Assembly (NCBI RefSeq): GCF_023017165.1 | Contig: NZ_JALKBW010000001.1 | Coordinates: 1-64,000 of the forward strand | Length of the DNA stretch: 64,000 nt | Origin: Gordonia alkaliphila | GTDB lineage: Bacteria > Actinomycetota > Actinomycetes > Mycobacteriales > Mycobacteriaceae | Direction: 5' to 3' | In this document: positions 1 through 64,000 of the stretch, one piece after another | Layout of the letters: every line of letters starts with the position of its first letter | How positions within the stretch are numbered: the first letter of the stretch is position 1 | Program-made: the position numbers and the translations under genes | Notes under the pieces: generated by a model | What the model was told of the DNA's origin: nothing | Database searches by the model: none | The model's input: only the letters and a program-made list of their open reading frames with translations

Positions 1-156
1 GCTCGACGGCCAGCGGACGTTGACCTGCGCGTGGACCTGGCCGACTACGCCCGTCTCATCGGCGGCGGTCGCACCACCGCCGATGCGACCGCCGTGCAGA
101 TCGAGGGCGACACGGCGCTCGGTGAGCGGATCGTCGCTCAGTCTCCACGCACATGA
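1..156 (+). CDS. C-terminal end of a maleylpyruvate isomerase/DinB-family mycothiol-dependent enzyme (partial)
   Basis: Only the last 51 codons lie in the window, reading in frame from base 1 to a TGA at 154-156. The tail contains the pattern 'GGGRTTADATAVQIEGDTAL' followed by GERIVA. This resembles the SCP2-like C-terminal lobe of actinobacterial maleylpyruvate isomerase family (TIGR03083/TIGR03084-like) proteins, which typically end in a 'G-D-x-A-L-G-x-R-(I/V)' segment. Those enzymes use mycothiol as a thiol cofactor. The substrate cannot be told from this fragment, and the metal-binding DinB domain lies upstream of the window. The family call rests on the tail alone, so it is moderate. Confidence 0.6.
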   Translation, partial: ARRPADVDLRVDLADYARLIGGGRTTADATAVQIEGDTALGERIVAQSPRT

Positions 157-279
157 TCTGACCGAGGTGCGGCCCGGCAGGACAAGGGCCGGACGGGAAC
201 CCGCTGCCGGTTTCGTGATCGATCCGGTACCTGCTCCCGGTTGCCAGGCGTGTTACCAGTGGGGTGCAATAGTACCACT

Positions 280-1149
280 GTGACTATTGATCTGAAACGA
301 CGACTCGCTCGCCGTGCTGCCCTCGCCGTGGCCGGCACCGCCGTCGCCGCCACCGCGCTGACCTGTGCCCCCGCCCCGGCCGAGGCCGACCCGATGAGCG
401 AGCTGATGGGCGTCGCCGGCCAGATCCTGCAGGAGCTGCCGGGCACGCCGAACCTGTCGGCCGACCTGCCGTCGCTGTTCACCCTGCTGCTCCCCGACGC
501 CGCCCCGCAGCTCCCGCCGAGCGGGGACCGTCGCACCTCCTGCCGCCAGGTGATCCACATCGGCGACTCCACGTCCGTCGGCATCGACGACCCCGCGAAG
601 TTCCCCGACGCCGCCGACCGTCTGAGCGCCCAGTACGAGCGCGTCGGCGCCGCGCGCACCGTCCTGAACGCCACCGGCGGGCGGTCCATCGTCGAACGCG
701 TCAACGGCGAGCCCAACGCGCTCGACGCCGTCACCACCGAGCGCACCCGCAACCCGCAGGGCTGCTGGGTGATCGCCATGGGCGTGAACGACGCCGCGAA
801 CGTGGGGGTCGGCAGCACGGTCTCCGCCGACGAGCGGATCGACGCGATCATGGCGGCGGTCGACGGCCAGTCGGTCCTCTGGCCCACCGTCGCGACCCGC
901 AACCCGTCGGTGCGCGGCTACGACGCGGCGAACATGGACCGTTTCAACGCCGCGTTGGCCCGCGCCGCGACCCGCCATCGGAACCTCCGCGTCTACGACT
1001 TCGCCGCCGACGCGCAGCCGAGCTGGTTCACCGACGACGGCATCCACTTCAACCAGTCCGGGACCACGCAACGGAACCGACTGTTCGCGACGGCGCTCGC
1101 CACCGCGTTCCCCGCCGCCGCCGGCACGCCGCGCGGCGTCGCCCGCTGA
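280..1149 (+). CDS. Secreted SGNH/GDSL-type hydrolase
   Basis: A 289-residue protein with an N-terminal signal peptide: a twin-arginine-rich n-region (KRRLARR), a hydrophobic Ala/Val core, and an APAEA cleavage-like site. The SGNH blocks are visible: block I GDST near residue 98, the block III-like 'MGVND' with its Asn near residue 170, and 'DGIHF' near residue 254 supplying the catalytic Asp and His. Such enzymes are esterases or deacetylases acting outside the membrane. I chose the GTG at 280 over the in-frame TTG at 241 because it begins the signal peptide directly. AATAGT, six bases upstream, may be a -10 for a leaderless mRNA. It is clearly paralogous to the C-terminal domain of the next gene, sharing 'RRTSC', 'NGEPNAL' and 'GCWV'. 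The two probably act on the same cell-envelope substrate, which is not known. Confidence 0.8.
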   Translation: MTIDLKRRLARRAALAVAGTAVAATALTCAPAPAEADPMSELMGVAGQILQELPGTPNLSADLPSLFTLLLPDAAPQLPPSGDRRTSCRQVIHIGDSTSVGIDDPAKFPDAADRLSAQYERVGAARTVLNATGGRSIVERVNGEPNALDAVTTERTRNPQGCWVIAMGVNDAANVGVGSTVSADERIDAIMAAVDGQSVLWPTVATRNPSVRGYDAANMDRFNAALARAATRHRNLRVYDFAADAQPSWFTDDGIHFNQSGTTQRNRLFATALATAFPAAAGTPRGVAR

Positions 1150-1381
1150 AGGGAGAACCGACCGGGGACAAGACCGAACCGGGACAAGCCGGTTCGCGAT
1201 GTGAGCACACTCACTGTCGACACGCCGAACAATCGTGGTGATTAGTCCGATCCGGGGACACGCGGTGCGCGGTCGCCGCGATATCGTGGTGCGTTGCGGC
1301 ATGAGTCTTCGCCCGTGAATCGTTCGTCGAGGGGCCGCACGGTACCTGTCGGCAACCATCGAGGAATGCGCGCTCTCCCCC

Positions 1382-3844
1382 ATGCCCCGCCCCACACACA
1401 ACTCTGCGTCCTACCTGCCGGCCCTCGACGGCCTCCGCGCGCTCGCGGTGGTCTTCGTGGTGCTCTATCACCTCGACGTTCCGGGGTTCGGCGGCGGGCT
1501 GCTCGGGGTCGGCATGTTCTTCACCCTCTCGGGCTTCCTGATCACCTCGCTGTTGATCTCCAGCCATGAGAAGACCGGCGGGCTGGGGCTGCGCACCTTC
1601 TGGATCCGGCGGTTCCGGCGCCTGGTCCCCGCCGTGGTCCTGGTTCTCGCCGCCACCCTGGTCACCGCCGCCGTCATGGTGCCCGACCAGCTCACCGGAT
1701 ACCTCTGGGAGTCCTTGGCGGCACTGTTCTACGTGAACAACTGGTACACGATCGCCTCCAGCACCTCGTACTTCGACCGCTTCGGCGGCCCCAGCCCGCT
1801 CAGCCACCTGTGGTCGCTGTCGATCGAAGAACAGTTCTACGTGGTGTGGCCGCTGGTGCTGGCGCTGCTGTACTTGATCGTCACACGACGCATCGGCATC
1901 ACACTGGTGACCGTCGGCCTGGCACTGGGTTCGTTCTATCTGCTCTACGACCTGGCCTCCCCCGTCCTGGACAACACCCGCGCCTACGAGGGCACCGACA
2001 CCCGTGCCGGCGGCCTGCTCCTCGGTGCCGCGATGGCCTTCTGGTGGCCGGCCCGCAAGCACCGCGTCACCCACACCCAACGCTGCTGGCTCGACGTCGC
2101 GGCGCTGGCCGGTCTCGCCGCGGTGATCTACCTCGTGGTCGCCACCAACGACACCTCGATGAGCCTCTACTCCTGGGGGCTGCTGGTGCTGACGCTGGCG
2201 ACGATGGCCGTCCTCGCCGCCGCCGTGGCCCCGCAGACGCTGGTGGCCACCCTCCTCGCCCTGCCGCCGCTGCGCTGGATCGGCGAGCGTTCCTACGGTC
2301 TGTACCTGTGGCACATGCCGGTGGTCGCGTTCGTCCCGCTCGCCGTCCGCACCGATGCGCCGTGGTTCAGCGCCCTGCTCGTCATCGGCATCACCGTGGT
2401 GCTGGCGACCCTGTCGTGGCGCTACGTCGAGGATCCGATCCGGCGCTACGGCTTCGTCGGCGCGCTCACCGGCAAGCACCACGACCCCGACGCCCCCGCG
2501 ACGCCGCCGGCCGCCGATCCCGCTCCCCGCGCGATCGTCGACGAGACGCCCGACCCCGACCCCGACGATCAGACCGCGACCCGGCCCGAATCGACCGCTC
2601 GCACCATCGTCGAGGAACCCGTCGACCTGACCGCGATCCTGAGCGGCCCGTCCGTACTCGCGGACGACGACGCCGAGGACCCCGACACCGAGAGCACCGA
2701 CGACGAGGGCACCGACGACGAACGCGCCGTCCGCGAGCCCTCGCTCGCGATGGTCGTGATGGACCACACCGACGACGCGGCCGGCACTCCCGCGGCGCTG
2801 CTCGACGCGGACGAGGCGGCGGAGGACTCCGCGGACGAGTCTGATGACGACACCAACGAAGGCCCCGCCGACGAAGCACCCGCCGAGGAACCCGCAGACG
2901 AGGAACCCACAGACGAGGAACCCACCGCCGAGGAACCCCTCGTCGTCGTGATCCCCGATCCGCACCGGCGCACCCGCACGCGTCGCGGCGCCTGGCGATC
3001 GGTGGGTGCGGTGACCGGCATCCTCTCGCTCGCCGCCGTGCTGATGATCGGCGCCAACCTACTGAACCCGGACATGGCGGTGGTGCGCGCCTTCTCCTCG
3101 TCCGCCGTCGACACCGACCTGGCGGACGACGAGGGGAAGCCGACCACCGAGCCGATAGGCCCGACCCTGCCCGCGGACCTCCGGCGCACCAGCTGCACCG
3201 AGGTGATCCACGTCGGCGATTCGACGTCGATCGGCATGGAGGACGTCGGTCTGCAGCCGGATCCCACGAAACGGCTTGCGGCACAGTACAAGCGGGTCGG
3301 TGCGAAGGAGTACCACTCGGACGTCGCGGGCGGACGCGCGAGCATCGAGCGCCTCAACGGCGAGCCCAATGCCCTCGAAGCCATCCAGACCGATCTCCAG
3401 CGCGGCTGGCAGGGCTGCTGGGTGATGGCCAAGGGCATCAACGACACCGCGAACGTGGAGGTCGGCGGTCCCGGACCGCTCGACATGCGCATCGATCTTC
3501 TGATGGAGCCCCTGAAGGGTCAGCCGGTGCTGTGGCCGACCATCTCCACCAACCGCCTCAATGAGAACCCGGCCTACAACAACCGGGCCATGGCGCGGTT
3601 CAACAAGGCGCTGATCCGCGCGTGCAAGCGCTACCCCAACCTGCGGGTCTACGACCTGGCCGGGGAAGTGAACGACAGCTGGTTCGAGGACGGCGTGCAC
3701 TTCACGCCGGAGGGCAACGCCGCCCGCGCCACCATGCTCGCGACCGCGCTGGCCACCGTGTACCCGGCGGACGATCTCGCCCCGTCCGGCTGCCTGCTGC
3801 GCTCGGTCGACGCCGTCCAGCCGCCGGCCGACCAGCAGAAGTAG
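1382..3844 (+). CDS. OafA/OatA-type membrane O-acyltransferase with C-terminal SGNH domain
   Basis: An 820-residue two-domain protein. Residues about 10-360 form an acyltransferase-3 membrane domain of about ten helices. It carries the hallmark 'LDGLRALAV' start, a candidate catalytic His30 (LYHLD) and 'FFTLSGFLI'. A very acidic Asp/Glu/Pro linker (about 365-525, with repeated 'EEPxxEEP' units near 500-520) leads to one more membrane helix (about 540-560). An extracytoplasmic SGNH domain follows, with GDST near 610 and DGVHF near 770. Proteins of this architecture move acetyl or other short acyl groups across the membrane onto cell-wall or lipid glycans. The SGNH domain is a close relative of the upstream gene's product. 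The stop lies three bases from the converging ahpE gene. Confidence 0.88.
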   Translation: MPRPTHNSASYLPALDGLRALAVVFVVLYHLDVPGFGGGLLGVGMFFTLSGFLITSLLISSHEKTGGLGLRTFWIRRFRRLVPAVVLVLAATLVTAAVMVPDQLTGYLWESLAALFYVNNWYTIASSTSYFDRFGGPSPLSHLWSLSIEEQFYVVWPLVLALLYLIVTRRIGITLVTVGLALGSFYLLYDLASPVLDNTRAYEGTDTRAGGLLLGAAMAFWWPARKHRVTHTQRCWLDVAALAGLAAVIYLVVATNDTSMSLYSWGLLVLTLATMAVLAAAVAPQTLVATLLALPPLRWIGERSYGLYLWHMPVVAFVPLAVRTDAPWFSALLVIGITVVLATLSWRYVEDPIRRYGFVGALTGKHHDPDAPATPPAADPAPRAIVDETPDPDPDDQTATRPESTARTIVEEPVDLTAILSGPSVLADDDAEDPDTESTDDEGTDDERAVREPSLAMVVMDHTDDAAGTPAALLDADEAAEDSADESDDDTNEGPADEAPAEEPADEEPTDEEPTAEEPLVVVIPDPHRRTRTRRGAWRSVGAVTGILSLAAVLMIGANLLNPDMAVVRAFSSSAVDTDLADDEGKPTTEPIGPTLPADLRRTSCTEVIHVGDSTSIGMEDVGLQPDPTKRLAAQYKRVGAKEYHSDVAGGRASIERLNGEPNALEAIQTDLQRGWQGCWVMAKGINDTANVEVGGPGPLDMRIDLLMEPLKGQPVLWPTISTNRLNENPAYNNRAMARFNKALIRACKRYPNLRVYDLAGEVNDSWFEDGVHFTPEGNAARATMLATALATVYPADDLAPSGCLLRSVDAVQPPADQQK

Positions 3845-3847
3845 TCG

Positions 3848-4318
3848 CTACTGCTCGAGGACGGCCAGGGCCGCGGCCCAGGTCTCCTCGGTGCGCGCTT
3901 CCCCGGGTCCGACCATCGCCGAGAAGGCGACGGTGCCGTCGACGTCCACCACGAACGTCCCCCGGTTGGGGATGCCGCGCGTGTCGTCGAATACGCCGTA
4001 CTCGGCGGCGACGGCGCCGTGCGGCCAGAAGTCGGCCAGGATCGGGAACAGGAAGCCCTGCGCCGACGACCACACCTTGTGGGTGGGCGGCGGGCCCACC
4101 GAGAGGCCGACGACGCTCAGTCCGCGCTTCTCGAACTCCGGCAGGTGATCGCGGAGGTAACCGAGTTCGCCTTCGCAGGTTCCGGTGAAGGCGAGCGGGA
4201 AGAAGACCAGGAGCACCGGCCCCTTCGCGCGCAGCGCGGCCAGGCCCACTTCCTGATTGTTCTGGTCCCGGAGCAGAAAGTCGGGCGCGACGGCGCCGAC
4301 CGGAATCGGGACGGCCAT
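3848..4318 (-). CDS. ahpE: One-cysteine peroxiredoxin, AhpE type
   Basis: A 156-residue thioredoxin-fold peroxidase. The peroxidatic cysteine is Cys48 in the motif 'PLAFTGTCEGEL', and there is no other cysteine, so it is a 1-Cys enzyme. It reduces hydroperoxides and peroxynitrite in the cytosol. The gene starts at the ATG whose first bases overlap the TGA of the DUF3052 gene (ATGA), so the two are translationally coupled. A longer frame reaching 4363 was rejected because it overlaps that gene. In Mycobacterium tuberculosis ahpE sits at the equivalent position in the same order next to aceE, which supports the symbol. Confidence 0.88.
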   Translation of the reverse strand: MAVPIPVGAVAPDFLLRDQNNQEVGLAALRAKGPVLLVFFPLAFTGTCEGELGYLRDHLPEFEKRGLSVVGLSVGPPPTHKVWSSAQGFLFPILADFWPHGAVAAEYGVFDDTRGIPNRGTFVVDVDGTVAFSAMVGPGEARTEETWAAALAVLEQ

Positions 4319-4731
4319 CAGCGCTTGCCGCGTGCGCGCGATTCCAGGCGCGAACCGGACCATTCGCCGAGGTTGATCACCTTGGTCTGGCTGAGGCCCG
4401 CGGTGGGCGCCGCCTCGGCGATCTCGGTCGGATCGACGTAGCCGTCCTGACCGGTCTTGGGCGAGACCACCCAGATGAAGCCGCCTTCGGCCAGCGGGCC
4501 GATCGCGTCAACCAGTGCGTCGACGAGGTCGCCGTCGCCGTCACGCCACCAGAGCAGGACCGCGTCCATCACGTCGACCGCGTCTTCGTCGAGCATCTCG
4601 TCGTCGATCAGATCCTCGATCGCGATCCGCAGATCGTCGTCGGTGTCCTCATCCCAGCCGAGCTCTTGAATCACCATTCCCTTGACGAATCCGAGCTTGC
4701 TGGCGTTGCCGCCCTCTGTGGTGGCTACCAC
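4318..4731 (-). CDS. DUF3052 family protein
   Basis: A 137-residue acidic protein of unknown biochemical role, conserved across actinobacteria as DUF3052. Visible features are an acidic helical stretch ('WDEDTDDDLR', 'DEMLDEDAVD') and a C-terminal 'VISPKTG'-like segment (here VVSPKTGQDGYV). The GTG start at 4731 is fixed by a strong ribosome site, GAGGAGG, nine bases upstream. It is the upstream member of a coupled pair with ahpE. The M. tuberculosis equivalent (Rv2239c) has the same neighbours. The function is not inferred. Confidence 0.82.
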   Translation of the reverse strand: MVATTEGGNASKLGFVKGMVIQELGWDEDTDDDLRIAIEDLIDDEMLDEDAVDVMDAVLLWWRDGDGDLVDALVDAIGPLAEGGFIWVVSPKTGQDGYVDPTEIAEAAPTAGLSQTKVINLGEWSGSRLESRARGKR

Positions 4732-4877
4732 CGGTTGTGACCTCCTCTTTCCAGTTCGACGGGCCCGCCTGCGCGAGCACCCCCCGAAGTCGATGGTTCG
4801 ACTGTCGACGCTAAGCCTAGAGGGTTGATCCCCACGGCGAACAGGCCTTACCCGCAATCGCGTGCTTCGACGACGAT

Positions 4878-5381
4878 TCAGTTGGTGCCGGTGGGCAGGA
4901 ATTCACCGCACGCATCGATGAGTTCGGTGCGTCGCGAGCCCCAATCGTCCATCGCCTTGTTCAGCGCCAGCTTGCGCCGTTGGCCGATCTGCTCGGACAG
5001 TTGCTCGGTCGCGGTCAGGAAGTCGTGCACCTTCGCGGCGAGGTCGTCGGGGACCGCCGGGGTCAATGCGGTGCGGATCAGATCGGCACCGGTGTCGAGC
5101 GTGTCGCGCGCATACCGGTCCTCGGTGTCGATCCGCCCGTAGTCGTGCGTCTGATTCAACCGGGCGACGAAGGCGTTGTAATCGCGGACCATCACCGCCG
5201 CCGACGTGATGGTCTGGCGGCAGACGCCGATGGCCGCGTCGATGCTCTGGCGGGATTCGGTGGTGACGGTGGTGACGCTGACCGACGGCGCGCCCGGCGC
5301 CGCCTTCTCCGCGCTGCATCCGGCCAGGACCACCGAGGCGAGCACAGCCACGAAGACACCGGTGTGCACCGCACCACGCAT
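4878..5381 (-). CDS. Putative lipoprotein
   Basis: A 167-residue exported protein. The ATG at 5381 follows a GGGGAGGAG ribosome site. The signal peptide ends in a canonical lipobox, LAGC, with Cys22 as the lipidation site, so the mature protein should be anchored to the outer face of the membrane. The rest is mostly helical, with two cysteines (in 'GVCRQ' and 'DACGEF') that could pair. No enzyme motif is visible. Position and length match the Rv2240c-type protein found next to aceE in mycobacteria. It diverges from aceE across a 272-base gap, in which I see no strong operator. Confidence 0.78.
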   Translation of the reverse strand: MRGAVHTGVFVAVLASVVLAGCSAEKAAPGAPSVSVTTVTTESRQSIDAAIGVCRQTITSAAVMVRDYNAFVARLNQTHDYGRIDTEDRYARDTLDTGADLIRTALTPAVPDDLAAKVHDFLTATEQLSEQIGQRRKLALNKAMDDWGSRRTELIDACGEFLPTGTN

Positions 5382-5653
5382 GTCCCGCTCCTCCCCACGA
5401 CCGACGAGCCGACTGCTCCCCGCGTCGACCGCCTCCCTGCGGCACGCTACTCCGCGCCGGACACCGTGTCCGAACAACGAGCCATGAGTGACTCGACACA
5501 TCTACTGCCATCGGCTGTGACATGGTGCACGATGGATCGTGCGGACGCTTCGCGACAAAGCGCCGCGCGCGGTCGCACCACCCTTCGCGACCGCGCAACC
5601 ACCGGTCTCGCCGACCCCCTGCGAGGCCGCGCGCAACGAGACAAGGTGACAAC

Positions 5654-8428
5654 GTGACTGATCAGGCCGACGAGAACGCAGGACCGCCGTCCAGCACCAA
5701 TCGAGTCAAGGTGATTCGCGACGGTGTCGCGAGCTACCTGGCCGACTCCGATCCGGGCGAGACCGATGAGTGGCTGGAGTCGTTCGACGCCATGCTCGAC
5801 GCCGCCGGCCCCGAGCGCGCGCGGTACCTGATGCTCCGCATGCTGGAGCGGGCCGACGACAAGCGCGTGCAGCTGCCGTCCCTCACGTCCACCGACTACG
5901 TCAACACCATCCCGACCGACCTCGAACCCGAATTCCCCGGCGACGAGGACATGGAACGCCGGTTCCGCTCGTACATCCGCTGGAACGCGGCCATCATGGT
6001 GCACCGCGCGCAGCGCCCCGGCATCGGCGTCGGCGGCCACATCTCCACCTACGCGTCGTCGGCCTCGCTCTACGAGGTCGGCTTCAACTACTTCTTCCGT
6101 GGTCTGGACCATCCCGGCGGCGGCGACCAGATCTTCATCCAGGGCCACGCCTCCCCCGGCATCTACGCCCGCGCCTTCCTCGAGGGGCGGATCGACGCCG
6201 ACCGCATGGACGGCTTCCGCCAGGAACACAGCCACGCCGGCCTCGGCGGCGGCCTGCCGTCGTACCCGCATCCCCGCCTGATGCCGGAGTTCTGGCAGTT
6301 CCCGACCGTCTCGATGGGGCTGGGGCCGATGAACGCGATCTACCAGGCCCGGTTCAACCGCTACCTGCACGACACCGGTATCAAGGACACCTCCCAGCAG
6401 CACGTGTGGGCGTTCCTCGGCGACGGCGAGATGGACGAGCCCGAATCGCGCGGTCTCGCGCAGATCGCGGCCATCAACCACCTCGACAACCTGACGTTCG
6501 TGGTGAACTGCAACCTGCAGCGGCTGGACGGCCCGGTGCGCGGCAACGGCAAGATCATCCAGGAACTGGAGTCGTTCTTCCGCGGCGCGGGCTGGAACGT
6601 CATCAAGGTGGTGTGGGGCCGCGAGTGGGACGCGCTGCTGCACGCCGACCAGGACGGCGCGCTGGTCAACCTGATGAACAAGACGCCCGACGGCGACTAC
6701 CAGACCTATCGCGCCAACGACGGCGGCTTCATCCGCGAGCACTTCTTCGGCCGCGATCCGCGCACCAAGGAACTGGTCGCGAACATGACCGACCAGGACA
6801 TCTGGAACCTCAAGCGCGGCGGCCACGACTACCGCAAGATCTACGCGGCCTACCAGGCGGCGCTGTCGCACAAGGGTCAGCCGACGGTGATCCTCGCGCA
6901 CACCATCAAGGGCTACACGCTCGGCGAGCACTTCGAGGGCCGCAACGCGACCCACCAGATGAAGAAGATGACGCTCGACGACCTCAAGGTGTTCCGCGAC
7001 ACCACGCACGTGCCGATCACCGACGCCGAACTCGAAGCCGACCCGACGATGCCGCCGTACTATCACCCGGGCATGAACTCCCCCGAGGTCGAGTACATGC
7101 TGCGCCGACGCACCGAGCTCGGCGGGTTCCTGCCCAGCCGCGAGTTCACGCCCAAGCCGCTGACCCCGGACACCTCCGCGGCCCTCAAGGCCGTCAGCAA
7201 CGGCTCCGGCAAGCAGCAGGTCGCCACCACCATGGCGCTGGTGCGCGTGTTCCGAGAGCTGTTGCGCGACAAGGAGATCGGCAAGCGGATCGTGCCGATC
7301 ATCCCCGACGAGGCCCGCACCTTCGGCATGGACTCCTGGTTCCCGACGCTGAAGATCTACAACCCGTCCGGGCAGCTGTACACGTCGGTCGACGCCGAGC
7401 TCATGCTCGCCTACAAGGAGGACTCCGCCGGCCGGATCCTGCACGAGGGCATCAGCGAAGCGGGCTCCACCGCCAGCTTCACGGCGGTGGGCACGTCGTA
7501 CGCCACCCACGGCGAACCGATGATCCCGCTGTACATCTTCTACTCGATGTTCGGCTTCCAGCGCACCGGCGACAGCTTCTGGGCCGCCGCCGACCAGATG
7601 ACGCACGGTTTCGTCATCGGCGCCACGGCGGGCCGCACCACCCTCACCGGCGAGGGCCTGCAGCACGCCGACGGCCATTCGCACCTGCTCGCCGCCACCA
7701 ACCCGGGCGTGGTCTCCTACGATCCGGCGTTCGCCTACGAGCTGGCGCACATCGTCTTCTCCGGCCTGGAGCGGATGTACGGCCCGGATCCGGAGCAGGT
7801 GTACTACTACATCACCGTCTACAACGAGCCCATCCACCAGCCGGCCCAGCCGGAGCAGCTCGACGTGGCCTCGCTGGTCCAGGGCGGCTACCTGTACCGC
7901 CCGGCACCCGAGCCGAAGCAGCATCGCGCGTCCATCCTGGTCTCCGGCGTCACCATGAGCGACGGGCTGGCGGCGCAGGAGATGCTGGCGCGCGACTGGG
8001 ACGTGGCCGCCGACGTGTACTCGGTGACCTCGTGGACCGAGATGGCCCGCGACGGCATCGCGTGCGACCGCGAAGAACTGCGCGAGAACATCGTTCGCCA
8101 GCCGTTCGTCACCGGACTCCTGGAGCAGAGCTCCGGACCGTTCATCGCCGCGTCGGACTACATGCGGGGCGTGCCGGAGCAGATCCGCGCCTACGTGCCG
8201 GGCACCTACCTGACGCTCGGCACCGACGGTTTCGGCTTCTCCGACACCCGCTCGGCGGCCCGTCGGGTCTTCAACGTCGACGCCGCGTCGATCGCGGTGG
8301 CCGTGCTGGTCGGACTCGCACGGGACGGCAAGATCGACCGCTCGGTGGCCGCCGACGCCGCAGTCAAGTATCAGATCACCGACGTGAACGCCGCACCCGC
8401 GAACACCGCCGATCCGGGAGTCGCCTAG
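5654..8428 (+). CDS. aceE: Pyruvate dehydrogenase E1 component (homodimeric)
   Basis: A 924-residue thiamine-diphosphate enzyme that decarboxylates pyruvate and passes the acetyl group to the E2 lipoyl domain, feeding acetyl-CoA into the TCA cycle and fatty acid synthesis. The ThDP/Mg motif '[12 protein letters not shown]...NCNLQ' lies near residues 256-290, and the length and full-length similarity are typical of single-chain AceE rather than the alpha/beta type. The GTG start has AAGGTG upstream. The open frame extends further 5', but that part lacks E1 similarity. It is followed after 30 bases by the PucR-type regulator and then the FAS-II genes, as in mycobacteria. Confidence 0.95.
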
Positions 8429-8446
8429 CACCTCGCAGTGAGCCAC

Positions 8447-8452
8447 TAGGCT
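8447..8452 (+). promoter_or_regulatory. Candidate -10 element for leaderless mabR mRNA
   Basis: TAGGCT fits the actinobacterial TANNNT -10 pattern and ends six bases before the GTG of mabR. That would place the transcription start on the start codon. No separate Shine-Dalgarno sequence is visible. This suggests mabR has its own promoter in addition to read-through from aceE. Confidence 0.5.
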
Positions 8453-8458
8453 GAAAGG

Positions 8459-9745
8459 GTGCCTGCCACCGCTGAACCGGACCGACCGGAGAACCCGGAA
8501 CATCCGGAACACGACATCGTGAGCGCCCTCGGGAAGCACGTGCCGACCGGGCCGTCCGTGCACGACGCCCTCCCGGACACGCTGCTGCGTCGCGTGAAGC
8601 AGTACAGTGGCCGCCTCTCCAACGAGGCGGTCACTGCCATGTCGACCCAGCTGCCGTATTTCGGCGACCTCGAGGCGTCGCAACGGGCCAGCGTGCAGCT
8701 GGTGGTGCAGACCGCCGTGGTGAACTTCGTCGACTGGATCCAGGATCCCGAAGGCAACATCAAATTCACCGTGCAGGCCTTCCAGGTGGTGCCGCAGGAT
8801 CTCGCGCGGCGCATCACCCTGCTCCAGACGGTGGAGATGGTCCGCGTGGCCATGGAGTTCTTCGAGAAGTGGCTGCCCCTGCTGGCGCGCGACGACGCGC
8901 AGCTGCGGGCGCTCACCGAAGCCGTGCTGCGCTACGGACGCGAGATCGGCTTCGCCGCAGCGGCCATCTACGCCGCCGCGGCCGAATCCCGCGGTGCCTG
9001 GGACTCCCGACTGGAGGCCCTCGTCGTCGACGACGTGATGCGCGGCGACACCGGGCCGCAGCTGATGTCGCGAGCCGCCGCCCTCAACTGGGACTCGGCG
9101 GCGCCGGCCACGGTGATCGTCGGCTCCCCGCCCCCGGAGCGGAACGTCTCGGTACCGCTGGCCATCCACAACACTGCCAAGCAGTACGACCGCGCCGCGC
9201 TGTCGGTGGTGCAGGGCCGCCGCCTCGTGACCATCATCAGCGGCACTCTCAACCCCACCGACCGATTCCTCACCGATCTGCTCGAGCATTTCGCCGACGC
9301 CCCCGTGGTGATCGGACCGACGATGCCCAATCTGGCCGCCTCCCCGGCGAGCGCCACCGAGGCGACGGCGGGCATCGAGGCCATCCGCGGTTGGCCGAGC
9401 GCACCGCGCCCCACCTACAGTTCCGATCTGCTGCCCGAACGCGCGCTCAACGGCGACCGCAGCGCGATGCGCACCATGACCGAGACGCTCGTCCTCCCGC
9501 TCGCCGATGCCGCAGGCACCTTGTCGACCACTCTGGGCGCCTTTCTGGACGCCGGAGGATCGATCGAAGCCGCGGCCCGCGCCTTGTACGTTCATCCAAA
9601 TACGATCCGGTATCGCCTCAAAAAGATCGCGGACGCCACCGGTCGTGACCCAAGTCACCCCCGCGACGCCTACGTCCTGCGTGTCGCAGGCACCGTCGGC
9701 CGATTGACACATTTCGACGACGAAACGTCATCCCAAACCACTTGA
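8459..9745 (+). CDS. mabR: PucR-family transcriptional regulator of the FAS-II operon (MabR-like)
   Basis: A 428-residue regulator. The C-terminal 60 residues form a PucR-type helix-turn-helix ('AAARALYVHPNTIRYRLKKI'), and the middle part has the GGDEF-like fold common in this family. It lies directly between aceE and fabD, the position of Rv2242 in M. tuberculosis, which was described as MabR, a regulator of the fasII operon. By that analogy it should bind upstream of fabD. A TTTGT-N9-ACAAA palindrome at 9867-9885 is a good candidate site. The GTG start at 8459 is preceded by a leaderless-type -10. Confidence 0.85.
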   Translation: MPATAEPDRPENPEHPEHDIVSALGKHVPTGPSVHDALPDTLLRRVKQYSGRLSNEAVTAMSTQLPYFGDLEASQRASVQLVVQTAVVNFVDWIQDPEGNIKFTVQAFQVVPQDLARRITLLQTVEMVRVAMEFFEKWLPLLARDDAQLRALTEAVLRYGREIGFAAAAIYAAAAESRGAWDSRLEALVVDDVMRGDTGPQLMSRAAALNWDSAAPATVIVGSPPPERNVSVPLAIHNTAKQYDRAALSVVQGRRLVTIISGTLNPTDRFLTDLLEHFADAPVVIGPTMPNLAASPASATEATAGIEAIRGWPSAPRPTYSSDLLPERALNGDRSAMRTMTETLVLPLADAAGTLSTTLGAFLDAGGSIEAAARALYVHPNTIRYRLKKIADATGRDPSHPRDAYVLRVAGTVGRLTHFDDETSSQTT

Positions 9746-9866
9746 GACCCACCAGCCTCCGCTTGTGGGCCACATCGGCGCTGGCAGAAGCACTCTTGCA
9801 ACGATTGTGTAACGGATCTCGGAGCGACAACGATGAGGGCAAGCCGCGGGGGTCACGCATCCCCCG

Positions 9867-9885
9867 TTTGTAGGAACCCTACAAA
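9867..9885. promoter_or_regulatory. Candidate MabR operator upstream of fabD
   Basis: An inverted repeat with 8-base arms (TTTGTAGG / CCTACAAA) separated by three bases. It can be written as TTTGT-N9-ACAAA and sits 66 bases before the fabD start. From memory, the MabR operator reported in mycobacteria is a TTTTGT-N9-ACAAAA type repeat, which this matches closely in spacing and half-sites. The assignment to MabR is inference from that match and from position. Confidence 0.6.
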
Positions 9886-9951
9886 AACAGGCCCAAAGGT
9901 TCGGACTGATCAACCCCGCGCAGCGACCCCGAAACGGTGTTCTCTAGTCAC

Positions 9952-10863
9952 GTGCTCTCGTTGCTTGCGCCCGGACAGGGTTCTCAGACTCCCGGCATGT
10001 TCACCGAATGGTTGACCGTGCCCGGCACCACCGACCGCGTCACCGCGTGGTCCGACGCCATCGGCTTGGACCTGGTTCGCCTCGGCACCTCGGCCACCGC
10101 CGAGGAGATCACCGACACCGCGGTGACCCAGCCCCTCGTGGTCGCCTCCGCCCTGCTGTCCTACGGACTGCTGCGCGCGAAGTACGGCGACTTGCCCGCG
10201 GACACCATCGTGGCCGGCCACTCGGTCGGCGAACTGGCCGCCGCGGCCATGGCCGGCGTCATCACCGACGACGAAGCCGTCCGCCTGGCTGCCGTGCGCG
10301 GCGCCGAGATGGCCAAGGCCTGCGCACTGGAGCCCACCACCATGGCCGCCGTGCTCGGCGGCGACGAGGCGCAGGTCCTCGCCAAGCTCCAGCAGTACGA
10401 CCTGATCCCCGCCAACCGCAACGCGACCGGGCAGATCGTCGCCGCCGGCGCCGTCGAGAACATCGACAAGCTGATCGAGGACGCCCCGGAGAAGGCCCGC
10501 ATCCGTAAGCTCGCGGTGGCCGGCGCCTTCCACACCGCCTACATGGCCCCCGCGCAGGACGCCGTCGCCGCTGCGGCCGCGACCATCACCCCGCGCGATC
10601 CCTCGCTGACCCTGCTGTCGAACGCCGACGGCGCACCGGTCACCTCCGGCGCCGACGCGCTGGCCAAGCTGGTCACCCAGGTCACCAGCCCGGTGCGGTG
10701 GGACCTGTGCACCGCCGCCATGCGCGAGGCCGGCACCGACGCCATCGTCGAGCTGCTCCCGGGCGGCACGCTGGTCGGCATCGCCAAGCGCGAACTCAAG
10801 GGCGTGCCCTCGCGCGCCGTCAAGGTCCCCGCCGATCTGGAGGACCTCCCAGGACTTGGATAA
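9952..10863 (+). CDS. fabD: Malonyl-CoA:ACP transacylase
   Basis: A 303-residue cytosolic enzyme that transfers malonyl groups from CoA to acyl carrier protein, supplying the extender unit for FAS-II. It opens with the family signature 'LLAPGQGSQTPGM'. The active-site serine is Ser91 in 'GHSVGE', and the catalytic histidine lies in 'AGAFHTAYM'. It is the first gene of the cluster fabD-acpM-kasA-accD6. GTG 9952 begins the conserved part; another GTG at 9937 is possible, and neither has a clear Shine-Dalgarno site. Confidence 0.93.
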   Translation: MLSLLAPGQGSQTPGMFTEWLTVPGTTDRVTAWSDAIGLDLVRLGTSATAEEITDTAVTQPLVVASALLSYGLLRAKYGDLPADTIVAGHSVGELAAAAMAGVITDDEAVRLAAVRGAEMAKACALEPTTMAAVLGGDEAQVLAKLQQYDLIPANRNATGQIVAAGAVENIDKLIEDAPEKARIRKLAVAGAFHTAYMAPAQDAVAAAAATITPRDPSLTLLSNADGAPVTSGADALAKLVTQVTSPVRWDLCTAAMREAGTDAIVELLPGGTLVGIAKRELKGVPSRAVKVPADLEDLPGLG

Positions 10864-10976
10864 GCGGTCGGCACCCCCGACCCAACCCGGAGAGCCGCCC
10901 CCGCGGCTCGTCCAATGCGGCGCACCGTCGCACTCCGGAACATCGAAATACCCGAAAAGCATTAAAGGAGAACCCC

Positions 10977-11282
10977 ATGGCTGCAACTCAGGAACAACTC
11001 GTCGCCGGCATCGCCGAGATCATCGAAGAGGTCACCGGCATCGAGCCGTCCGAAGTGACCATGGAGAAGTCCTTCGTCGACGACCTGGACATCGACTCGC
11101 TGTCGATGGTCGAGATCGCCGTGCAGACCGAGGACAAGTACGGCGTGAAGATCCCCGATGAGGATCTCGCCAACCTGCGCACCGTGGGCGACGCCGTGGG
11201 CTACATCCAGAAGCTCGAGGCTGAGAACCCCGAGGCCGCCGCCGCGATCGCCGCGCAGATCGAGGCCGACAAGGACAACTGA
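10977..11282 (+). CDS. acpM: Meromycolate-type acyl carrier protein
   Basis: A 101-residue acidic carrier protein. Ser41 in '[13 protein letters not shown]' is the site for the 4'-phosphopantetheine arm that holds the growing acyl chain during FAS-II elongation. It carries a longer C-terminal tail (Ala/Glu-rich) than ordinary ACPs, as mycobacterial AcpM does. The AAAGGAG ribosome site is clear. The stop codon overlaps the kasA start (TGATG), so the two are coupled. Confidence 0.93.
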
Positions 11283-12550
11283 TGACCGAACTGCGTGACT
11301 TTTCCACCCGCGGTGGAGAGTTCCCCAGTGTGGTCGTGACCTCGATGGTCGCCACCACCTCGCTCGGCGTCGACCTCGACTCCACTTGGCAGGGACTCTT
11401 GGCCGGCCAGTCCGGCATTCGGGAGCTCACCGACGACTTCGTCACCAAGTACGGCGAGCTGCCCTGCCGCATCGGCGGTCGGCTGCTGGAGGACCCCGCC
11501 GAAGAGGTGACCCGCGTCGAAGCACGCCGCATGGCGTACGTCGAGCGCATCTCGCACGTCATGAGCAAGCGCCTCTGGGCGCAGGCCGGCACCCCCGAGG
11601 TCGATCCCGAACGGCTCGCCGTGGTGATCGGCACCGGCCAGGGCGGCGGCGACGCGATGATCGACGCCGTCAAGGCGATCGAATCGTCGGGCAACTACCG
11701 CAAGGTGTCGCCGCTGGCCGTCTCGATGGCCATGCCGAACGGCCCCGCTGCGGTCGCCGGTTTGAACATCGGCGCCCGCGCCGGTGTGATCACCCCGGTC
11801 TCGGCGTGTTCGTCCGGTGCCGAAGCCATCGCTCACGCGTGGCGGCACATCGTCATGGGTGACGCCGACATGGTGCTCACCGGTGGCGTCGAAGGACACA
11901 TCGACGCGGTGCCGATCGCCGCGTTCTCGATGATGCGTGCCATGAGCACCCGCAACGACGATCCGGCCGGCGCCTCGCGTCCGTTCGACTCGTCGCGCGA
12001 CGGCTTCGTCTTCGGTGAAGCCGCCGCCATGCTGATCATCGAGCGCGAAGATCATGCTCGGGCGCGCGGTGCGCACATTCACGCTCGCGTGATGGGCGCC
12101 GGTATCACGTCCGACGGTTTCCACTTGGTCGCCCCCGACCCGAGCGGTCAGGGCAACACGCGAGCGATGGCTCGCGCGATGCAGACCGCCGGCCTGTCCA
12201 AGTCGGATATCACCCACGTCAACGCGCACGCGACGTCGACCCCGATCGGCGACACCGCGGAAGCGTTGGGCATTCAGGCGGCCGTGGGCAACCACGCCGC
12301 GATCTACGCGCCGAAGTCGGCGCTGGGCCACTCGATCGGCGCCGTCGGCGCCCTGGAAGCGGTCCTGACCATCAAGTCGGTGGAAGAGGGCATCATCCCG
12401 CCGACACTGAATCTGGAGAACCTGGATCCCGAGTGCGGCGACATCGACGTCGTGCACGGGGAGGCGCGCAAGGGGCAGATCGACTACGCCCTGAGCAACT
12501 CCTTCGGATTCGGCGGTCACAACGTAGCGCTCGCGTTCGGACGCTACTGA
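11282..12550 (+). CDS. kasA: Beta-ketoacyl-ACP synthase of FAS-II (KasA type)
   Basis: A 422-residue condensing enzyme that elongates acyl-AcpM with malonyl-AcpM. The Cys-His-His catalytic triad is visible as Cys176 (VSACSSG), His316 (VNAHATST) and His350 (ALGHSIG). The fold and length are FabF/KasA-like. It is coupled to acpM by TGATG overlap. Only one kas gene is present before accD6, whereas M. tuberculosis has kasA and kasB in tandem. This single enzyme may therefore do all FAS-II elongation here, which fits the shorter mycolates of Gordonia-type organisms (inference). Confidence 0.92.
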
Positions 12551-12578
12551 CCTTCCCGCCCCGCGTCAGGAGAACCCG

Positions 12579-14030
12579 ATGACTGCTCTGGCTCCCACCC
12601 CCGGCCATGAGGAAGCGACCGATCCCCGCGATCCGTTGCTGCGTCTGACCCAGTTCTTCGACGAGGGCACCGTCGTGCTCCTGCACCCCCGAGATCGTTC
12701 GGGGGTGCAGGCGGCGACCGGTCAGGTCGACGGTGTGACCACCGTGGCCTACTGCACCGACGGCACCGTCATGGGCGGCGCGATGGGCGTGGACGGCTGC
12801 GCCAACCTCGTCGCCGCCATCGACACCGCTATCGACCTAGCGGCCCCCGTCGTCGGCATCTGGCATTCCGGCGGCGCCCGATTGGCCGAGGGCGTCGAAG
12901 CCCTCCATGCGGTCGGCCTCGTCTTCGAGGCCATGGTCCGCGCGTCCGGCGCGGTCCCCCAGATCTCCGTCGTCGTCGGCTTCGCGGCCGGCGGCGCCGC
13001 CTACGGCCCGGCCCTCACCGACGTGGTGATCATGGCGCCCGAGGGCCGCGTCTTCGTCACCGGCCCGGACGTGGTCCGCAGCGTCACCGGCGAGGACGTC
13101 GACATGGAGTCGCTCGGCGGCCCCCACACGCACGGCCGCAAGTCCGGCGTCAGCCACATCACCGCCGCCTCCGAGGCCGACGCCTACTGGCGCGCCCGGC
13201 GCCTGGTGGCCACCTTCGACCAGCCCGGCCACATCGACCGCGCGCACGCCGAGGCCGGCGACACCGACCTCAAAGCCCTTCTCCCCGAATCGAATCGGCG
13301 CGCCTACGACGTGCGCCCGGTGATCGAGGGACTGCTCGACACCCAACTCGACGCCGCGGGCACCACGCGCATCAGCACCTACGAGGAGCTGCAGGCCAAG
13401 TGGGCGCCCAACATCTCCGTCGGCTTCGGCCGGCTGGCCGGACGCAGCGTCGGCGTCATCGCGAACAACCCCATCCGGATGGGCGGCTGCCTGAACTCCG
13501 AGGCCGCCGAGAAGGCCGCCCGGTTCGTCCGCCTCTGCGACACCTTCGGCGTGCCCCTCATCGTCCTCACCGACGTCCCCGGCTACCTGCCGGGCGTCGA
13601 CCAGGAGTGGGGCGGAGTGGTGCGACGCGGCGCCAAACTACTGCACGCCTTCGCCGACTGCTCGGTCCCCCGCGTCACTCTGGTGACCCGCAAGATCTAC
13701 GGCGGCGCGTACATCGCCATGAATGCGCGGGCGCTGGGCGCCACCGCCGTCTTCGCCTGGCCGGGCTCGGAGGTCGCGGTGATGGGCGCCAAGGCCGCCG
13801 TCGGCATCCTGCACAAGAAGACCCTCGCCGCCGCGGCCGATCACGAGCGGGAGGCGCTGCACGATCGTCTCGCCGTCGAACACGAGCAGATCGCCGGCGG
13901 GGTAGCGCGCGCCCAGGAGATCGGCGTGGTCGACGAGATCATCGATCCGGCCTCCACCCGCAGCCGGGTGGCCGAGGTGATCGCCGCGACGCCCATTCGG
14001 CGCGGACGCCACCGGAACATTCCGCTCTGA
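12579..14030 (+). CDS. accD6: Acyl-CoA carboxylase carboxyltransferase beta subunit (AccD6 type)
   Basis: A 483-residue carboxyltransferase that moves carboxyl from biotin to acetyl- or propionyl-CoA, giving the malonyl-CoA used by FabD and KasA. Both crotonase-like halves of the carboxyltransferase fold are visible. The oxyanion-forming glycines are in 'WHSGGARLAEG' (N half) and 'GGAYIAMNARALGA' (C half). The AGGAG site upstream of ATG 12579 is clear. It closes the FAS-II cluster exactly as in mycobacteria, 28 bases after kasA. The biotinylated alpha subunit must be encoded elsewhere. Confidence 0.92.
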   Translation: MTALAPTPGHEEATDPRDPLLRLTQFFDEGTVVLLHPRDRSGVQAATGQVDGVTTVAYCTDGTVMGGAMGVDGCANLVAAIDTAIDLAAPVVGIWHSGGARLAEGVEALHAVGLVFEAMVRASGAVPQISVVVGFAAGGAAYGPALTDVVIMAPEGRVFVTGPDVVRSVTGEDVDMESLGGPHTHGRKSGVSHITAASEADAYWRARRLVATFDQPGHIDRAHAEAGDTDLKALLPESNRRAYDVRPVIEGLLDTQLDAAGTTRISTYEELQAKWAPNISVGFGRLAGRSVGVIANNPIRMGGCLNSEAAEKAARFVRLCDTFGVPLIVLTDVPGYLPGVDQEWGGVVRRGAKLLHAFADCSVPRVTLVTRKIYGGAYIAMNARALGATAVFAWPGSEVAVMGAKAAVGILHKKTLAAAADHEREALHDRLAVEHEQIAGGVARAQEIGVVDEIIDPASTRSRVAEVIAATPIRRGRHRNIPL

Positions 14031-14248
14031 TCGAGCAGTCCGACAGCAAGTCCCACCTGCCACATATGCAACAGCAGCCACTTCGATACCACTGCCGGCG
14101 ACACTCCCGTCGCACGACACGCCGGTAATCTCGTCCAACCACTGGCGCAACACGTACCACTCAGGGCATAATTCGTATCAACAGTGTGCTATCCGGGCCG
14201 ACTAGGCGTTGGGGAAGACGTTCCTCGTCGAACCGGAGGTGAAACAAC

Positions 14249-14767
14249 GTGCGCAATCTGAACCAGTTTGCGGATCTGACCAGCGGTGTGGTGTACATCC
14301 ACGCCGCTCCCGTCGCGCTGTGCCCGCATGTGGAGTGGGCACTGTCGTCGACGCTGAACGCCCGCGCGGACCTCAAGTGGTCCGCCCAGGCCGCCGAGGA
14401 CGGCCGCATGCGTGCGACCGTCGACTGGGTCGGCCCCGTCGGCACTGGCGCACGCCTGACCAACGCCCTGCGCGAATGGTCCGGGCTGCTCTTCGAGGTC
14501 ACCGAGAACCCGAGCGAGGGTGTCGACGGCGAGCGCTTCGCCTACGCGCCCGGCCTCGGTCTGTGGCGTGGATCCACCAGCGCCAACGGCGACGTGATCC
14601 TCGGCGAGATGCAGCTGCGCGCCATGCTCGACGCACAGCCGGACAGCTTCGGGCTGGCCGGCGAACTCGAGTCGGCCCTGGGCACCGCCTGGGACGAGGC
14701 CCTCGAGCCCTACCGCATGGGCGGCGTGGGCGCCGAGGTCACCTGGTTGCGTCAGCGCGTCGGCTGA
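14249..14767 (+). CDS. DUF3145 family protein
   Basis: A 172-residue actinobacterial protein matching the DUF3145 pattern: 'GVVYIHAAPVALCPHVEWAL' near the start and a C-terminal 'AWDEALEPYR' segment. The biochemical role is unknown. The GTG start at 14249 is set by CCGGAGGTG upstream. The 218-base gap after accD6 and its own ribosome site suggest it is transcribed separately. It converges on the next gene, and their 3' ends overlap by 16 bases. Confidence 0.8.
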   Translation: MRNLNQFADLTSGVVYIHAAPVALCPHVEWALSSTLNARADLKWSAQAAEDGRMRATVDWVGPVGTGARLTNALREWSGLLFEVTENPSEGVDGERFAYAPGLGLWRGSTSANGDVILGEMQLRAMLDAQPDSFGLAGELESALGTAWDEALEPYRMGGVGAEVTWLRQRVG

Positions 14768-15111
14768 CCCGAGTCCGCCCGTTCCACGCGGACGATGTGC
14801 GCGGCCCGGGCGTACACCGACTCGATGGTGAGGACCACCGCGCACCCCACCGCGATACTTCCGGGCACAAAGACCAGCAGGTCGTCGATCTGTTCCCAGG
14901 CCTTGGGGCTCCACAGCGCCACCCAGGTGAGGCACAGGGCGATCACCGTGGAGATCTCCCCGAGGAAGTTGATCACCACGAAGGCCACCGCGGCGCGGCG
15001 GTGTCGACGCACCGCCTTGCGGGAGAAGTGGAAGTTGGCCGAGAAGGCCAGCAGGAGCACCGCGAACAGCGACAGCAGCAAACCCAGATCGTCTGCGGTC
15101 AGATCCCGCAT
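14752..15111 (-). CDS. Small integral membrane protein
   Basis: A 119-residue protein with three predicted membrane helices: 'LGLLLSLFAVLLLAFSA', 'AAVAFVVINFLGEISTVIAL' with its extension, and 'DDLLVFVPGSIAVGCAVVL'. An Arg/Lys/His-rich loop (SRKAVRRHRRA) lies after the first helix. ATG 15111 is preceded by GAAAGGGGACG. No catalytic motif is recognised and I cannot name a family. The 3' end overlaps the converging DUF3145 gene. Confidence 0.65.
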   Translation of the reverse strand: MRDLTADDLGLLLSLFAVLLLAFSANFHFSRKAVRRHRRAAVAFVVINFLGEISTVIALCLTWVALWSPKAWEQIDDLLVFVPGSIAVGCAVVLTIESVYARAAHIVRVERADSGQPTR

Positions 15112-15177
15112 GGCACGTCCCCTTTCGAACCCGACACTCGCCCGAGACGATAACCCACCCGATGAGGAACACCCGCC

Positions 15178-15585
15178 ATGTCGACCTTCCGCCACGCCAT
15201 CGAAACCCGGGACATGGACGCCGTGGACGCCCTGCTCGCCGAGAACGTCGTCTTCCGCAGCCCCGTGGCCTTCTCCCCCTACCCGGGCAAGGCGATCACC
15301 TCGGCGATCCTGCGCGCAGTGTCCGAGGTCTTCGAGGACTTCGTCTACGTCCGCGAGATCGCCGACCCCGAGGGCGGCCACGCCCTGATCTTCGAGGCGA
15401 AGGTCGACGGCCTGGCGATCACCGGCTGCGACTTCCTCACCTACGACGACGACGGCAAGATCGTCGACTTCATGGTGATGGTGCGACCGCTGCGCGCCGC
15501 CGAAGCCCTCGCCCGCGAGATGGGCGCGCGTTTCGAGGCGATCCAGGCGCAGGCACTGTCGTACCTGGAGCGCCGGCAGCAGTAG
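15178..15585 (+). CDS. NTF2/SnoaL-like protein
   Basis: A 135-residue alpha+beta-barrel protein of the SnoaL-like/NTF2-like superfamily. It starts 'FRHAIETRDMDAVDALLAEN' with the typical helix and 'VVFRSPVAF' strand, followed by a 'YDDDGKIVDFMVMVRP' strand pair near the C-terminus. Members are small ligand-binding proteins or isomerase/hydrolase-like enzymes, and the ligand here cannot be told. GAGGAAC precedes ATG 15178. It diverges from the small membrane protein gene by 66 bases. Confidence 0.75.
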   Translation: MSTFRHAIETRDMDAVDALLAENVVFRSPVAFSPYPGKAITSAILRAVSEVFEDFVYVREIADPEGGHALIFEAKVDGLAITGCDFLTYDDDGKIVDFMVMVRPLRAAEALAREMGARFEAIQAQALSYLERRQQ

Positions 15586-15615
15586 CGGGAAGTCCCGGCC
15601 CCAGTACCACGTAAC

Positions 15616-15660
15616 GACGAAACCCTGTCCCGGACAACGTGTCCGGGACAGGGTTTCGTC
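15616..15660. terminator. Bidirectional hairpin terminator
   Basis: A perfect 21-base inverted repeat around a 3-base loop (ACG) sits between the converging NTF2-like and baeRF-like genes. The outer part is GACGAAACCCTG, giving a T-rich end on either strand. Its length and position mark it as a two-way transcription stop. Confidence 0.85.
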
Positions 15661-15669
15661 ACCTCTCGC

Positions 15670-16740
15670 CTAGCGCGACAGTGGGTAGCGGAGGCGGGCG
15701 ACGGCGACGTCGTTCCAGATCTCCGAGGTCACCTCGCCGGCGCGGACCGGGACCACCCGGCCGCTGTTCTGCAGCACCACCACGGCGATCCGCGACATCA
15801 AGTCGTAGCCGTCGTCGAGGTAGGTCACCTCACCGGTCGCGTTGTCGAGACGGCCCAGCGTGTCGACCGTGAAGTCGTACACCAGGGTGTCGACGGCGCC
15901 CGCGACCGCGGCCCGGGCGATGTCGCCCAGGTCCAGGGCCACGAGGCCCTTGCTGGTGCCGTCGGCGATGGTGTCCACCGTCTCCGTGCTGCGTCGGGCG
16001 TTGATCTCGGTCAGGCCGGCGCGGATGGCCGCGTCCACCTGATCGGCGCGCAGCTCGTCCGGATTGCCCGGGATCAGCACCACTTCGCGGCGGCCGGTGA
16101 AGTTCTCGCGGAACATGCCCTCCAACGGGTCGGTGGCGAACAGGAACAGCGGACGCTCACCGCTGGGGTCGGCGTTGGTCAGCATCGACTCCACCTTGGC
16201 GGCCACGCGCTTGGCGTACGCCTCCAGCGCCTGGGTGCGGTCGTCGCCGTGCGCACGGGGATCGACGATGTTCTCGTCCACCTTGAGCTCGTGGGCCTCG
16301 GTGGTCCCCGATGCGGACCACACGTGCCATTCGCTGGCCGACAGGGTCACGGCGAAGGCGCGCTGCGGGTTGGCCACGGAGCGGACGATCTGCCCGAGAT
16401 CCCAGTACTTGCCGACCTGCACCTGGTGCTCCAGGTTGTTCGGCAGCACGAAGATCTCGGCACCGTCGGCGGTGGCGAAGACCGCCAGCGACCGCGACAG
16501 GACGTCCCAGCAGTCGTCGGCGAGGATCGCCTCGGTGATCGCGTGGAAGGCCTCTTCGATCGCATGATCGGCACCGCGCTCGCGCAGCGTGCGGATGGCA
16601 CCGTCCATCGAGCTCTTCACGGTGGTCCGCGCCACGTCGTAGTCGGCCGCGGTGGCCGGCAGATAGACCGTGACCGCGTTCTCCTTGGGGGCACCCATCT
16701 CGAGTAGCTCGGCGGTGGTCGGGAACTCATAGCGGGCCAA
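15670..16740 (-). CDS. Bacterial archaeo-eukaryotic release factor-like (baeRF family) protein
   Basis: A 356-residue protein resembling the bacterial relatives of archaeal/eukaryotic peptide-release factor 1 (baeRF families). The N-terminal half has 'AVTVYLPAT' and 'LAVFATADGAEIFVLPNNLE'. The middle has 'PLFLFATDPLEGMFRE', and the C-terminal half resembles the third eRF1 domain ('VDTLVYDFTVDTLG'). These proteins are proposed to act in ribosome rescue, stress or hibernation, but the role is not proven. The start is TTG 16740, fixed by AGAGGAGG eight bases upstream. It is the last gene of a three-gene minus-strand run with the serine hydrolase and the membrane protein. Confidence 0.7.
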   Translation of the reverse strand: MARYEFPTTAELLEMGAPKENAVTVYLPATAADYDVARTTVKSSMDGAIRTLRERGADHAIEEAFHAITEAILADDCWDVLSRSLAVFATADGAEIFVLPNNLEHQVQVGKYWDLGQIVRSVANPQRAFAVTLSASEWHVWSASGTTEAHELKVDENIVDPRAHGDDRTQALEAYAKRVAAKVESMLTNADPSGERPLFLFATDPLEGMFRENFTGRREVVLIPGNPDELRADQVDAAIRAGLTEINARRSTETVDTIADGTSKGLVALDLGDIARAAVAGAVDTLVYDFTVDTLGRLDNATGEVTYLDDGYDLMSRIAVVVLQNSGRVVPVRAGEVTSEIWNDVAVARLRYPLSR

Positions 16741-16846
16741 AGGAATGCCTCCTCTTTGAAGTTTCGACGCAGGTCGAGGCGTCGAGACGGCGGCCGCACC
16801 GGATCCGGTGCTCTTCCTCCGACACCCATATTCTAGCTGTTCGCGA

Positions 16847-17656
16847 TTACCGCAATTCAGTCAGGATGCCCTGATTGAAGTTGCCCCACAACGGTTTCGC
16901 CCACGCCCCGAAAGGCCGATCGGTGAGCACCACCGCGGCGGCGTCACGCACCGGATCCACCCAGAGGAACGTCCCCGCCTGACCGAAATGGCCGAAGGTC
17001 GACGGCGAGTGATCGGGGGCCGTCCAATGAGGATTCTTGTCCCCCTTGAGCTCCGGGCCCAGGCCCCAGTCGTTGGGCGCGAACTTGCCGTAGCCCGGCA
17101 CGAAGCCCGCCAGTCCGGGGAACTGCACCGATCGCGCGGTTTCCGCGGTCTGCGGCGAAAGGAGTTGCGGGGCAAGCAGATCCGCGGCGAACCCGGCGAG
17201 ATCGGCCACGGTCGACGACGCGCCGTGCCCGGCCGGTCCGAGCAGCGCCGTACGCGTCATGCCCAGCGGCTCGGTGACCGCTTCGCGCAGGTAATCGGCG
17301 AAGGCGATCCCGGTCTCGCGTTCGACGATCTCGGCGAGCACCGCGTAGCCGGCCGACGAGTAGATCCGCTGCGTGCCGGGCGCCGCCGTCACGTGGCGGC
17401 TGTCGAAGGCCAGACCCGAGGCGTGCGCCAGCAGGTGCGCCACGGTGGCGCCGGGCGGCCCGGCCGGGTCGTCGAGCTCGACTGCCCCTTCCTCCACCGC
17501 GACCAGGACCGCCTGTGCCACAAGGAGTTTGGTGACCGACGCCAGCGGGTACACCCGATCGACGTCGCCGAAGGTCGCCGGGGCGCGGCCGGGCGCCAGG
17601 ACCGCGGCGGACACGTTCTCCACCGGCCAGTCGGCCAGTTGCTGCAGTGCTTCCAC
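16847..17656 (-). CDS. Beta-lactamase-family serine hydrolase
   Basis: A 269-residue protein with the class C beta-lactamase/esterase fold. The catalytic SxxK motif is S40-V-T-K43. The second motif is Y99-S-S (Tyr-x-Ser rather than Tyr-x-Asn, followed by AGY). The third is HFGQAGT near residue 233, the HxG form seen in esterases and peptidase-like members. No signal peptide is seen, so it probably acts inside the cell as an esterase or amidase rather than a resistance enzyme. GTG 17656 with TAGGG eight bases upstream is preferred over GTG 17665. Confidence 0.78.
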   Translation of the reverse strand: MEALQQLADWPVENVSAAVLAPGRAPATFGDVDRVYPLASVTKLLVAQAVLVAVEEGAVELDDPAGPPGATVAHLLAHASGLAFDSRHVTAAPGTQRIYSSAGYAVLAEIVERETGIAFADYLREAVTEPLGMTRTALLGPAGHGASSTVADLAGFAADLLAPQLLSPQTAETARSVQFPGLAGFVPGYGKFAPNDWGLGPELKGDKNPHWTAPDHSPSTFGHFGQAGTFLWVDPVRDAAAVVLTDRPFGAWAKPLWGNFNQGILTELR

Positions 17657-17727
17657 GCCCCGCACCCTACCGGCGGCACACGGCCGCCGGTACGGGTCTC
17701 GCGGCTGGAGCTCCAGCGGGTGGAGGT

Positions 17728-18687
17728 CTAGCGCGTGGAGGTCGCCGGAGTCTGCGGGGTCGGCGTCGTCGTGGCCGGGGCCGTCTCGTTCGGCGTGGTC
17801 TCGTTCGGGGCCGGGGTCGGCTCCTCGTCGATCACCTCGGGCGCCACTTCGAGCTCGCCGGACTGCTCGATCACCTGGCCCTCGTCGAGGGTGCGGCTCA
17901 CGTCGTCGACGTTGCCGAGGACCCGGTCCACGTCGGCGGTGGTGTAGCCGCAGTTCTTGGTGGCCTCGGAGACCCACTTCTTGGTCAGGCGCGGAATCCC
18001 GGCCTCATGGGCCGCGGTCACGGTGCCGTCCTGAATGTCCTTGGACCGGCTCAGGTCCGGGACCTCGGCGCACACATGGAAGGCCGAACCGTTCTTGGTC
18101 CAGAAGACCTTGTCCGCGCCGGTCAGTTCCTTCACCACGTTGGCCTCGACGCTGTACTGCTCCACCGACGGAGCGTCCTTGTCGAAGGAGAACACGCCGA
18201 CCAGGACGGCCACGGCGATGGCGACGGTGCCGAGGATGCCCTTCTGCTTCCCGTCCATGTTCTTGTCCAGGAAGATCAGCACGATCAGCGGCAGGAACGC
18301 CAGGATCGTCATGATGACGCCCAGCTGGTTCTGCACGAAGAACCGGACCTTGTCCTTCTCCGAGGCCGGGTCGTACCGGTTGGCCTTCTTCCAGAGCAGC
18401 GATCCGCCCAGCGTCAGCACGGCGATCCCGACGATGAGGCCGATGATCAGCCAGGTGTTGACCGGCTTGTCCGGCAGCAGCGCCCAGACGATGGTGAAGA
18501 TCTCCAGCCCGATGGCCACGATCCACAGGACCATCGCGACGATGCGCAGCTTCAGCGCCGTCGACTTCGCCTCCGGCGACGCGTGGAAAGAGCCGCCGGA
18601 GGTGGTGTTCTGTTCGGCCACCTCGGCGCCGCGCTCGGCGCGCGACTTCGACGACTTGCTACTGCGGGGCTTCTTACTCTCGGCCAT
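17728..18687 (-). CDS. Conserved membrane protein with charged N-terminus
   Basis: A 319-residue protein. A Lys/Ser/Arg-rich cytoplasmic start (KKPRSSKSSKSRAERG) is followed by four hydrophobic segments between residues about 45 and 165, then an extracytoplasmic domain with two cysteines ('HVCAEV', 'KNCGYT'). The end is a Pro/Thr-rich low-complexity tail (PTPAPNETTPNET...). GGAGG lies upstream of ATG 18687. No enzymatic motif is recognised. Gene order suggests co-transcription with the serine hydrolase 71 bases downstream. Confidence 0.7.
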   Translation of the reverse strand: MAESKKPRSSKSSKSRAERGAEVAEQNTTSGGSFHASPEAKSTALKLRIVAMVLWIVAIGLEIFTIVWALLPDKPVNTWLIIGLIVGIAVLTLGGSLLWKKANRYDPASEKDKVRFFVQNQLGVIMTILAFLPLIVLIFLDKNMDGKQKGILGTVAIAVAVLVGVFSFDKDAPSVEQYSVEANVVKELTGADKVFWTKNGSAFHVCAEVPDLSRSKDIQDGTVTAAHEAGIPRLTKKWVSEATKNCGYTTADVDRVLGNVDDVSRTLDEGQVIEQSGELEVAPEVIDEEPTPAPNETTPNETAPATTTPTPQTPATSTR

Positions 18688-18743
18688 CGTTCCTCCAGAT
18701 CGGTGCAATCGCGATCACTGTAATGCGTTCTCGTGCAAGCAGA

Positions 18744-18804
18744 ACCACCGGACAGCGAAATGTCGTGGGAGCGGACGATTCCACTCCCACGACATTTCGG
18801 TGGT
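18744..18804. terminator. Hairpin terminator after the alcohol dehydrogenase gene
   Basis: A perfect 16-base inverted repeat (CGAAATGTCGTGGGAG and its complement, 18756-18771 / 18784-18799) is extended by an outer ACCACC/GGTGGT pair. It lies just beyond the adh stop on the minus strand, upstream of the next minus-strand gene, so it most likely ends adh transcription. Confidence 0.75.
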
Positions 18805-18830
18805 GCCACCGCGCCGGGGCGCGGCGTCGA

Positions 18831-19961
18831 TCAGTGATCTTCGTCGGTGTACCGGATCACGCCGCGGATGTTGCGACCCTCGAGCATGTCCGTGTAGCCC
18901 TCGTTGATCTGGTCGAGGCGGTACTCACGGGTGATCATGTCGGCGATGTTCAGCTTGCCGATCTTGTACATCGACAGCAGGTTCGGGATGTCCAGCTTCG
19001 GGTTGGCGCCGCCGAAGATGGAGCCCTGCAGGTTCTTCTGCAGCAGGGTCAGCATCGACAGGTTCAGCGTCACCGAGTTGTCCATCATGTTGCCCATGCC
19101 GGTCACCACGCAGGTGCCGTTCTTGGCGGTGATGCTCAGCCAGGTGTCGACGTCCTTGCCGAAGACCTCGCCGACGGTGACGATGACCTTCTGGCACATG
19201 CCCCACTCGGTGGCGTTGCCGATCTCGTTCATCGCCTCGTCGATGGACGCGAAGACGTGGGTGGCACCGAACTTGAGGGCCTGCTCGCGCTTCCACTCCA
19301 CCGGGTCGATGGCGAAGATGTTGCGGGCGCCGGCGATCTTGGCGCCCTGCAGTGCCGCGGTGCCGACGCCGCCGACACCGATGATGGCGACGTCCTCGCC
19401 CGGGCGGACGTCGCCGCTGCGGGTGGAGCTGCCGTAGCCGGTCGGGATGCCGCAGCCGCACAGCGCGGCGACCTCGAACGGGATGTCCTTGTCGATCTTC
19501 ACGGCCGACGCCTCGTGCACCACCATGTACGGCGAGAAGGTGCCCAGCAGGGTCATCGGGTAGACCGGCTCGCCGTCGGCGGTGTGGATGCGGAAGGTGT
19601 GGTCGGAGACTGCTTCACCCTGCAGGAGCATGGCGCCGAAGTCGCACAGGTTCGCGACGCCGGCCTTGCACGATTTGCACTTGCCGCACGACGGGATGAA
19701 CGACAGGACCACGTGGTCGCCGACCTCGAAGTCGGTGACGCCCTCGCCGATCTCCTCCACCACGCCGGCGCCTTCGTGGCCGCCGAGGATCGGGAAGCCG
19801 GCCATCGGGATGCCGCCGGTCATCAGGTGATGGTCGGAGTGGCACATGCCCGCCGCTTCCATCCGGATCTTGATCTCATGGGCCTTGGGATCACCGATCT
19901 CGATCTCTTCGATCTTCCACGGCGTGTTGAGCTCCCGGAGGATTGCACCCTTAGTCTTCAA
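18831..19961 (-). CDS. NDMA-dependent-type zinc alcohol dehydrogenase
   Basis: A 376-residue medium-chain dehydrogenase. Catalytic zinc ligands are seen in 'GMCHSDHH' and 'GGHEGAG', and the structural zinc lobe in 'CGKCKSCKAGVANLC'. The NAD-binding turn is 'GVGGVG'. The insertion pattern and 'CGCGIPTGYG' match the actinobacterial family typified by N,N-dimethyl-4-nitrosoaniline-dependent and mycofactocin-associated alcohol dehydrogenases, which hold the nicotinamide tightly. The start is TTG 19961 (MKTKGAIL), with GAGG nine bases upstream; a GTG at 19976 is possible. No mycofactocin gene lies in the window. Substrate alcohol unknown. Confidence 0.85.
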   Translation of the reverse strand: MKTKGAILRELNTPWKIEEIEIGDPKAHEIKIRMEAAGMCHSDHHLMTGGIPMAGFPILGGHEGAGVVEEIGEGVTDFEVGDHVVLSFIPSCGKCKSCKAGVANLCDFGAMLLQGEAVSDHTFRIHTADGEPVYPMTLLGTFSPYMVVHEASAVKIDKDIPFEVAALCGCGIPTGYGSSTRSGDVRPGEDVAIIGVGGVGTAALQGAKIAGARNIFAIDPVEWKREQALKFGATHVFASIDEAMNEIGNATEWGMCQKVIVTVGEVFGKDVDTWLSITAKNGTCVVTGMGNMMDNSVTLNLSMLTLLQKNLQGSIFGGANPKLDIPNLLSMYKIGKLNIADMITREYRLDQINEGYTDMLEGRNIRGVIRYTDEDH

Positions 19962-20111
19962 AATTCCCAACCTCACTCGATTTGCACACCGCCGACTCCG
20001 GCGGCTCGGACATGACGCGCGGTGGCCCCGCACTCTGTCAGTGACAGTAGTCACCCGACGCCAAGATTGAAACACGTTACAGTTACCCGCGAATCACACC
20101 CCTCCCCGACG

Positions 20112-20160
20112 ACGCTGCCGTCTGCTCCAGTCGCATAGTGACTGGCGCAGACGGCAGCGT
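20112..20160. terminator. Hairpin terminator after the fadD gene
   Basis: Arms of 21 bases (ACGCTGCCGTCTG... and its complement) with one mismatch enclose a 7-base loop. It lies 25 bases beyond the minus-strand acyl-CoA synthetase stop and before the promoter region of adh, consistent with a stop for the fadD transcript. Confidence 0.75.
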
Positions 20161-20184
20161 TAGATCAGGCTGGCCGGTGGGTGG

Positions 20185-21780
20185 TCAGTGGACCAGGCCG
20201 GCGTCCTTGCCTCCATAGGCGGCGCGCAGCGTCGGCTTGACCACCTTGCCGCCGGCATTGCGCGGCAGTTCGTCGACCACCACGATGTCCTTCGGGTGCT
20301 TGAAGCGGGCCAAGTTGTCGTTGAGATAGGGCTCGAGCTCCTCGAGCGTCAGCTCGTCGGCGCCCTCGGCCAGGACGACGACGGCCACCGGGACCTCGCC
20401 CCACTTCTCGTGCGGACGGCCGATGATCGCGGCCTCCAGAATCTTCGGGTGACTGAACAGCACGTTCTCCACCTCCGAGCAGTAGATGTTCTCGCCGCCG
20501 GAGATGATCATGTCCTTCGCGCGGTCCACCACGTAGAGGAAGCCCTCCTCGTCCTGGCGCACCAGGTCGCCGGAGTGGAACCAGCCGTCACGGAAGGCCT
20601 CGGCGGTACCCTCCGGGTTCTGCCAGTAGCCGACCATCATGGTGGGGCCGCGGTAGACGATCTCGCCGACTTCACCGGGCGCCACGTCCTCCCCGAGCGG
20701 ATCGACGATGCGCGCGGTCACCGCGGGCACCACCTTGCCGATGGACCCGATCTTGCGCAGCGCATCCTTACCGTCGAGCACACAGGTGACCGGCGACATC
20801 TCGGTCTGACCGAAGACCGCGACATTCATCGCGTCCGGGAAGGTCTCGTTCATCGCGGTCAGCACCGAGTCCGACGCCGGGGCCGCGCCCCACGAGATCA
20901 CGCGCAGCTTCAGGTCGCGCGGCCGCGCCTGCTGCGCGGCACAGACGGCCTGCCACTGCGCGGGCACGAGGAAGATGCTGGTGGTGCCCTCGGCTTCGAG
21001 CATGTCGAGCATCTCGTTCGGGTCGAAGGCGCCGAGCGGGTGAATCAGGCTCTGCGCCCCCATGTAGATCAGCGAGGTCATCGCGCCCAGACCGGCGATG
21101 TGGAACATCGGGGCCACGCAGGAGCCGATGTCGTCGGTCTTGGTGTCCAGGGCCTGCAGCAACGTCGCCCCCTGCGACTGCAGATTCTGGTGGGTCAGCA
21201 TGGCACCCTTGGGCTTACCGGTGGTGCCCGAGGTGTACATGATCAGCGCGACGGTGTCTTCCGGAACGTCCAGCTCCGGCAGGTCCGAGCCGTCCTCGGC
21301 CACGAGCTCTTCGTAGCGCAGGTGCGCCTCGCTGTCGGTGTCGCCGACCACGATCACGTTCTCGATGCCCGTCATTCCGGCCACTGCGTCGGCCAGCGGC
21401 GCGAGGAGCGATTCGGTGACGATCATCGTCGAACCCGAGTCCTGCACGATGAAGCCGATCTCCGGCGGCGCCATCCGGATGTTCACCGGCACCGGGATCG
21501 CGCCGAGCAGGTTGGCAGCGAAGACCAGCTCCACGTATTCCGAGCGGTTGAGCATCAGGACCAGGATGCGGTCGCCGAAGCCCACGCCGCGGCGACGCAG
21601 GGCCGCCGCCAGACGGTGGGTGCGCGCATCCAGCTCGGACCAGGTGGTCACCTCACCCATGAACTTGAGGGCGGGTTTGTCCGGCGTCATCTGCGCGTGG
21701 CGACGGCACTGGTTGTTCCAATGGTTGCGGCGCGAACGCGTCGGTTCGGTGTTCAGGTCGATGCCGAGGGCGTTGGTCAC
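20185..21780 (-). CDS. Fatty-acyl-CoA synthetase (FadD type)
   Basis: A 531-residue ANL-superfamily enzyme that activates a carboxylic acid with ATP and CoA. The AMP/phosphate loop is 'MYTSGTTGKPKGAMLTHQN' (residues about 175-195). The hinge region is 'GWFHSGDLVRQDEEG', and the catalytic C-terminal lysine lies in 'PRNAGGKVVKP'. GTG 21780 is preceded by AAGGAG. The gene is downstream of the enoyl-CoA hydratase on the same strand, 83 bases apart, pointing to catabolism of a fatty or branched acid. The double-TetR gene diverging from this pair is the likely regulator. Substrate unknown. Confidence 0.88.
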   Translation of the reverse strand: MTNALGIDLNTEPTRSRRNHWNNQCRRHAQMTPDKPALKFMGEVTTWSELDARTHRLAAALRRRGVGFGDRILVLMLNRSEYVELVFAANLLGAIPVPVNIRMAPPEIGFIVQDSGSTMIVTESLLAPLADAVAGMTGIENVIVVGDTDSEAHLRYEELVAEDGSDLPELDVPEDTVALIMYTSGTTGKPKGAMLTHQNLQSQGATLLQALDTKTDDIGSCVAPMFHIAGLGAMTSLIYMGAQSLIHPLGAFDPNEMLDMLEAEGTTSIFLVPAQWQAVCAAQQARPRDLKLRVISWGAAPASDSVLTAMNETFPDAMNVAVFGQTEMSPVTCVLDGKDALRKIGSIGKVVPAVTARIVDPLGEDVAPGEVGEIVYRGPTMMVGYWQNPEGTAEAFRDGWFHSGDLVRQDEEGFLYVVDRAKDMIISGGENIYCSEVENVLFSHPKILEAAIIGRPHEKWGEVPVAVVVLAEGADELTLEELEPYLNDNLARFKHPKDIVVVDELPRNAGGKVVKPTLRAAYGGKDAGLVH

Positions 21781-21863
21781 GGGGTCTCCTTGATCGGATG
21801 TGCGGTGCACGGTCGGGGAATCGGGTCGTCGGGTGTGAACAGTGGTCGGGTCAGCTGTGTGCG

Positions 21864-22664
21864 TCAGCGGCCGGCCGCGGCGAAGGCGGCGATCGCGGCT
21901 TGGAACTGGGGGGATTGCAGCAGTCGGGTCTGGCCGGCGATCTCCCGATCGATGGCGCCGTCGTATTGCGGGAGCGTCGCGGCGTCGAGGGCGGCCTTGG
22001 TCAGCGCCAGCGCTTCCGGCGACGACGCGCACAGCTTGGCGGTCACCCGAGCCACGACGGCATCCAGACCTTCCGCCTCCTCGATGACGCCGTTGATCAG
22101 TCCGACCTCGAAAGCTTCGGTGGCACAGAGCTTCTCGCCGAGCAGCGCCATCGAGTTGGCCCGCGCACGGCCGAGAGAAGCGGCGAAGGTCGCGGTGGCG
22201 GCACCGTCGGGCATGAGCCCGATCCGGACGAACGTCAACAGGAAGTAGCTGCGCGCACTCGCGTAGATCAGATCGGCGGCCACCGCGAGCGAGGCGCCGA
22301 TCCCCACCGCGGGACCGTCGATCGCCGCGATCACCGGCATCGGCAGCGCGCGGACGGCGCCCACCAAACGGGAACCGTTCTCGATGATGGCCAGCGAATC
22401 GGCCTCGTCGAAACCGCCCTTGGCGGACGCAGCGGAGGCCATACCCGCTACATCAGCGCCGGCACAGAAGGCACCGCCGCGACCGGAGATCACCACCGCC
22501 CGCACTCGCGGATCGGCGCGCCATGCATCGCACAGGGCGATGATCCGCCCGGATGCGGCGCCGTCGAGCGCATTGAGCACCTCCGGGCGGTCGATCTCCA
22601 GCCGGGCCACCCCCGCCTCGTCGATCCCGCCCCAGATTCCGTCCGCGTACTCGAACTGCGTCAT
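21864..22664 (-). CDS. Enoyl-CoA hydratase/isomerase family protein
   Basis: A 266-residue crotonase-fold enzyme. The oxyanion segment 'GGAFCAGADVAGM' (residues about 65-77) and the second loop 'IGLMPDGAATATF' are visible. The latter has Asp where hydratases usually carry the second glutamate, so an isomerase or other crotonase reaction is possible. ATG 22664 has GAAGGAAACG upstream. It leads the two-gene unit with fadD and diverges from the double-TetR regulator. Confidence 0.82.
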   Translation of the reverse strand: MTQFEYADGIWGGIDEAGVARLEIDRPEVLNALDGAASGRIIALCDAWRADPRVRAVVISGRGGAFCAGADVAGMASAASAKGGFDEADSLAIIENGSRLVGAVRALPMPVIAAIDGPAVGIGASLAVAADLIYASARSYFLLTFVRIGLMPDGAATATFAASLGRARANSMALLGEKLCATEAFEVGLINGVIEEAEGLDAVVARVTAKLCASSPEALALTKAALDAATLPQYDGAIDREIAGQTRLLQSPQFQAAIAAFAAAGR

Positions 22665-22835
22665 CGTTTCCTTCTCGCCGGACTTGTCGTTGCCGCACAC
22701 CATAACACCACTTGTGATCCAACTCATGAGAATGGCGATTAACTTACTTTTGCCGATAGGGTCGCTGTCCAGGTCTTTCACTCTGGATCACTGAACGTAT
22801 ATCTGAGCGTGCGCCTTCGGCTAACATGGCCTTCC

Positions 22836-24032
22836 ATGTCCCCGACGCCACCTCGGGCACCCGCGCCCACCGGCCGGGCCCGACCGCCAGATCGCCGCGA
22901 GCACATCGTCGCCGCGGCGACGATCAGCTTCAGCGAACACGGCTTTCACGGCACCAAGCTCGCCGAGATCGCCGACGCCGCGGGAGTCTCCGCGCCCGCG
23001 CTGTACCGCCACTTCGCCAACAAGGCCGATCTCCTCGGCGCGGTGACCCGGGACATGAGCACCCGGGTGCACGCGGCGCTGGCTGCGGTACCGACCCAAC
23101 CGGAGGCGCCGGACGCCGAGTTGGCGGCGGTGATCGACGCGTACCTGACCGGCGTGCTGGCTCATCGACGCCACAGCGACGTCTACCGCTGGGAGTGGCA
23201 GAGCTTGAGCGACGAGGATCGCGCGTTCGCCCGCGACCTACGGCGCGCATCCCACCGTCGGACGCGCGACCTCATCGGGCGGATGCGTCCAGAGCTGACC
23301 AAGAACCAGACCGACACCCTGACCGATGCGATCTACGCCATCGCCTCGAGCCCCGCCAACCACCGAGCCACGCTGCCGCGCAAGGTGATCGGGCCCCTCA
23401 TCCGGAACGCGGCGCTGGCCGCGGTACACGCCGAACTACCGGACACACCGTCGACGCCGACACCGGCCGCGGGCCTGCTCCCCACCGGCCGCCGGGAGAA
23501 CATCCTGACCGAGTCGGTGCTGTTGTTCGCCGCGCGGGGTTTCCACGACGTCACCATCGACGACATCGGCGCCGCCGTGGGGTTGCCGCCGTCGGGCGTC
23601 TACCGCCACTTCCCGTCCAAACAGGCAATCCTGGTCGCCGCCCTGCAGCGCACGTCCGAGCGCACCACGTCGGCCATCACCGCCGGACTCGCGCAGAGCG
23701 ACGGACCCGACGAGGCGGTGGTGCGGCTCGCCGAGCAGTACGCGCGACTGTGCGTCGCCGAGCCGGCGATCGTCACCGCCTACCGGCGCTGCTTCGGCGC
23801 CCTCGGCGGGGAAGACCGCGCCGCGCTGCGTCGCCAGCAGCGCATCAACGTCGACGAGTGGTCCACCTGGCTGCTCGCCGCCCGCCCCGAACTCCCGCCC
23901 AACGCGGCGCGTTTCCTGGTGCACGCCGCGCTCGACGTCATCACCGATCTGACCTGCCACACGCATCCGACCGACGCCGCCACCGCGACCGCCGTGGCCC
24001 TCGCGGTACTGCAGCAGACGACGCTCGCCTAG
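22836..24032 (+). CDS. Tandem TetR-family regulator with two DNA-binding domains
   Basis: A 398-residue protein carrying two complete TetR N-terminal helix-turn-helix domains in one chain. The first is 'AEIADAAGVSAPALYRHFAN' (about residue 50); the second, near residue 240, is 'IDDIGAAVGLPPSGVYRHFP'. Each is followed by a helical ligand/dimer domain. Such fused TetR proteins occur in actinobacteria and may bind operators as pseudo-dimers. ATG 22836 is chosen; TAACAT just upstream could be a leaderless -10. It diverges from the enoyl-CoA hydratase/fadD pair, so control of that pair is likely (inference). Confidence 0.82.
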   Translation: MSPTPPRAPAPTGRARPPDRREHIVAAATISFSEHGFHGTKLAEIADAAGVSAPALYRHFANKADLLGAVTRDMSTRVHAALAAVPTQPEAPDAELAAVIDAYLTGVLAHRRHSDVYRWEWQSLSDEDRAFARDLRRASHRRTRDLIGRMRPELTKNQTDTLTDAIYAIASSPANHRATLPRKVIGPLIRNAALAAVHAELPDTPSTPTPAAGLLPTGRRENILTESVLLFAARGFHDVTIDDIGAAVGLPPSGVYRHFPSKQAILVAALQRTSERTTSAITAGLAQSDGPDEAVVRLAEQYARLCVAEPAIVTAYRRCFGALGGEDRAALRRQQRINVDEWSTWLLAARPELPPNAARFLVHAALDVITDLTCHTHPTDAATATAVALAVLQQTTLA

Positions 24033-24037
24033 CGGCG

Positions 24038-24748
24038 TCAGAGCGTGACGAGATCCGAGAGCAGCCAGCGGTCACCGTCACGCTGCAGGCTCACGCGCAC
24101 ACGTGTCTGATACGCGAGACCGTCCTCCCCCGCGCTCGGCAGGTCCGGCGAGGTGATCTTCTGATTCAAGGCCACCAGCACCACGGCCTGCTCGTCGTCG
24201 ATCGACTCCAGACCGGCCGCGACACCGGTGCCGACCGACGCCGCCTTGGCCTCGTCGGTGCCGCGTCGTGCGTCCTGGGACGACGCGATGTACCGGTCGG
24301 CGAACTCCGGCGTGGAGATCTCCCGAATCCGTCGATCCAAGTCGGCGAACTCGCCGGGCGCGTAGGTCACCACGAGCGCCGCGTACTCTCGCGCGTCGGT
24401 GAGTGCCTGCGTCCCGATGTCCGTGCCGGGACCGTCCCCCTCGTCGGCGGTCGCGACGAAGTAGCTCAGCACGCCCACCGCGATCAGCAGGGCCGCCACC
24501 ACTGCCGACAAGGCGATCACCACTGCGCGCCCGCCGGAACCGCCGTCCGGCGCGACCACCTTCCCCGGCACCCGGGACTGGTCGGCGACCAGCTCCTCAC
24601 GAGTCCTGCGGTTCTCGGCCAGGAGGTCCTCGCGTTCGGCTGCGGTCAACGTGCTCGCCCGGCGCACGGCCGGCTCCCCCGCGTCGGTCGACGCGTCCGC
24701 AGCAGCGGCCTCGACGGGAACGGCGTCGGGATCAGAACTCGAAGACAT
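24038..24748 (-). CDS. Mce-associated-type single-pass membrane protein
   Basis: A 236-residue protein with an Ala/Asp-rich cytoplasmic start containing a coiled-coil-like 'LTAAEREDLLAENRRTREEL'. One membrane helix follows (about residues 75-97, 'AVVIALSAVVAALLIAVGVL'), then an outer domain of about 130 residues ending in 'RDGDRWLLSDLV', a pattern of Mce-associated proteins and NTF2-like domains. Mce-associated proteins stabilise lipid-import complexes, but no mce genes lie nearby, so the role is open. ATG 24748 and ATG 24769 are both possible starts; the shorter is taken. The 3' end is five bases from the converging double-TetR gene. Confidence 0.65.
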   Translation of the reverse strand: MSSSSDPDAVPVEAAAADASTDAGEPAVRRASTLTAAEREDLLAENRRTREELVADQSRVPGKVVAPDGGSGGRAVVIALSAVVAALLIAVGVLSYFVATADEGDGPGTDIGTQALTDAREYAALVVTYAPGEFADLDRRIREISTPEFADRYIASSQDARRGTDEAKAASVGTGVAAGLESIDDEQAVVLVALNQKITSPDLPSAGEDGLAYQTRVRVSLQRDGDRWLLSDLVTL

Positions 24749-24817
24749 GGCGCCCAATGTATCGGCCATCGGACTCGGATCCGCGGAACCCTTGCGCCTG
24801 GGTCAGATATTAAATAT

Positions 24818-24834
24818 ATGTTGTACGACAACAT
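24818..24834. promoter_or_regulatory. Candidate GntR/FadR-type operator
   Basis: A perfect palindrome, ATGTTGT-ACG-ACAACAT, whose core TTGTACGACAA fits the TNGTNNNACNA half-site rule of FadR-subfamily GntR regulators. It lies just after an AT-rich promoter-like stretch and 22 bases before the acyl-CoA dehydrogenase start. The GntR gene is the second gene of this operon, so autoregulation is the simplest reading. Confidence 0.75.
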
Positions 24835-24856
24835 CGTCCCATCTCGAGGAGCTCCC

Positions 24857-25996
24857 ATGGTCGTCTTCACCCCGGAACAGTCCGACTTCGCCAAGTCCGT
24901 CGCCGACTTCTGCAAACGCGAGACCGGCACCCGCGAACAGCGCAACAAGTGGACCAACAACGGTGACGAGAACCATTCGCAGGAGCTCTACGGCAAGATG
25001 GCCGAACTCGGTTGGGCCGGCATCAACGTGGCCGAGGAGTTCGGCGGCGCCGGCGCGGGCAACGTCGAGCTCTGCATCTTCCTCGAGGAGTCAGTGCGCG
25101 GCCAGGCCCCGATCGGCGGCATCGGCCCCACCCTGATCACGGCCGCCGCGTACGAGAAGTTCGCCGACGACGCTCTCAAGCGCGAGGTACTGGCGGGCGT
25201 CGTCGCCGGCGACGCGCTGTCGATCTCGATGTCCGAGCCCGAAGCCGGATCCGACGTCGGCGCCCTCACCTGCCGCGCGGAGAAGGTCGACGGCGGCTGG
25301 AAGATCAACGGCCAGAAGACCTGGTGCTCCAACGCCCACTTCGCCACGTCGATCCTGCTGATCGCTCGCACCGACAGCTCCGGCGGCAAGCACGAGGGCC
25401 TTACGCAGTTCCACATCCCGGCCGGTACCGACGGCCTGAAGATCAATCAGATCGACACCCTCGGCGGCCGCGAGGTGAACGACCTGTACTTCACCGACTG
25501 CTTCGTGCCGGACGCCGCGGTGGTCGGCACGGTCGGAAACGGCTGGACCCAGCTGATGGCCGGCCTCAACACCGAGCGCCTGATCCTGGCCGCCATGCAG
25601 CTGGGCCTGGCCGAGCGGTCGTTCGACGACACACTCACGTTCATCAAGGAACGCAAGCAGTTCGGTCGCCCGATCGGCAGCTTCCAGGCGCTGCGCCACC
25701 GCATGGCCGACCACGCCACCGAGATCGCCGCCACCAAGGAACTGGTCTACGCCGTCGCGCAGGCCGCCGACGCCAACCCGGGCAAGATGATGCCGCGCGA
25801 GGCTTCGATGGTGAAGCTCAAGGCCACCGAGGTGTCCAAGGCGATGACGATCGACGGCATGCAGATGATGGGCGGCTACGGTTACGCCAAGGAGTTCGAC
25901 GCCGAGCGGCTGATGCGCGGCGCGATCATCTCCACCGTCTTCGGCGGCACCAACGAGATCCAGCGCGACATCATCGGAAAGACCTATGGCCTCTAA
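24857..25996 (+). CDS. Acyl-CoA dehydrogenase
   Basis: A 379-residue flavoenzyme that makes an alpha,beta double bond in an acyl-CoA and passes electrons to ETF. The two family signatures are present: 'ISMSEPEAGSDVG' (FAD-binding, about residue 122) and 'QMMGGYGYAKEFDAERLMRGA' style C-terminal motif (about residue 335) ending in 'GGTNEIQRDIIGK'. ATG 24857 follows CGAGGAG. It overlaps the GntR regulator gene by 11 bases, so the regulator probably senses its substrate or product. Chain-length preference cannot be read from sequence. Confidence 0.9.
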   Translation: MVVFTPEQSDFAKSVADFCKRETGTREQRNKWTNNGDENHSQELYGKMAELGWAGINVAEEFGGAGAGNVELCIFLEESVRGQAPIGGIGPTLITAAAYEKFADDALKREVLAGVVAGDALSISMSEPEAGSDVGALTCRAEKVDGGWKINGQKTWCSNAHFATSILLIARTDSSGGKHEGLTQFHIPAGTDGLKINQIDTLGGREVNDLYFTDCFVPDAAVVGTVGNGWTQLMAGLNTERLILAAMQLGLAERSFDDTLTFIKERKQFGRPIGSFQALRHRMADHATEIAATKELVYAVAQAADANPGKMMPREASMVKLKATEVSKAMTIDGMQMMGGYGYAKEFDAERLMRGAIISTVFGGTNEIQRDIIGKTYGL

Positions 25997-26678
25997 TTCC
26001 ACGCCACTCGGACTGCGGCGACGCCCGCAACTGTCCGAGGAGGTCGCGTCCATCCTGCGGCACAAGATCATGAAGGCCGAGCTCCTGCCCGGCACACCGA
26101 TCCGGATGGACGAGACCGCCGTGGAACTCGGCGTCAGTGTCACACCCGTGCGCGAAGCACTGCTGATGCTGCGCGGCGAGGGGATGGTCGACAGCGCACC
26201 GCACCGCGGATACGTGGTCGCCGACCTCTCGCGCACTGACGTCGAGGACATCTTCTGGCTGCAGGGCGAAGCCGCGGCCAAGATCGCGCGACGCACCGCC
26301 GGCATGATCGGCGACGAGGACATCGACGTCCTCGTCGCCGCCGTCGACCGACTACGCGAGGCCGTCGTCTCCGGCGATGCGACGGCGGTCGCGGAGACCG
26401 AGTTCGACTTCCACCGCGCGCACAACCGGATCAGCGCGAGCAGCAAGTTGGCCTGGTTCCTGCGTTCGGCGACGCGCTACACGCCGTACCAGATGTACGC
26501 GGCCGACCCCGGCTGGGGCGCTGCGACGCTGGACAGTCACCGTCGACTGATCGAGGCCTATCGGGCCCGGGATCCCAAAGCGGCGGAGGCGGCGATCCGC
26601 CTGCAGTTCGCCGACGGCGCCCAACGGCTGCTGGAGCATCTGAACTCCACCGACATCTGGACACATAAGAAGCCCTGA
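25986..26678 (+). CDS. GntR-family regulator, FadR subfamily
   Basis: A 230-residue regulator. The N-terminal winged helix-turn-helix has 'RMDETAVELGVSVTPVREAL' (residues about 39-58), the hallmark of the family. The C-terminal all-helical FCD domain carries the metal/ligand residues around 'EFDFHRAHN' and 'DSHRRLIEAYRARDP'. Its ATG lies inside the end of the acyl-CoA dehydrogenase gene. The TNGTNNNACNA palindrome upstream of that gene is its likely operator. The effector may be an acyl-CoA or organic acid. Confidence 0.88.
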   Translation: MASNSTPLGLRRRPQLSEEVASILRHKIMKAELLPGTPIRMDETAVELGVSVTPVREALLMLRGEGMVDSAPHRGYVVADLSRTDVEDIFWLQGEAAAKIARRTAGMIGDEDIDVLVAAVDRLREAVVSGDATAVAETEFDFHRAHNRISASSKLAWFLRSATRYTPYQMYAADPGWGAATLDSHRRLIEAYRARDPKAAEAAIRLQFADGAQRLLEHLNSTDIWTHKKP

Positions 26679-26761
26679 CCAGTCGTTTTGTGACTATCCG
26701 AACGATGGGATAAAGTCTGTTCTCGGTTCGGAAAGAGGTTCTCCTCAGCCCGGGCAAGCAA

Positions 26762-26834
26762 TCCCCCATAGCTCAATTGGCAGAGCAGCCGACTGTTAAT
26801 CGGCAGGTTATTGGTTCGAGTCCAATTGGGGGAG
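26762..26834 (+). tRNA. tRNA-Asn (anticodon GTT)
   Basis: A 73-base cloverleaf. The acceptor is TCCCCCA/TGGGGGA and the anticodon arm CCGACTGTTAATCGG has anticodon GTT. The T arm contains GGTTCGAGTCC. The discriminator base is G and the 3' CCA is not encoded. A hairpin terminator follows immediately. Confidence 0.95.
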
Positions 26835-26836
26835 CA

Positions 26837-26866
26837 AAAAGACCGCCTGCACGCAGGCGGTCTTTT
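26837..26866 (+). terminator. Terminator of tRNA-Asn
   Basis: An AAAAGACCGCCTG / CAGGCGGTCTTTT stem of 13 bases with a CACG loop directly after the tRNA, ending in a T run. It is a classical intrinsic terminator. Confidence 0.9.
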
Positions 26867-26950
26867 GCTTTTACGTTTGTCGCGAATACGCCAGGCTGTC
26901 GGCGGTCACCCCTACGGTGTCCACGAGACACTGAGCAAAGGAGCCCATCT

Positions 26951-27028
26951 GTGACGTCATCCGACCCACGCCACATGGGCAGCATTCTGGTGCACGAGCC
27001 CCTCAGCGGCCGGGTCGGTCGCGGCTGA
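26951..27028 (+). CDS. Very small ORF (25 codons) upstream of the ankyrin lipoprotein
   Basis: GTG 26951 follows a good ribosome site (AAAGGAG) and runs for 25 codons (VTSSDPRHMGSILVHEPLSG, then RVGRG) to a TGA that overlaps the ATG of the next small ORF (TGATG). Nothing in it matches a family I know. The ribosome site and the tight coupling argue that it is translated, either as a leader peptide or as a micro-protein. Chance occurrence is not excluded. Confidence 0.45.
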   Translation: MTSSDPRHMGSILVHEPLSGRVGRG

Positions 27029-27165
27029 TGACCTTCACACCCAGCCTTTCCGCCAAAGAGGGCCTCGATCATCTCGCCAAGGTCCGTGCCGTCGCCATCG
27101 AGATCGCGACGTACGAGGGACCGACCCATCTCACCAAGGCGTTCTCGCTGCGTGCGAGCAGTTGA
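27028..27165 (+). CDS. Small ORF (45 codons) coupled to the ankyrin lipoprotein
   Basis: ATG 27028 overlaps the stop of the 25-codon ORF. The 45-residue product is amphipathic and probably helical ('SAKEGLDHLAKVRAVAIEIA') and has no signal peptide. Its TGA overlaps the in-frame TTG at 27162 that can start the ankyrin lipoprotein, so three reading frames are chained end to start. Not recognised; function unknown. Confidence 0.45.
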   Translation: MTFTPSLSAKEGLDHLAKVRAVAIEIATYEGPTHLTKAFSLRASS

Positions 27166-27944
27166 CGAGCCGCACCGTGCGCACCATCACCGAACGGACC
27201 GCCCTCGTCGCCACGACCGCTGTCGCGATCCTCGCGCTGACCGCGTGCGGTGCCGACGTCGGGTCCGGAGCCTCCGCCACACCGACCCAGGGCGCGGTCG
27301 GTCCGCCGTCGACCTCACAGTTCTCCCCCACGCCTCGCCCGACGAACCCGGACCGCAGCGGCGACTTGCAGGCCGCAGCGGCGGCCGACGATGCCACCCG
27401 AGTGCGCGACCTGATCCGGCGCGGTGCGGTGATCGAGGCCCGGGACGCGCAGGGCCGAACGCCGCTGGTGACCGCCACCAAGAACCGCGCCGTCGAGTCC
27501 GCGCGCGCACTGATCGAGGCGGGCGCGGATGTGAACAGCAAGGACGACCTGCAGGATTCGGCCTACCTGTACGCCGGCGCCGAGGGATACGACCAGATCC
27601 TGCGCATGACCCTCGATCACGGCGCCGACCTGGCCAGCGTGAATCGATTCGGCGGCACCGCGCTGATCCCGGCAGCCGAGCACGGATCGGTCTCGACGGT
27701 CCGCATGCTGATCGACGCCGGGGTCGACGTGAATCACGTCAACACCCCGGGCTGGACGGCATTGCAGGAGGCCGTCGTCTACGGCGACGGTTCGCAGCGA
27801 TACCTGGATACCGTCACCGCACTGCTGGAGGCAGGCGCCGATCCGAACATCCGTGACGCCGCAGGTCGCACCGCGCTGGAGAACGCAGAGCGCTTGGGCC
27901 AGTCGTCGATGGCCGCGACCCTTCGCGGCCACCGACCGAACTAG
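27162..27944 (+). CDS. Ankyrin-repeat lipoprotein
   Basis: A 260-residue exported protein. The signal peptide ends in the lipobox LTAC, with Cys29 as the lipid anchor, followed by a Ser/Thr/Pro-rich linker to residue 65. Four to five ankyrin repeats fill the rest, with repeat signatures such as 'DAQGRTPLVTATKNRAVESA', 'LIEAGADVN' and 'LLEAGADPNIRDAAGRTAL'. It should display a protein-binding surface outside the membrane. The start may be TTG 27162 (coupled to the preceding small ORF) or GTG 27177; neither has its own ribosome site. The partner is unknown. Confidence 0.8.
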   Translation: MTSRTVRTITERTALVATTAVAILALTACGADVGSGASATPTQGAVGPPSTSQFSPTPRPTNPDRSGDLQAAAAADDATRVRDLIRRGAVIEARDAQGRTPLVTATKNRAVESARALIEAGADVNSKDDLQDSAYLYAGAEGYDQILRMTLDHGADLASVNRFGGTALIPAAEHGSVSTVRMLIDAGVDVNHVNTPGWTALQEAVVYGDGSQRYLDTVTALLEAGADPNIRDAAGRTALENAERLGQSSMAATLRGHRPN

Positions 27945-27952
27945 TCGGGGAG

Positions 27953-28519
27953 CTAGCTGCGCCGGGCGAAGACGTCGCCGATCGTCGGCGATGACGACGG
28001 GGACGAGAGGACGACGATCGGATCGCCGGCTTCCACCGCGCCCCGGGTTACGACGCGGAGATAGAGCCCCGGCCGACCCGCCTGCATGAACCGCCTCACC
28101 CAGCCGCGCTCCTCCTCCCCACCGACGCGGCGAGCGAAGGTCTGGCACGGAATGCGCGGCGAGGTCACCTCCACCACGAGCTTCTCCCCGATCTGCCACT
28201 GCTCCCCCACGCCAGCACCGGTCAGGTCGACGCCCTCCACCCGCAGATTCTCGCCGTACCAGCCGGCCGGCGTCGGGCGCCCCAACTCGTTCTCCCAGTA
28301 GTCGGCATCCTCGGCCGCATAAGCGTAAATCGCCTGGTCCAGGCCACCGTGATACTTGCGGTCGGCTTGCACGTCGGCATACAGCCCGTACGGGCCCACG
28401 GAAACGGGACCCTCGACCGGCCGCTTGTCGATCGCCGTGACGCCGACCTTTCCCGGGTCGGGCAGCAGCTGATGAACGACGCAGACGTCGAGCACGCGGG
28501 CAGACTTGTCGAACTTCAT
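27953..28519 (-). CDS. MOSC domain protein
   Basis: A 188-residue protein of the MOSC superfamily (molybdenum cofactor sulfurase C-terminal fold; YiiM-like). It shows 'GPYGLYADVQADRKYHGGLD' and the conserved 'PRIPCQTFARR' segment with the family cysteine. YiiM-type MOSC proteins bind molybdenum cofactor and reduce N-hydroxylated compounds. ATG 28519 has AGGATGAACGG upstream. The 3' end is nine bases from the converging ankyrin gene. Confidence 0.82.
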   Translation of the reverse strand: MKFDKSARVLDVCVVHQLLPDPGKVGVTAIDKRPVEGPVSVGPYGLYADVQADRKYHGGLDQAIYAYAAEDADYWENELGRPTPAGWYGENLRVEGVDLTGAGVGEQWQIGEKLVVEVTSPRIPCQTFARRVGGEEERGWVRRFMQAGRPGLYLRVVTRGAVEAGDPIVVLSSPSSSPTIGDVFARRS

Positions 28520-28586
28520 CCGTTCATCCTGCCCGACTCCCCACTCCGCTGCGTCACGCTGCGGCAGTGCCGTTCGGCACCACCGT

Positions 28587-28615
28587 TTGACAGAAACTTG
28601 CACTGGTGCAAGAAT
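28587..28615 (+). promoter_or_regulatory. Promoter of the TetR-MFS pair
   Basis: A consensus -35 TTGACA (28587-28592) is followed, 17 bases on, by AAGAAT (28610-28615) as the -10. The predicted transcription start is at or within a base of the GTG at 28622, so the message should be leaderless. Both operator copies overlap this promoter. Confidence 0.7.
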
Positions 28616-28630
28616 GCACTGGTGCAAGAA
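28597..28630. promoter_or_regulatory. Tandem TetR operator
   Basis: The 16-base unit TGCACTGGTGCAAGAA is repeated exactly twice, head to tail (28599-28614 and 28615-28630). Each copy contains the palindrome TGCAC-TG-GTGCA, and the first extends to CTTGCAC-TG-GTGCAAG. The pair spans the region from just after the -35 to the start codon, so binding by the adjacent TetR protein would block its own promoter and that of the exporter. Confidence 0.8.
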
Positions 28631-29266
28631 TCTGCCGAAGTCGCCACCGTCGGTGTCCGCGATCGCAAGCGCGCGGAGACCTTCCGTCGCATCCACGAGG
28701 CGGCGGTGGAGCTGACTCTGCGCGACGGTCTGGCCACCGCCACCGTCACCGACATCGCCGAGCGCGCGGGGATCTCCCGACGCACGTTCTTCAACTACTT
28801 CCCGTGCAAGGAAGACGCGGTTCTCGGACTGTCCGAACCGCAGATCCCGGCCCATGCCATCGAGGCCTTCCTGCATCCGGCGTTGCCTCCCTCGGACGGC
28901 GACACTCCGGGCAAGGAACGCTTCCGACAGGCACTCGAACTGACGGTGACGACCATGGCCTCCCTCGGCTCGTCCGCGAGCCCCCAGGTGCACGCCATCG
29001 CCGCCGCCAACAGCGAACTGTTCGACCGCGTGCGCGAGCACCGCGACGCCACCCAGGAACTGCTGGTCAACGTGCTCACCGAACGGATCTCCGAGGAGAA
29101 CCGGTCCGAGAACACCGCCGACAGCGCCCGTGCCCTGCTCCTCTTGGCCGGCGCCGTTCTCCGCTTCGCCCACGCCGACAACCCCGGCATTCTCGAAAAC
29201 CCAGACCCCGCCGCGATCAAGAAGGCCATCTCGACCTTCATCGAAGCGTTGAAGGACATTCCATGA
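28622..29266 (+). CDS. TetR-family repressor of the adjacent MFS exporter
   Basis: A 214-residue regulator. The N-terminal helix-turn-helix is 'VTDIAERAGISRRTFFNYFP' (about residues 42-61), and the rest is a helical ligand domain. GTG 28622 lies inside the second copy of the 16-base operator repeat and at the predicted transcription start, so the mRNA is probably leaderless. The stop overlaps the MFS start (ATGA). Control of the exporter in response to its substrate is the natural reading. Confidence 0.88.
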   Translation: MQESAEVATVGVRDRKRAETFRRIHEAAVELTLRDGLATATVTDIAERAGISRRTFFNYFPCKEDAVLGLSEPQIPAHAIEAFLHPALPPSDGDTPGKERFRQALELTVTTMASLGSSASPQVHAIAAANSELFDRVREHRDATQELLVNVLTERISEENRSENTADSARALLLLAGAVLRFAHADNPGILENPDPAAIKKAISTFIEALKDIP

Positions 29267-30948
29267 CACGAACCCCCACCGCTGCGGCGACGACCGAAGA
29301 GAAGTCGCCCGACCGCAGCATTCTGTTCCTCTTCATCGGCCTGATGGTCACGATGCTCCTCGCATCGCTGAACCAGACCGTGCTGTCCACGGCGCTGCCG
29401 ACCATCGTCGGCGAACTCGACGGCGTCGACCAGATGACCTGGGTCATCACCGGTTACATCCTCGCGAGCACCGTCGTGATGCCGGTGTACGGCCGCATCA
29501 GCGACCTACTGGGCCGCAAGCCGGTCCTCCTGGTCGCGATCGGGCTGTTCATCCTCGGCTCCATCGTCGGCGGCCTCGCCCAGAACATCGACGTGCTCAT
29601 CGCTGCGCGCGTGCTGCAGGGTATCGGCGGCGGCGGATTGATGATCCTGTCGCAGGCTGCCATCGCCGACGTCGTGCCGGCCCGCGAGCGCGGCCGCTAC
29701 ATGGGCGTGATGGGTGCCGTGTTCGCCGTGTCCTCCGTCGCCGGACCGCTGCTGGGCGGCTGGCTCACCGAAGGTCCCGGCTGGCGCTGGGCGTTCTGGC
29801 TGAACATCCCCTTGGGCATTCTCGCCATCGCCGCATGCACCGTGTTCCTGAAGCTACCGAAGAAGGACGTTGCCGAGCGTCCGAAGCTCGACTACCTCGG
29901 CATGGCCCTGATCGCTGCAGCGACCACCGCCCTGGTGCTCGTCGTGACCTGGGGTGGCACCACCTACGACTGGGCGTCAGCGCAGATCATCGGCCTGATC
30001 ATCGCCACCGTCGTTCTCGCCGTACTGTTCTGCCTCGCCGAGATGCGCGCCGAGCACCCGGTGATCCCGATGGCGCTGTTCTCTGATCGCAACTTCGTGC
30101 TGACGACCATCGCCGGCCTCATGATCGGTGTGGCGATGTTCGGCGCACTGGGCTACATGCCGACGTACATCCAGATGGTCACTGGCGTCAGCGCCACCGT
30201 CGCCGGCCTGTTGATGATCCCGATGATGGGTGGCCTCCTGGTCGCCTCGGTGGCGTCCGGCCAGGTGGTCAGCCGCACCGGCAAGTACAAGCTGTTCCCG
30301 ATCGCCGGTTCGATCCTGATCGGCATCGGCATGGGCCTGCTGTCCACGCTGACGGTCGAGAATCCGACGTGGCTGATGTGCACGTACCTCGCCGTCTTGG
30401 GCGTCGGCATCGGTCTGGCCATGCAGTTGCTGACCCTGATCGTGCAGAACTCGTTCCCCGGCGCGATCGTCGGCACGGCGACGGCCGCGGCCAACTACTT
30501 CCGCCAGGTGGGCGCCACCCTCGGTTCGGCTGTGGTCGGTTCGATCTTCGCCTCGCGCCTGATCGGGATCCTCACCGACAAGCTCGCCAGCAGCGGCGCC
30601 GATCTCGGTGCCGCCGGCGCGGCCAGCAGCGACGACTTCCGCAAGCACCTCACGCCGGCCGGCGTGAACAGCCTGCCCGATCAGCTGCGCGATCCGATCA
30701 TCCACGCCTACAACGAGGCCCTGCTGCCGATCTTCCTGTTCCTGGTTCCGCTGGCGGCGATCGCCCTGATCGCCCTGCTCTTCATCGAGCCGAAGCCGCT
30801 GGCGACGTCGGTCGCCGAGGAGATCGCGGCCGAGTCGTTGGCCGAAGGACAGCTTCTGGAGCGGGTCGACGACTCCGCCGGGATCAGCGCCTTCGACAGC
30901 CTGCCCGATCCGGAGTCCGAGGAAGGCGCGCCAGCCAGCCGCGTCTGA
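29263..30948 (+). CDS. MFS drug exporter, DHA2 (14-helix) family
   Basis: A 561-residue EmrB/QacA-type proton-driven exporter. It opens with 'LLASLNQTVLSTALPTIVGE', the D1-like motif of DHA2 proteins. Motif A is 'GRISDLLGRK' and motif C is the 'VAGPLLGGWL' segment. Fourteen hydrophobic segments can be counted, followed by a cytoplasmic acidic tail of about 50 residues. It is translationally coupled to the TetR gene. Drug or toxic-compound export is inferred from the family and the regulator. Confidence 0.9.
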   Translation: MTRTPTAAATTEEKSPDRSILFLFIGLMVTMLLASLNQTVLSTALPTIVGELDGVDQMTWVITGYILASTVVMPVYGRISDLLGRKPVLLVAIGLFILGSIVGGLAQNIDVLIAARVLQGIGGGGLMILSQAAIADVVPARERGRYMGVMGAVFAVSSVAGPLLGGWLTEGPGWRWAFWLNIPLGILAIAACTVFLKLPKKDVAERPKLDYLGMALIAAATTALVLVVTWGGTTYDWASAQIIGLIIATVVLAVLFCLAEMRAEHPVIPMALFSDRNFVLTTIAGLMIGVAMFGALGYMPTYIQMVTGVSATVAGLLMIPMMGGLLVASVASGQVVSRTGKYKLFPIAGSILIGIGMGLLSTLTVENPTWLMCTYLAVLGVGIGLAMQLLTLIVQNSFPGAIVGTATAAANYFRQVGATLGSAVVGSIFASRLIGILTDKLASSGADLGAAGAASSDDFRKHLTPAGVNSLPDQLRDPIIHAYNEALLPIFLFLVPLAAIALIALLFIEPKPLATSVAEEIAAESLAEGQLLERVDDSAGISAFDSLPDPESEEGAPASRV

Positions 30949-30969
30949 CCAGACGATGCACACCGAATC

Positions 30970-31003
30970 GACTTCCCCGGCTGAGCGATCAGTCGGGGAA
31001 GTC
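30970..31003. terminator. Bidirectional hairpin terminator
   Basis: GACTTCCCCG / CGGGGAAGTC arms with an inner CTGA-GCGA-TCAG stem. It lies after the MFS stop and overlaps the last codons of the converging VOC gene, so it can end both transcripts. Confidence 0.75.
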
Positions 31004-31885
31004 GGCTATCACGATCTTCTTCATGCCCATCATCGCGGTGTAGGCCTCCGGAGTGACCATGGCCGATTCGAGGTCGGCGGGCACCACCTGCCAGCTCACC
31101 CCGAACCGATCGGCGCACCAGCCGCACTGCTCGGCCTCCGGCACCGCCGACAGCGACTCCCAATAGCGATCGATCTCGGCCTGGTCGGCGCAATTCACCT
31201 GGAGGGAGACTCCGCAGGTGAACGAGAAGTCGTGCGGCAGCGCCGAATCCATCGCCGCCAGCCATTCTCCGGAGAGGGTGAAGTCGGCGTACCTCACCGA
31301 ACCCGCCGACACCGGCCCCTCCGCGCTCTCATAGTCCACGCGAACACCGACCTCGGCGTCGTCGAACAGCCAGGTGTACAGCGCTATCGCCGGGCCGGCC
31401 TGATTCTGGGCGGCACCGCCGAACAGCAGCAACGGCATCACGAAGGGTCGCGGCGGCGAGCCGTCCGGGGATTCGAACACCTGCCACCCGACGCCGTACC
31501 GGTCACGCACCCAGCCGTAGCGGGGACTGAAGGGATACTCTCCCAGTTCCATGAGGACCTCGCCGCCGTCGGACAGCCCGGCCCACACCCGATCGAGGAC
31601 GACGACGGCGTCCGGATCCTGCGCTGGATCGAAGCTCAGCATCAGGCTGATCGACGGGTTGGGCGGAAACTCCGGACCGGCATTGATCAGGACCACCTGG
31701 TAGTCGCCGATCAGCACCTCGACGGTGAGCGGCTTGCCGGCCATCTCCTGCTGAAACTCCGGTAGGCCGTCGCTCGGATAGCGCGCCTGCACGCGACCGG
31801 TGGTGTTCGGCAGGACCGACGCGTAGAACGCCGCCACCTCTTCCGCGTTCCCGTCGCACCAGATGTTCGGAACGATCTTCTGCAT
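30989..31885 (-). CDS. Tandem VOC (PhnB-like) domain protein
   Basis: A 298-residue protein made of two PhnB-like glyoxalase/VOC domains. The first starts 'KIVPNIWCDGNAEEVAAFYA', and both halves carry the 'GW...RYGVGWQV' / 'GWCADRFGVSWQV' pattern typical of this group (annotated elsewhere as 3-demethylubiquinone methyltransferase-like). Proteins of this type bind metals or small hydrophobic ligands, and the true activity is unknown. ATG 31885 follows GGGAGG. Confidence 0.8.
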   Translation of the reverse strand: MQKIVPNIWCDGNAEEVAAFYASVLPNTTGRVQARYPSDGLPEFQQEMAGKPLTVEVLIGDYQVVLINAGPEFPPNPSISLMLSFDPAQDPDAVVVLDRVWAGLSDGGEVLMELGEYPFSPRYGWVRDRYGVGWQVFESPDGSPPRPFVMPLLLFGGAAQNQAGPAIALYTWLFDDAEVGVRVDYESAEGPVSAGSVRYADFTLSGEWLAAMDSALPHDFSFTCGVSLQVNCADQAEIDRYWESLSAVPEAEQCGWCADRFGVSWQVVPADLESAMVTPEAYTAMMGMKKIVIADFPD

Positions 31886-31976
31886 GGCGACCTCCCACGT
31901 CGGCGCCTGGAGAATGGCTTACCTCTCCATCCTGCGCGCCGACGCGGGCAGCGTCCAGGGCGCGCGAGGCCTCTCG

Positions 31977-32753
31977 CTAACCCTTGACCAGTCCCCCGTC
32001 GACGATCAGGTTCTGTCCGGTCACCCCGCGGGCCCACGGGGACGCGAAGAACAGCACCGCGTCGGCGAGTTGCTCCGGCGTGGTCACCGCGCCCAACGGC
32101 GTGGCCGCGGCGATGGCGTCGAACACCTCCGGCGGCGTCGCCGCGGAGGCGTCGGTGGTCTGCAACAGTCCCCCGGAAACCATGTTCACGGTGATACCGC
32201 GGGGTCCGAGGTCATCGGCGAAGGTGCGGGTCAGCGACAGCAGCGCTGCCTTGGCGGCCGTGTAGTCGTGATACGGGACCACCGGATGCTGGAACAGGTT
32301 GGTACCAATGTTGATCACTCGCCCGAAACCGGCCTCGGCCATGCCGGGCAGTGCCGCCTGAATGAGGTTCAGCGGCCCCTGCACGGAGCCCTCGAACTGT
32401 GCGGCCAAGTCGCGGTAGCCGATCTCGCCGGCCTGAGCCCGCGCGTCTCCGTTGAAGGCGAAGTCGATCAGCGCATTGTTCACCACGGTGGTGACCGGAG
32501 CACCGAAGGCCTCCTGCGCCGCAGCGATCACCGCGTCGACCCGGGCCCGGTCCCGCACGTCACCGGCCACCGCGACTGCGCGAGGGCCGAACTCAGCGGC
32601 CAGTGCGTGCGCCGCAGCGCCGGAGGAGTGGTAGTTGATCGCCACGCGGGCACCCTGCCCGAGGAAGGCGCGCGAGATGGCGGCGCCGAGGCCGCGTGCG
32701 CCGCCGCTCACGACGACGACCTGGTCATCGAGACCACGAAGTGCAGTTGTCAT
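31977..32753 (-). CDS. Short-chain dehydrogenase/reductase under TPP riboswitch control
   Basis: A 258-residue SDR resembling 3-oxoacyl-ACP reductases. The nucleotide-binding turn is 'SGGARGLG' (16-23). The catalytic Tyr164 and Lys168 lie in 'YHDYTAAKA', and the position of the usual catalytic serine, 13 residues before the Tyr, is Thr151 (NIGTN). A TPP aptamer lies 40 bases upstream on the same strand, so expression should fall when thiamine diphosphate is plentiful. From memory, comparative surveys of THI elements named an SDR of this kind oarX. A role in thiamine precursor metabolism is inferred from the control element; the reaction is not known. Confidence 0.85.
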   Translation of the reverse strand: MTTALRGLDDQVVVVSGGARGLGAAISRAFLGQGARVAINYHSSGAAAHALAAEFGPRAVAVAGDVRDRARVDAVIAAAQEAFGAPVTTVVNNALIDFAFNGDARAQAGEIGYRDLAAQFEGSVQGPLNLIQAALPGMAEAGFGRVINIGTNLFQHPVVPYHDYTAAKAALLSLTRTFADDLGPRGITVNMVSGGLLQTTDASAATPPEVFDAIAAATPLGAVTTPEQLADAVLFFASPWARGVTGQNLIVDGGLVKG

Positions 32754-32792
32754 GCCGAATGTCCTTTTCGAGGATCGGCGAAGGGCTGATCT

Positions 32793-32885
32793 GACATCCC
32801 TTCGCCAGTGCTAACTGGATCAGGTTCGACGGGTGTCATCTCAGCCGCAGGATTCCGGGTCGGAGTAGGTGCGGCACCCCGTGTC
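32793..32885 (-). ncRNA. TPP (THI-box) riboswitch
   Basis: Read on the minus strand, the conserved blocks appear in order: GACACGGGGTGC, CTGAGATGACACCCG, GAACCTGATC, CAGTTAGCACTGGCGAAGGGA and TGTC. GACA at the 5' end pairs with the 3' TGTC (P1). The 3' segment GGCGAAGGG (32798-32806) can instead pair with CCCTTCGCC (32777-32785) just downstream, a ready alternative hairpin. A small TCCT/AGGA stem near the SDR start can cover the ribosome site. Translational control of the SDR is the likely output. Confidence 0.93.
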
Positions 32886-32967
32886 GGAAGCCATCCCACC
32901 ACGGCCGGGGACACAAGACAAGGCGCCGCGGCACCAACCCGGATGCGACAGCGACGGCGGACTGCAC

Positions 32968-33012
32968 GGTGGGGCCACCGGGGCTCGAACCCGGGACCAG
33001 CAGATTATGAGT
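32968..33012 (-). repeat. att-type repeat: 3' half of the CAU tRNA
   Basis: Forty-five bases match the 3' half of the tRNA at 34125-34198 (anticodon loop through T arm and acceptor, plus GG beyond) with two mismatches. The 5' half of a tRNA is absent, so this is not a functional tRNA. It marks the outer end of an element that integrated into the tRNA gene. Confidence 0.8.
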
Positions 33013-33201
33013 ACCAGAATCACTGTCTCCCGTTGGCCGTCGCGGTCTATCGGCGCTGGTCAGCGCAGCAGAGAACAACCAGAGACAGCCCGAGATGTGA
33101 CAAGCCCGTGACAACGTGACACGACGCCCGCACACCAGCGCCCCCGAATCCTCACTGGAGCGGGGGCGCTGGTGCACCGGATCGCCCTCGACAATGGCTG
33201 T

Positions 33202-33240
33202 CTCGCGCGGGCGCGCTCGCGCTAGGGTCGGAAACATGCG
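33202..33240 (+). repeat. Direct repeat, copy 1: promoter and start of small gene
   Basis: Thirty-nine bases identical to 33537-33575, covering a GC-rich stretch, the -10-like TAGGGT and the first codons of the small gene. With the coding region it forms a duplication unit of about 335 bases. Confidence 0.85.
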
Positions 33241-33457
33241 AGTACTGACCGAGGACTTCCTATTCGAGCGCCAGAAAGCGCACTCGGCGATCTACGACGA
33301 CTTCATCGACAGGTACGGCGAGGACTGGAACGACGAGCAGGAGGCAGAGTTCCGCGCCGCGGCGCAGGCGAGCGTTGCCGAATGGAAGATCAAGGCCGCG
33401 GACCTACTGGACAAGCTCTATGTGCCAGATCCGGCGGCCGCCGACACCTCGGAGTAA
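33236..33457 (+). CDS. Small acidic protein, copy 1, inside the tRNA-linked element
   Basis: A 73-residue helical, acidic protein ('YDDFIDRYGEDWNDEQEAEF' in the middle, 'AADLLDKLY' near the end). No family is recognised. No Shine-Dalgarno site is visible; TAGGGT ends seven bases before the ATG, so a leaderless mRNA is likely. A second, closely similar copy lies 335 bases downstream. It lies between the att-like repeats, so it is cargo or a control gene of the former mobile element. Confidence 0.6.
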   Translation: MRVLTEDFLFERQKAHSAIYDDFIDRYGEDWNDEQEAEFRAAAQASVAEWKIKAADLLDKLYVPDPAAADTSE

Positions 33458-33536
33458 GCACGAGTCACCCGCGCAGCAGCAGAACCGCGGCCGTCATACC
33501 GTCGACGTAGACGCGGCCCTCAGCGGCGATGGCCAG

Positions 33537-33575
33537 CTCGCGCGGGCGCGCTCGCGCTAGGGTCGGAAACATGCG
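33537..33575 (+). repeat. Direct repeat, copy 2
   Basis: Second copy of the 39-base leader found at 33202-33240, again placing TAGGGT seven bases before an ATG. Confidence 0.85.
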
Positions 33576-33807
33576 GCTGCTCACTCAGGACTTCCTGTTC
33601 GACCGCCAGCAAGCGTGCGCCGCGATCTACGACGACTTCATCGACAGGTACGGCGAGGACTGGAACGACGAGCAGGAGGCAGAGTTCCGCGCTGCCAGCC
33701 AGGCACATATTGCCGAATGGGATGCCAAGGCCGCAGACCTACTGGACAAGCTCTACGGGCCAGATCCGGCCGTACTACGGGGGCGGCGAGTACGTGGCGA
33801 GCGATGA
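33571..33807 (+). CDS. Small acidic protein, copy 2, fused out of frame to integrase remnant
   Basis: The first 67 or so residues closely match copy 1 (identical over 'IYDDFIDRYGEDWNDEQEAE'). After 'LLDKLYGPDPA' the sequence leaves the family and ends VLRGRRVRGER. The DNA at the break changes to integrase coding sequence in another frame. The gene therefore looks like a duplicate truncated by the deletion that removed the front of the integrase gene. It may still make a near full-length protein of 78 residues. Confidence 0.5.
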   Translation: MRLLTQDFLFDRQQACAAIYDDFIDRYGEDWNDEQEAEFRAASQAHIAEWDAKAADLLDKLYGPDPAVLRGRRVRGER

Positions 33808-34053
33808 GGCGGGCCACCCCTACGCTCCGACCTGGGTCACCGCCCACTGGGCCAAGCTCCTCAGCGAACTGGCCATTGAGCATGTCCGCCTCCACGACGC
33901 CCGCCACAATTGTGGCAGCTTGATGCACGCTCGGGCGTGCCCCCTGTCGCCATCGCGGCATGGCTCGGCCATCACGACCTCGCTTTCACCTTGCGGACGT
34001 ACGTCCACGCGCAGAGCGACGCACTCAAGGTCGCCGGGCAGACTTTCCGGTGA
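33767..34053 (+). pseudogene. Tyrosine-recombinase (phage integrase) C-terminal remnant
   Basis: Encodes the end of an integrase: 'GGGEYVASDEAGHPYAPT', then 'RLHDARHNCGSLMHAR' with the HxxR active-site motif. After a frameshift it continues 'GVPPVAIAAWLGHHDLAFTL' and 'RTYVHAQ' with the nucleophilic Tyr. The N-terminal two-thirds, including the first catalytic Arg, is missing. The frame breaks at the G run 33933-33935, where one extra G would restore it. It points toward the tRNA, as integrase genes usually do in tRNA-integrated elements. Confidence 0.85.
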
Positions 34054-34122
34054 GTTGTGACAGTCTGTGACAACGCTCGGCGGTCTGGTGCTGGCAAGAC
34101 CCACTCTGGCCAGACCTGTAAA

Positions 34123-34167
34123 GGTGGGGCGACCGGGGCTCGAACCCGGGACCAGCGGATTATGAGT
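34123..34167 (-). repeat. att-type repeat within the CAU tRNA gene
   Basis: The inner partner of the repeat at 32968-33012: the same 45 bases with two mismatches, here forming the real 3' half of the tRNA. Together they bound an insert of about 1.15 kb. Confidence 0.8.
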
Positions 34168-34198
34168 CCGCGGCTCTAACCAACTGAGCTATCGCCCC
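34125..34198 (-). tRNA. tRNA with CAT anticodon (tRNA-Met, elongator type, or tRNA-Ile2)
   Basis: A 74-base cloverleaf. The acceptor is GGGGCGA/TCGCCCC with discriminator A, and the D arm contains GCTCAGTTGGTTAGAGC. The anticodon stem-loop GCGGACTCATAATCCGC has CAT, and the T arm contains GGTTCGAGCCC. CCA is not fully encoded. A CAT anticodon serves Met, or Ile after lysidine modification; elongator Met is my first choice. It is the integration target of the relic element. Confidence 0.88.
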
Positions 34199-34345
34199 CG
34201 AGACCCGCAAGCGGGCCGATCCGAAGCCTAGTCGACCGCCTCGGCGCTCCTCCGCGTCGGTGTGCACCGTGTCGGCGGCGGCGAAGACCCACCGACACCC
34301 CCGCCGGCGGAACCATCGCCCTGCACTGACCGTCAACGGGCCCGG

Positions 34346-34351
34346 TAGATT
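34346..34351 (+). promoter_or_regulatory. Candidate -10 for a leaderless Schlafen-like gene
   Basis: TAGATT (TANNNT pattern) ends seven bases before GTG 34359, and no ribosome site is present. Confidence 0.45.
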
Positions 34352-34358
34352 GGCGGTA

Positions 34359-35213
34359 GTGACGACGATCAAAGAGCCGTTGTGGATCATCGGCCTCAGT
34401 TTGCTGGCGGTGCTCCTGGCGGCACTCGTCCTGAGCAAGTTGGCTCAGGTGCTTCTCGGCAGTCGAGCCGATCTGCGCTCGTCCACCGGAATTGTCGTCG
34501 CCATCATCGGGTCCGCTGTCGGACTGCTGATCGTCGGCGCTGGCACCTCGGCCACCCGCCTGGTCTCGCCGATCCCCATCCTGGCGTGCCTGATCGGCTC
34601 GATCGCCGCGATCGGCCTCTACAGCGCCCTCGCCGCCCGACTCCAACGACCGGTACCGACGAGCATTCCGGACCTGCTGGCCGCCGGAGAATCAGACCGG
34701 GTGGAGTTCAAGTCCACCGCGCGCGTCAACCTCAAGACCGGGGAGAAGGATCCCCGCATGGAGTTGGTGATCGTCAAAACCCTTGCGGCATTTCTGAATT
34801 CCGACGGCGGCACCCTGATCATCGGGGCCGACGACGCCGGAAATCCGCTCGGGCTCGACGCGGACTACCAGACCCTGCGCACGTCCGACGCCGACCGCTA
34901 CGAACTCTGGATGAACGACCTGGTGGCCGCCGGACTCGGCCAGAACGCCGCCGCGAGCGCCGACATCGCCATCGAATCGCTCCCCACCGCCGACGGGCCC
35001 CGCGAGGTCTGCCGGATCAGCGTCACAGCGTCGCCGCGTCCGGTGTACCTCGCGCCGTCCAAGAATGCCCCGCGCGAATTCTGGGTGCGGATCGGCAACT
35101 CGACCCGCCAACTCGCCGTGGACCAGGCGGCCGAGTACATCATGCATCGTTGGCCGATGAACGTCGGCCCCAACCTGGCCGCGCAGTTGCGCGCTACCGT
35201 CCGTTTCACCTGA
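34359..35213 (+). CDS. Membrane-anchored AlbA_2/Schlafen-domain protein
   Basis: A 284-residue protein with two or three N-terminal membrane helices ('LWIIGLSLLAVLLAALVLS', 'IVVAIIGSAVGLLIVGAG', 'ILACLIGSIAAIGLYSAL'). A cytoplasmic domain of the Schlafen AlbA_2 (divergent AAA-4) type follows: 'ESDRVEFKSTARV', then 'LAAFLNSDGGTLIIGADDAG', and 'FWVRIGNSTRQL' near the end. That domain is linked to nucleic-acid binding or nuclease activity, and in some cases to defence, but membrane anchoring is unusual. The start is GTG 34359 with a leaderless-type -10. It lies right beside the tRNA integration site. Confidence 0.78.
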   Translation: MTTIKEPLWIIGLSLLAVLLAALVLSKLAQVLLGSRADLRSSTGIVVAIIGSAVGLLIVGAGTSATRLVSPIPILACLIGSIAAIGLYSALAARLQRPVPTSIPDLLAAGESDRVEFKSTARVNLKTGEKDPRMELVIVKTLAAFLNSDGGTLIIGADDAGNPLGLDADYQTLRTSDADRYELWMNDLVAAGLGQNAAASADIAIESLPTADGPREVCRISVTASPRPVYLAPSKNAPREFWVRIGNSTRQLAVDQAAEYIMHRWPMNVGPNLAAQLRATVRFT

Positions 35214-35229
35214 CGAAAGCGACTCCCGC

Positions 35230-35706
35230 ATGCCCGCCGAACCGAGCCCCGATGGCGACGCAACCGACGTCCCCGAGTCACCCGACGCCGGCGACTCGTC
35301 CCCGGGCTACGTCAAGCGCCTCGGCATCCGCTATCAGCACATCCGACACAACCACCCGCTCGGACATCTGCTTCGGTACGTCACGATCACGGTGGGTGTT
35401 CTCGTCACCGCCGTCGGTGCCGTCACCATCCCCTATCCCGGCCCGGGGTGGGCCATCGTCTTCCTCGGTCTGCTGATCCTGTCGCAGGAACTCGAATGGG
35501 CCGCGAAACTGCGGCACACAGTCATGGGCCTGCTGAACGACGTCTACCGGAAGTACATCGACGGCAACCTCCTGGCACAGGCCCTGCTTGCGATCGGCAC
35601 GTGCGCAATCGTGCTCGCCACACTCTGGGTCACCGGCGGACTCGCCCTGTTCGCCGGCTGGGTCGGCATCGAATGGGCCTGGCTCGCCTCGCCGTTCTTC
35701 GGCTGA
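35230..35706 (+). CDS. PGPGW-motif transmembrane protein (TIGR02611-like)
   Basis: A 158-residue membrane protein. An acidic cytoplasmic start (about 30 residues) is followed by a helix ending in 'TIPYPGPGWAIVFLGLLIL', the PGPGW signature of the TIGR02611 family, and then two more helices. Function unknown. It follows the Schlafen-like gene by 16 bases on the same strand, so the two probably form an operon. Confidence 0.8.
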   Translation: MPAEPSPDGDATDVPESPDAGDSSPGYVKRLGIRYQHIRHNHPLGHLLRYVTITVGVLVTAVGAVTIPYPGPGWAIVFLGLLILSQELEWAAKLRHTVMGLLNDVYRKYIDGNLLAQALLAIGTCAIVLATLWVTGGLALFAGWVGIEWAWLASPFFG

Positions 35707-35862
35707 CACACCTCCGCTACCGCCGGTCCTGCCTACCACTCTCGCAACAACGGGGTGAATGCATCTCCTCGCTTCGAACATATATGTGAGAAATCTATTG
35801 CTTTACTCACTTTTCGGCGTACAGTGGAGAGTGAAAGTAGCGACAACTGTCTTGACCTGCGA

Positions 35863-35875
35863 AAAGGAGGTGATC
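35863..35875 (+). promoter_or_regulatory. Extended Shine-Dalgarno site
   Basis: AAAGGAGGTGATC is an uninterrupted complement of the 16S rRNA 3' end, placed three bases before the GTG of the HNH gene. Such a long match is rare and decides the start, since an ATG-type frame extends upstream to 35759. Confidence 0.8.
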
Positions 35876-35878
35876 GAC

Positions 35879-37522
35879 GTGCACGACGCGAACTTCGACG
35901 CCGCCGCCCTGCTGGCCGACTTGCACGACGATCAGCTCCTCGCCGTCCAGGAAGCCGCAGAGAATCGCCTGCAGCAGAGCGCCTTGGCAGCCCACCGCGA
36001 GGGCGTCCTCATCGACCTACTCGAGGCTCGGGAGCGCACCCGCCGCAAGGGCGAGATCTTCGACACCGCCCTCTACGTGGAGATCTCCGACCGCAGCGCC
36101 TACCGGGTGGCCGGGTCGACGTCCATGTACGACCTCTACGCCGAGGGCCTACGCCTCGGAGTCGGCGAAGCACGGCGCCGTTCCTCGTCGGCCAAGGCGG
36201 TCGGCCGTTTCACCTCGATGACCGGCGAGCGCCTGCAGCCGCGCCTCGTCGAGACGGCCGCCGCACTGGCCGCGGGCCAGATCGGCCGCGAACACGTGAC
36301 CGTGATCGAGCAAGTGATGGACCGCATCCCGAGTTCGGTGAGCCACGAGGACCGTGTCCGCGCCGAAGCCTCACTGGCCGAGGCCGCCCGCCGCCTCGAT
36401 CCGCAGGGCGTCATCACCGTCGGCAACCGACTGCTGGCCTATCTCGATCCGGACGGCGCCCTCACCGACGATCGAGAACGCAAGCGCCAACGGATGTTCG
36501 TGCTGCAGCCGCAGGACCGGCAGCTGATGAGCAAGGTCCGCGCCATGCTGACCCCGGCCCTCCGCGCCGACCTCGAGGTAGTCCTCACGCAGTGGGCCGC
36601 GCCCGGAATGAACAACCCCGACGATCCCGACTCCCCGAGCGGCGCCGCCGACCAACCCGGACTGGATCCCACCCGGCTCGCCGCCGCTGCGGCGCGCGAC
36701 GATCGCCTCTTCGGCCAACGCCAGCACGACGCCCTGCGCGCCCTCTGCCGGTGGGCGATGGCGCTGGCCGGTCAGCCTGCCCCCGAGCGCATCCCGTCGC
36801 AGGTGGTGATCACCGTGTCCGACGAGGACTTGGCCCGACAGTCCGGTGTTGCACTCACCGCGACCGGCACCCGGCTGCCGGTCACCGATCTGGTGGAGTA
36901 TGCCGCGCACGCCGTTCCGTATCTGGAAGTGTTCGCCGGCGCCACGTCCCAGGTGCTCTACCTCGGGCGCGGCAATCGCTTCGCGTCCCTGGCCCAGCGG
37001 CTGGCGCTGTTCGGCCGGGACCGAGGCTGCACCGGCCCCGGCTGCACGGTCCCGTTCCACCGCACCGAGATCCACCACATGCCCGACTGGGCCGAGGGCG
37101 GCGTCACCGACATCGACCATCTGGGCGGCGCCTGCGGCCGCCACAATCGATGGAGCGGCCGACACCGCGGCCAGTGGGAGAACACCGTGCTGCCCGCCCA
37201 GTCGGCGGCAGGCGCCGCTGCCACCGATGCCGGGCGCGTCGGCTGGCGACCGGCCGGGCGCGAGGGCCCCTGGCAGATCAATCCCGTCTTCCACCCGGAG
37301 AAACTCGCCCCGCACCACCAGGTTCCGGGTGCGCACAACCGACTCGATGAGTCCGATGACGACGGCCTCGCCGAACCGACGACGCGACCGCTGGAACGGC
37401 CCCGCCCGTCGCCGCTGCGGATCGTCGATCTGACCGACATTCCGCCGCCCGATCCGGATCAGGACGCGTCGGCCCACGAATCGGGCGCCGAGGCGATCCT
37501 GGACCTACTGCTGACAGCCTGA
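35879..37522 (+). CDS. DUF222-HNH endonuclease-like protein
   Basis: A 547-residue protein with an N-terminal helical DUF222 domain (about residues 10-330) and a C-terminal HNH nuclease motif, 'RDRGCTGPGCTVPFHRTEIH' continuing 'HMPDWAEGG...HNRW' (about residues 380-425). Cys and His pairs bind a structural metal, and the His-His serves catalysis. The end is a Pro/Asp-rich tail. These proteins are present in many copies in actinobacteria, often compared with the M. tuberculosis REP13E12 family and sometimes mobile; the role is unclear. The start is set by the 13-base ribosome site. AT-rich DNA upstream holds a possible promoter (TTGCTT-N16-TACAGT). Confidence 0.85.
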   Translation: MHDANFDAAALLADLHDDQLLAVQEAAENRLQQSALAAHREGVLIDLLEARERTRRKGEIFDTALYVEISDRSAYRVAGSTSMYDLYAEGLRLGVGEARRRSSSAKAVGRFTSMTGERLQPRLVETAAALAAGQIGREHVTVIEQVMDRIPSSVSHEDRVRAEASLAEAARRLDPQGVITVGNRLLAYLDPDGALTDDRERKRQRMFVLQPQDRQLMSKVRAMLTPALRADLEVVLTQWAAPGMNNPDDPDSPSGAADQPGLDPTRLAAAAARDDRLFGQRQHDALRALCRWAMALAGQPAPERIPSQVVITVSDEDLARQSGVALTATGTRLPVTDLVEYAAHAVPYLEVFAGATSQVLYLGRGNRFASLAQRLALFGRDRGCTGPGCTVPFHRTEIHHMPDWAEGGVTDIDHLGGACGRHNRWSGRHRGQWENTVLPAQSAAGAAATDAGRVGWRPAGREGPWQINPVFHPEKLAPHHQVPGAHNRLDESDDDGLAEPTTRPLERPRPSPLRIVDLTDIPPPDPDQDASAHESGAEAILDLLLTA

Positions 37523-37537
37523 CCGGCACTGCCGGTC
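37521..37537. terminator. Short hairpin after the HNH gene
   Basis: GACCGGC-ACT-GCCGGTC, a perfect 7-base stem overlapping the last base pairs of the stop codon and followed by the converging OPT gene. It could act in both directions; there is no T run. Confidence 0.5.
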
Positions 37538-37567
37538 GGGCCGTCAGTCATGTCCGGGGTACCTGTT

Positions 37568-39565
37568 TCAGAGCACCGACTTGACCGGCGGACCATCGTA
37601 CGGCGCGGAGGCGACGCTGCGCGTCTTCCGGTACAGCCAGACCACCAGCGCCGCGAAGACGATCACGCCGACCAGCTGTGCCCAGTTGCCGTACCCGTCC
37701 GGGATGAACGGCAACTGCAGCGGCTCGTCCTTGCCGCTGGCGGCGACGATGCCGGCGAAGATCACGCCGTACAGGCTCTCACCGACGATCAGGCCGGTCG
37801 CCATCAGGACGCCGAGACGCTTGCGGCGCGCCGCATCGGTCACGTCGCGTTCGGCCCACTTGTCGTAGGCGCGGCCGATGAACGCACCGATCGGGATGAT
37901 CAGCGTCACGGCCATCGGCAGGTACATGCCCATGCCGACCGCGAGCGGCGGGACGCGGAGGCTCTTGGTGGTGCGCTTGAGGACCTCGTCGAGCACGATC
38001 ACCACGGCACCGATCACCGCGCCGAGACCGAGCAGACCCCAGTCCAGTTCGTCGCCGAAGATGCCCTCCGCCAACGACGACATCAACGCCGCCTGCGGGG
38101 CCGCCAGGGCGTCGGCCTTGGCGCCGGGGGCACCGGCGAAACCGAACGCGGTGTTCATCAGCCCCAGCACCGGCGGGATGATCACGGCGCCGAAGCACAC
38201 GCCGATGATAAGGGCCACCTGCTGCTTCCACGGCGTCGCACCGACCAGCTGGCCGGTCTTGAGGTCCTGCAGGTTGTCGTTGGAGATGGTCGCGACGCCG
38301 AACACCACGGCGGCGGTGAACAGTGTGTACGCGGTCATCGCCAGCGCATCCTCGGAGCCGTGGGTCAGCTTCAGCAGGAGTGCGGCCAGCAGCACGACGA
38401 CGATGCCGACGCCGGAGATCGGGCTATTCGACGATCCGATCAGACCGGCCATGTAGCCACACACCGCGGCCACCACGAGTCCGATGAGCAGCACGAAGAT
38501 CACACTCACCGCGATCATCCCGGCACTGTTGCCCGCGAGCGGGGTTCCGCGCAGGAAGTCCCACAGCAGCCACGCGATCGGGATCATCGCCACGAAGACC
38601 GAGATCACCACCCACTGGAACGGGATATCGCGCTCGGTGATGTCGACGTCGACGCCGCTCTTGCGCTTGCGCGCGCTCCGCAGCGATTCGGTGATGCCCC
38701 GAGCGATCGGCAGCACCAGCGTCAGCAGGGTCCAGACCGCGGCCACCGCGATGGCGCCGGCCCCGATGAAGCGCACGTCGGACGAGAACAGCGCACTGAC
38801 GCCTGCGAGCAGGTCGCCGTCGCCCAGGTTGTTCCACGACTGCTGCGGCAGCAGGATCCCGTAGGAGATCACCAGGCCCACCAGCATCGCCACGCCGACG
38901 CTCACACCGACCAGGTGGCCCACACCGATCAGCGCCATCGACAGGCTCGCACCGTACATGGTGGCGCCGCTGCCGACCTTGAACGCACCGGCCACCGAGT
39001 TGCTGAGGACCTTCAACGACGCCAGCAGCGAGAAGCCGGCCGCGACGAGCGAACCGGTGATAATCATCCGCATGCCGCCGCGATTCTCTTCGGCGCCCGT
39101 CTCGCTGTCGCCCACCTTGAGCACCTCGGCGGCGGCCACGCCCTCCGGATAGGGCAGGTCCGAGCCGGTCACCAATGTTCGACGCAGCGGAATCGAATAC
39201 ATGACACCGAGCAGGCCGCCGATCGCGCAGACGGCGACGGTCTCCCAGTACGGGAAGCCGGTCCACCAACCGATCATGATCAGGCCGGGCAGCACGAAGA
39301 TGATGGCCGAGAGCGTGCCGGCCGCCGACGCGATGGTCTGAACGATGTTGTTCTCGACGATCGAGTGGTTCGCGAAGTACCGCAGGATCGACATCGAGAT
39401 CACGGCGGCCGGGATGGCGGTGGCGAACGTCAGTCCCACCTTCAGACCGAGGTAGACGTTGGCGGCGGTGAAGACCAGCGTGATCAGACCACCGAGCACC
39501 ACCGCCCGAATCGTCAACTCCCGCATCGCCGACCGTTGCCCAGAGGCGGTCTCCGTCGTCGTCAT
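37568..39565 (-). CDS. OPT-family oligopeptide/metal-complex transporter
   Basis: A 665-residue integral membrane protein with about 15 hydrophobic segments. It shows the OPT family marks 'ANVYLGLKVGLTFATAIPAA' near the N-terminus and 'PYPEGVAAAEVLKVGD' around residue 140. Bacterial members import small peptides or siderophore-like metal chelates with protons. ATG 39565 with GGAG six bases upstream is preferred over ATG 39577. It lies downstream of the iron-siderophore operon on the same strand after a gap of 109 bases. A shared role in metal uptake is possible but not shown. Confidence 0.85.
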   Translation of the reverse strand: MTTTETASGQRSAMRELTIRAVVLGGLITLVFTAANVYLGLKVGLTFATAIPAAVISMSILRYFANHSIVENNIVQTIASAAGTLSAIIFVLPGLIMIGWWTGFPYWETVAVCAIGGLLGVMYSIPLRRTLVTGSDLPYPEGVAAAEVLKVGDSETGAEENRGGMRMIITGSLVAAGFSLLASLKVLSNSVAGAFKVGSGATMYGASLSMALIGVGHLVGVSVGVAMLVGLVISYGILLPQQSWNNLGDGDLLAGVSALFSSDVRFIGAGAIAVAAVWTLLTLVLPIARGITESLRSARKRKSGVDVDITERDIPFQWVVISVFVAMIPIAWLLWDFLRGTPLAGNSAGMIAVSVIFVLLIGLVVAAVCGYMAGLIGSSNSPISGVGIVVVLLAALLLKLTHGSEDALAMTAYTLFTAAVVFGVATISNDNLQDLKTGQLVGATPWKQQVALIIGVCFGAVIIPPVLGLMNTAFGFAGAPGAKADALAAPQAALMSSLAEGIFGDELDWGLLGLGAVIGAVVIVLDEVLKRTTKSLRVPPLAVGMGMYLPMAVTLIIPIGAFIGRAYDKWAERDVTDAARRKRLGVLMATGLIVGESLYGVIFAGIVAASGKDEPLQLPFIPDGYGNWAQLVGVIVFAALVVWLYRKTRSVASAPYDGPPVKSVL

Positions 39566-39674
39566 CGCACTCTCCATCTCCACACCGGTCGCACGGTCCG
39601 CGCCGACCCCACTGTCGCAGAGTCGACGAGGTCGGCATCTGCGGCCTGCCAAGAATAGTCCCCCACCGGGACGC

Positions 39675-40703
39675 TCACCGACGCGCGTTCTCCCGCATCA
39701 GCAGCCAGATCAAGTAGAGGCCGCCCAGGACCACGGTCACCGCCCCGACCGGCAGCCGCACATCGGCAAACATGTACTGCGCCACCAGATCCGCCCCGCT
39801 CAGCAACAGCGCACCCATCAGCGCGGACCCGGCGACGGTGAGCGGGGCCCCGGGCCCCTGCAGCCGCCGTGCGATCTGCGGCGCCGCCAGCGCCACGAAG
39901 GCGATCGGTCCGGCGATCGCGGTGACCACGGCGGTGTAGCCCGCACCGACGACGATCAACAGCACCCGGGTGCGATCGACCCGCACGCCGAGCGCCGTCG
40001 CGGCGTCGTCACCCAACTCCAGCTGGCGGATCCGGAAACTCGCCACCGGCAACGTCGGCAGCAGCACCACAGCGGCTGCGACGGCCCACACCAGCGGCGC
40101 CCATCCGACCGTGTTCAACGACCCCGCGCCCCAGATCGCCGCGTGCATCGCATCGTCGAGGTCGGCCTTCACCGAGAACCATTGATTGAGTGACGTCAGG
40201 ACCGCGCTTACCGCGATGCCGACGATGATCAAGCGAAATCCGTCCACGCCGCCGCGATAGGAGAGCGCGAAGACCACGGCGGCGGCCGCCAGCGAACCGC
40301 CGACGGCACCGAGGACCAGCGCGGCATAGCCGGGAGTGCCGAACACCAGCACCGCGACCACGCCGGTGTAAGCGCCCGAGTTCAGCCCGATCACATCCGG
40401 GCTGCCCAACGGATTACGCGTCAACGACTGGAAGATCATGCCGCTGATCCCGAGGCACGCCCCGAATACCACCGCTGCCAGCGCCCGGCGGATCCGCCGG
40501 TCGAAGGTCGGCTCCACTCGCTTGCCGCCGGTGCCGACGAGCCCGTGAACCACGTCGCCGAGCGACAGACCGTGCTCGCCCAACAGCAGCGCCAGCAGCA
40601 CGCAAACCGCCGCCCCGACACCGACCAACAGGTTCATCGCCACCGCGCGGGGCCGGTAGCGTACGCTGACCGCGCCCATCGCCAGGACGCGCTGGGCGCT
40701 CAC
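39675..40703 (-). CDS. Iron-siderophore ABC permease (FecCD), second subunit
   Basis: A 342-residue BtuC/FecCD-type permease with about ten helices. The coupling-helix region '...TRNPLGSPDVIGLNSGAYTG' and the C-terminal 'GPIAFVALAAPQIARRL' segment are characteristic. It pairs with the preceding permease to form the membrane channel for a ferric siderophore. The GTG start overlaps the stop of that gene (GTGA). No ATP-binding subunit follows; the next gene is the OPT transporter. Confidence 0.88.
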   Translation of the reverse strand: MSAQRVLAMGAVSVRYRPRAVAMNLLVGVGAAVCVLLALLLGEHGLSLGDVVHGLVGTGGKRVEPTFDRRIRRALAAVVFGACLGISGMIFQSLTRNPLGSPDVIGLNSGAYTGVVAVLVFGTPGYAALVLGAVGGSLAAAAVVFALSYRGGVDGFRLIIVGIAVSAVLTSLNQWFSVKADLDDAMHAAIWGAGSLNTVGWAPLVWAVAAAVVLLPTLPVASFRIRQLELGDDAATALGVRVDRTRVLLIVVGAGYTAVVTAIAGPIAFVALAAPQIARRLQGPGAPLTVAGSALMGALLLSGADLVAQYMFADVRLPVGAVTVVLGGLYLIWLLMRENARR

Positions 40704-41692
40704 CGGTCGGACCCCACACGACGCACCAGCCAGATCAGCACCGGAGCACCCAGCAACGGCGTCATCACCCCCACGGAGAGCTCGTCGGGCCAGATCACCA
40801 GGCGCCCGAGAATGTCGGCAGTCAGCAGCAGCGCCGGCCCCAGCACCACCGCGAAGGCCATCACCCACCGCTGATCGACGCCCGCCGCCAAGCGCACCGC
40901 ATGCGGAATCATCAGACCGATGAAAGCGATCGGTCCAGCCGCGGCCGTGGCGGCCCCGCACATCAAGACCAGTCCCAGCACCCCGGTCAGGCGCGTGGCG
41001 GCCACGCGCGTGCCCATCGCCACTGCCATCTCCTCGCCCAGTGCCAAGGTGTTCAGTGCACGACCGCTCAGCAGCGACAACACCAGACCCACGACGATGA
41101 GCGGCGCGACCGCGGCCACGGTGCCTTCCGGCCGGTCGGCGATGCTGCCCACACCCCAGAACCGCATTCTGTCGAAATAGAGCGGGCTCAGCAGCGACAA
41201 ACCCATCGCGATGCCGTTGAACACCGCGGTCACGGCCACACCCACCAGCGTCAGCCGCAGTCCGGTGGCGCCGCCGGGCGCCCGTGCGGCGATCGCCGCC
41301 ACCAGAATCGCACCGAGCACCGCGCCCGCCAGGCTGAGTGGCAGATACTGCCCGATCTGTGTCACACCGAAGAATGCGACCCCCGCGGCCACCGCCAGCG
41401 CCGCTCCGGCATTGACCCCCAACAGTCCCGGGTCGGCCAACGGATTGCGGGTGAGCGCCTGCATCAGCGCCCCGCCGACGCCCAACGCCGCACCTACCAG
41501 CAGCCCGAGCACCGTCCGCGGCAGACGCAGCTGGAGGATCGTGTTGTGATCGATCGAGCCGTCCGGTGCGGTCAACGCCGACCACACGGTGCCCAGCGGC
41601 AGCGGCGCCGATCCGACCGCGACGCTGACCACGGTCACCGCCACCAAAATCAGGCAGGCCACGACGAACCAGGCGACCCGGCGCAGCGTCAC
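40700..41692 (-). CDS. Iron-siderophore ABC permease (FecCD), first subunit
   Basis: A 330-residue FecCD permease. It shows 'LRLPRTVLGLLVGAALGVGG' early on, 'TRNPLADPGLLGVNAGAALA' for the coupling region, and 'GPIAFIGLMIPHAVRL' near the end. GTG 41692 overlaps the stop of the SIP-fusion gene, so translation is coupled. The two permeases are diverged copies and would form a heterodimer. Confidence 0.88.
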   Translation of the reverse strand: MTLRRVAWFVVACLILVAVTVVSVAVGSAPLPLGTVWSALTAPDGSIDHNTILQLRLPRTVLGLLVGAALGVGGALMQALTRNPLADPGLLGVNAGAALAVAAGVAFFGVTQIGQYLPLSLAGAVLGAILVAAIAARAPGGATGLRLTLVGVAVTAVFNGIAMGLSLLSPLYFDRMRFWGVGSIADRPEGTVAAVAPLIVVGLVLSLLSGRALNTLALGEEMAVAMGTRVAATRLTGVLGLVLMCGAATAAAGPIAFIGLMIPHAVRLAAGVDQRWVMAFAVVLGPALLLTADILGRLVIWPDELSVGVMTPLLGAPVLIWLVRRVGSDR

Positions 41693-43521
41693 CGAGGGGC
41701 GTGTGTCAGGGAGATCGCCTCGACGCCCCAGCCCAGCGGCCACACCTCGTCGACCGACCAGCCGGCCCGGGCGGCGAGGCGACGAAGATCGTCCCGCGTC
41801 CGCGGTCGCGCACCGCACACGGCCACCCGCAGCAGCGCCTGTTCGAGGGCGTCCGGGCCCAGCGCGTCGGTCCCGGTCGACTCCGCCAGGACCACGGTCG
41901 ACGCGGTGTGGCGGAGTTCGGAGAGGTAAGCGAAGGCCTCGGCGTCGTCGCGGGCCGCCAGCGCCAGGCCCCCGAGCACCACGGTGTCGCGGCCCCGGGC
42001 CCAGACGTCGGTGATCTCCACCTCGGACGCCGCCACGTCCGCAGCGAGCGCGGGGAGCACCGAACGGGGTTCCACGATACGTATCGCGCGGCCCTCGCCG
42101 GCCAGCGCCGTGGCCAACACCGCCGCCCCCGGTCCCACCACCGTCACCGGGCCGGAACCGGCCACCGCGGGCACCGTCTTGAGCGCCGGAACCAGAAACG
42201 CCAGGCGTCCAGCCGCCTCCATCAGCTCGCGATACTCGGCCGGGTCCTCGGCGGCCTGAGCCCAGAAGCTCGCACCGCGGTGCCGCGCCCAGTTCGACGT
42301 GTCCGCACCCAGCGCCTGCTCCAGATCCGCCAACAGCATCACCTGGTCGGCCCGGGCGCCGTCGAACAGCTCCGCCACGTGCTCGTCGTCGATGAGCAGT
42401 TCCCCGTCGGGGGTGAGCGACACCGCGCCGTCCTCGAGGCCGACGACGTCCGCGGCGGCGAGCAGCTCGATGAGCGGTCCGAGCTGTTCGATACCGACCC
42501 CCAGCCGCTCGGCGAGCGCACGCATCCGGATCGGTCCGGATTCCAAGCGGCGCAGCAGCCCGCTGCGCAGCGCGATCCGCACCGCGAACCACGACACCGG
42601 CGAGTGCACCACGCCGGCCAGCACGGGCAGGAGGCGCCCCGCCGCGCGATGACGGTCTTGGTCCACCCCGCCTGCGTGCTCCGCGGCCCCGGCCGTCCGG
42701 TGCCAGTAGCCGGTGATATTCACATGCGACTTGGCGATCCCCCAGTCCCGCGTCACCCGCTTGCGTACCGGCAGCAGCGCACGACTCTCCGCTCCGGCCC
42801 ACACGTAACCGGTGCCGACGGGTCGCGGCAGCGCGCACACAGCCTCGCCCAAGGCGTGCGGGTCACCGGGCTCGGCCACCACGGTGACGAGCGAATCCGC
42901 TTGTGCCAGCGGCAGTTCCGGCGTCGCAGCAGCCTCCGCAACCGCCAGCACCACCGTCACCGGTCCGTCGACCGGACGCTCCAGCAGGAACCTCTCGATG
43001 GCCGGGATCCCCGTCTCGTCGCCGACGAGCAGCGTCCACTCGGCGTCATCCGGCACGATGGTCGACGACTTCGGCCCCACCGCCCACAGCGTGTGGCCCG
43101 GTCGCGCCGCGGCCGCCCAACGCTCGGCCGGCCCCGCCGCGGAACCGTCGCCGCGTGCACCGTCACCGCTGTGCAACACGAAGTCGAAGCTCACCTCACC
43201 GGCCACCGGATCCACCTGCACCGGTGTGTAGTCCCGGGTGACCCGCACCTGTGAGGTGGGCCACTCGATCCCGTTCTCCCGTTGCAGCGGGAGCGCTTCG
43301 GCGATGTCGCCGTCGGGCGCGAGCACAAACTTGACGTGGTCGTCGAAGGCCAGACTGGTGAACGCGGGCAACGCCAGGCCATCCCGATCGAAGGCGCCGA
43401 GTTCCGGGCCGCCGACGGTGACTCGACGCATCCGCGGACCCCGCTCGGTCACCCTCAGCACCTCGAGTTCGCGCACCACCAAGGGCAGCGCGGTGAATCG
43501 TCCGCTCGCCACCCCGCTCAC
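41689..43521 (-). CDS. Siderophore-interacting FAD reductase fused to a methyltransferase-like domain
   Basis: A 610-residue fusion. Residues 1-275 form a SIP-type ferric-siderophore reductase: the FAD motif is 'RDYTP' (Arg96-Tyr98-Thr99) and the nicotinamide domain holds 'TLLVGDETGIPAIERFLLE'. The end 'KRVTRDWGIAKSHVNITGYW' is typical of SIPs. Residues about 300-610 resemble an O-methyltransferase with a winged-helix dimerisation part ('IRMRALAERLGVGIEQLGPL') and a weak SAM fold ('VTVVGPGAAVLATAL', 'IRIVEPRS'). The normally Gly-rich SAM loop is degenerate, so the domain may bind ligand without catalysis. It would release iron from imported siderophore. GTG 43521 overlaps the upstream stop. 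Confidence 0.82.
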   Translation of the reverse strand: MSGVASGRFTALPLVVRELEVLRVTERGPRMRRVTVGGPELGAFDRDGLALPAFTSLAFDDHVKFVLAPDGDIAEALPLQRENGIEWPTSQVRVTRDYTPVQVDPVAGEVSFDFVLHSGDGARGDGSAAGPAERWAAAARPGHTLWAVGPKSSTIVPDDAEWTLLVGDETGIPAIERFLLERPVDGPVTVVLAVAEAAATPELPLAQADSLVTVVAEPGDPHALGEAVCALPRPVGTGYVWAGAESRALLPVRKRVTRDWGIAKSHVNITGYWHRTAGAAEHAGGVDQDRHRAAGRLLPVLAGVVHSPVSWFAVRIALRSGLLRRLESGPIRMRALAERLGVGIEQLGPLIELLAAADVVGLEDGAVSLTPDGELLIDDEHVAELFDGARADQVMLLADLEQALGADTSNWARHRGASFWAQAAEDPAEYRELMEAAGRLAFLVPALKTVPAVAGSGPVTVVGPGAAVLATALAGEGRAIRIVEPRSVLPALAADVAASEVEITDVWARGRDTVVLGGLALAARDDAEAFAYLSELRHTASTVVLAESTGTDALGPDALEQALLRVAVCGARPRTRDDLRRLAARAGWSVDEVWPLGWGVEAISLTHAPR

Positions 43522-44497
43522 CCCCGCCCGAAGGTCTTCTCGACGATGTTCAGCATCTCGATGGCCTCGTGGAAGTCGCCGCGCTGCACCCAGTACGGCA
43601 GGTCGTAGGCCTGGTTCGCGGCGAAGGCCGGGAGCTGCGCGAAGATCGGTTTGCCGCGTAGATCAGCCACTGTCGGGGCGCCTTCGGTGAAGGGGATGAC
43701 GAACAGGGTGTCCATGGTCAACACCTGGCCCACCTGCTCGGTGGACAGTGCGTACATGTCGCCGCCGGGCGTGTACGGCTCGAAACGTCCGCTGGCGAAC
43801 AATGGGGCGGGTCGGAAGCCGAGCGCCGCGAACTCCTTCGGAAGCCCCCGATCCTCGATCAGCACGTACACCGAGCCGTCGGCGGTCAACGTCAGGAAAG
43901 CACTTCCCCGGGCGGCACGCTGATGCCATCGCGGACCGCCACGACGCGCGCGTCGTACTCGGCGATCGCATCCCGGTACACCTGAGGCTCGTCGAAGACG
44001 TCGACGGCGAGGAACTCGAACTGCTGCTGCCACTGCGTCAGATCGCCGCTGACCACCACCGTGGGAGCGATCGCCGAGAGCTCTCCGTAGGCCTCGGTGG
44101 CGTGCCGCAGCGGAAAGCCCAGGCCTCCGGCGATGATCAGATCCGGCTCCTGAGCCAGGATGGCCTCGGTGTCGAAGCCGTCGACGTCCCACGGCAGCCA
44201 CTGCGTGCCCTGGGTGCGAGCGGCCTCGGCCCACGCCGGCGCGAACACACCGGGTGCGGCCGTGTACTCGGGAGTCATCGCGACTACCGGCACGTCCATG
44301 TCGTACAGGTAGCCGGCGAGGGCATAGTTCAGCAGCACCACCCGCTGGGGATCGCTCGGCACCTGCACCTCGCCCTGATCGGTCTGGACCGTCACCGCCC
44401 CGCCCTCGGCGGCTTCCGAGGACGAACAGGCGACGATCCCCGTCGCCAAGGCTGCCACGGACAGCAACGCCAGGATTCTTCGTGCCCACATCGGCAT
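43518..44497 (-). pseudogene. Iron-siderophore substrate-binding lipoprotein, frameshifted
   Basis: The front part (ATG 44497 to about 43892) encodes a lipoprotein signal (IVAC, Cys24) and the first lobe of a class III periplasmic binding protein ('PQRVVLLNYALAGYLYDMDV', 'EAILAQEPDLIIAGG'). The frame ends at TGA 43892, but the second lobe continues at once in another frame ('AFLTLTADGSVYVLIEDRG' to 'NIVEKTFGRG'). One extra G in the GGGG run near 43905 would join them as PPG-GSAFLTL. It is either a recent mutation, a sequencing error or, less likely, programmed slippage. Its stop overlaps the next gene (GTGA), as in an intact operon. Confidence 0.82.
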
Positions 44498-44564
44498 CTC
44501 TTGCCTCACTTCGACTCTCGGGCTTGCACAGCCTCCAGGAGGCACCACGGCACCTCCGCATTAA

Positions 44565-44583
44565 TTAGGTAAGACTAAGCTTA
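44565..44583. promoter_or_regulatory. IdeR/DtxR-type iron box
   Basis: TTAGGTAAGACTAAGCTTA matches 15 of 19 positions of the IdeR/DtxR consensus TTAGGTTAGGCTAACCTAA. It sits between the divergent siderophore operon and the AraC-type gene, 67 bases before the first start of the operon. Iron-dependent repression of the uptake operon is expected. Confidence 0.82.
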
Positions 44584-44670
44584 GAACCGTCGCGAGGCGG
44601 GGCGGTTCCCAACCGGACACGACCGCGCGCCCAACCGGACGAATCCACCTAGCACATGAGGAGCGAGCCG

Positions 44671-45393
44671 ATGGAGGCTGCACAGCGCCCTTCGACGGCG
44701 GTCGAGCCGCCCCACGCCATTCGCGTCCTCGGCCACTCCGAGCACACCCATCGGCTGCCCCACCTGATCTATGTGGCCATCGGCGTCGCCCACCTACGGG
44801 TGAACAGCCGACCGATGACGCTGCGCGCGCGGGAAGCTGTCTGGCTCGCCCCCGGTGTGCCGCACGCCGCCCGCTACGAGCCCGGCAGCCTCGTCCTGGG
44901 ACCGCTGCTGTCACCGAACACCGTGCCGCGCGCGGGGGTGCACCGACTGCCGCCGATGACCGAGTTATCGCAACTGATGACCGCCCTGCTCGGGATCGGG
45001 TCCTGCACCGAGGACCAGATCGCGATGTTCCGCGGCCGCCTCGACACCCTGCTGAACTCGGTGGCCCTCCCCCTGTTCCCGCTCACACCCCCGCGACATC
45101 CGGCCGCCGGTGCGCTCGCCCGCAGCTGCGTCACCACCGAGCAGCCCCTCGTCCAACTGGCCGCGGCGCACGGCCTCAGCGCACGGCAGGCCCAACGCAT
45201 CTTCGTCGCCGAGACCGGCCTGCCCTTCCGCCGCTGGCGGGTGCAGGCCCGGTTGAACATCGCCGCCGAACGACTACGCGGCGGATCGTCGGTGGATGCG
45301 GCAGCCGCCGTCGCCGGGTACGCCACCGCCTCCGGACTACGCAAGGCGCTGCTGCGCGAGGCCGGCCTCGACATCGACGCGCTGCGCGGTTAG
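44671..45393 (+). CDS. AraC-family regulator with cupin-like sensor
   Basis: A 240-residue regulator. The N-terminal part has the cupin pattern 'VAIGVAHLRVNSRPMTLRAR' followed by 'VWLAPGVPHAARYEPGS', and the C-terminal part is an AraC DNA-binding domain with 'LAAAHGLSARQAQRIFVAET' and 'AAAVAGYATASGLRKALLRE'. ATG 44671 with AGGAG upstream is preferred over ATG 44656. It diverges from the siderophore operon and shares the intergenic iron box, so it may be iron-controlled and may act on that operon (inference). Confidence 0.82.
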   Translation: MEAAQRPSTAVEPPHAIRVLGHSEHTHRLPHLIYVAIGVAHLRVNSRPMTLRAREAVWLAPGVPHAARYEPGSLVLGPLLSPNTVPRAGVHRLPPMTELSQLMTALLGIGSCTEDQIAMFRGRLDTLLNSVALPLFPLTPPRHPAAGALARSCVTTEQPLVQLAAAHGLSARQAQRIFVAETGLPFRRWRVQARLNIAAERLRGGSSVDAAAAVAGYATASGLRKALLREAGLDIDALRG

Positions 45394-45400
45394 CACCGAG

Positions 45401-47311
45401 TCAGAGACTATCGACGCCGGCGTCGACGGCCTGCTCCAGCAGGCTGCGCCGGTACGACTCGAGCGCGACGAGGTCGCCGAACAGCGCGTTGTAGCCGTCC
45501 GGGTCGCCGCCCGGAGACATGCGGCGCAGCTTGGACTTGAGGTCGCCGATCTGCGCGCCGACCCACACTTCCTGCGACCGCGCCAGCACGCTGGCGATGT
45601 AACGCGGGAGCTGCCCCTCCTCCACCGGCAGGTCCTCCACGGCCAGTTCGGTGACCAGCGGGGTGAGCGCCGGATTGTCGACGGACTGACTGATCGCGTC
45701 GACCCACGACGCACCGCTCATTCCGCTCGCGGTGCCTCCGATATTCGAGATCGCCTGACGCACCAGGGCATACGCCGGCTCGCTGAAGCACTCCGGCGGG
45801 AGCGAGTCAAACACCGTCCCGGCGAGCGCCGGATACTGGATGGCGGCCTTGAGCGCCTCGCGTTGCGGCCACAGCCGCGGATCGTTCGCCAGCGGGCGCG
45901 CGGTCGGCGGCGGGGAGGCCGCCTCCGGCGCCTCGTAACGGCCGGGCCGTCGTCCCCGGCCGGGTTGCTGTCTCCCCCGGCCGCGGCCGGCTTGCTGTCG
46001 TACGCGGCCGAGCACCTGGGCCACGTCTTCCCAACCGACCCATCCGGCGAGCTGGCGCGCGTACTCGTCACGCAAGGCCACGTCGCGGATCTGCGCGACC
46101 ACCGGCACGGTGTCGCGCAGCGCGGCCACCCGCCCCTCCGCGGTGTCCAGGTCGTGGTTGGCCAGCAACGCCTTGATGGCGAACTCGAACATCGGGATCC
46201 GCTGCGCGATGAGGTCGCGCAGTGCGGCGTCGCCGGAGTTCTGCCGCAGATCGCACGGGTCCATGCCGTCGGGGGCGACGGCCACGAAGGTCTGTCCGGA
46301 CACGGACTGTTCGCCCTCGAACGCCTTGAGCGCGGCGGCCTTGCCCGCCTCGTCGCCGTCGAAGGTGTAGATCACCTCGCCGCGGAAGTACGAGTCGTCC
46401 ATCATGAGGCGCCGGATCAGCGCCAGATGGTCCTCGCCGAACGCCGTGCCACAGGACGCGACGGCGGTCGGCACGCCGGCCATGTGCATCGCCATCACGT
46501 CGGTGTAGCCCTCGACGATCACCACCTGGTGTCCCTTGGCGATGTCGCGCTTGGCCAGGTCCAGCCCGAACAGCACCTGCGACTTCTTGTAGAGCATGGT
46601 CTCGGGCGTATTCATGTACTTGCCGAGATTGTCGTCGTCGAACAGTTTGCGCGCGCCGAAGCCGATCACGTCTCCGGCGAGGTTGCGGATGGGCCAGAGC
46701 AAGCGGCGATGAAACCGGTCGATCGGCCCCTTTCGTCCCTGCTTCGACAGCCCGGCAGCCTCCAACTCGTTGAACGAGAAGCCCTGCGTCAGAAGCACTT
46801 TGGTCATCGTGTCCCAACCGGCCGGCGCATAGCCGCAGCCGAACGTCTCGGCGGCGGCCTGGTCGAAGCCCCGGTCGGTGAGGAAGTCCCGGGCGGTCTG
46901 GGCGTCCGGGGTCCGCAGCTGTTCGGCGTAGTACCGCTGCGCGGCCGCGTTGGCCGCCACCAGGCGCGCACGCGTGCCCCGATCACGCACGATCGCGGTG
47001 CCGCCGCCCTCGTAGTTGATGCGGTAGCCGATCCGGTCGGCCAGCTGCTCCACCGCCTCGACGAAGCTGATGTGCTCCTGCTTCTGCAGAAACGAGTAGA
47101 CGTCGCCGCCCTCGCCGCAGCCGAAGCAGTGATAGTGCCCGTGGTTGGGTCGCACATGGAACGACGGCGTCTTCTCGTCGTGGAAGGGACACAGGCCCTT
47201 CATGCTGTCGGCGCCGGCCCGCCGCAACGCGACGTAATCTCCGACGATGTCCTCGATGCGCGTCTGCTCACGGATAGCCGTGATGTCGCGATCGGGGATT
47301 CTGCCTGCCAC
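45401..47311 (-). CDS. dnaG: DNA primase
   Basis: A 636-residue primase that makes RNA primers at the replication fork. The N-terminal zinc-binding domain has Cys41, His44, Cys62 and Cys65 (CPFH...CFGC). The TOPRIM catalytic core has 'VIVEGYTDVMAM' near residue 262 and 'TFDGDEAGKAA' near residue 313. An Arg/Gly-rich linker (about 440-470) leads to the C-terminal helicase-interacting domain. GTG 47311 is preceded by TAGACT, six bases away, so a leaderless mRNA is likely. The 3' end is seven bases from the araC stop. Confidence 0.95.
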   Translation of the reverse strand: MAGRIPDRDITAIREQTRIEDIVGDYVALRRAGADSMKGLCPFHDEKTPSFHVRPNHGHYHCFGCGEGGDVYSFLQKQEHISFVEAVEQLADRIGYRINYEGGGTAIVRDRGTRARLVAANAAAQRYYAEQLRTPDAQTARDFLTDRGFDQAAAETFGCGYAPAGWDTMTKVLLTQGFSFNELEAAGLSKQGRKGPIDRFHRRLLWPIRNLAGDVIGFGARKLFDDDNLGKYMNTPETMLYKKSQVLFGLDLAKRDIAKGHQVVIVEGYTDVMAMHMAGVPTAVASCGTAFGEDHLALIRRLMMDDSYFRGEVIYTFDGDEAGKAAALKAFEGEQSVSGQTFVAVAPDGMDPCDLRQNSGDAALRDLIAQRIPMFEFAIKALLANHDLDTAEGRVAALRDTVPVVAQIRDVALRDEYARQLAGWVGWEDVAQVLGRVRQQAGRGRGRQQPGRGRRPGRYEAPEAASPPPTARPLANDPRLWPQREALKAAIQYPALAGTVFDSLPPECFSEPAYALVRQAISNIGGTASGMSGASWVDAISQSVDNPALTPLVTELAVEDLPVEEGQLPRYIASVLARSQEVWVGAQIGDLKSKLRRMSPGGDPDGYNALFGDLVALESYRRSLLEQAVDAGVDSL

Positions 47312-47317
47312 CGGGCC

Positions 47318-47323
47318 AGTCTA
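47318..47323 (-). promoter_or_regulatory. Candidate -10 for leaderless dnaG
   Basis: On the minus strand TAGACT (TANNNT) ends six bases before the GTG start, and no Shine-Dalgarno site is present. Confidence 0.45.
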
Positions 47324-47484
47324 GCCAGCATTCCGACCGGGGCTCCGCCACCTGACGGTTCCGCGACGTCCGGCCCGCTCAGCGCGGCGGACCGTTCTTG
47401 TCACACCCCCGCCCTATCGTGAACCACGTATCGAACAGATGATCGATACCCGGCCCGTTCCGCCGGTTCGACGAAGGAGTGACC

Positions 47485-47961
47485 ATGTGTGAACACGATC
47501 CGCGCTGCCAGGGCACCGACGACCTCGTGGGCCAGGCGCTCGCCCAGATCATGGCCGGCCGCTGGGCCGTCACCGGCGTCTACAGCGACGAGACCGGCCC
47601 GCCGCTGGCCTACACCACCGGAATGGTGGAACACGGCCGCCCCGAGCTTCTGATCTACGGCCTGGAACCCGAGCAGGCCCTCCCGATCGTCAACCGGGTC
47701 GCCGAGCTGGTTGTGGCCGACGCCGACGTATTGGCGCAGCCCTACCTCGACCGGGTCCTCCGACCGCCCTACCGGCTGGCACTCCTGCCCGCGGTCCACA
47801 CCGACGAGCTCACCGTGACCCGCCTGTTGTACGGCCCCGATGTCAGTGCGGTGCAACTGATCTGGCCGGATGTCGACGGGCGCTACCCGTGGGACCACGG
47901 CTACGGCTACGCGTCGTACATACAACCGCTCACCGGAGTCCCACGGCCGCTGGCCGGCTGA
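47485..47961 (+). CDS. DUF4262-like protein
   Basis: A 158-residue cytosolic protein. It shows 'AYTTGMVEHGRPELLIYGLE' and 'QLIWPDVDGRYPWDHGY', the pattern of DUF4262 proteins, whose function is unknown. AAGGAG lies five bases before ATG 47485. An in-frame GTG at 47479 is less likely. Confidence 0.75.
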   Translation: MCEHDPRCQGTDDLVGQALAQIMAGRWAVTGVYSDETGPPLAYTTGMVEHGRPELLIYGLEPEQALPIVNRVAELVVADADVLAQPYLDRVLRPPYRLALLPAVHTDELTVTRLLYGPDVSAVQLIWPDVDGRYPWDHGYGYASYIQPLTGVPRPLAG

Positions 47962-47984
47962 CGCCGTCGTCGGCGGCCAACCAC

Positions 47985-47990
47985 TAATCT
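47985..47990 (+). promoter_or_regulatory. Candidate -10 for the leaderless SNF2 helicase gene
   Basis: TAATCT ends seven bases before ATG 47998 and no ribosome site is visible. Confidence 0.45.
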
Positions 47991-47997
47991 GGCGACG

Positions 47998-50900
47998 ATG
48001 GTTACCCGAAGTTGGTCCGCGGTCCAGGCAGAGCAGGCGTTGAGCCACCTGCCGATCCCCGACGTGCTCCGGGGCCGCGGCTACGCCAAGCAGGATCGGA
48101 TCAGCGCGATCGAGTGGACGTCACCCACCGTGCTGCGCGGCATCTGCCGGGGGTCCGGCGCGAACCGCTACCAGAGCACGGTCACGCTGCACACGGCGCA
48201 GGGGCAGATCGTCGACGTGTTCGGCGTCTGCTCCTGCCCGGTGGCCGCCGACTGCAAACACTGCGCCGCGCTGATCCTGGCCGCCGTCGACACGGACGAA
48301 TCCTCCTCGCCGTGGCGCGCCCTGCTCCGGGAAGTGAGCGCCGAACCCGCCGAACCGACCCCGCGACGGGCGGTGGCGCTGCAGTTCCATGTCTCGGTGG
48401 CCGACGCGCTCGGTCTGCAGGTGGCCCTGCGCCCGGTGGTCCAGCAGCCCGACGGCACGTGGACGCCGCACCTGCCGTGGGCCATCGTCCTCGACGGCAA
48501 CGGGGACGGCTACGACGACGCCGACTTCCGCGCGCTCGCCGCCATCGCGTCCGCGTTCTTCTCCCCCGGCAGCCGCCGCACCCGCGGCGTCACCCGACTC
48601 CCGGCCGCCGTCGCGCTCGGGACTGCCCCGGCGGCCCTGTGGACAGCGCTGCGCGGCGCCGTCGAGAGCGGGCTGCCGGTGGTGGTGACGGGCCTGGCCG
48701 ACGACGTGGTGCTGACCGACGAGTTCGCCGTCGCCTACCGCGTCCAGCCGCACAGCGACGGTGCCGCGCTCACCGCGTCGCTCACCCTGGCCGGCGACCA
48801 CCTCGACGGTTTCCCGTCCGCCGTCGTGGGCCTCCCGAAGAACGGGGCGGCACTGCTGCGCGACCACACCCTGTACGTCGGCGCCCTCCCACAGCTCACC
48901 ACGGGCGAAGCCGAACTGCTCTCCGGCGGCGTGCTGGAGATCCCCACCGCCGATTTCGCCGAGTTCAGTGCCGCCCTCCCCGAGCTGACCGCCCGTCGCA
49001 GCGTCGAGGTGCCCGAGCGCGGCCTGCTGCCGCCGGAGGTGTCGGCACCGTTCCCGCTGCTGCTCATCGAGGTGGAGGAGTCCGGTTCCCGCGTCCGATG
49101 GCGGACCGGCTATCTGGTCGACGGCTATCGCCGCGACTTCGACCCGTCGATCCCCGAACGCACGGTCGGCCTGCGCGACGTGGACGCGGAAGCACAGATG
49201 TGGCAGCGAGCCCGCCCCGACCTGGAGCTGTTCTGCGGCAGCCTCGGCCGCTGGAACGATGCGCTGACCGCGCGCACCCGCGGTCGCCTCCGTGCCGAGC
49301 GGGTGACCCCCGATCAGGCCGCGCTCGGGGACCTGCTGATTCCGATGGGTCTGAATCTCGCCGACACCGCGGTGCTGTGCGCCGAGACCGTCGCCCGGAT
49401 CACCGCTCCCGGCCTGATTGAGGTCGAGATCACCGGTGCGACAAGGGACTTCCGTCCGGCCGACACGGTGGAGATGGGCTTCCGAGCCTCCGGCGCCTTC
49501 GAGTGGCTCGACTTGTCGATCGATGTGCTGATCGACGGTGAGCCCGTGCCGCTGGCGACGGTGATCGATGCCCTGGCCCGCGACGACGACACGCTCGTCC
49601 TCACCGACGGCGCCTACTTCCGGCTGGACACGCCGGAACTGCTGCGCCTCAAGGAACTGCTCGACGAGGCCCGCGCGATGGGCGACCTCCAGGGCGCCCG
49701 CATCGCCACCGGTCACCCCAACGCGACGCTGTGGGACGAGCTGCTCAGCCTGGGCAGCCTCGACACCCGCCTGGAGGAGTGGCGCCAGCAGCTCCGCCGA
49801 CTGACCAACGCCCGGCCGCCGGAGCCGGTCCCGGTGCCCGACGGCCTGGACGCCGAGCTGCGCGGCTACCAGCGCGACGGTCTCGACTGGCTGAGCTTCC
49901 TGTGGGACAACGGGATCGGCGGGATCCTCGCCGACGACATGGGTCTGGGCAAGACGGTGCAGACCCTCGCCCTCATGACCCGCGCGGTCGCCGAGAATCC
50001 GCAGGCACGTTTCCTCGTCGTCGCCCCGACCAGCGTGATCGGCAACTGGGCCGCCGAGACCACCCGCTTCGCGCCCGGCCTGCGCGTGGCGACGGTGACC
50101 GCGACGCAGAAGCGGGCCGGCCGACCGTTGGCCGAGCAGATCGGCGACGCGAACGTGGTGATCACGTCGTACACCCTGCTGCGCATCGACAGCGACGCCT
50201 TCACCGAGATCGCTTGGGACGGAGCGGTTTTCGACGAGGCGCAGTTCATCAAGAACCACAACTCCAAGACCCATCAGGCCGCCCGTAAGCTCTCGCCGCC
50301 GTTCAAGCTCGCCATCACCGGCACCCCGATGGAGAACAACGTGATGGAGCTGTGGTCACTGGTCTCGGTGGTGATGCCGGGCCTGTACGCGAGCCCGCAG
50401 AAGTTCCGGGAGCACTTCGCCGGTCCGATCGAATCAGGCACCGCACCCGATCGGCTCGATGTCCTCCGGCGACGTCTGAAGCCGATCATGTTGCGCCGCA
50501 CCAAAGATCAGGTCGCCGCCGACCTGCCACCCAAGCAGGATTCGGTGCTGACCCTGCAGTTGAGCCCGAAGCACCGCAAGCTCTACGACCTCGTCCTCAA
50601 CCGGGAGCGCCAGCGCATCCTCGGACTCCTGGAGAACTGGCAGGACAACCGCGTCCAGATCCTGCAGGCGCTCACCCGGATGCGGCAGTTGAGCCTGCAC
50701 CCCGGGCTGGTGAACGAGGAGTTCCGCACCGTGTCCGCCAGCAAGATCGACTACCTGGCCGAGCACCTGCCGATCCTGCTCGACGAGGGCCACAGCGCCC
50801 TGGTCTTCAGCAGTTTCACCGGCTTCCTGCAACTGATCGCTCAGGCGCTGACCGACGTCGGGATCACATTCAGCTACCTCGACGGCTCCATGTCGGCCCG

Positions 50901-51255
50901 CAAGCGACAGGCCGAGATCGACAAGTTCACCGGCGGCGAGACCAAGGTCTTTCTGATCAGCCTCAAGGCCGGCGGCTTCGGCCTCAACCTCACCGCGGCG
51001 GACTACTGCTTCGTCGCCGACCCGTGGTGGAACCCGGCCGCCGAAGCCCAGGCCGTAGACCGCGCCCACCGCATCGGGCAGGAACGCCCGGTCACGGTGT
51101 ATCGCCTCGTCTCGGCCGAGACCATCGAGGAACGGGTGATCGAACTGCAAGACCGCAAGCGCGCCCTGTTCGACGCCCTCATCGACGACGGCGAGCAGTT
51201 CAGCGGCAAACTGTCCGCCGACGACGTGCGCCGACTGATCGCCGACGACGAGTAA
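47998..51255 (+). CDS. SNF2/HepA-family DNA translocase with SWIM zinc finger
   Basis: A 1085-residue helicase-like ATPase. An N-terminal SWIM finger (CxC...CxH in 'GVCSCPVAADCKHCAALI', residues about 78-95) is followed by a long middle region (about 100-610) and a SNF2 motor. Motif I is 'LADDMGLGKTVQTL' (about 643), motif II DEAQ (about 745), and motif VI 'QAVDRAHRIGQ' (about 1020). Such proteins remodel protein-DNA or RNA polymerase complexes, and the SWIM domain likely binds nucleic acid. It is close in length to actinobacterial HelZ-type proteins. No defence genes flank it, so a housekeeping role is favoured. Confidence 0.9.
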   Translation: MVTRSWSAVQAEQALSHLPIPDVLRGRGYAKQDRISAIEWTSPTVLRGICRGSGANRYQSTVTLHTAQGQIVDVFGVCSCPVAADCKHCAALILAAVDTDESSSPWRALLREVSAEPAEPTPRRAVALQFHVSVADALGLQVALRPVVQQPDGTWTPHLPWAIVLDGNGDGYDDADFRALAAIASAFFSPGSRRTRGVTRLPAAVALGTAPAALWTALRGAVESGLPVVVTGLADDVVLTDEFAVAYRVQPHSDGAALTASLTLAGDHLDGFPSAVVGLPKNGAALLRDHTLYVGALPQLTTGEAELLSGGVLEIPTADFAEFSAALPELTARRSVEVPERGLLPPEVSAPFPLLLIEVEESGSRVRWRTGYLVDGYRRDFDPSIPERTVGLRDVDAEAQMWQRARPDLELFCGSLGRWNDALTARTRGRLRAERVTPDQAALGDLLIPMGLNLADTAVLCAETVARITAPGLIEVEITGATRDFRPADTVEMGFRASGAFEWLDLSIDVLIDGEPVPLATVIDALARDDDTLVLTDGAYFRLDTPELLRLKELLDEARAMGDLQGARIATGHPNATLWDELLSLGSLDTRLEEWRQQLRRLTNARPPEPVPVPDGLDAELRGYQRDGLDWLSFLWDNGIGGILADDMGLGKTVQTLALMTRAVAENPQARFLVVAPTSVIGNWAAETTRFAPGLRVATVTATQKRAGRPLAEQIGDANVVITSYTLLRIDSDAFTEIAWDGAVFDEAQFIKNHNSKTHQAARKLSPPFKLAITGTPMENNVMELWSLVSVVMPGLYASPQKFREHFAGPIESGTAPDRLDVLRRRLKPIMLRRTKDQVAADLPPKQDSVLTLQLSPKHRKLYDLVLNRERQRILGLLENWQDNRVQILQALTRMRQLSLHPGLVNEEFRTVSASKIDYLAEHLPILLDEGHSALVFSSFTGFLQLIAQALTDVGITFSYLDGSMSARKRQAEIDKFTGGETKVFLISLKAGGFGLNLTAADYCFVADPWWNPAAEAQAVDRAHRIGQERPVTVYRLVSAETIEERVIELQDRKRALFDALIDDGEQFSGKLSADDVRRLIADDE

Positions 51256-51315
51256 CCGACGGTCCCGGCGAAAAAGAACTCGCGCTTGGGGCGCACCACC
51301 CGGCACCATTTGACG

Positions 51316-52647
51316 GTGACCACTCCGACCACCCGGCTGCCCCGCGTGCTGCAGCCGTTCGCGCTGCGCCAGTATCGCTGGCTGGTGGCGGGTCTGGCAC
51401 TCGCGCTGTTCGGCGACGGCGTATGGCTGATCGCCCTCATCTGGCAGGTGATCGCCCTCGGCGGCGGTCCGGGCGCGGTCTCGCTGGCCTCCGGGATCGC
51501 TGCGGTCGGCATGGTGGCGTCCACGCTGCTCGGCGGCGTGCTCGCCGACCGGGCCTCCCAGCGCAGCATCATCATCGGGCTGGAGACGGTCAAACTCCTG
51601 GCGTTCGCGTCGGTGGGGATCGCCGCGCTGCTCCACCTCCTGACCCTGCCGCACCTCGTCGTCGCCGCCCTGCTCGTCGGCATCACCACCGGGATGTACT
51701 ACCCCGCGTACTCCGCGCTGCTGCCGCGCGTCGTCGACGCCGCACAACTGCTGGCGGCCAACGGCGTCGAGGGCTTCCTGCGGCCGGTCCTGCTGCAGGC
51801 CGCCGGACCGTTGATCGCCGGGGTGATCGTCGGCGCCGCCTCCCCGGGCACCGCGATCCTCGTGGGCGCCCTCGCCTGCGTGCTCGCCGCCGCGTGCTAC
51901 GTCGCGATGGGACCGATCGTCGACGACGTCACCGACTCGGACGCCGTTGCACAGTCCGAACACCCGGCACCCCACCCGATCGCCTCGATCGTCGCCGACC
52001 TCGGCGAGGGATTCGCGTACATGTGGCGCACGCCGTGGCTGTGGGCGTCGCTCTTCTACTTCTCGTTCCTGCTGCTGATGGTGATGGGGCCGCTGGAAGT
52101 CCTGGTCCCGTTCGCATTGCGCGAGCGCGTCGCGGGCGGCGCCGCCGACCACGCGATGGTCCTCGCGGCCTTCGGCGCCGGGGCCGCGCTCGGCGCGTTC
52201 GTCCTCGCATCGCGGCCGATGCCTCGGCGCTACCTCTCGTTGATCTTCGGCTTGTGGGCCGTGGCCGCGCTGCCGCTGGTGGTCATGGGCGTCACGCACA
52301 GCACCTTCTGGTTCGTGGTCGCCGGCTTCGGCCTGGGCCTCCTGCTCGACGGTCCGATGGTGCTGTGGGGCACGCTGCTGCAGCGGCGCGTTCCCACGCC
52401 TCTCCTAGGCCGGATCTCCGGACTCGACTTCTTCGTCTCCGCCGCCCTGATGCCGGTGTCGATGGCCGTCGTCGCCCCGATCAGCGGAGTCCTCGGCGTC
52501 ACCGCCACCTTCGTCCTGGCCGGTCTCCTCCCGGTTCCGGCCGCGGTCCTGTTCTACGTGTGGGCCCGCCTGTGGCGCGACGAGATCGACCACCCGTTGC
52601 AGATCTCCGAGCTCGACGTTCCGCTGCCGCCGTCGACCCCGCGATGA
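51316..52647 (+). CDS. MFS transporter, enterobactin-exporter-like type
   Basis: A 443-residue twelve-helix transporter. It begins 'LQPFALRQYRWLVAGLALAL' with 'FGDGVWLIAL', typical of the EntS/MFS_3 group, which export siderophores or drugs. A motif-A-like 'GGVLADRASQRS' follows helix 2. The central loop is short and acidic. GTG 51316 is chosen; TTG 51286 and TTG 51310 are alternatives and none has a strong ribosome site. Export is inferred from the family; the substrate is unknown. Confidence 0.82.
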   Translation: MTTPTTRLPRVLQPFALRQYRWLVAGLALALFGDGVWLIALIWQVIALGGGPGAVSLASGIAAVGMVASTLLGGVLADRASQRSIIIGLETVKLLAFASVGIAALLHLLTLPHLVVAALLVGITTGMYYPAYSALLPRVVDAAQLLAANGVEGFLRPVLLQAAGPLIAGVIVGAASPGTAILVGALACVLAAACYVAMGPIVDDVTDSDAVAQSEHPAPHPIASIVADLGEGFAYMWRTPWLWASLFYFSFLLLMVMGPLEVLVPFALRERVAGGAADHAMVLAAFGAGAALGAFVLASRPMPRRYLSLIFGLWAVAALPLVVMGVTHSTFWFVVAGFGLGLLLDGPMVLWGTLLQRRVPTPLLGRISGLDFFVSAALMPVSMAVVAPISGVLGVTATFVLAGLLPVPAAVLFYVWARLWRDEIDHPLQISELDVPLPPSTPR

Positions 52648-52724
52648 GCGCACTATGACCTTGGTCTCTGGCCGGACTCGAGAAGCGTTGGGTAGCGTTC
52701 GAGGAAAGTTCACCAGGGGGCGGA

Positions 52725-53555
52725 ATGGAACAGTATGCACGGTCCGGTCTGACGTTCGACGTCACCGATTCCGGTATCAAGCGGCACGGCACAGTCGTTC
52801 TGCTACACGGCTTTCCGCAGACCTCGCATTCCTGGCGCCAGGTCACCCCGCTGCTGAACACGGCCGGTTATCGCACCGTCGCACCCGACCAGCGCGGCTA
52901 CTCGCCCGGCGCACGACCGGACGGCCGCACCGCCTATCGCGCCTCCGAGTTGGTCGACGATGTCGCCGAGCTGATCAACGCGCTGGGCGACGGTCCCGTC
53001 CACCTCGTCGGGCACGACTGGGGCGCGGCCGTGGCGTGGGGTCTGGCCGCGAGCCGTCCGGACCTGGTCCGCACGCTCACGTCGGTGTCGGCACCGCATC
53101 CGGGTGCCTTCGTGAAGTCGTTTCTGCACAGCGATCAGCTGCTGCGCTCGTGGTACATGGCGGCCTTCCAGCCGCCCTTCGTGCCGGAGTTCCTCATCGA
53201 CCGCTTCCCCGCGCTCTTCGACGACCTGTTGCGGCGCACCGGCATGGACGACGAGCAGCTCGCCGACGTCCACCGCGACGTGATCGACGCGGGCGCGTTG
53301 ACGAGCGCGTTGAACTGGTACCGGGCCATGCTGCTGAACACCCCGCAGGCTCTGGCCCGCCGCGTCGCGGTGCCGGTGACCCACGTGTGGGGCGCGCACG
53401 ACACGGCGCTGTCCCGGCGCGGCGCCGAACTGGCGGCGGACTTCGCGATCGCCGACTTCGACCTGCGGGTGCTGCCCGACGGCGGGCACTGGATTCCCGA
53501 ACACAACGCGTCCGAACTGGCCGATCTCATCCTCGGCCGCGCACACGGTCACTGA
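52725..53555 (+). CDS. Alpha/beta hydrolase, epoxide-hydrolase-like
   Basis: A 276-residue alpha/beta-hydrolase. The oxyanion-hole motif is HGFP (28-31). The nucleophile is Asp98 in 'GHDWGAA', which points to epoxide hydrolase or dehalogenase chemistry rather than an esterase. The acid lies in 'WGAHDTAL' and the histidine in 'GGHWIPEH'. ATG 52725 follows AGGGGGCGGA. The gene stands alone, and its substrate is not known. Confidence 0.87.
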   Translation: MEQYARSGLTFDVTDSGIKRHGTVVLLHGFPQTSHSWRQVTPLLNTAGYRTVAPDQRGYSPGARPDGRTAYRASELVDDVAELINALGDGPVHLVGHDWGAAVAWGLAASRPDLVRTLTSVSAPHPGAFVKSFLHSDQLLRSWYMAAFQPPFVPEFLIDRFPALFDDLLRRTGMDDEQLADVHRDVIDAGALTSALNWYRAMLLNTPQALARRVAVPVTHVWGAHDTALSRRGAELAADFAIADFDLRVLPDGGHWIPEHNASELADLILGRAHGH

Positions 53556-53645
53556 CCCGCCGCCGAACCCCGCGCGCGACGGCCCGGTCGGTCATAGTGG
53601 ATGCAAGGCCGCTATCGCACAGTCGACCCCCAGGAGGAGAGCAGC

Positions 53646-54368
53646 ATGCCCGACGACTTCCCCCTCAGCGAAGGCACCACCCTCACCACCGCCGTCTTCG
53701 GAGTGCCGGTCGGCGGCCTCGTCCAGGTGTGGACCGACAAGCCCACCGTCTGGCGTCTGGTGGACGTCGGCGGATTCTCCGATGCCGTCGGCATCGGCTC
53801 GGTGGCGCGCACGCAGATCGGACCGGGCCGGTACCGCGAGGTGTGCCTGTTCGACGACGAGAACGGCACGGTCGTGCTGCAGGAGCGTCACTTCTTGGAG
53901 GCTTCGGACAAGGGCTACCAGGTCGGCGGCCGAGTCTTCCAGGCCGAGCCGCCCAGCGAGGTCTTCGGCGACCCCTGGGAGGACTTGAGCGCCGCCGTCT
54001 TCCACGCGGCCGCACGAGCCTTCGACCGGGGCGAACTGATCGTCGTCGAACCGGGCGGCTGGGACGATTCCGACGGACGCTACTGCCTGATCGGCGCCTT
54101 CCACGACGGTGCGGTGGACCAGATCGTGCTGGAGACCTCCCCGGTGCCCGCCGGCAGCGAAGTATGGCCGGCCACCGACGAGACCGCGGGCCAGACCATC
54201 AGCGCACCGGTCAGCGACGACACGCTGCGCGGCGCCGGCACCCTCGCCATCGACGCGGTGCACCGCTGGGGACTGGCCCCGTGGGACGTCACGATCACCT
54301 ACGTGGTGCCGCCGGAGGCGTTCACCGAGCAGGCGGCGGCGAACGCGGTGCCGCCCGCCGACGGCTGA
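53646..54368 (+). CDS. Conserved hypothetical protein
   Basis: A 240-residue cytosolic acidic protein, mostly beta-strand in look ('VWRLVDVGGFSDAVGIGSVA', 'YCLIGAFHDGAVDQIVLETS'). No domain is recognised. CAGGAGGAG precedes ATG 53646. It is followed after 94 bases by another unknown acidic gene with a strong ribosome site, and the two may be co-transcribed. Confidence 0.7.
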   Translation: MPDDFPLSEGTTLTTAVFGVPVGGLVQVWTDKPTVWRLVDVGGFSDAVGIGSVARTQIGPGRYREVCLFDDENGTVVLQERHFLEASDKGYQVGGRVFQAEPPSEVFGDPWEDLSAAVFHAAARAFDRGELIVVEPGGWDDSDGRYCLIGAFHDGAVDQIVLETSPVPAGSEVWPATDETAGQTISAPVSDDTLRGAGTLAIDAVHRWGLAPWDVTITYVVPPEAFTEQAAANAVPPADG

Positions 54369-54462
54369 GTTCCGCCGAGAGGCCTCGCCGCGGTTTCGGC
54401 ACTACACTGAACCCGATGACTCCGTGTCGAGAACGGGGCGACGCCAAGGAGGTGCACCGACC

Positions 54463-54984
54463 ATGACCGAAGAACGCGAAGACGACTTCGTCGGCTGCGA
54501 CACGTGGGCCGCGATGGTCTCCTGGCTGGCCGAATCCCTCCCGGAGATCCCGGTCGGGGTGACCATCGACTTCGGCCCCAAGGACATGCTGCTCGACGAC
54601 GTCCTCGACGCCGACGACTTCGAGGACGACCCGCTCGAAGCGCTCTGCGCACAGATCGTGGTGCTGCAGCACGGCCGCTTCCTCGTCCGCCGCTCCCGGG
54701 TGGTGATGGAGGCCAACAGCTACATCTCCCACGACGCGAGTGCCGCGACGCCGAACCGGTGGTTCGAGGACGACCCGGCGGGCGATTGCACGGCCGGTGC
54801 GATCTACGTCGACGACGCCCACCTGGCGGCCGAGATCTGCGTGACCTGGCTGTCCTCGGAGTCCCGCGACGAGGGGCCCCTCGACTTCGGCTTCGACGTC
54901 AGCGAAGCGATCCCGCTGCCGGGCATCGCGCAGGCCGAGCCCGCCTGGACCATCGACGACTTCCTGCGCCGCCTCGGCCACTGA
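54463..54984 (+). CDS. Conserved hypothetical acidic protein
   Basis: A 173-residue very acidic protein ('LLDDVLDADDFEDDPLEALC'). The N-terminal 'CDTWAAMVSWLAESLPEI' and later strand patterns resemble small peptide-binding or immunity-like folds, but I cannot name a family. CAAGGAGGTG precedes ATG 54463. The end converges on dgt. Confidence 0.65.
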   Translation: MTEEREDDFVGCDTWAAMVSWLAESLPEIPVGVTIDFGPKDMLLDDVLDADDFEDDPLEALCAQIVVLQHGRFLVRRSRVVMEANSYISHDASAATPNRWFEDDPAGDCTAGAIYVDDAHLAAEICVTWLSSESRDEGPLDFGFDVSEAIPLPGIAQAEPAWTIDDFLRRLGH

Positions 54985-55034
54985 CACCGGGCTGGGCGCC
55001 CCAGAACCGGCAGCACGGAGCGGGCGACCGGGGC

Positions 55035-56324
55035 TCACCCCAGGTGCGCCTGCACCTCGGCACTCCCCTTGTCGAGCCGTTCCAGCCGCCCCTCGGTCAT
55101 CGACGCGATCTGATCCACCACCACGCGCATGCGCTGCGCGTCGTCGTCGGCCTGCGACCACCGCGGCACCAGGATCGGGTCGAGGCCGCCGGGAGCGGTG
55201 TTCAGCAGCAGCGTCGCCACCCGGTGAATGCGTTCGCGTTGCCGATCCTGCTTGGCCCGATGACTGCGGTCGGAGAAGATGAAGCGCAGGGCGACGGTCT
55301 TGAGCATCGCCACCTCGGCCGCGACGTCGGCGGGGATCTCCAGGTCGGCGTCGTAGCGCCGCAACGGCTTGGGCCCCTGCACCTTTCGGGTCGCGGTGAT
55401 CACCGCGGCGGCGAACCGACCGATCAATTCGGAGGTCAACCGCTTCATGGCGACCAGCGAATCCAGGGAACCGTCGTAGGAACCGAGCGCGCGGAAGATC
55501 TCCATCTCCGAGAGTCGTTGCGCCGCAACCACCAACGAGTCCGGATCGAGCCCGTCGAAGTAGCGCACGCCCAGTTCGGCGAGCTCGGTCTGGTCGTCGG
55601 CCGACCCCAACTGCCGCAAGTCGATGCGGCCGCTGACGATGCCGTCCTCCAGATCGTGCACCGAATAGGCGACGTCGTCGGACCAGTCCATCACCTGCGC
55701 TTCCAGAGAGCGACGTCCCTCCGGTGAGCCGCGTCGAATCCAGGCGAGTGCGGGCGCGTCCTCGAGGTACGCGCCGAACTTGGTGCCGGGCACCTCCCGG
55801 GTCCACGGGTACTTCAGGGTGGCGTCCAACGACGCCCGGGTCAGGTTGAGCCCGGCGCTCGCCCCGTCGGGCCCGAGGATCTTGGGTTCGAGCAGAGTAA
55901 GGATGCGCAGGTTCTGGGCGTTGCCCTCGAAACCGCCGTACTCGGCGGCCACCTCGTCGAGGGCCCTCTCGCCGTTGTGCCCGTACGGCGGATGGCCGAT
56001 GTCGTGCGCGAGGCCTGCCAACTCCACGAGGTCCGGATCGCAGCCGAGTTCGGCGGCGATGCCGCGGCCGATCTGCCCCACCTCGAGCGAATGCGTCAAT
56101 CGCGTGCGGGGCGTGTCGCCCTCCCGCGGGCCCACCACCTGTGTCTTGTCGGCCAGGCGCCGCAGCGCCGCACTGTGCAGCACGCGCGCCCGGTCCCGCG
56201 CGAAGGCGCTGCGATGATCGGCGGCCGGCCGCTCCCGCTCCACCTGCTTGAGCGACTCGGGAGCCATCCGCTCCACGTCGTCGGCGTCGTAGGAGGCCAG
56301 GAGCGGTTCAGACGGGGAAGTCAT
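55035..56324 (-). CDS. dgt: Deoxyguanosinetriphosphate triphosphohydrolase-like protein
   Basis: A 429-residue HD-domain enzyme that cleaves dNTPs to deoxynucleosides and triphosphate. Metal ligands are His78 (RLTHSLEV) and His107-Asp108 in '[16 protein letters not shown]', with a further Asp in '[11 protein letters not shown]'. Length and motifs fit the actinobacterial dgt type 2 group. In mycobacteria it adjoins dnaG; here eight other genes or so separate them, so the order has been broken. Confidence 0.9.
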
Positions 56325-56371
56325 CGAAGATCTCTACTCGGTTCCGCCGCCGCAGCGGCGCAGAGGTGACG

Positions 56372-56408
56372 TTCGGCCGCCGACGGGAGAAACCCGCCGA
56401 CGGCCGAA
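56372..56408. terminator. Hairpin between the cold-shock gene and dgt
   Basis: Arms TTCGGCCGCCGACGGG and CCCGCCGACGGCCGAA pair at 14 of 16 positions with a 5-base loop. It lies downstream of the minus-strand cold-shock gene and so probably ends its transcript before dgt. Confidence 0.65.
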
Positions 56409-56444
56409 GTCGGGAACGTGACGCCAAGAATATGACGCCTGTCG

Positions 56445-57002
56445 TCAGCTGGTCGGCCAGCCGCGGGCCTCCGCCAGTTCCATCAGCTTGCCGCGCACGG
56501 CGTTGATCTGACGAGCGGTGAGGTCCGGGGAGGACTCCAGCAGCAGCTCGGTGAGCTCGTTGAACAGCGGACCGGAGTAGGTCTTACGCTGCGGACGGTC
56601 GTCGCGATCACGACGGTCGCGGCGATCGTCCCGGCGGTCGTCCCGGTCGCCGAAGCGGCCGCGGCGGTCGCCCCGGTCCCCACGGTCGTGGCCGCGGCGG
56701 TCGTCGCGGTCGCCGAACCGACCGCGGTTGTCGTCGCGACGCTGGGCGCGCTCGGCGGCAGGCGACTCACCGGCGGGCGCCTCCTCGGTGACCTTCACAT
56801 TGGTCGCCTTGGAGCCGCGATCGGTGGCTTCGACGTCGAAGTCCACCTTCGCACCGGGACGCAACTGGCTCTCGTCGATGCCCTGGATGTCGTTGATGTG
56901 CAGGAACACATCGTCGCCGCCGCCCTCCGGCGACAGGAAACCGAAACCACGATTCGGGTCGTAATGCACAACCTTGCCGCTGACACTCACCGCAAAACTC
57001 AC
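56445..57002 (-). CDS. Cold-shock domain protein with Arg/Asp-rich repeats
   Basis: A 185-residue RNA-binding protein. Residues 7-70 are a cold-shock domain with RNP1 'NRGFGFLSP' and RNP2 'DDVFLHIND'. Then comes a striking charged repeat region (about 85-140) of 'RGRFGDRDDRR'-type units, and a helical C-terminal domain ('LLLESSPDLTARQINAVRGK'). The repeats should be disordered and could aid RNA chaperoning or condensation. GTG 57002 and GTG 56990 are both possible starts; neither has a well-placed ribosome site. Confidence 0.82.
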   Translation of the reverse strand: MSFAVSVSGKVVHYDPNRGFGFLSPEGGGDDVFLHINDIQGIDESQLRPGAKVDFDVEATDRGSKATNVKVTEEAPAGESPAAERAQRRDDNRGRFGDRDDRRGHDRGDRGDRRGRFGDRDDRRDDRRDRRDRDDRPQRKTYSGPLFNELTELLLESSPDLTARQINAVRGKLMELAEARGWPTS

Positions 57003-57227
57003 TCTCCGCGACGCCGCTGCAACCGGACCCCTTGCCCGAGCGGCGTTTCACCCGTCTTACTATGCCTCATCTTCACTGCTCACACCCGCTTTGCATCGCA
57101 CATCGCTCCGCTCGCGTCGTCGTGGTCCCGACCACGGAGGCGGGCGACCCCGCCGTGACGTTCCTCCGTACGGGCGGATTCGTGTCGTCTGCGGCGATTC
57201 CCCACCTGGGACGCTCGCGCTCATGCC

Positions 57228-57233
57228 TAGGCT
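57228..57233 (+). promoter_or_regulatory. Candidate -10 for the leaderless VWA lipoprotein gene
   Basis: TAGGCT ends six bases before ATG 57240, the same element and spacing seen at mabR. Confidence 0.45.
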
Positions 57234-57239
57234 CGACGA

Positions 57240-58889
57240 ATGCTGAGCCCCGTCTCGCGTCGATCGGCCGCTCACCTTGCGGGCCTCGTCGTCGCGCTCA
57301 CGACCGCCCTCGTCGTCGCCGGTTGCACCTCCGTCGACGGCACCCCATCGCGCTCGTCGAATACGGCACCCGCGATCACCGCGATCGCCCCCACAGCGAT
57401 CATTCTCGACGCCTCCGACTCGATGACGAGCGACGACGCCCCCGGACCGCGCATAGCGGCGGCCAAACGCGCCGCGACCGGTTTGATCGACGCCCTGCCC
57501 GACGGCTCGGACCTGGCTCTTCTCTCGTACGGCACCGGCACCGGCACGACGCCCGCCGAGGCGGCGGCGGGCTGCCGCGATGTCACCACCCTGGTGCCGC
57601 TGGGGCCGCTGGACCGCGCCCCGATGACCGCCGCGATCGAGGCGATCACGCCCCGCGGATTCACCCCGATCGCCGAATCCCTGCGCCGCGCCGCGGCACT
57701 GCTGCCCGCGGACAGCGCCGCGGCCATCGTCCTGATCTCCGACGGCGAGGACACCTGCGGCACCCCGCCGTGCGACGTCGCCGGTGAACTCAAGCGGGCC
57801 AACGCGCAGTTGCAGATCTCCACCGTCGGTTTCCGCACCGAAGGCGCCGCGTCCGATCAGCTCCGGTGCATTGCCGACGTCACCGGCGGCCTCTTCGTGG
57901 AAGCCGCGAACGAGGCGCAACTGGCCGCGCGTCTTCTCGCCACCCAGAACGGGAGCGCGGCGGCCACGGTCAACGGCGCCGCGTTCGAGGGCATCGACCT
58001 CGGCCAGTCCCTCACCGACATCCGGCGGCAGCACCCCGACTTCCCGAACACCGGCATCGTCGAGGACGACCTCACGATTGTGCACTGGCACGACTGCGAC
58101 TGGGCCTTCGACCGCTCCCAGCAGCTGGTACAGATCCGCCCGGCCGAGGAGGTCCGCACCATCGACGGCGTCGGCGCGGGCAGCACCGTGGGCGATGCGC
58201 AGCGGTTCTACGGCCCACCGGTGGCGACGGTGAAAGAGTCCGACGGCACGTACACGCTGACCTTCGACGCGGGCGGCGACAAGGCCGCCTACCAGGTCAC
58301 CGCGTCCGGTACCGACGGCTCCGCCGTCATCACCCGGATCGTCGTCTGCCGCTGCCTGCCGACCACCGCGGCCGACCTGCCGAGCACCCCGCCCACCGGC
58401 CTGTGCTCGGCGAATCATGTGACCAGCCAGGCCGATTACACGCATCCTCGGCTCGGCCTGATGCGGCTGTTCACCCTCACTCGCGGCGCCTCCAGCGGGG
58501 ACGGGAACAGCTGCGTCGTGGCGGTCCCCGCCGATGCCGACCGCGCACCGATCGTCGTCGACAAGATGTCCGTCTACAAAGACGAGCTGACGCTCGCCGA
58601 ACCGGTCTCCGACTCCACCGGCAACGCCTTCGTCAACTACAACCCCGGCCGGTACAACGGCGTTCTCATCCTGGTGCCGACCGACTCCGGTTTTCAGCCC
58701 CTCACACCGCAAAAGTTCGGTGAACCCTCTACCGGTGTCCGCAACTTCTACGGCGCCGAGCTGATCGGGCCGGGCGCCAACGGCCAGTACGTCATCGAGC
58801 AGAGCAGCAACGACTGCGCCCCGGATTGCGCCGGCGGCACCATCACCAAGACCAGGTATCGCTGGAACGGCAGCGACTACGTGCAGTAG
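57240..58889 (+). CDS. VWA-domain lipoprotein
   Basis: A 549-residue exported protein. The lipobox is VAGC with Cys29. A von Willebrand A domain (about 50-240) has the metal-site motif DASDS (57-61) and a following 'LISDGEDTCG' strand. The C-terminal 300 residues have paired cysteines ('CRCLP', 'CAPDCAGG') and no known fold. It should bind a protein partner at the cell surface in a metal-dependent way. No secretion or pilus genes lie nearby. Confidence 0.82.
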   Translation: MLSPVSRRSAAHLAGLVVALTTALVVAGCTSVDGTPSRSSNTAPAITAIAPTAIILDASDSMTSDDAPGPRIAAAKRAATGLIDALPDGSDLALLSYGTGTGTTPAEAAAGCRDVTTLVPLGPLDRAPMTAAIEAITPRGFTPIAESLRRAAALLPADSAAAIVLISDGEDTCGTPPCDVAGELKRANAQLQISTVGFRTEGAASDQLRCIADVTGGLFVEAANEAQLAARLLATQNGSAAATVNGAAFEGIDLGQSLTDIRRQHPDFPNTGIVEDDLTIVHWHDCDWAFDRSQQLVQIRPAEEVRTIDGVGAGSTVGDAQRFYGPPVATVKESDGTYTLTFDAGGDKAAYQVTASGTDGSAVITRIVVCRCLPTTAADLPSTPPTGLCSANHVTSQADYTHPRLGLMRLFTLTRGASSGDGNSCVVAVPADADRAPIVVDKMSVYKDELTLAEPVSDSTGNAFVNYNPGRYNGVLILVPTDSGFQPLTPQKFGEPSTGVRNFYGAELIGPGANGQYVIEQSSNDCAPDCAGGTITKTRYRWNGSDYVQ

Positions 58890-58956
58890 GCGACGAGGTG
58901 AAGGAGTAGCCGCGCGCCGCTACGGTGGAGGCCAGCGTCGTTGACTGGAGGAAACC

Positions 58957-60699
58957 ATGGCGTACACCGTCGCCGATCTGATCGTGGAAACCATCCGAGA
59001 GGCTGGGGCACAACGAGTTTGGGGCATTCCCGGTGATTCGCTGAACGGTTTCACCGACGCGCTCCGCACCCATCCGGAACTGCCGTGGATGCATGTGCGG
59101 CATGAGGAAGCCGGAGCGTTCGCGGCGAGCGGCGAGGCCGCGATGACCGGTGAACTCGCCGTCGTCGCCGGCAGCTGCGGGCCGGGCAACCTGCACTTCC
59201 TCAACGGTCTGTACGACGCCCACCGTTCCCGCGTCCCGGTGCTGGCCATCGCATCGCACATCCCCGGCGACCAGATCGGCACCAACTACTTCCAGGAGAC
59301 CCACCCGGAGAACCTGTATCGCGAGTGCAGCGTGTACTGCGAGGTGGGCCGCACTCCCGAACAGCTCATTCGGATCCTCGAGATCGCGATCCGCACGGCG
59401 ATCTCCGAGCGCGGCGTCGCCGTCCTGGTGATTCCGGGCGAACTCTTCACCGCCAAGATCGATCGTCCCGAGCGGGTGCCCCGAATCCGCGCCACCAGCC
59501 CGGTGATCCGCCCGTCCGACGAAGAAGTGCACCTGGCCGCCGCCATGCTCAACGCCGACCAGCGGGTGACGATCTTCGCCGGCGCCGGGTGCGCGGGCGC
59601 CCACGACGACGTGGTCGCGCTCGCAGAGCGGTTACGGGCGCCCGTGGTGCACGCCTACCGCGGCAAGGAGCACCTGGAGTACGACAATCCGTGCGACGTC
59701 GGGATGACCGGCCTGGTCGGCTTCTCCTCCGGCTACCGCGCCATGGAGAGCTGCGACACGCTCCTGATGCTCGGCACGGATTTCCCGTACGCCCAGTTCC
59801 TGCCCCGGCACGCGCGCACCATCCAGCTCGATATCCGGGGCAGCCAGCTCGGCCGGCGCACCCGTGTCGATCTGCCGCTGGTCGGTTCCGTCGTCGACAC
59901 GCTCCCCCTGCTGACCCCGCTGATCGACGACGACCGCGACCGCACCCATCTCGACGCGGCAATCGAGCACTACGCGTCGACCCGCACGTTGCTCGACGAG
60001 TTGGCCGTCCCCGACGATCACATTCCGATCCGGCCCGAGTACCTGACGGCACTGCTCGATCGGCTCGCCGACGACGACGCGATCTTCGTCCCCGACGTCG
60101 GCTCCCCCATCATCTGGGCGGCGCGTTACCTCACGATGAACGGGCGCCGACGCCTCCTCGGCTCGTTCAACCACGGCTCCATGGCCAACGCACTGACCAT
60201 GTCGACCGGGATCGCGGCGGCTTCGCCTGGGCGGCAAGTGATCTCGCTGTCCGGCGACGGCGGGTTCGCGATGCTGCTCGGCGAACTGCTGACCCTGGTG
60301 CAGAACGATCTGCCGGTCAAAACCGTCGTCTACAACAACTCGTCGCTGAACTTCGTGGAGCTGGAGATGAAGGCCGACGGCTTCGTGAACTTCGGCACCG
60401 ACCTGACCAATCCGAGCTTCGCGGCGGTCGCCGAGTCGGTCGGCATCCGCGGCTGGGCGGTGACGACGTCGTCGGAGTTGCCCGCCGCCGTCGCCGAGTT
60501 CCTCGCGCACGACGGCCCGGCCGTCCTCGACGTGACCGTGGCTCGCCAAGCGCTGTCCATCCCGCCGGCGATCACCGCCGCGCAGGCCAAGGGGTTCACG
60601 CTCTGGTCGCTGCGGACCGTGCTGTCCGGCCGCGGCAACGAGCTCATCGACCTCGCCGAGGTCAACCTGCTGAGTCGGCTGCGCCGCCCCAAAGAGTAG
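58957..60699 (+). CDS. Thiamine-diphosphate-dependent pyruvate oxidase/pyruvate:quinone oxidoreductase-like enzyme
   Basis: A 580-residue ThDP enzyme. The N-terminal half has the catalytic Glu in 'VRHEEAGAFAASGEA' (about residue 51). The middle domain has the FAD-type 'GAGCAGAHDDVVALAERL', and the ThDP/Mg motif is 'GDGGFAMLLGEL...NN' (about 434-463). The C-terminal tail resembles the membrane-binding part of PoxB-type enzymes, which turn pyruvate into acetate and pass electrons to quinone. The closest assigned class is poxB/pqo. GGAGG precedes ATG 58957. Confidence 0.85.
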   Translation: MAYTVADLIVETIREAGAQRVWGIPGDSLNGFTDALRTHPELPWMHVRHEEAGAFAASGEAAMTGELAVVAGSCGPGNLHFLNGLYDAHRSRVPVLAIASHIPGDQIGTNYFQETHPENLYRECSVYCEVGRTPEQLIRILEIAIRTAISERGVAVLVIPGELFTAKIDRPERVPRIRATSPVIRPSDEEVHLAAAMLNADQRVTIFAGAGCAGAHDDVVALAERLRAPVVHAYRGKEHLEYDNPCDVGMTGLVGFSSGYRAMESCDTLLMLGTDFPYAQFLPRHARTIQLDIRGSQLGRRTRVDLPLVGSVVDTLPLLTPLIDDDRDRTHLDAAIEHYASTRTLLDELAVPDDHIPIRPEYLTALLDRLADDDAIFVPDVGSPIIWAARYLTMNGRRRLLGSFNHGSMANALTMSTGIAAASPGRQVISLSGDGGFAMLLGELLTLVQNDLPVKTVVYNNSSLNFVELEMKADGFVNFGTDLTNPSFAAVAESVGIRGWAVTTSSELPAAVAEFLAHDGPAVLDVTVARQALSIPPAITAAQAKGFTLWSLRTVLSGRGNELIDLAEVNLLSRLRRPKE

Positions 60700-60798
60700 A
60701 CCGCCCCACGAAGTGGGCCGCGTGCGACGTCGTACCCGGGTGGTTCACTGCGTTCAGGCGCCGTCGCATCCGGCGGCGGCCCTGATCGGGGGATCATC

Positions 60799-61032
60799 AT
60801 GACACTCAACCGCAAACTCAGCCCGGGCGACGTGTACCGCCTGCTCGCCGAGCTCCGCGCCCAGCTGCCGCCGGACTACGACCCGTACGACGACTACTGG
60901 GCCGCCCCGTACGACTGCGACCCGGCGATCTGCGCCCTCGACGACGAAGACCGCCCCGAGGAGATCCTCCGGGCGGTCTTCATTCCGTGTCCCGAGCGCG
61001 GGGCGCCGCCCTGGCGACGCCTGGCCGGCTGA
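60799..61032 (+). CDS. Small acidic hypothetical protein
   Basis: A 77-residue protein with a Tyr/Asp-rich middle ('PPDYDPYDDYWAAPYDCDPA') and three cysteines. No family is recognised. GGGGGATCATC precedes ATG 60799. It stands downstream of the pyruvate oxidase gene, 99 bases away. Confidence 0.55.
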   Translation: MTLNRKLSPGDVYRLLAELRAQLPPDYDPYDDYWAAPYDCDPAICALDDEDRPEEILRAVFIPCPERGAPPWRRLAG

Positions 61033-61052
61033 CGCCCACCCCGCCGACCTGC

Positions 61053-61122
61053 CGTGTCGCGACGCTGTCTGCGGGTCGATCCCGGGGCTCCGGGGTCGAC
61101 CCGGGATCAGGGTCGCGACACG
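61053..61122. terminator. Large nested hairpin between converging genes
   Basis: An outer perfect 11-base stem (CGTGTCGCGAC / GTCGCGACACG) encloses an inner GGTCGATCCCGG / CCGGGATC-type stem. It lies between the small plus-strand gene and the minus-strand glyS, so it can serve as a two-way terminator. Confidence 0.65.
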
Positions 61123-61141
61123 TGCGGTAGAGGGTGGAGCG

Positions 61142-62533
61142 TCAGGCGCCGAGCAGCTTGCCGCCGAGGTATTCGGCGACCCGGTCGAGCGAGACTCGCT
61201 CCTGCGACATGGTGTCGCGCTCACGCACGGTGACGGCGTCGTCCTCGAGGGTGTCGAAGTCGACGGTGACGCAGAACGGCGTGCCGATCTCGTCCTGGCG
61301 GCGGTAGCGCTTGCCGATGCCCTGCGCGTCGTCGAAATCGATGGCCCAGTGCTTGCGCAGTTCGGCGGCGAGATCGCGGGCCTTCGGCGAGAGCGACTCG
61401 TTGCGCGACAGCGGCAGCACCGCCACCTTGATCGGCGCCAGACGACGATCCAGCTTCAGCACCGTGCGGGTGTCCGTGCCGCCCTTGGCGTTCGGCACCT
61501 CCTCCTCGGTGTACGCGTCGCAGAGGAAGGCCATCATCGACCGGCCGAGACCGGCCGCCGGCTCGATCACGAACGGCGTGTACTTCTCGCCGCTGGCCTG
61601 GTCGAAGTAGCTCAGGTCCTCGCCCGACTCGCGGCTGTGCGTCGCCAGGTCGTAGTCGGTGCGGTTCGCGATGCCCTCGAGCTCGCCCCACGAGTTGCCG
61701 CTGAAACCGAAGTCGTACTCGATGTCAGTGGTGCCCTTGGAGTAGTGCGAGAGCTTCTCCAACGGGTGCTCGTACAGGCGGAGGTTGTCGCGCGCGATGC
61801 CGAGGTCGGTGTACCAGTCCATCCGCGCGTCGATCCAGTACTGGTGCCACTTCTCGTCCTCGCCCGGCTTGACGAAGAACTCCATCTCCATCTGCTCGAA
61901 CTCGCGGGTGCGGAAGATGAAGTTGCCCGGCGTGATCTCGTTGCGGAAGCTCTTGCCGATCTGCGCGATGCCGAACGGCGGCTTCTTACGCGTCGTGGTC
62001 ATCACGTTCTTGAAGTTCACGAAGATGCCCTGCGCGGTCTCCGGACGCAGGTAGTGCAGACCCTGCTCGTCGTCGACCGGTCCCAGGAACGTCTTGAGCA
62101 GACCCGAGAACGCCTTCGGCTCGGTCCACTCGCCGCGGGTGCCGCAGTCGGGGCAGACGATGTCGCTCATCGGAGCGTCGTCGGGGTTGTCGAGGCCCTT
62201 CTTCAGGGCGTACGCCTCCTGCAGGTGGTCCTGCCGGTGACGACGGTGACAGTTGGTGCACTCGATCAGCGGGTCGGTGAAGACCTCGACGTGACCGGAC
62301 GCCTCCCACACCTGGCGCGGCAGGATCACCGAGGAGTCCAGGCCCACCACGTCGTCGCGCGAGGTGACCATGCTGCGCCACCACTGGTCCTTGATGTTGT
62401 TCTTCAGCTCCACGCCGAGGGGGCCGTAATCCCACGCCGAACGCGTACCGCCGTAGATCTCACCGCACGGGAACACCAGGCCGCGACGCTTGGCGAGGTT
62501 GACGACGGCATCGACTTTGGACTGCACAGCCAC
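61142..62533 (-). CDS. glyS: Glycyl-tRNA synthetase (homodimeric type)
   Basis: A 463-residue class II aminoacyl-tRNA synthetase. The N-terminal '[20 protein letters not shown]' is characteristic, zinc-type cysteines occur in '[10 protein letters not shown]' and '[10 protein letters not shown]', and class II motifs 2 and 3 are '[19 protein letters not shown]' and '[10 protein letters not shown]'. The C-terminal anticodon-binding domain starts at about 365. GTG 62533 is preceded by GGAGAAC. It precedes smtB and zur as in mycobacteria (Rv2357c-Rv2359 order). Confidence 0.95.
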
Positions 62534-62642
62534 GGTTACTGTTCTCCACGCTTGAGGGGTTGGACTCATCCGCGGCGCACCGTGCCGTTCGGCACGCGCA
62601 CCACGACCTACAGGGTATCTCCCCCGCGCAAACCACCCGCGC

Positions 62643-63098
62643 TCACGTCAGGATGAGTTCGACGTACGGGATCGCCTCGAGCGGGCTGCCGATGGACTCC
62701 TCGATCACGCCGGCCAGCTCGTCGTACGCCTTCGGGTGGGCCACCCGGTACCGCTCGATGACGCCCTCGGCGACTTCCGGCGGCAGGGTTCGGGCGATCG
62801 CCGGTCGACGTCGCGCGAAGCCGATGGACACCCAGCAGTGCGGATCGGCCTGGAGATTGGCGTACCACTGCGATGTCTCACCGAACCCCGAGGCGACCAC
62901 CACCCGGTGTTTGGCCGGGCGTTCCACGCACTCGAGCACGACGAACCGGTGCTCGCCGGACGTGCGCCCGAGGTGCTCCAGCAAGAGCAGCCGCCCGCCG
63001 AAGACGAAGCCGAGACCGGCACGGAAGAGCGGGATCGGCGCCCGCACCAGCCATCGCGTGTGCAGCATCTTCGACGCCCGGCTCGCCATGTCACCCAT
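62643..63098 (-). CDS. Deazaflavin (F420)-dependent nitroreductase-family protein
   Basis: A 151-residue split-barrel protein of the DDN group, which uses F420H2 or binds it. Marks are '[20 protein letters not shown]' and '[17 protein letters not shown]', the usual cofactor-binding strands. ATG 63098 is chosen, with ATG 63089 as an alternative and no clear ribosome site. It lies between glyS and the divergent smtB-zur pair. Substrate unknown. Confidence 0.82.
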
Positions 63099-63188
63099 GC
63101 TATTGAGCACGTCGCGGCCGCGCAGCGACCCGTGCAATTGGGAACCGATGCTAATAAGCTGGCGGAAGATCGTCCGGAAGGGGACCCA

Positions 63189-63584
63189 GTGACGCAGCCC
63201 GACCTCGGAACCGCAGACCTCGCAACCGCAGACCTCGCAACCGCGGGCCATGCCGCCGCAGGCGAACTGCTGCGCGCTCTCGCCGCCCCGGCGCGCGTCG
63301 CGATCGTCCTCGCCCTCAACGAGCGGGCGATGTGCGTGCACGAGCTCGTCGACACCCTGCACCTCAATCAGCCGCAGGTGAGCCAGCACCTGCGGGTACT
63401 GAAGAACTCCGGCGTCGTCGTCGGCCATCGCCGCGGCCGCGAGGTGGAGTACACCCTCGTCGACGACCACATCGCCCACATCGTCACCGATGCCCTGATT
63501 CACGTCACCGAAGGCAGCCACGGGGAAGGCAGCCACGGGGTAGGCGACCGCGAGGCGGGTGGCCAGTCCGAGGTCCCGGCATGA
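63189..63584 (+). CDS. smtB: ArsR/SmtB-family zinc-sensing repressor
   Basis: A 131-residue regulator. The winged helix-turn-helix has 'MCVHELVDTLHLNQPQVSQH' (about 53-72). The alpha-5 metal site motif D-x-H-x10-H-x2-E is present in 'DDHIAHIVTDALIHVTE', fitting a zinc sensor. The first 20 residues come from a 15-base triplicated repeat. GTG 63189 follows GGAAGG. The stop overlaps the zur start (ATGA), the same coupled pair as Rv2358-Rv2359 of M. tuberculosis. Confidence 0.88.
   Translation: MTQPDLGTADLATADLATAGHAAAGELLRALAAPARVAIVLALNERAMCVHELVDTLHLNQPQVSQHLRVLKNSGVVVGHRRGREVEYTLVDDHIAHIVTDALIHVTEGSHGEGSHGVGDREAGGQSEVPA
63201..63245 (+). repeat. Triplicated 15-base repeat in the smtB 5' coding region
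   Basis: GACCTCGCAACCGCA occurs three times in tandem with one or two changes, encoding T-A-D-L-A units at the N-terminus of SmtB, before its folded domain. Because the unit is a multiple of three, copy number can change without breaking the frame. Confidence 0.8.
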
Positions 63585-63991
63585 CCGACCCGAAACCGGT
63601 CACCGGTCAGCGCACCACCCGACAGCGCGCCGCGATCGCCGACCTGCTGACCCAGAACGACGACTTCCTCTCCGCGCAGCAGCTGCACGACCTGCTCACC
63701 GCGCGCGGCGACTCCATCGGCCTCACCACGGTCTATCGCAACCTCCAGGCCCTGGTCGATGCGGGTCAGGTGGACGCCATTTGGGACGGCTCCGGCGAGA
63801 CCCGCTACCGCCACTGCTCCACCGAGCACCATCACCACCTGGTGTGCCGATCCTGCGGCGCGACCGTCGAGGTGCAGGGCGACCCGGTGGAACGCTGGGC
63901 GGACGCCATCGCCAAGACGCACGGCTACCGGGACATCGCGCACACCGTAGAGATCTTCGGCACGTGCGCCGCCTGTGCCGCGGCCGACTGA
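63581..63991 (+). CDS. zur: Zinc uptake regulator (Fur family)
   Basis: A 136-residue Fur-family repressor. The N-terminal winged helix has 'QQLHDLLTARGDSIGLTTVY' and 'RNLQALVDAG'. The regulatory metal site is in 'HCSTEHHHHLVCRSCG', and the structural zinc uses CxxC pairs in 'CRSC' and 'CAAC' near the end. It is coupled to smtB, and together they control zinc uptake and storage genes. The assignment to Zur rather than Fur rests on the SmtB pairing and the histidine run. Confidence 0.9.
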   Translation: MTDPKPVTGQRTTRQRAAIADLLTQNDDFLSAQQLHDLLTARGDSIGLTTVYRNLQALVDAGQVDAIWDGSGETRYRHCSTEHHHHLVCRSCGATVEVQGDPVERWADAIAKTHGYRDIAHTVEIFGTCAACAAAD

Positions 63992-64000
63992 CATCGGCAC

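Follow-up and report, generated by a model that had tools for sequence, protein, structure and literature searches.

The locus analysed here raises the question of why a thiamine pyrophosphate (TPP) riboswitch should stand in front of a short-chain dehydrogenase/reductase (SDR) gene, how it would control that gene, and what such an enzyme could contribute to vitamin B1 metabolism. Throughout the text, "the window" means the whole 64-kb stretch of DNA that was analysed.

The aptamer and the SDR at the window locus

An earlier note, made from the sequence letters, had placed a complete THI-box 40 bases from an SDR gene rather than a known thiamine gene, and both parts of that reading held. A cmscan search of the 64-kb window aligned the full RF00059 model above its gathering threshold (E 1.4e-10), 40 nt lie between the point where P1 ends (32793) and the SDR ATG (32753), and the encoded protein scored 408 bits against the NCBIfam profile NF006393, which has a curated cut-off of 292. 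On the minus strand the order is TPP aptamer (32891-32780), spacer and SDR gene (32753-31977):

32780..32891, minus strand: TPP riboswitch aptamer, RF00059 model positions 1-105 (65.4 bits against a gathering threshold of 54.3)
31977..32753, minus strand: SDR oxidoreductase of 258 aa, NF006393/PRK08642, with Thr151-Tyr164-Lys168 (open reading frame and profile score)

According to the alignment, neither the window aptamer nor any of the 20 further SDR-linked aptamers aligned from its family has the optional P3a hairpin. The window genome carries two more TPP riboswitches, which, judged by eye, lie ahead of genes resembling thiC and thiO-thiS. The riboswitch described here is a new representative of an established class with a familiar role, and from its sequence we infer that the aptamer binds TPP and represses the SDR, for which its conservation ahead of related SDR genes gives indirect support.

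Alignment to solved SDRs showed that Thr151 occupies the position of the catalytic serine, in agreement with the earlier note. This residue is at least 90% conserved among 35 orthologues, either Ser or Thr occupies this position in four distant members, and Tyr164 and Lys168 are invariant among the compared members. The usual catalytic Asn, located from two solved SDRs, aligns with Ser123 of the window protein. An AlphaFold model (pLDDT 82.8) has an ordinary SDR fold and gave no hint of the substrate, the 50 structural matches listed being generic SDRs at 26–37% identity. If the database label were taken literally, the protein would be a true FabG-type 3-oxoacyl-ACP reductase, since NF006393 carries the name 3-oxoacyl-ACP reductase and the closest solved structure is a FabG (4nbu). 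However, the identity to 4nbu is only 32%, the FabG models among the 25 best-scoring families fell well short of their cut-offs (148.6 against 296 and 122.2 against 297.75 for two of them), the catalytic Asn is not conserved, and TPP control has no evident role in fatty-acid synthesis. FabG activity is consequently a highly improbable explanation of this locus.

Several repeats are found upstream of the aptamer. A 45-nt direct repeat, 96% identical (32968-33012 and 34123-34167), starts 77 nt upstream of the aptamer and corresponds to the 3' end of a tRNA-Met at 34198..34123; it is possibly the footprint of a decayed tRNA-integrating element. A 247-nt direct duplication, 86% identical (33189-33435 and 33524-33770), copies a small ORF lying inside this possible footprint, and no clear Pfam family was found for this duplicated ORF in the 33189-33770 region. 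A tyrosine-recombinase remnant suspected by eye near 33710-34057 was discarded, as Pfam gave no confirmation.

Association of the SDR with TPP aptamers

The gene-context search for SDRs downstream of THI boxes, which had been suggested together with the first reading, bore out the association at several taxonomic levels. In the family of the window organism, an SDR orthologue (E ≤ 1e-40) is encoded in 34 of 121 genomes. Thirty of these loci were fetched: the aptamer lies directly 5' of the SDR in 27, a 28th aptamer is split by an insertion and falls below the Rfam threshold, and no upstream aptamer was found in the other two. The family loci outside these 30 are G089, G106 (a partial match), G093 and G104; the aptamer adjoins the SDR by coordinates in G089 and G106, the SDR match of G093 begins at a contig end, and the aptamer is present in G104 (identical to L185). 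Within the genus, the SDR was detected in 21 of 59 genomes and is accompanied by the aptamer in 19 of these 21, including the split one. As 38 of the 59 genus members lack such an SDR (E ≤ 1e-60), the gene is accessory. Two congeners, L167 and L169, have the SDR without the aptamer. The L167 SDR is 80% identical to that of the window, with tRNA genes for Glu, Asp and Phe just upstream and no aptamer.

A phylum-wide sample yielded NF006393 in 13 of 396 genomes, ten of them from one distant family, and nine of these ten have a same-strand upstream TPP aptamer, three at approximately 1.3 kb. For a wider comparison we used 80 named loci, the best 80 of at least 589 confirmed relatives, so that the shares given for them are not a census. 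A TPP aptamer lies upstream of the SDR in 55 of these best 80, across three phyla (47 of 51 loci in Actinomycetota, the single locus in Bacillota, and 7 of 28 in Pseudomonadota), and 54 of the 55 are within 400 nt. Among the 25 named loci lacking an upstream aptamer are 18 from Lysobacterales and one (L141) that is cut by a contig end; the SDR thus also exists outside TPP control. None of the 18 Lysobacterales loci has either the aptamer or the adjacent monooxygenase gene described below. Plasmid-borne loci were also represented: an upstream aptamer was found in six of eight examined out of 16 records, three directly before the SDR and three at approximately 2.3 kb.

We compared these labels with a tree of 90 SDRs, of which 89 were labelled; L141 was left out, and L162 and L166 were set as aptamer-free, scans of both having returned nothing significant. 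The aptamer label requires 8 changes on this tree, against 22.6 in shuffles, and the lineages are mixed. The mixed lineages together with the few label changes suggest that the gene has been transferred with its switch attached.

Two of the compared loci carry additional elements. The split aptamer belongs to L034, a locus of congener G008, where a 161-nt element (L034:2396-2556) divides the SDR-leader aptamer in loop L5. The element has perfect 18-bp terminal inverted repeats and 21 matches in the G008 genome, its own site included, and it resembles a small transposable element lodged in a riboswitch whose P4/P5 arms are retained. In L059, a guanidine-III riboswitch (2843-2909, minus strand, 65.4 bits) lies approximately 400 nt from the TPP aptamer of the SDR on the same strand.

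Architecture of the putative translational switch

Between the aptamer and the start codon of the window SDR, the following elements can be assigned:

32798..32806, minus strand: aptamer 3' strand GGCGAAGGG, on the P4/P5 side, one arm of the anti-aptamer hairpin (read in the sequence)
32777..32785, minus strand: anti-aptamer strand CCCUUCGCC, whose final GCC is common to the sequestor hairpin (anti-aptamer hairpin -18.2 kcal/mol)
32754..32779, minus strand: predicted sequestor hairpin GCCGAUCCU-CGAAA-AGGA-CAU-UCGGC, enclosing the ribosome-binding site and reaching to the start codon (-9.6 kcal/mol)
32762..32766, minus strand: Shine-Dalgarno-like AAGGA, 8 nt 5' of the ATG (read from the sequence)

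The first reading had described an exact complementarity between the aptamer 3' strand and a strand just downstream, and this was confirmed: GGCGAAGGG (32806-32798) and CCCUUCGCC (32785-32777) are exact complements, and their pairing was matched by none of 500 block-shuffled platforms. The sequence CCCTTCGCC occurs once per strand in the 64-kb window. The TCCT/AGGA stem that had been proposed to cover the ribosome site is real but incomplete, as it makes up only the inner half of a hairpin of 9 bp; the outer arms GCCGA (32779-32775) and UCGGC (32758-32754), the latter immediately 5' of the ATG, supply the remainder. The calculated folding energies were -9.6 kcal/mol for the 9-bp sequestor, -1.8 kcal/mol for TCCT/AGGA alone and -18.2 kcal/mol for the anti-aptamer hairpin. 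Because the anti-aptamer and the sequestor both need the GCC, their full forms are mutually exclusive, and it is through this competition that the switching model would work.

According to the model, GGCGAAGGG would be free when TPP is scarce and would pair with CCCUUCGCC; this pairing would consume the GCC and leave a weak 4-bp stem over the ribosome site, so that the SDR would be translated. Upon TPP binding, the aptamer would hold GGCGAAGGG and the GCC would be released, allowing the 9-bp hairpin GCCGAUCCU/AGGA..UCGGC to form over the Shine-Dalgarno sequence, and translation would drop. The SDR would accordingly be produced when the cell is short of vitamin B1.

Folding of partial leaders reproduced two states, since the anti-aptamer won when the aptamer strand was included and the sequestor formed when that strand was withheld. 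When the whole leader was folded by RNAfold unconstrained, neither the anti-aptamer nor the native aptamer appeared and the sequestor was present (MFE -62.6, ligand-free). Enforced on the whole leader, the anti-aptamer state had an energy of -53.9 and the aptamer state -42.7, the energy of the ligand being excluded. The full switching model claimed at the outset is supported by the partial folds and by the related leaders described next, although the unconstrained equilibrium fold of the full leader, lacking the anti-aptamer, does not reproduce it.

To the window leader we added the leaders of 53 of the 55 TPP-positive named loci, all with the aptamer no more than 400 nt from the SDR (n = 54). 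L120, which gave no motif match, and L114, with its aptamer 1.6 kb away before a gene of the hydroxyethylthiazole-kinase family, lie outside this sample. Start codons were picked by hand, and an anti-aptamer was considered significant if its contiguous match was equalled by no more than 5% of block-shuffled platforms. A significant anti-aptamer strand (P ≤ 0.05) was detected in 30 of the 54 leaders, against approximately 3 expected, the leaders being related rather than independent; the match was non-significant in the other 24. In 29 of the 30, the strand ends 17–24 nt 5' of the chosen start codon. Platform folding predicted that freeing the aptamer strand increases the accessibility of the Shine-Dalgarno sequence in 27 of the 54 leaders and decreases it in 4, with a mean change of +0.113 (Wilcoxon 6e-6, a P value inflated by kinship) versus +0.026 for shuffled strands. 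For the window leader, the predicted shift is small (0.37 vs 0.26). Altogether, the comparison of leaders supports a translational OFF switch.

A real aptamer could also act by direct occlusion of the ribosome site or by transcription termination, with no two-hairpin translational switch. Several congeners have a different layout, in which, by eye, the start codon follows a few bases past the aptamer (L174, L178-L184) and GAAGGGA is the likely ribosome site; the missing anti-aptamer in the full-leader fold points the same way. The window, on the other hand, has a separate AAGGA 8 nt before the ATG, its sequence contains no U-run after the hairpin, and the layout of an anti-aptamer combined with a ribosome-site hairpin recurs among the leaders, which makes occlusion or termination quite unlikely. 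We consider it very probable, on sequence grounds, that the element is a TPP-repressed translational riboswitch turning down the SDR of a conserved thiamine-acquisition module.

The thiC and thiM leaders of E. coli are translational TPP riboswitches of this type; the window differs from thiC/thiM-type switches in controlling an SDR and in its exact pairing partners. In the available part of the report on Paenibacillus riograndensis thiC (PMC5670726), a stem downstream of the TPP aptamer likewise masks the ribosome site, and an anti-sequestor can compete with this stem. The recurrent platform GGCGAAGG/CCTTCGCC with its ribosome-site hairpin would offer a clean case of a conserved translational switch.

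Gene neighbourhood and putative role in thiamine acquisition

The proposed tie between the SDR and thiamine metabolism was strengthened by its linkage to the aptamer and by the gene contexts of related loci. In L068, from the distant family, the TPP aptamer is followed in turn by the genes for ThiT, thiamine diphosphokinase, the SDR and ThiD, with every thi gene above its curated cut-off. Plasmids of Neorhizobium and Gemmobacter carry the SDR as the last gene of a run annotated as thiM-thiE-thiD, and the aptamer precedes thiM. The most frequent partner is an NtaA/DmoA-like flavin monooxygenase, which tblastn placed directly after the SDR in 48 of the 80 named loci, 46 of them with the aptamer; among these best 80 of at least 589 relatives, the monooxygenase gene therefore follows the SDR in 46 of the 55 TPP-positive loci. 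An earlier clustering had given 47 and 45, and the tblastn counts are used here. Family membership was tested on one protein, that of L119, which exceeded the cut-off of TIGR03860 (NtaA/DmoA); the monooxygenase also matches YtnJ/MoxC, DszA and solved structures of NTA and EDTA monooxygenases. The window genome has no such gene beside the SDR and no close relative of it, the best match having an E value of 2e-7 and 31% identity.

Several loci possess a second, divergent TPP aptamer. It precedes thiM and thiE in L138, ykoE-like/ECF ABC genes in L084 and L128, and an SSF-family symporter in L117, with the same cluster in L134 and L144; the L117-type symporter exceeded the Pfam SSF cut-off and remained below that of NCBIfam sss (84 vs 184). 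The window genome contains two matches above the ThiD cut-off and no ThiM above its cut-off. At the window locus, a PhnB-like gene (PF06983, 31885..30989, minus strand) starts 91 nt past the SDR. It was rejected as a core part of the module, as tblastn over the compared loci matched only L034; five loci repeating the window or G008 were left out of that search, and many loci were available with 1.5 kb of flank only.

Since orthologues of the SDR have thiM-thiE-thiD, ThiT-thiamine kinase-thiD or an NtaA-type monooxygenase as neighbours, the enzyme most likely converts a thiamine precursor into a usable form. The genes that TPP riboswitches repress are mostly ones for acquisition, and for this reason the SDR and the monooxygenase most likely help the cell to obtain thiamine. 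As for the reaction itself, we tentatively prefer the NAD(P)H-dependent reduction of 4-amino-2-methyl-5-pyrimidine carbaldehyde to HMP, which ThiD would then use; the two ThiD matches and the lack of a ThiM in the window genome favour the pyrimidine side. NTA and EDTA monooxygenases cleave C-N bonds and thereby release an aldehyde. By analogy, the monooxygenase may cleave an N-(pyrimidinylmethyl) thiamine breakdown product to the pyrimidine aldehyde, which the SDR would reduce to HMP for phosphorylation by ThiD. Such an undescribed, oxygen-dependent route of B1 salvage is likewise a tentative proposal; it would be consistent with operons that include ThiD and with a window genome in which no ThiM exceeds the cut-off. 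In that genome itself, the pair of enzymes cannot operate as proposed, because a close relative of the monooxygenase is absent.

The SDR could instead work on the thiazole side, interconverting hydroxyethylthiazole and its aldehyde or acting on a thiazole-derived compound, with the monooxygenase opening or desulfurising a thiazole-type substrate. DszA and YtnJ/MoxC, both matched by the monooxygenase, are enzymes known or suspected to act on C-S bonds, and in some operons the SDR and thiM share one orientation, while in L138 they diverge. Against this, the window genome lacks a ThiM above the cut-off, and the L068 operon has ThiD and no ThiM among the ORFs within 3.7 kb, so that we judge a thiazole substrate to be unlikely.

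Somewhat less doubtful is the possibility that the SDR has no thiamine substrate at all and that TPP control was acquired by a general carbonyl reductase or by an enzyme that detoxifies thiamine antimetabolites. SDRs vary widely in function, all 18 Lysobacterales SDRs are free of both aptamer and adjacent monooxygenase (the two features checked in them), and two plasmid stretches from Caballeronia have neither an annotated thi gene nor a significant upstream aptamer. TPP repression, however, is expected of acquisition and not of general metabolism, and the ThiT-thiamine kinase-ThiD and thiM-thiE-thiD operons recur across distant lineages.

TPP-regulated thiamine precursor transporters and salvage genes were reportedly described by Rodionov et al. 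in 2002. Such genes, as presented in the available parts of PMC2211319 and PMC3766115, resemble the window in being OFF switches on thiamine or precursor acquisition, and those parts name neither an SDR nor a monooxygenase among TPP-regulated functions. The link between a TPP riboswitch and an SDR is already in print for one species: in C. glutamicum, a TPP riboswitch lies upstream of cg0825, a putative short-chain oxidoreductase, which its authors speculatively connected to thiamine-dependent processes (PMC3890552, in the portion available). C. glutamicum has an NF006393 match above the cut-off, and cg0825 is likened to the window SDR by its description. The same portion of that account resembles the window in its riboswitch ahead of a short-chain oxidoreductase and describes no switching model, monooxygenase partner or cross-phylum spread; no other C. 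glutamicum paper on the link was found among the matches listed. The SDR-monooxygenase module is not mentioned in the available parts of PMC2211319, PMC3766115, PMC5784534 and PMC12452182, nor was a description of it found in the literature searched. The SDR partner in 48 of the 80 loci is a relative of the NtaA/DmoA-family flavin monooxygenases (TIGR03860), and the window genome has no such partner; in the excerpts of the literature examined, no thiamine-regulated member of that family was found. The gene name oarX led to unrelated literature only, among the matches listed.

A TPP riboswitch says much about the function of the gene behind it, and here it marks an SDR, usually accompanied by a flavin monooxygenase, for B1 acquisition in at least three phyla. 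The database name refers to a fatty-acid enzyme, and the enzyme step, if confirmed, would correct the annotation of the NF006393 family and reveal a further way of salvaging what thiamine breaks down to. Should the substrate be a different one, the operon still offers a small, testable set of genes and compounds. If the salvage scheme is true, the TPP-controlled operon of Actinomycetota, Pseudomonadota and Bacillota would provide HMP by a new route, of which the window organism would retain the reductase half only.
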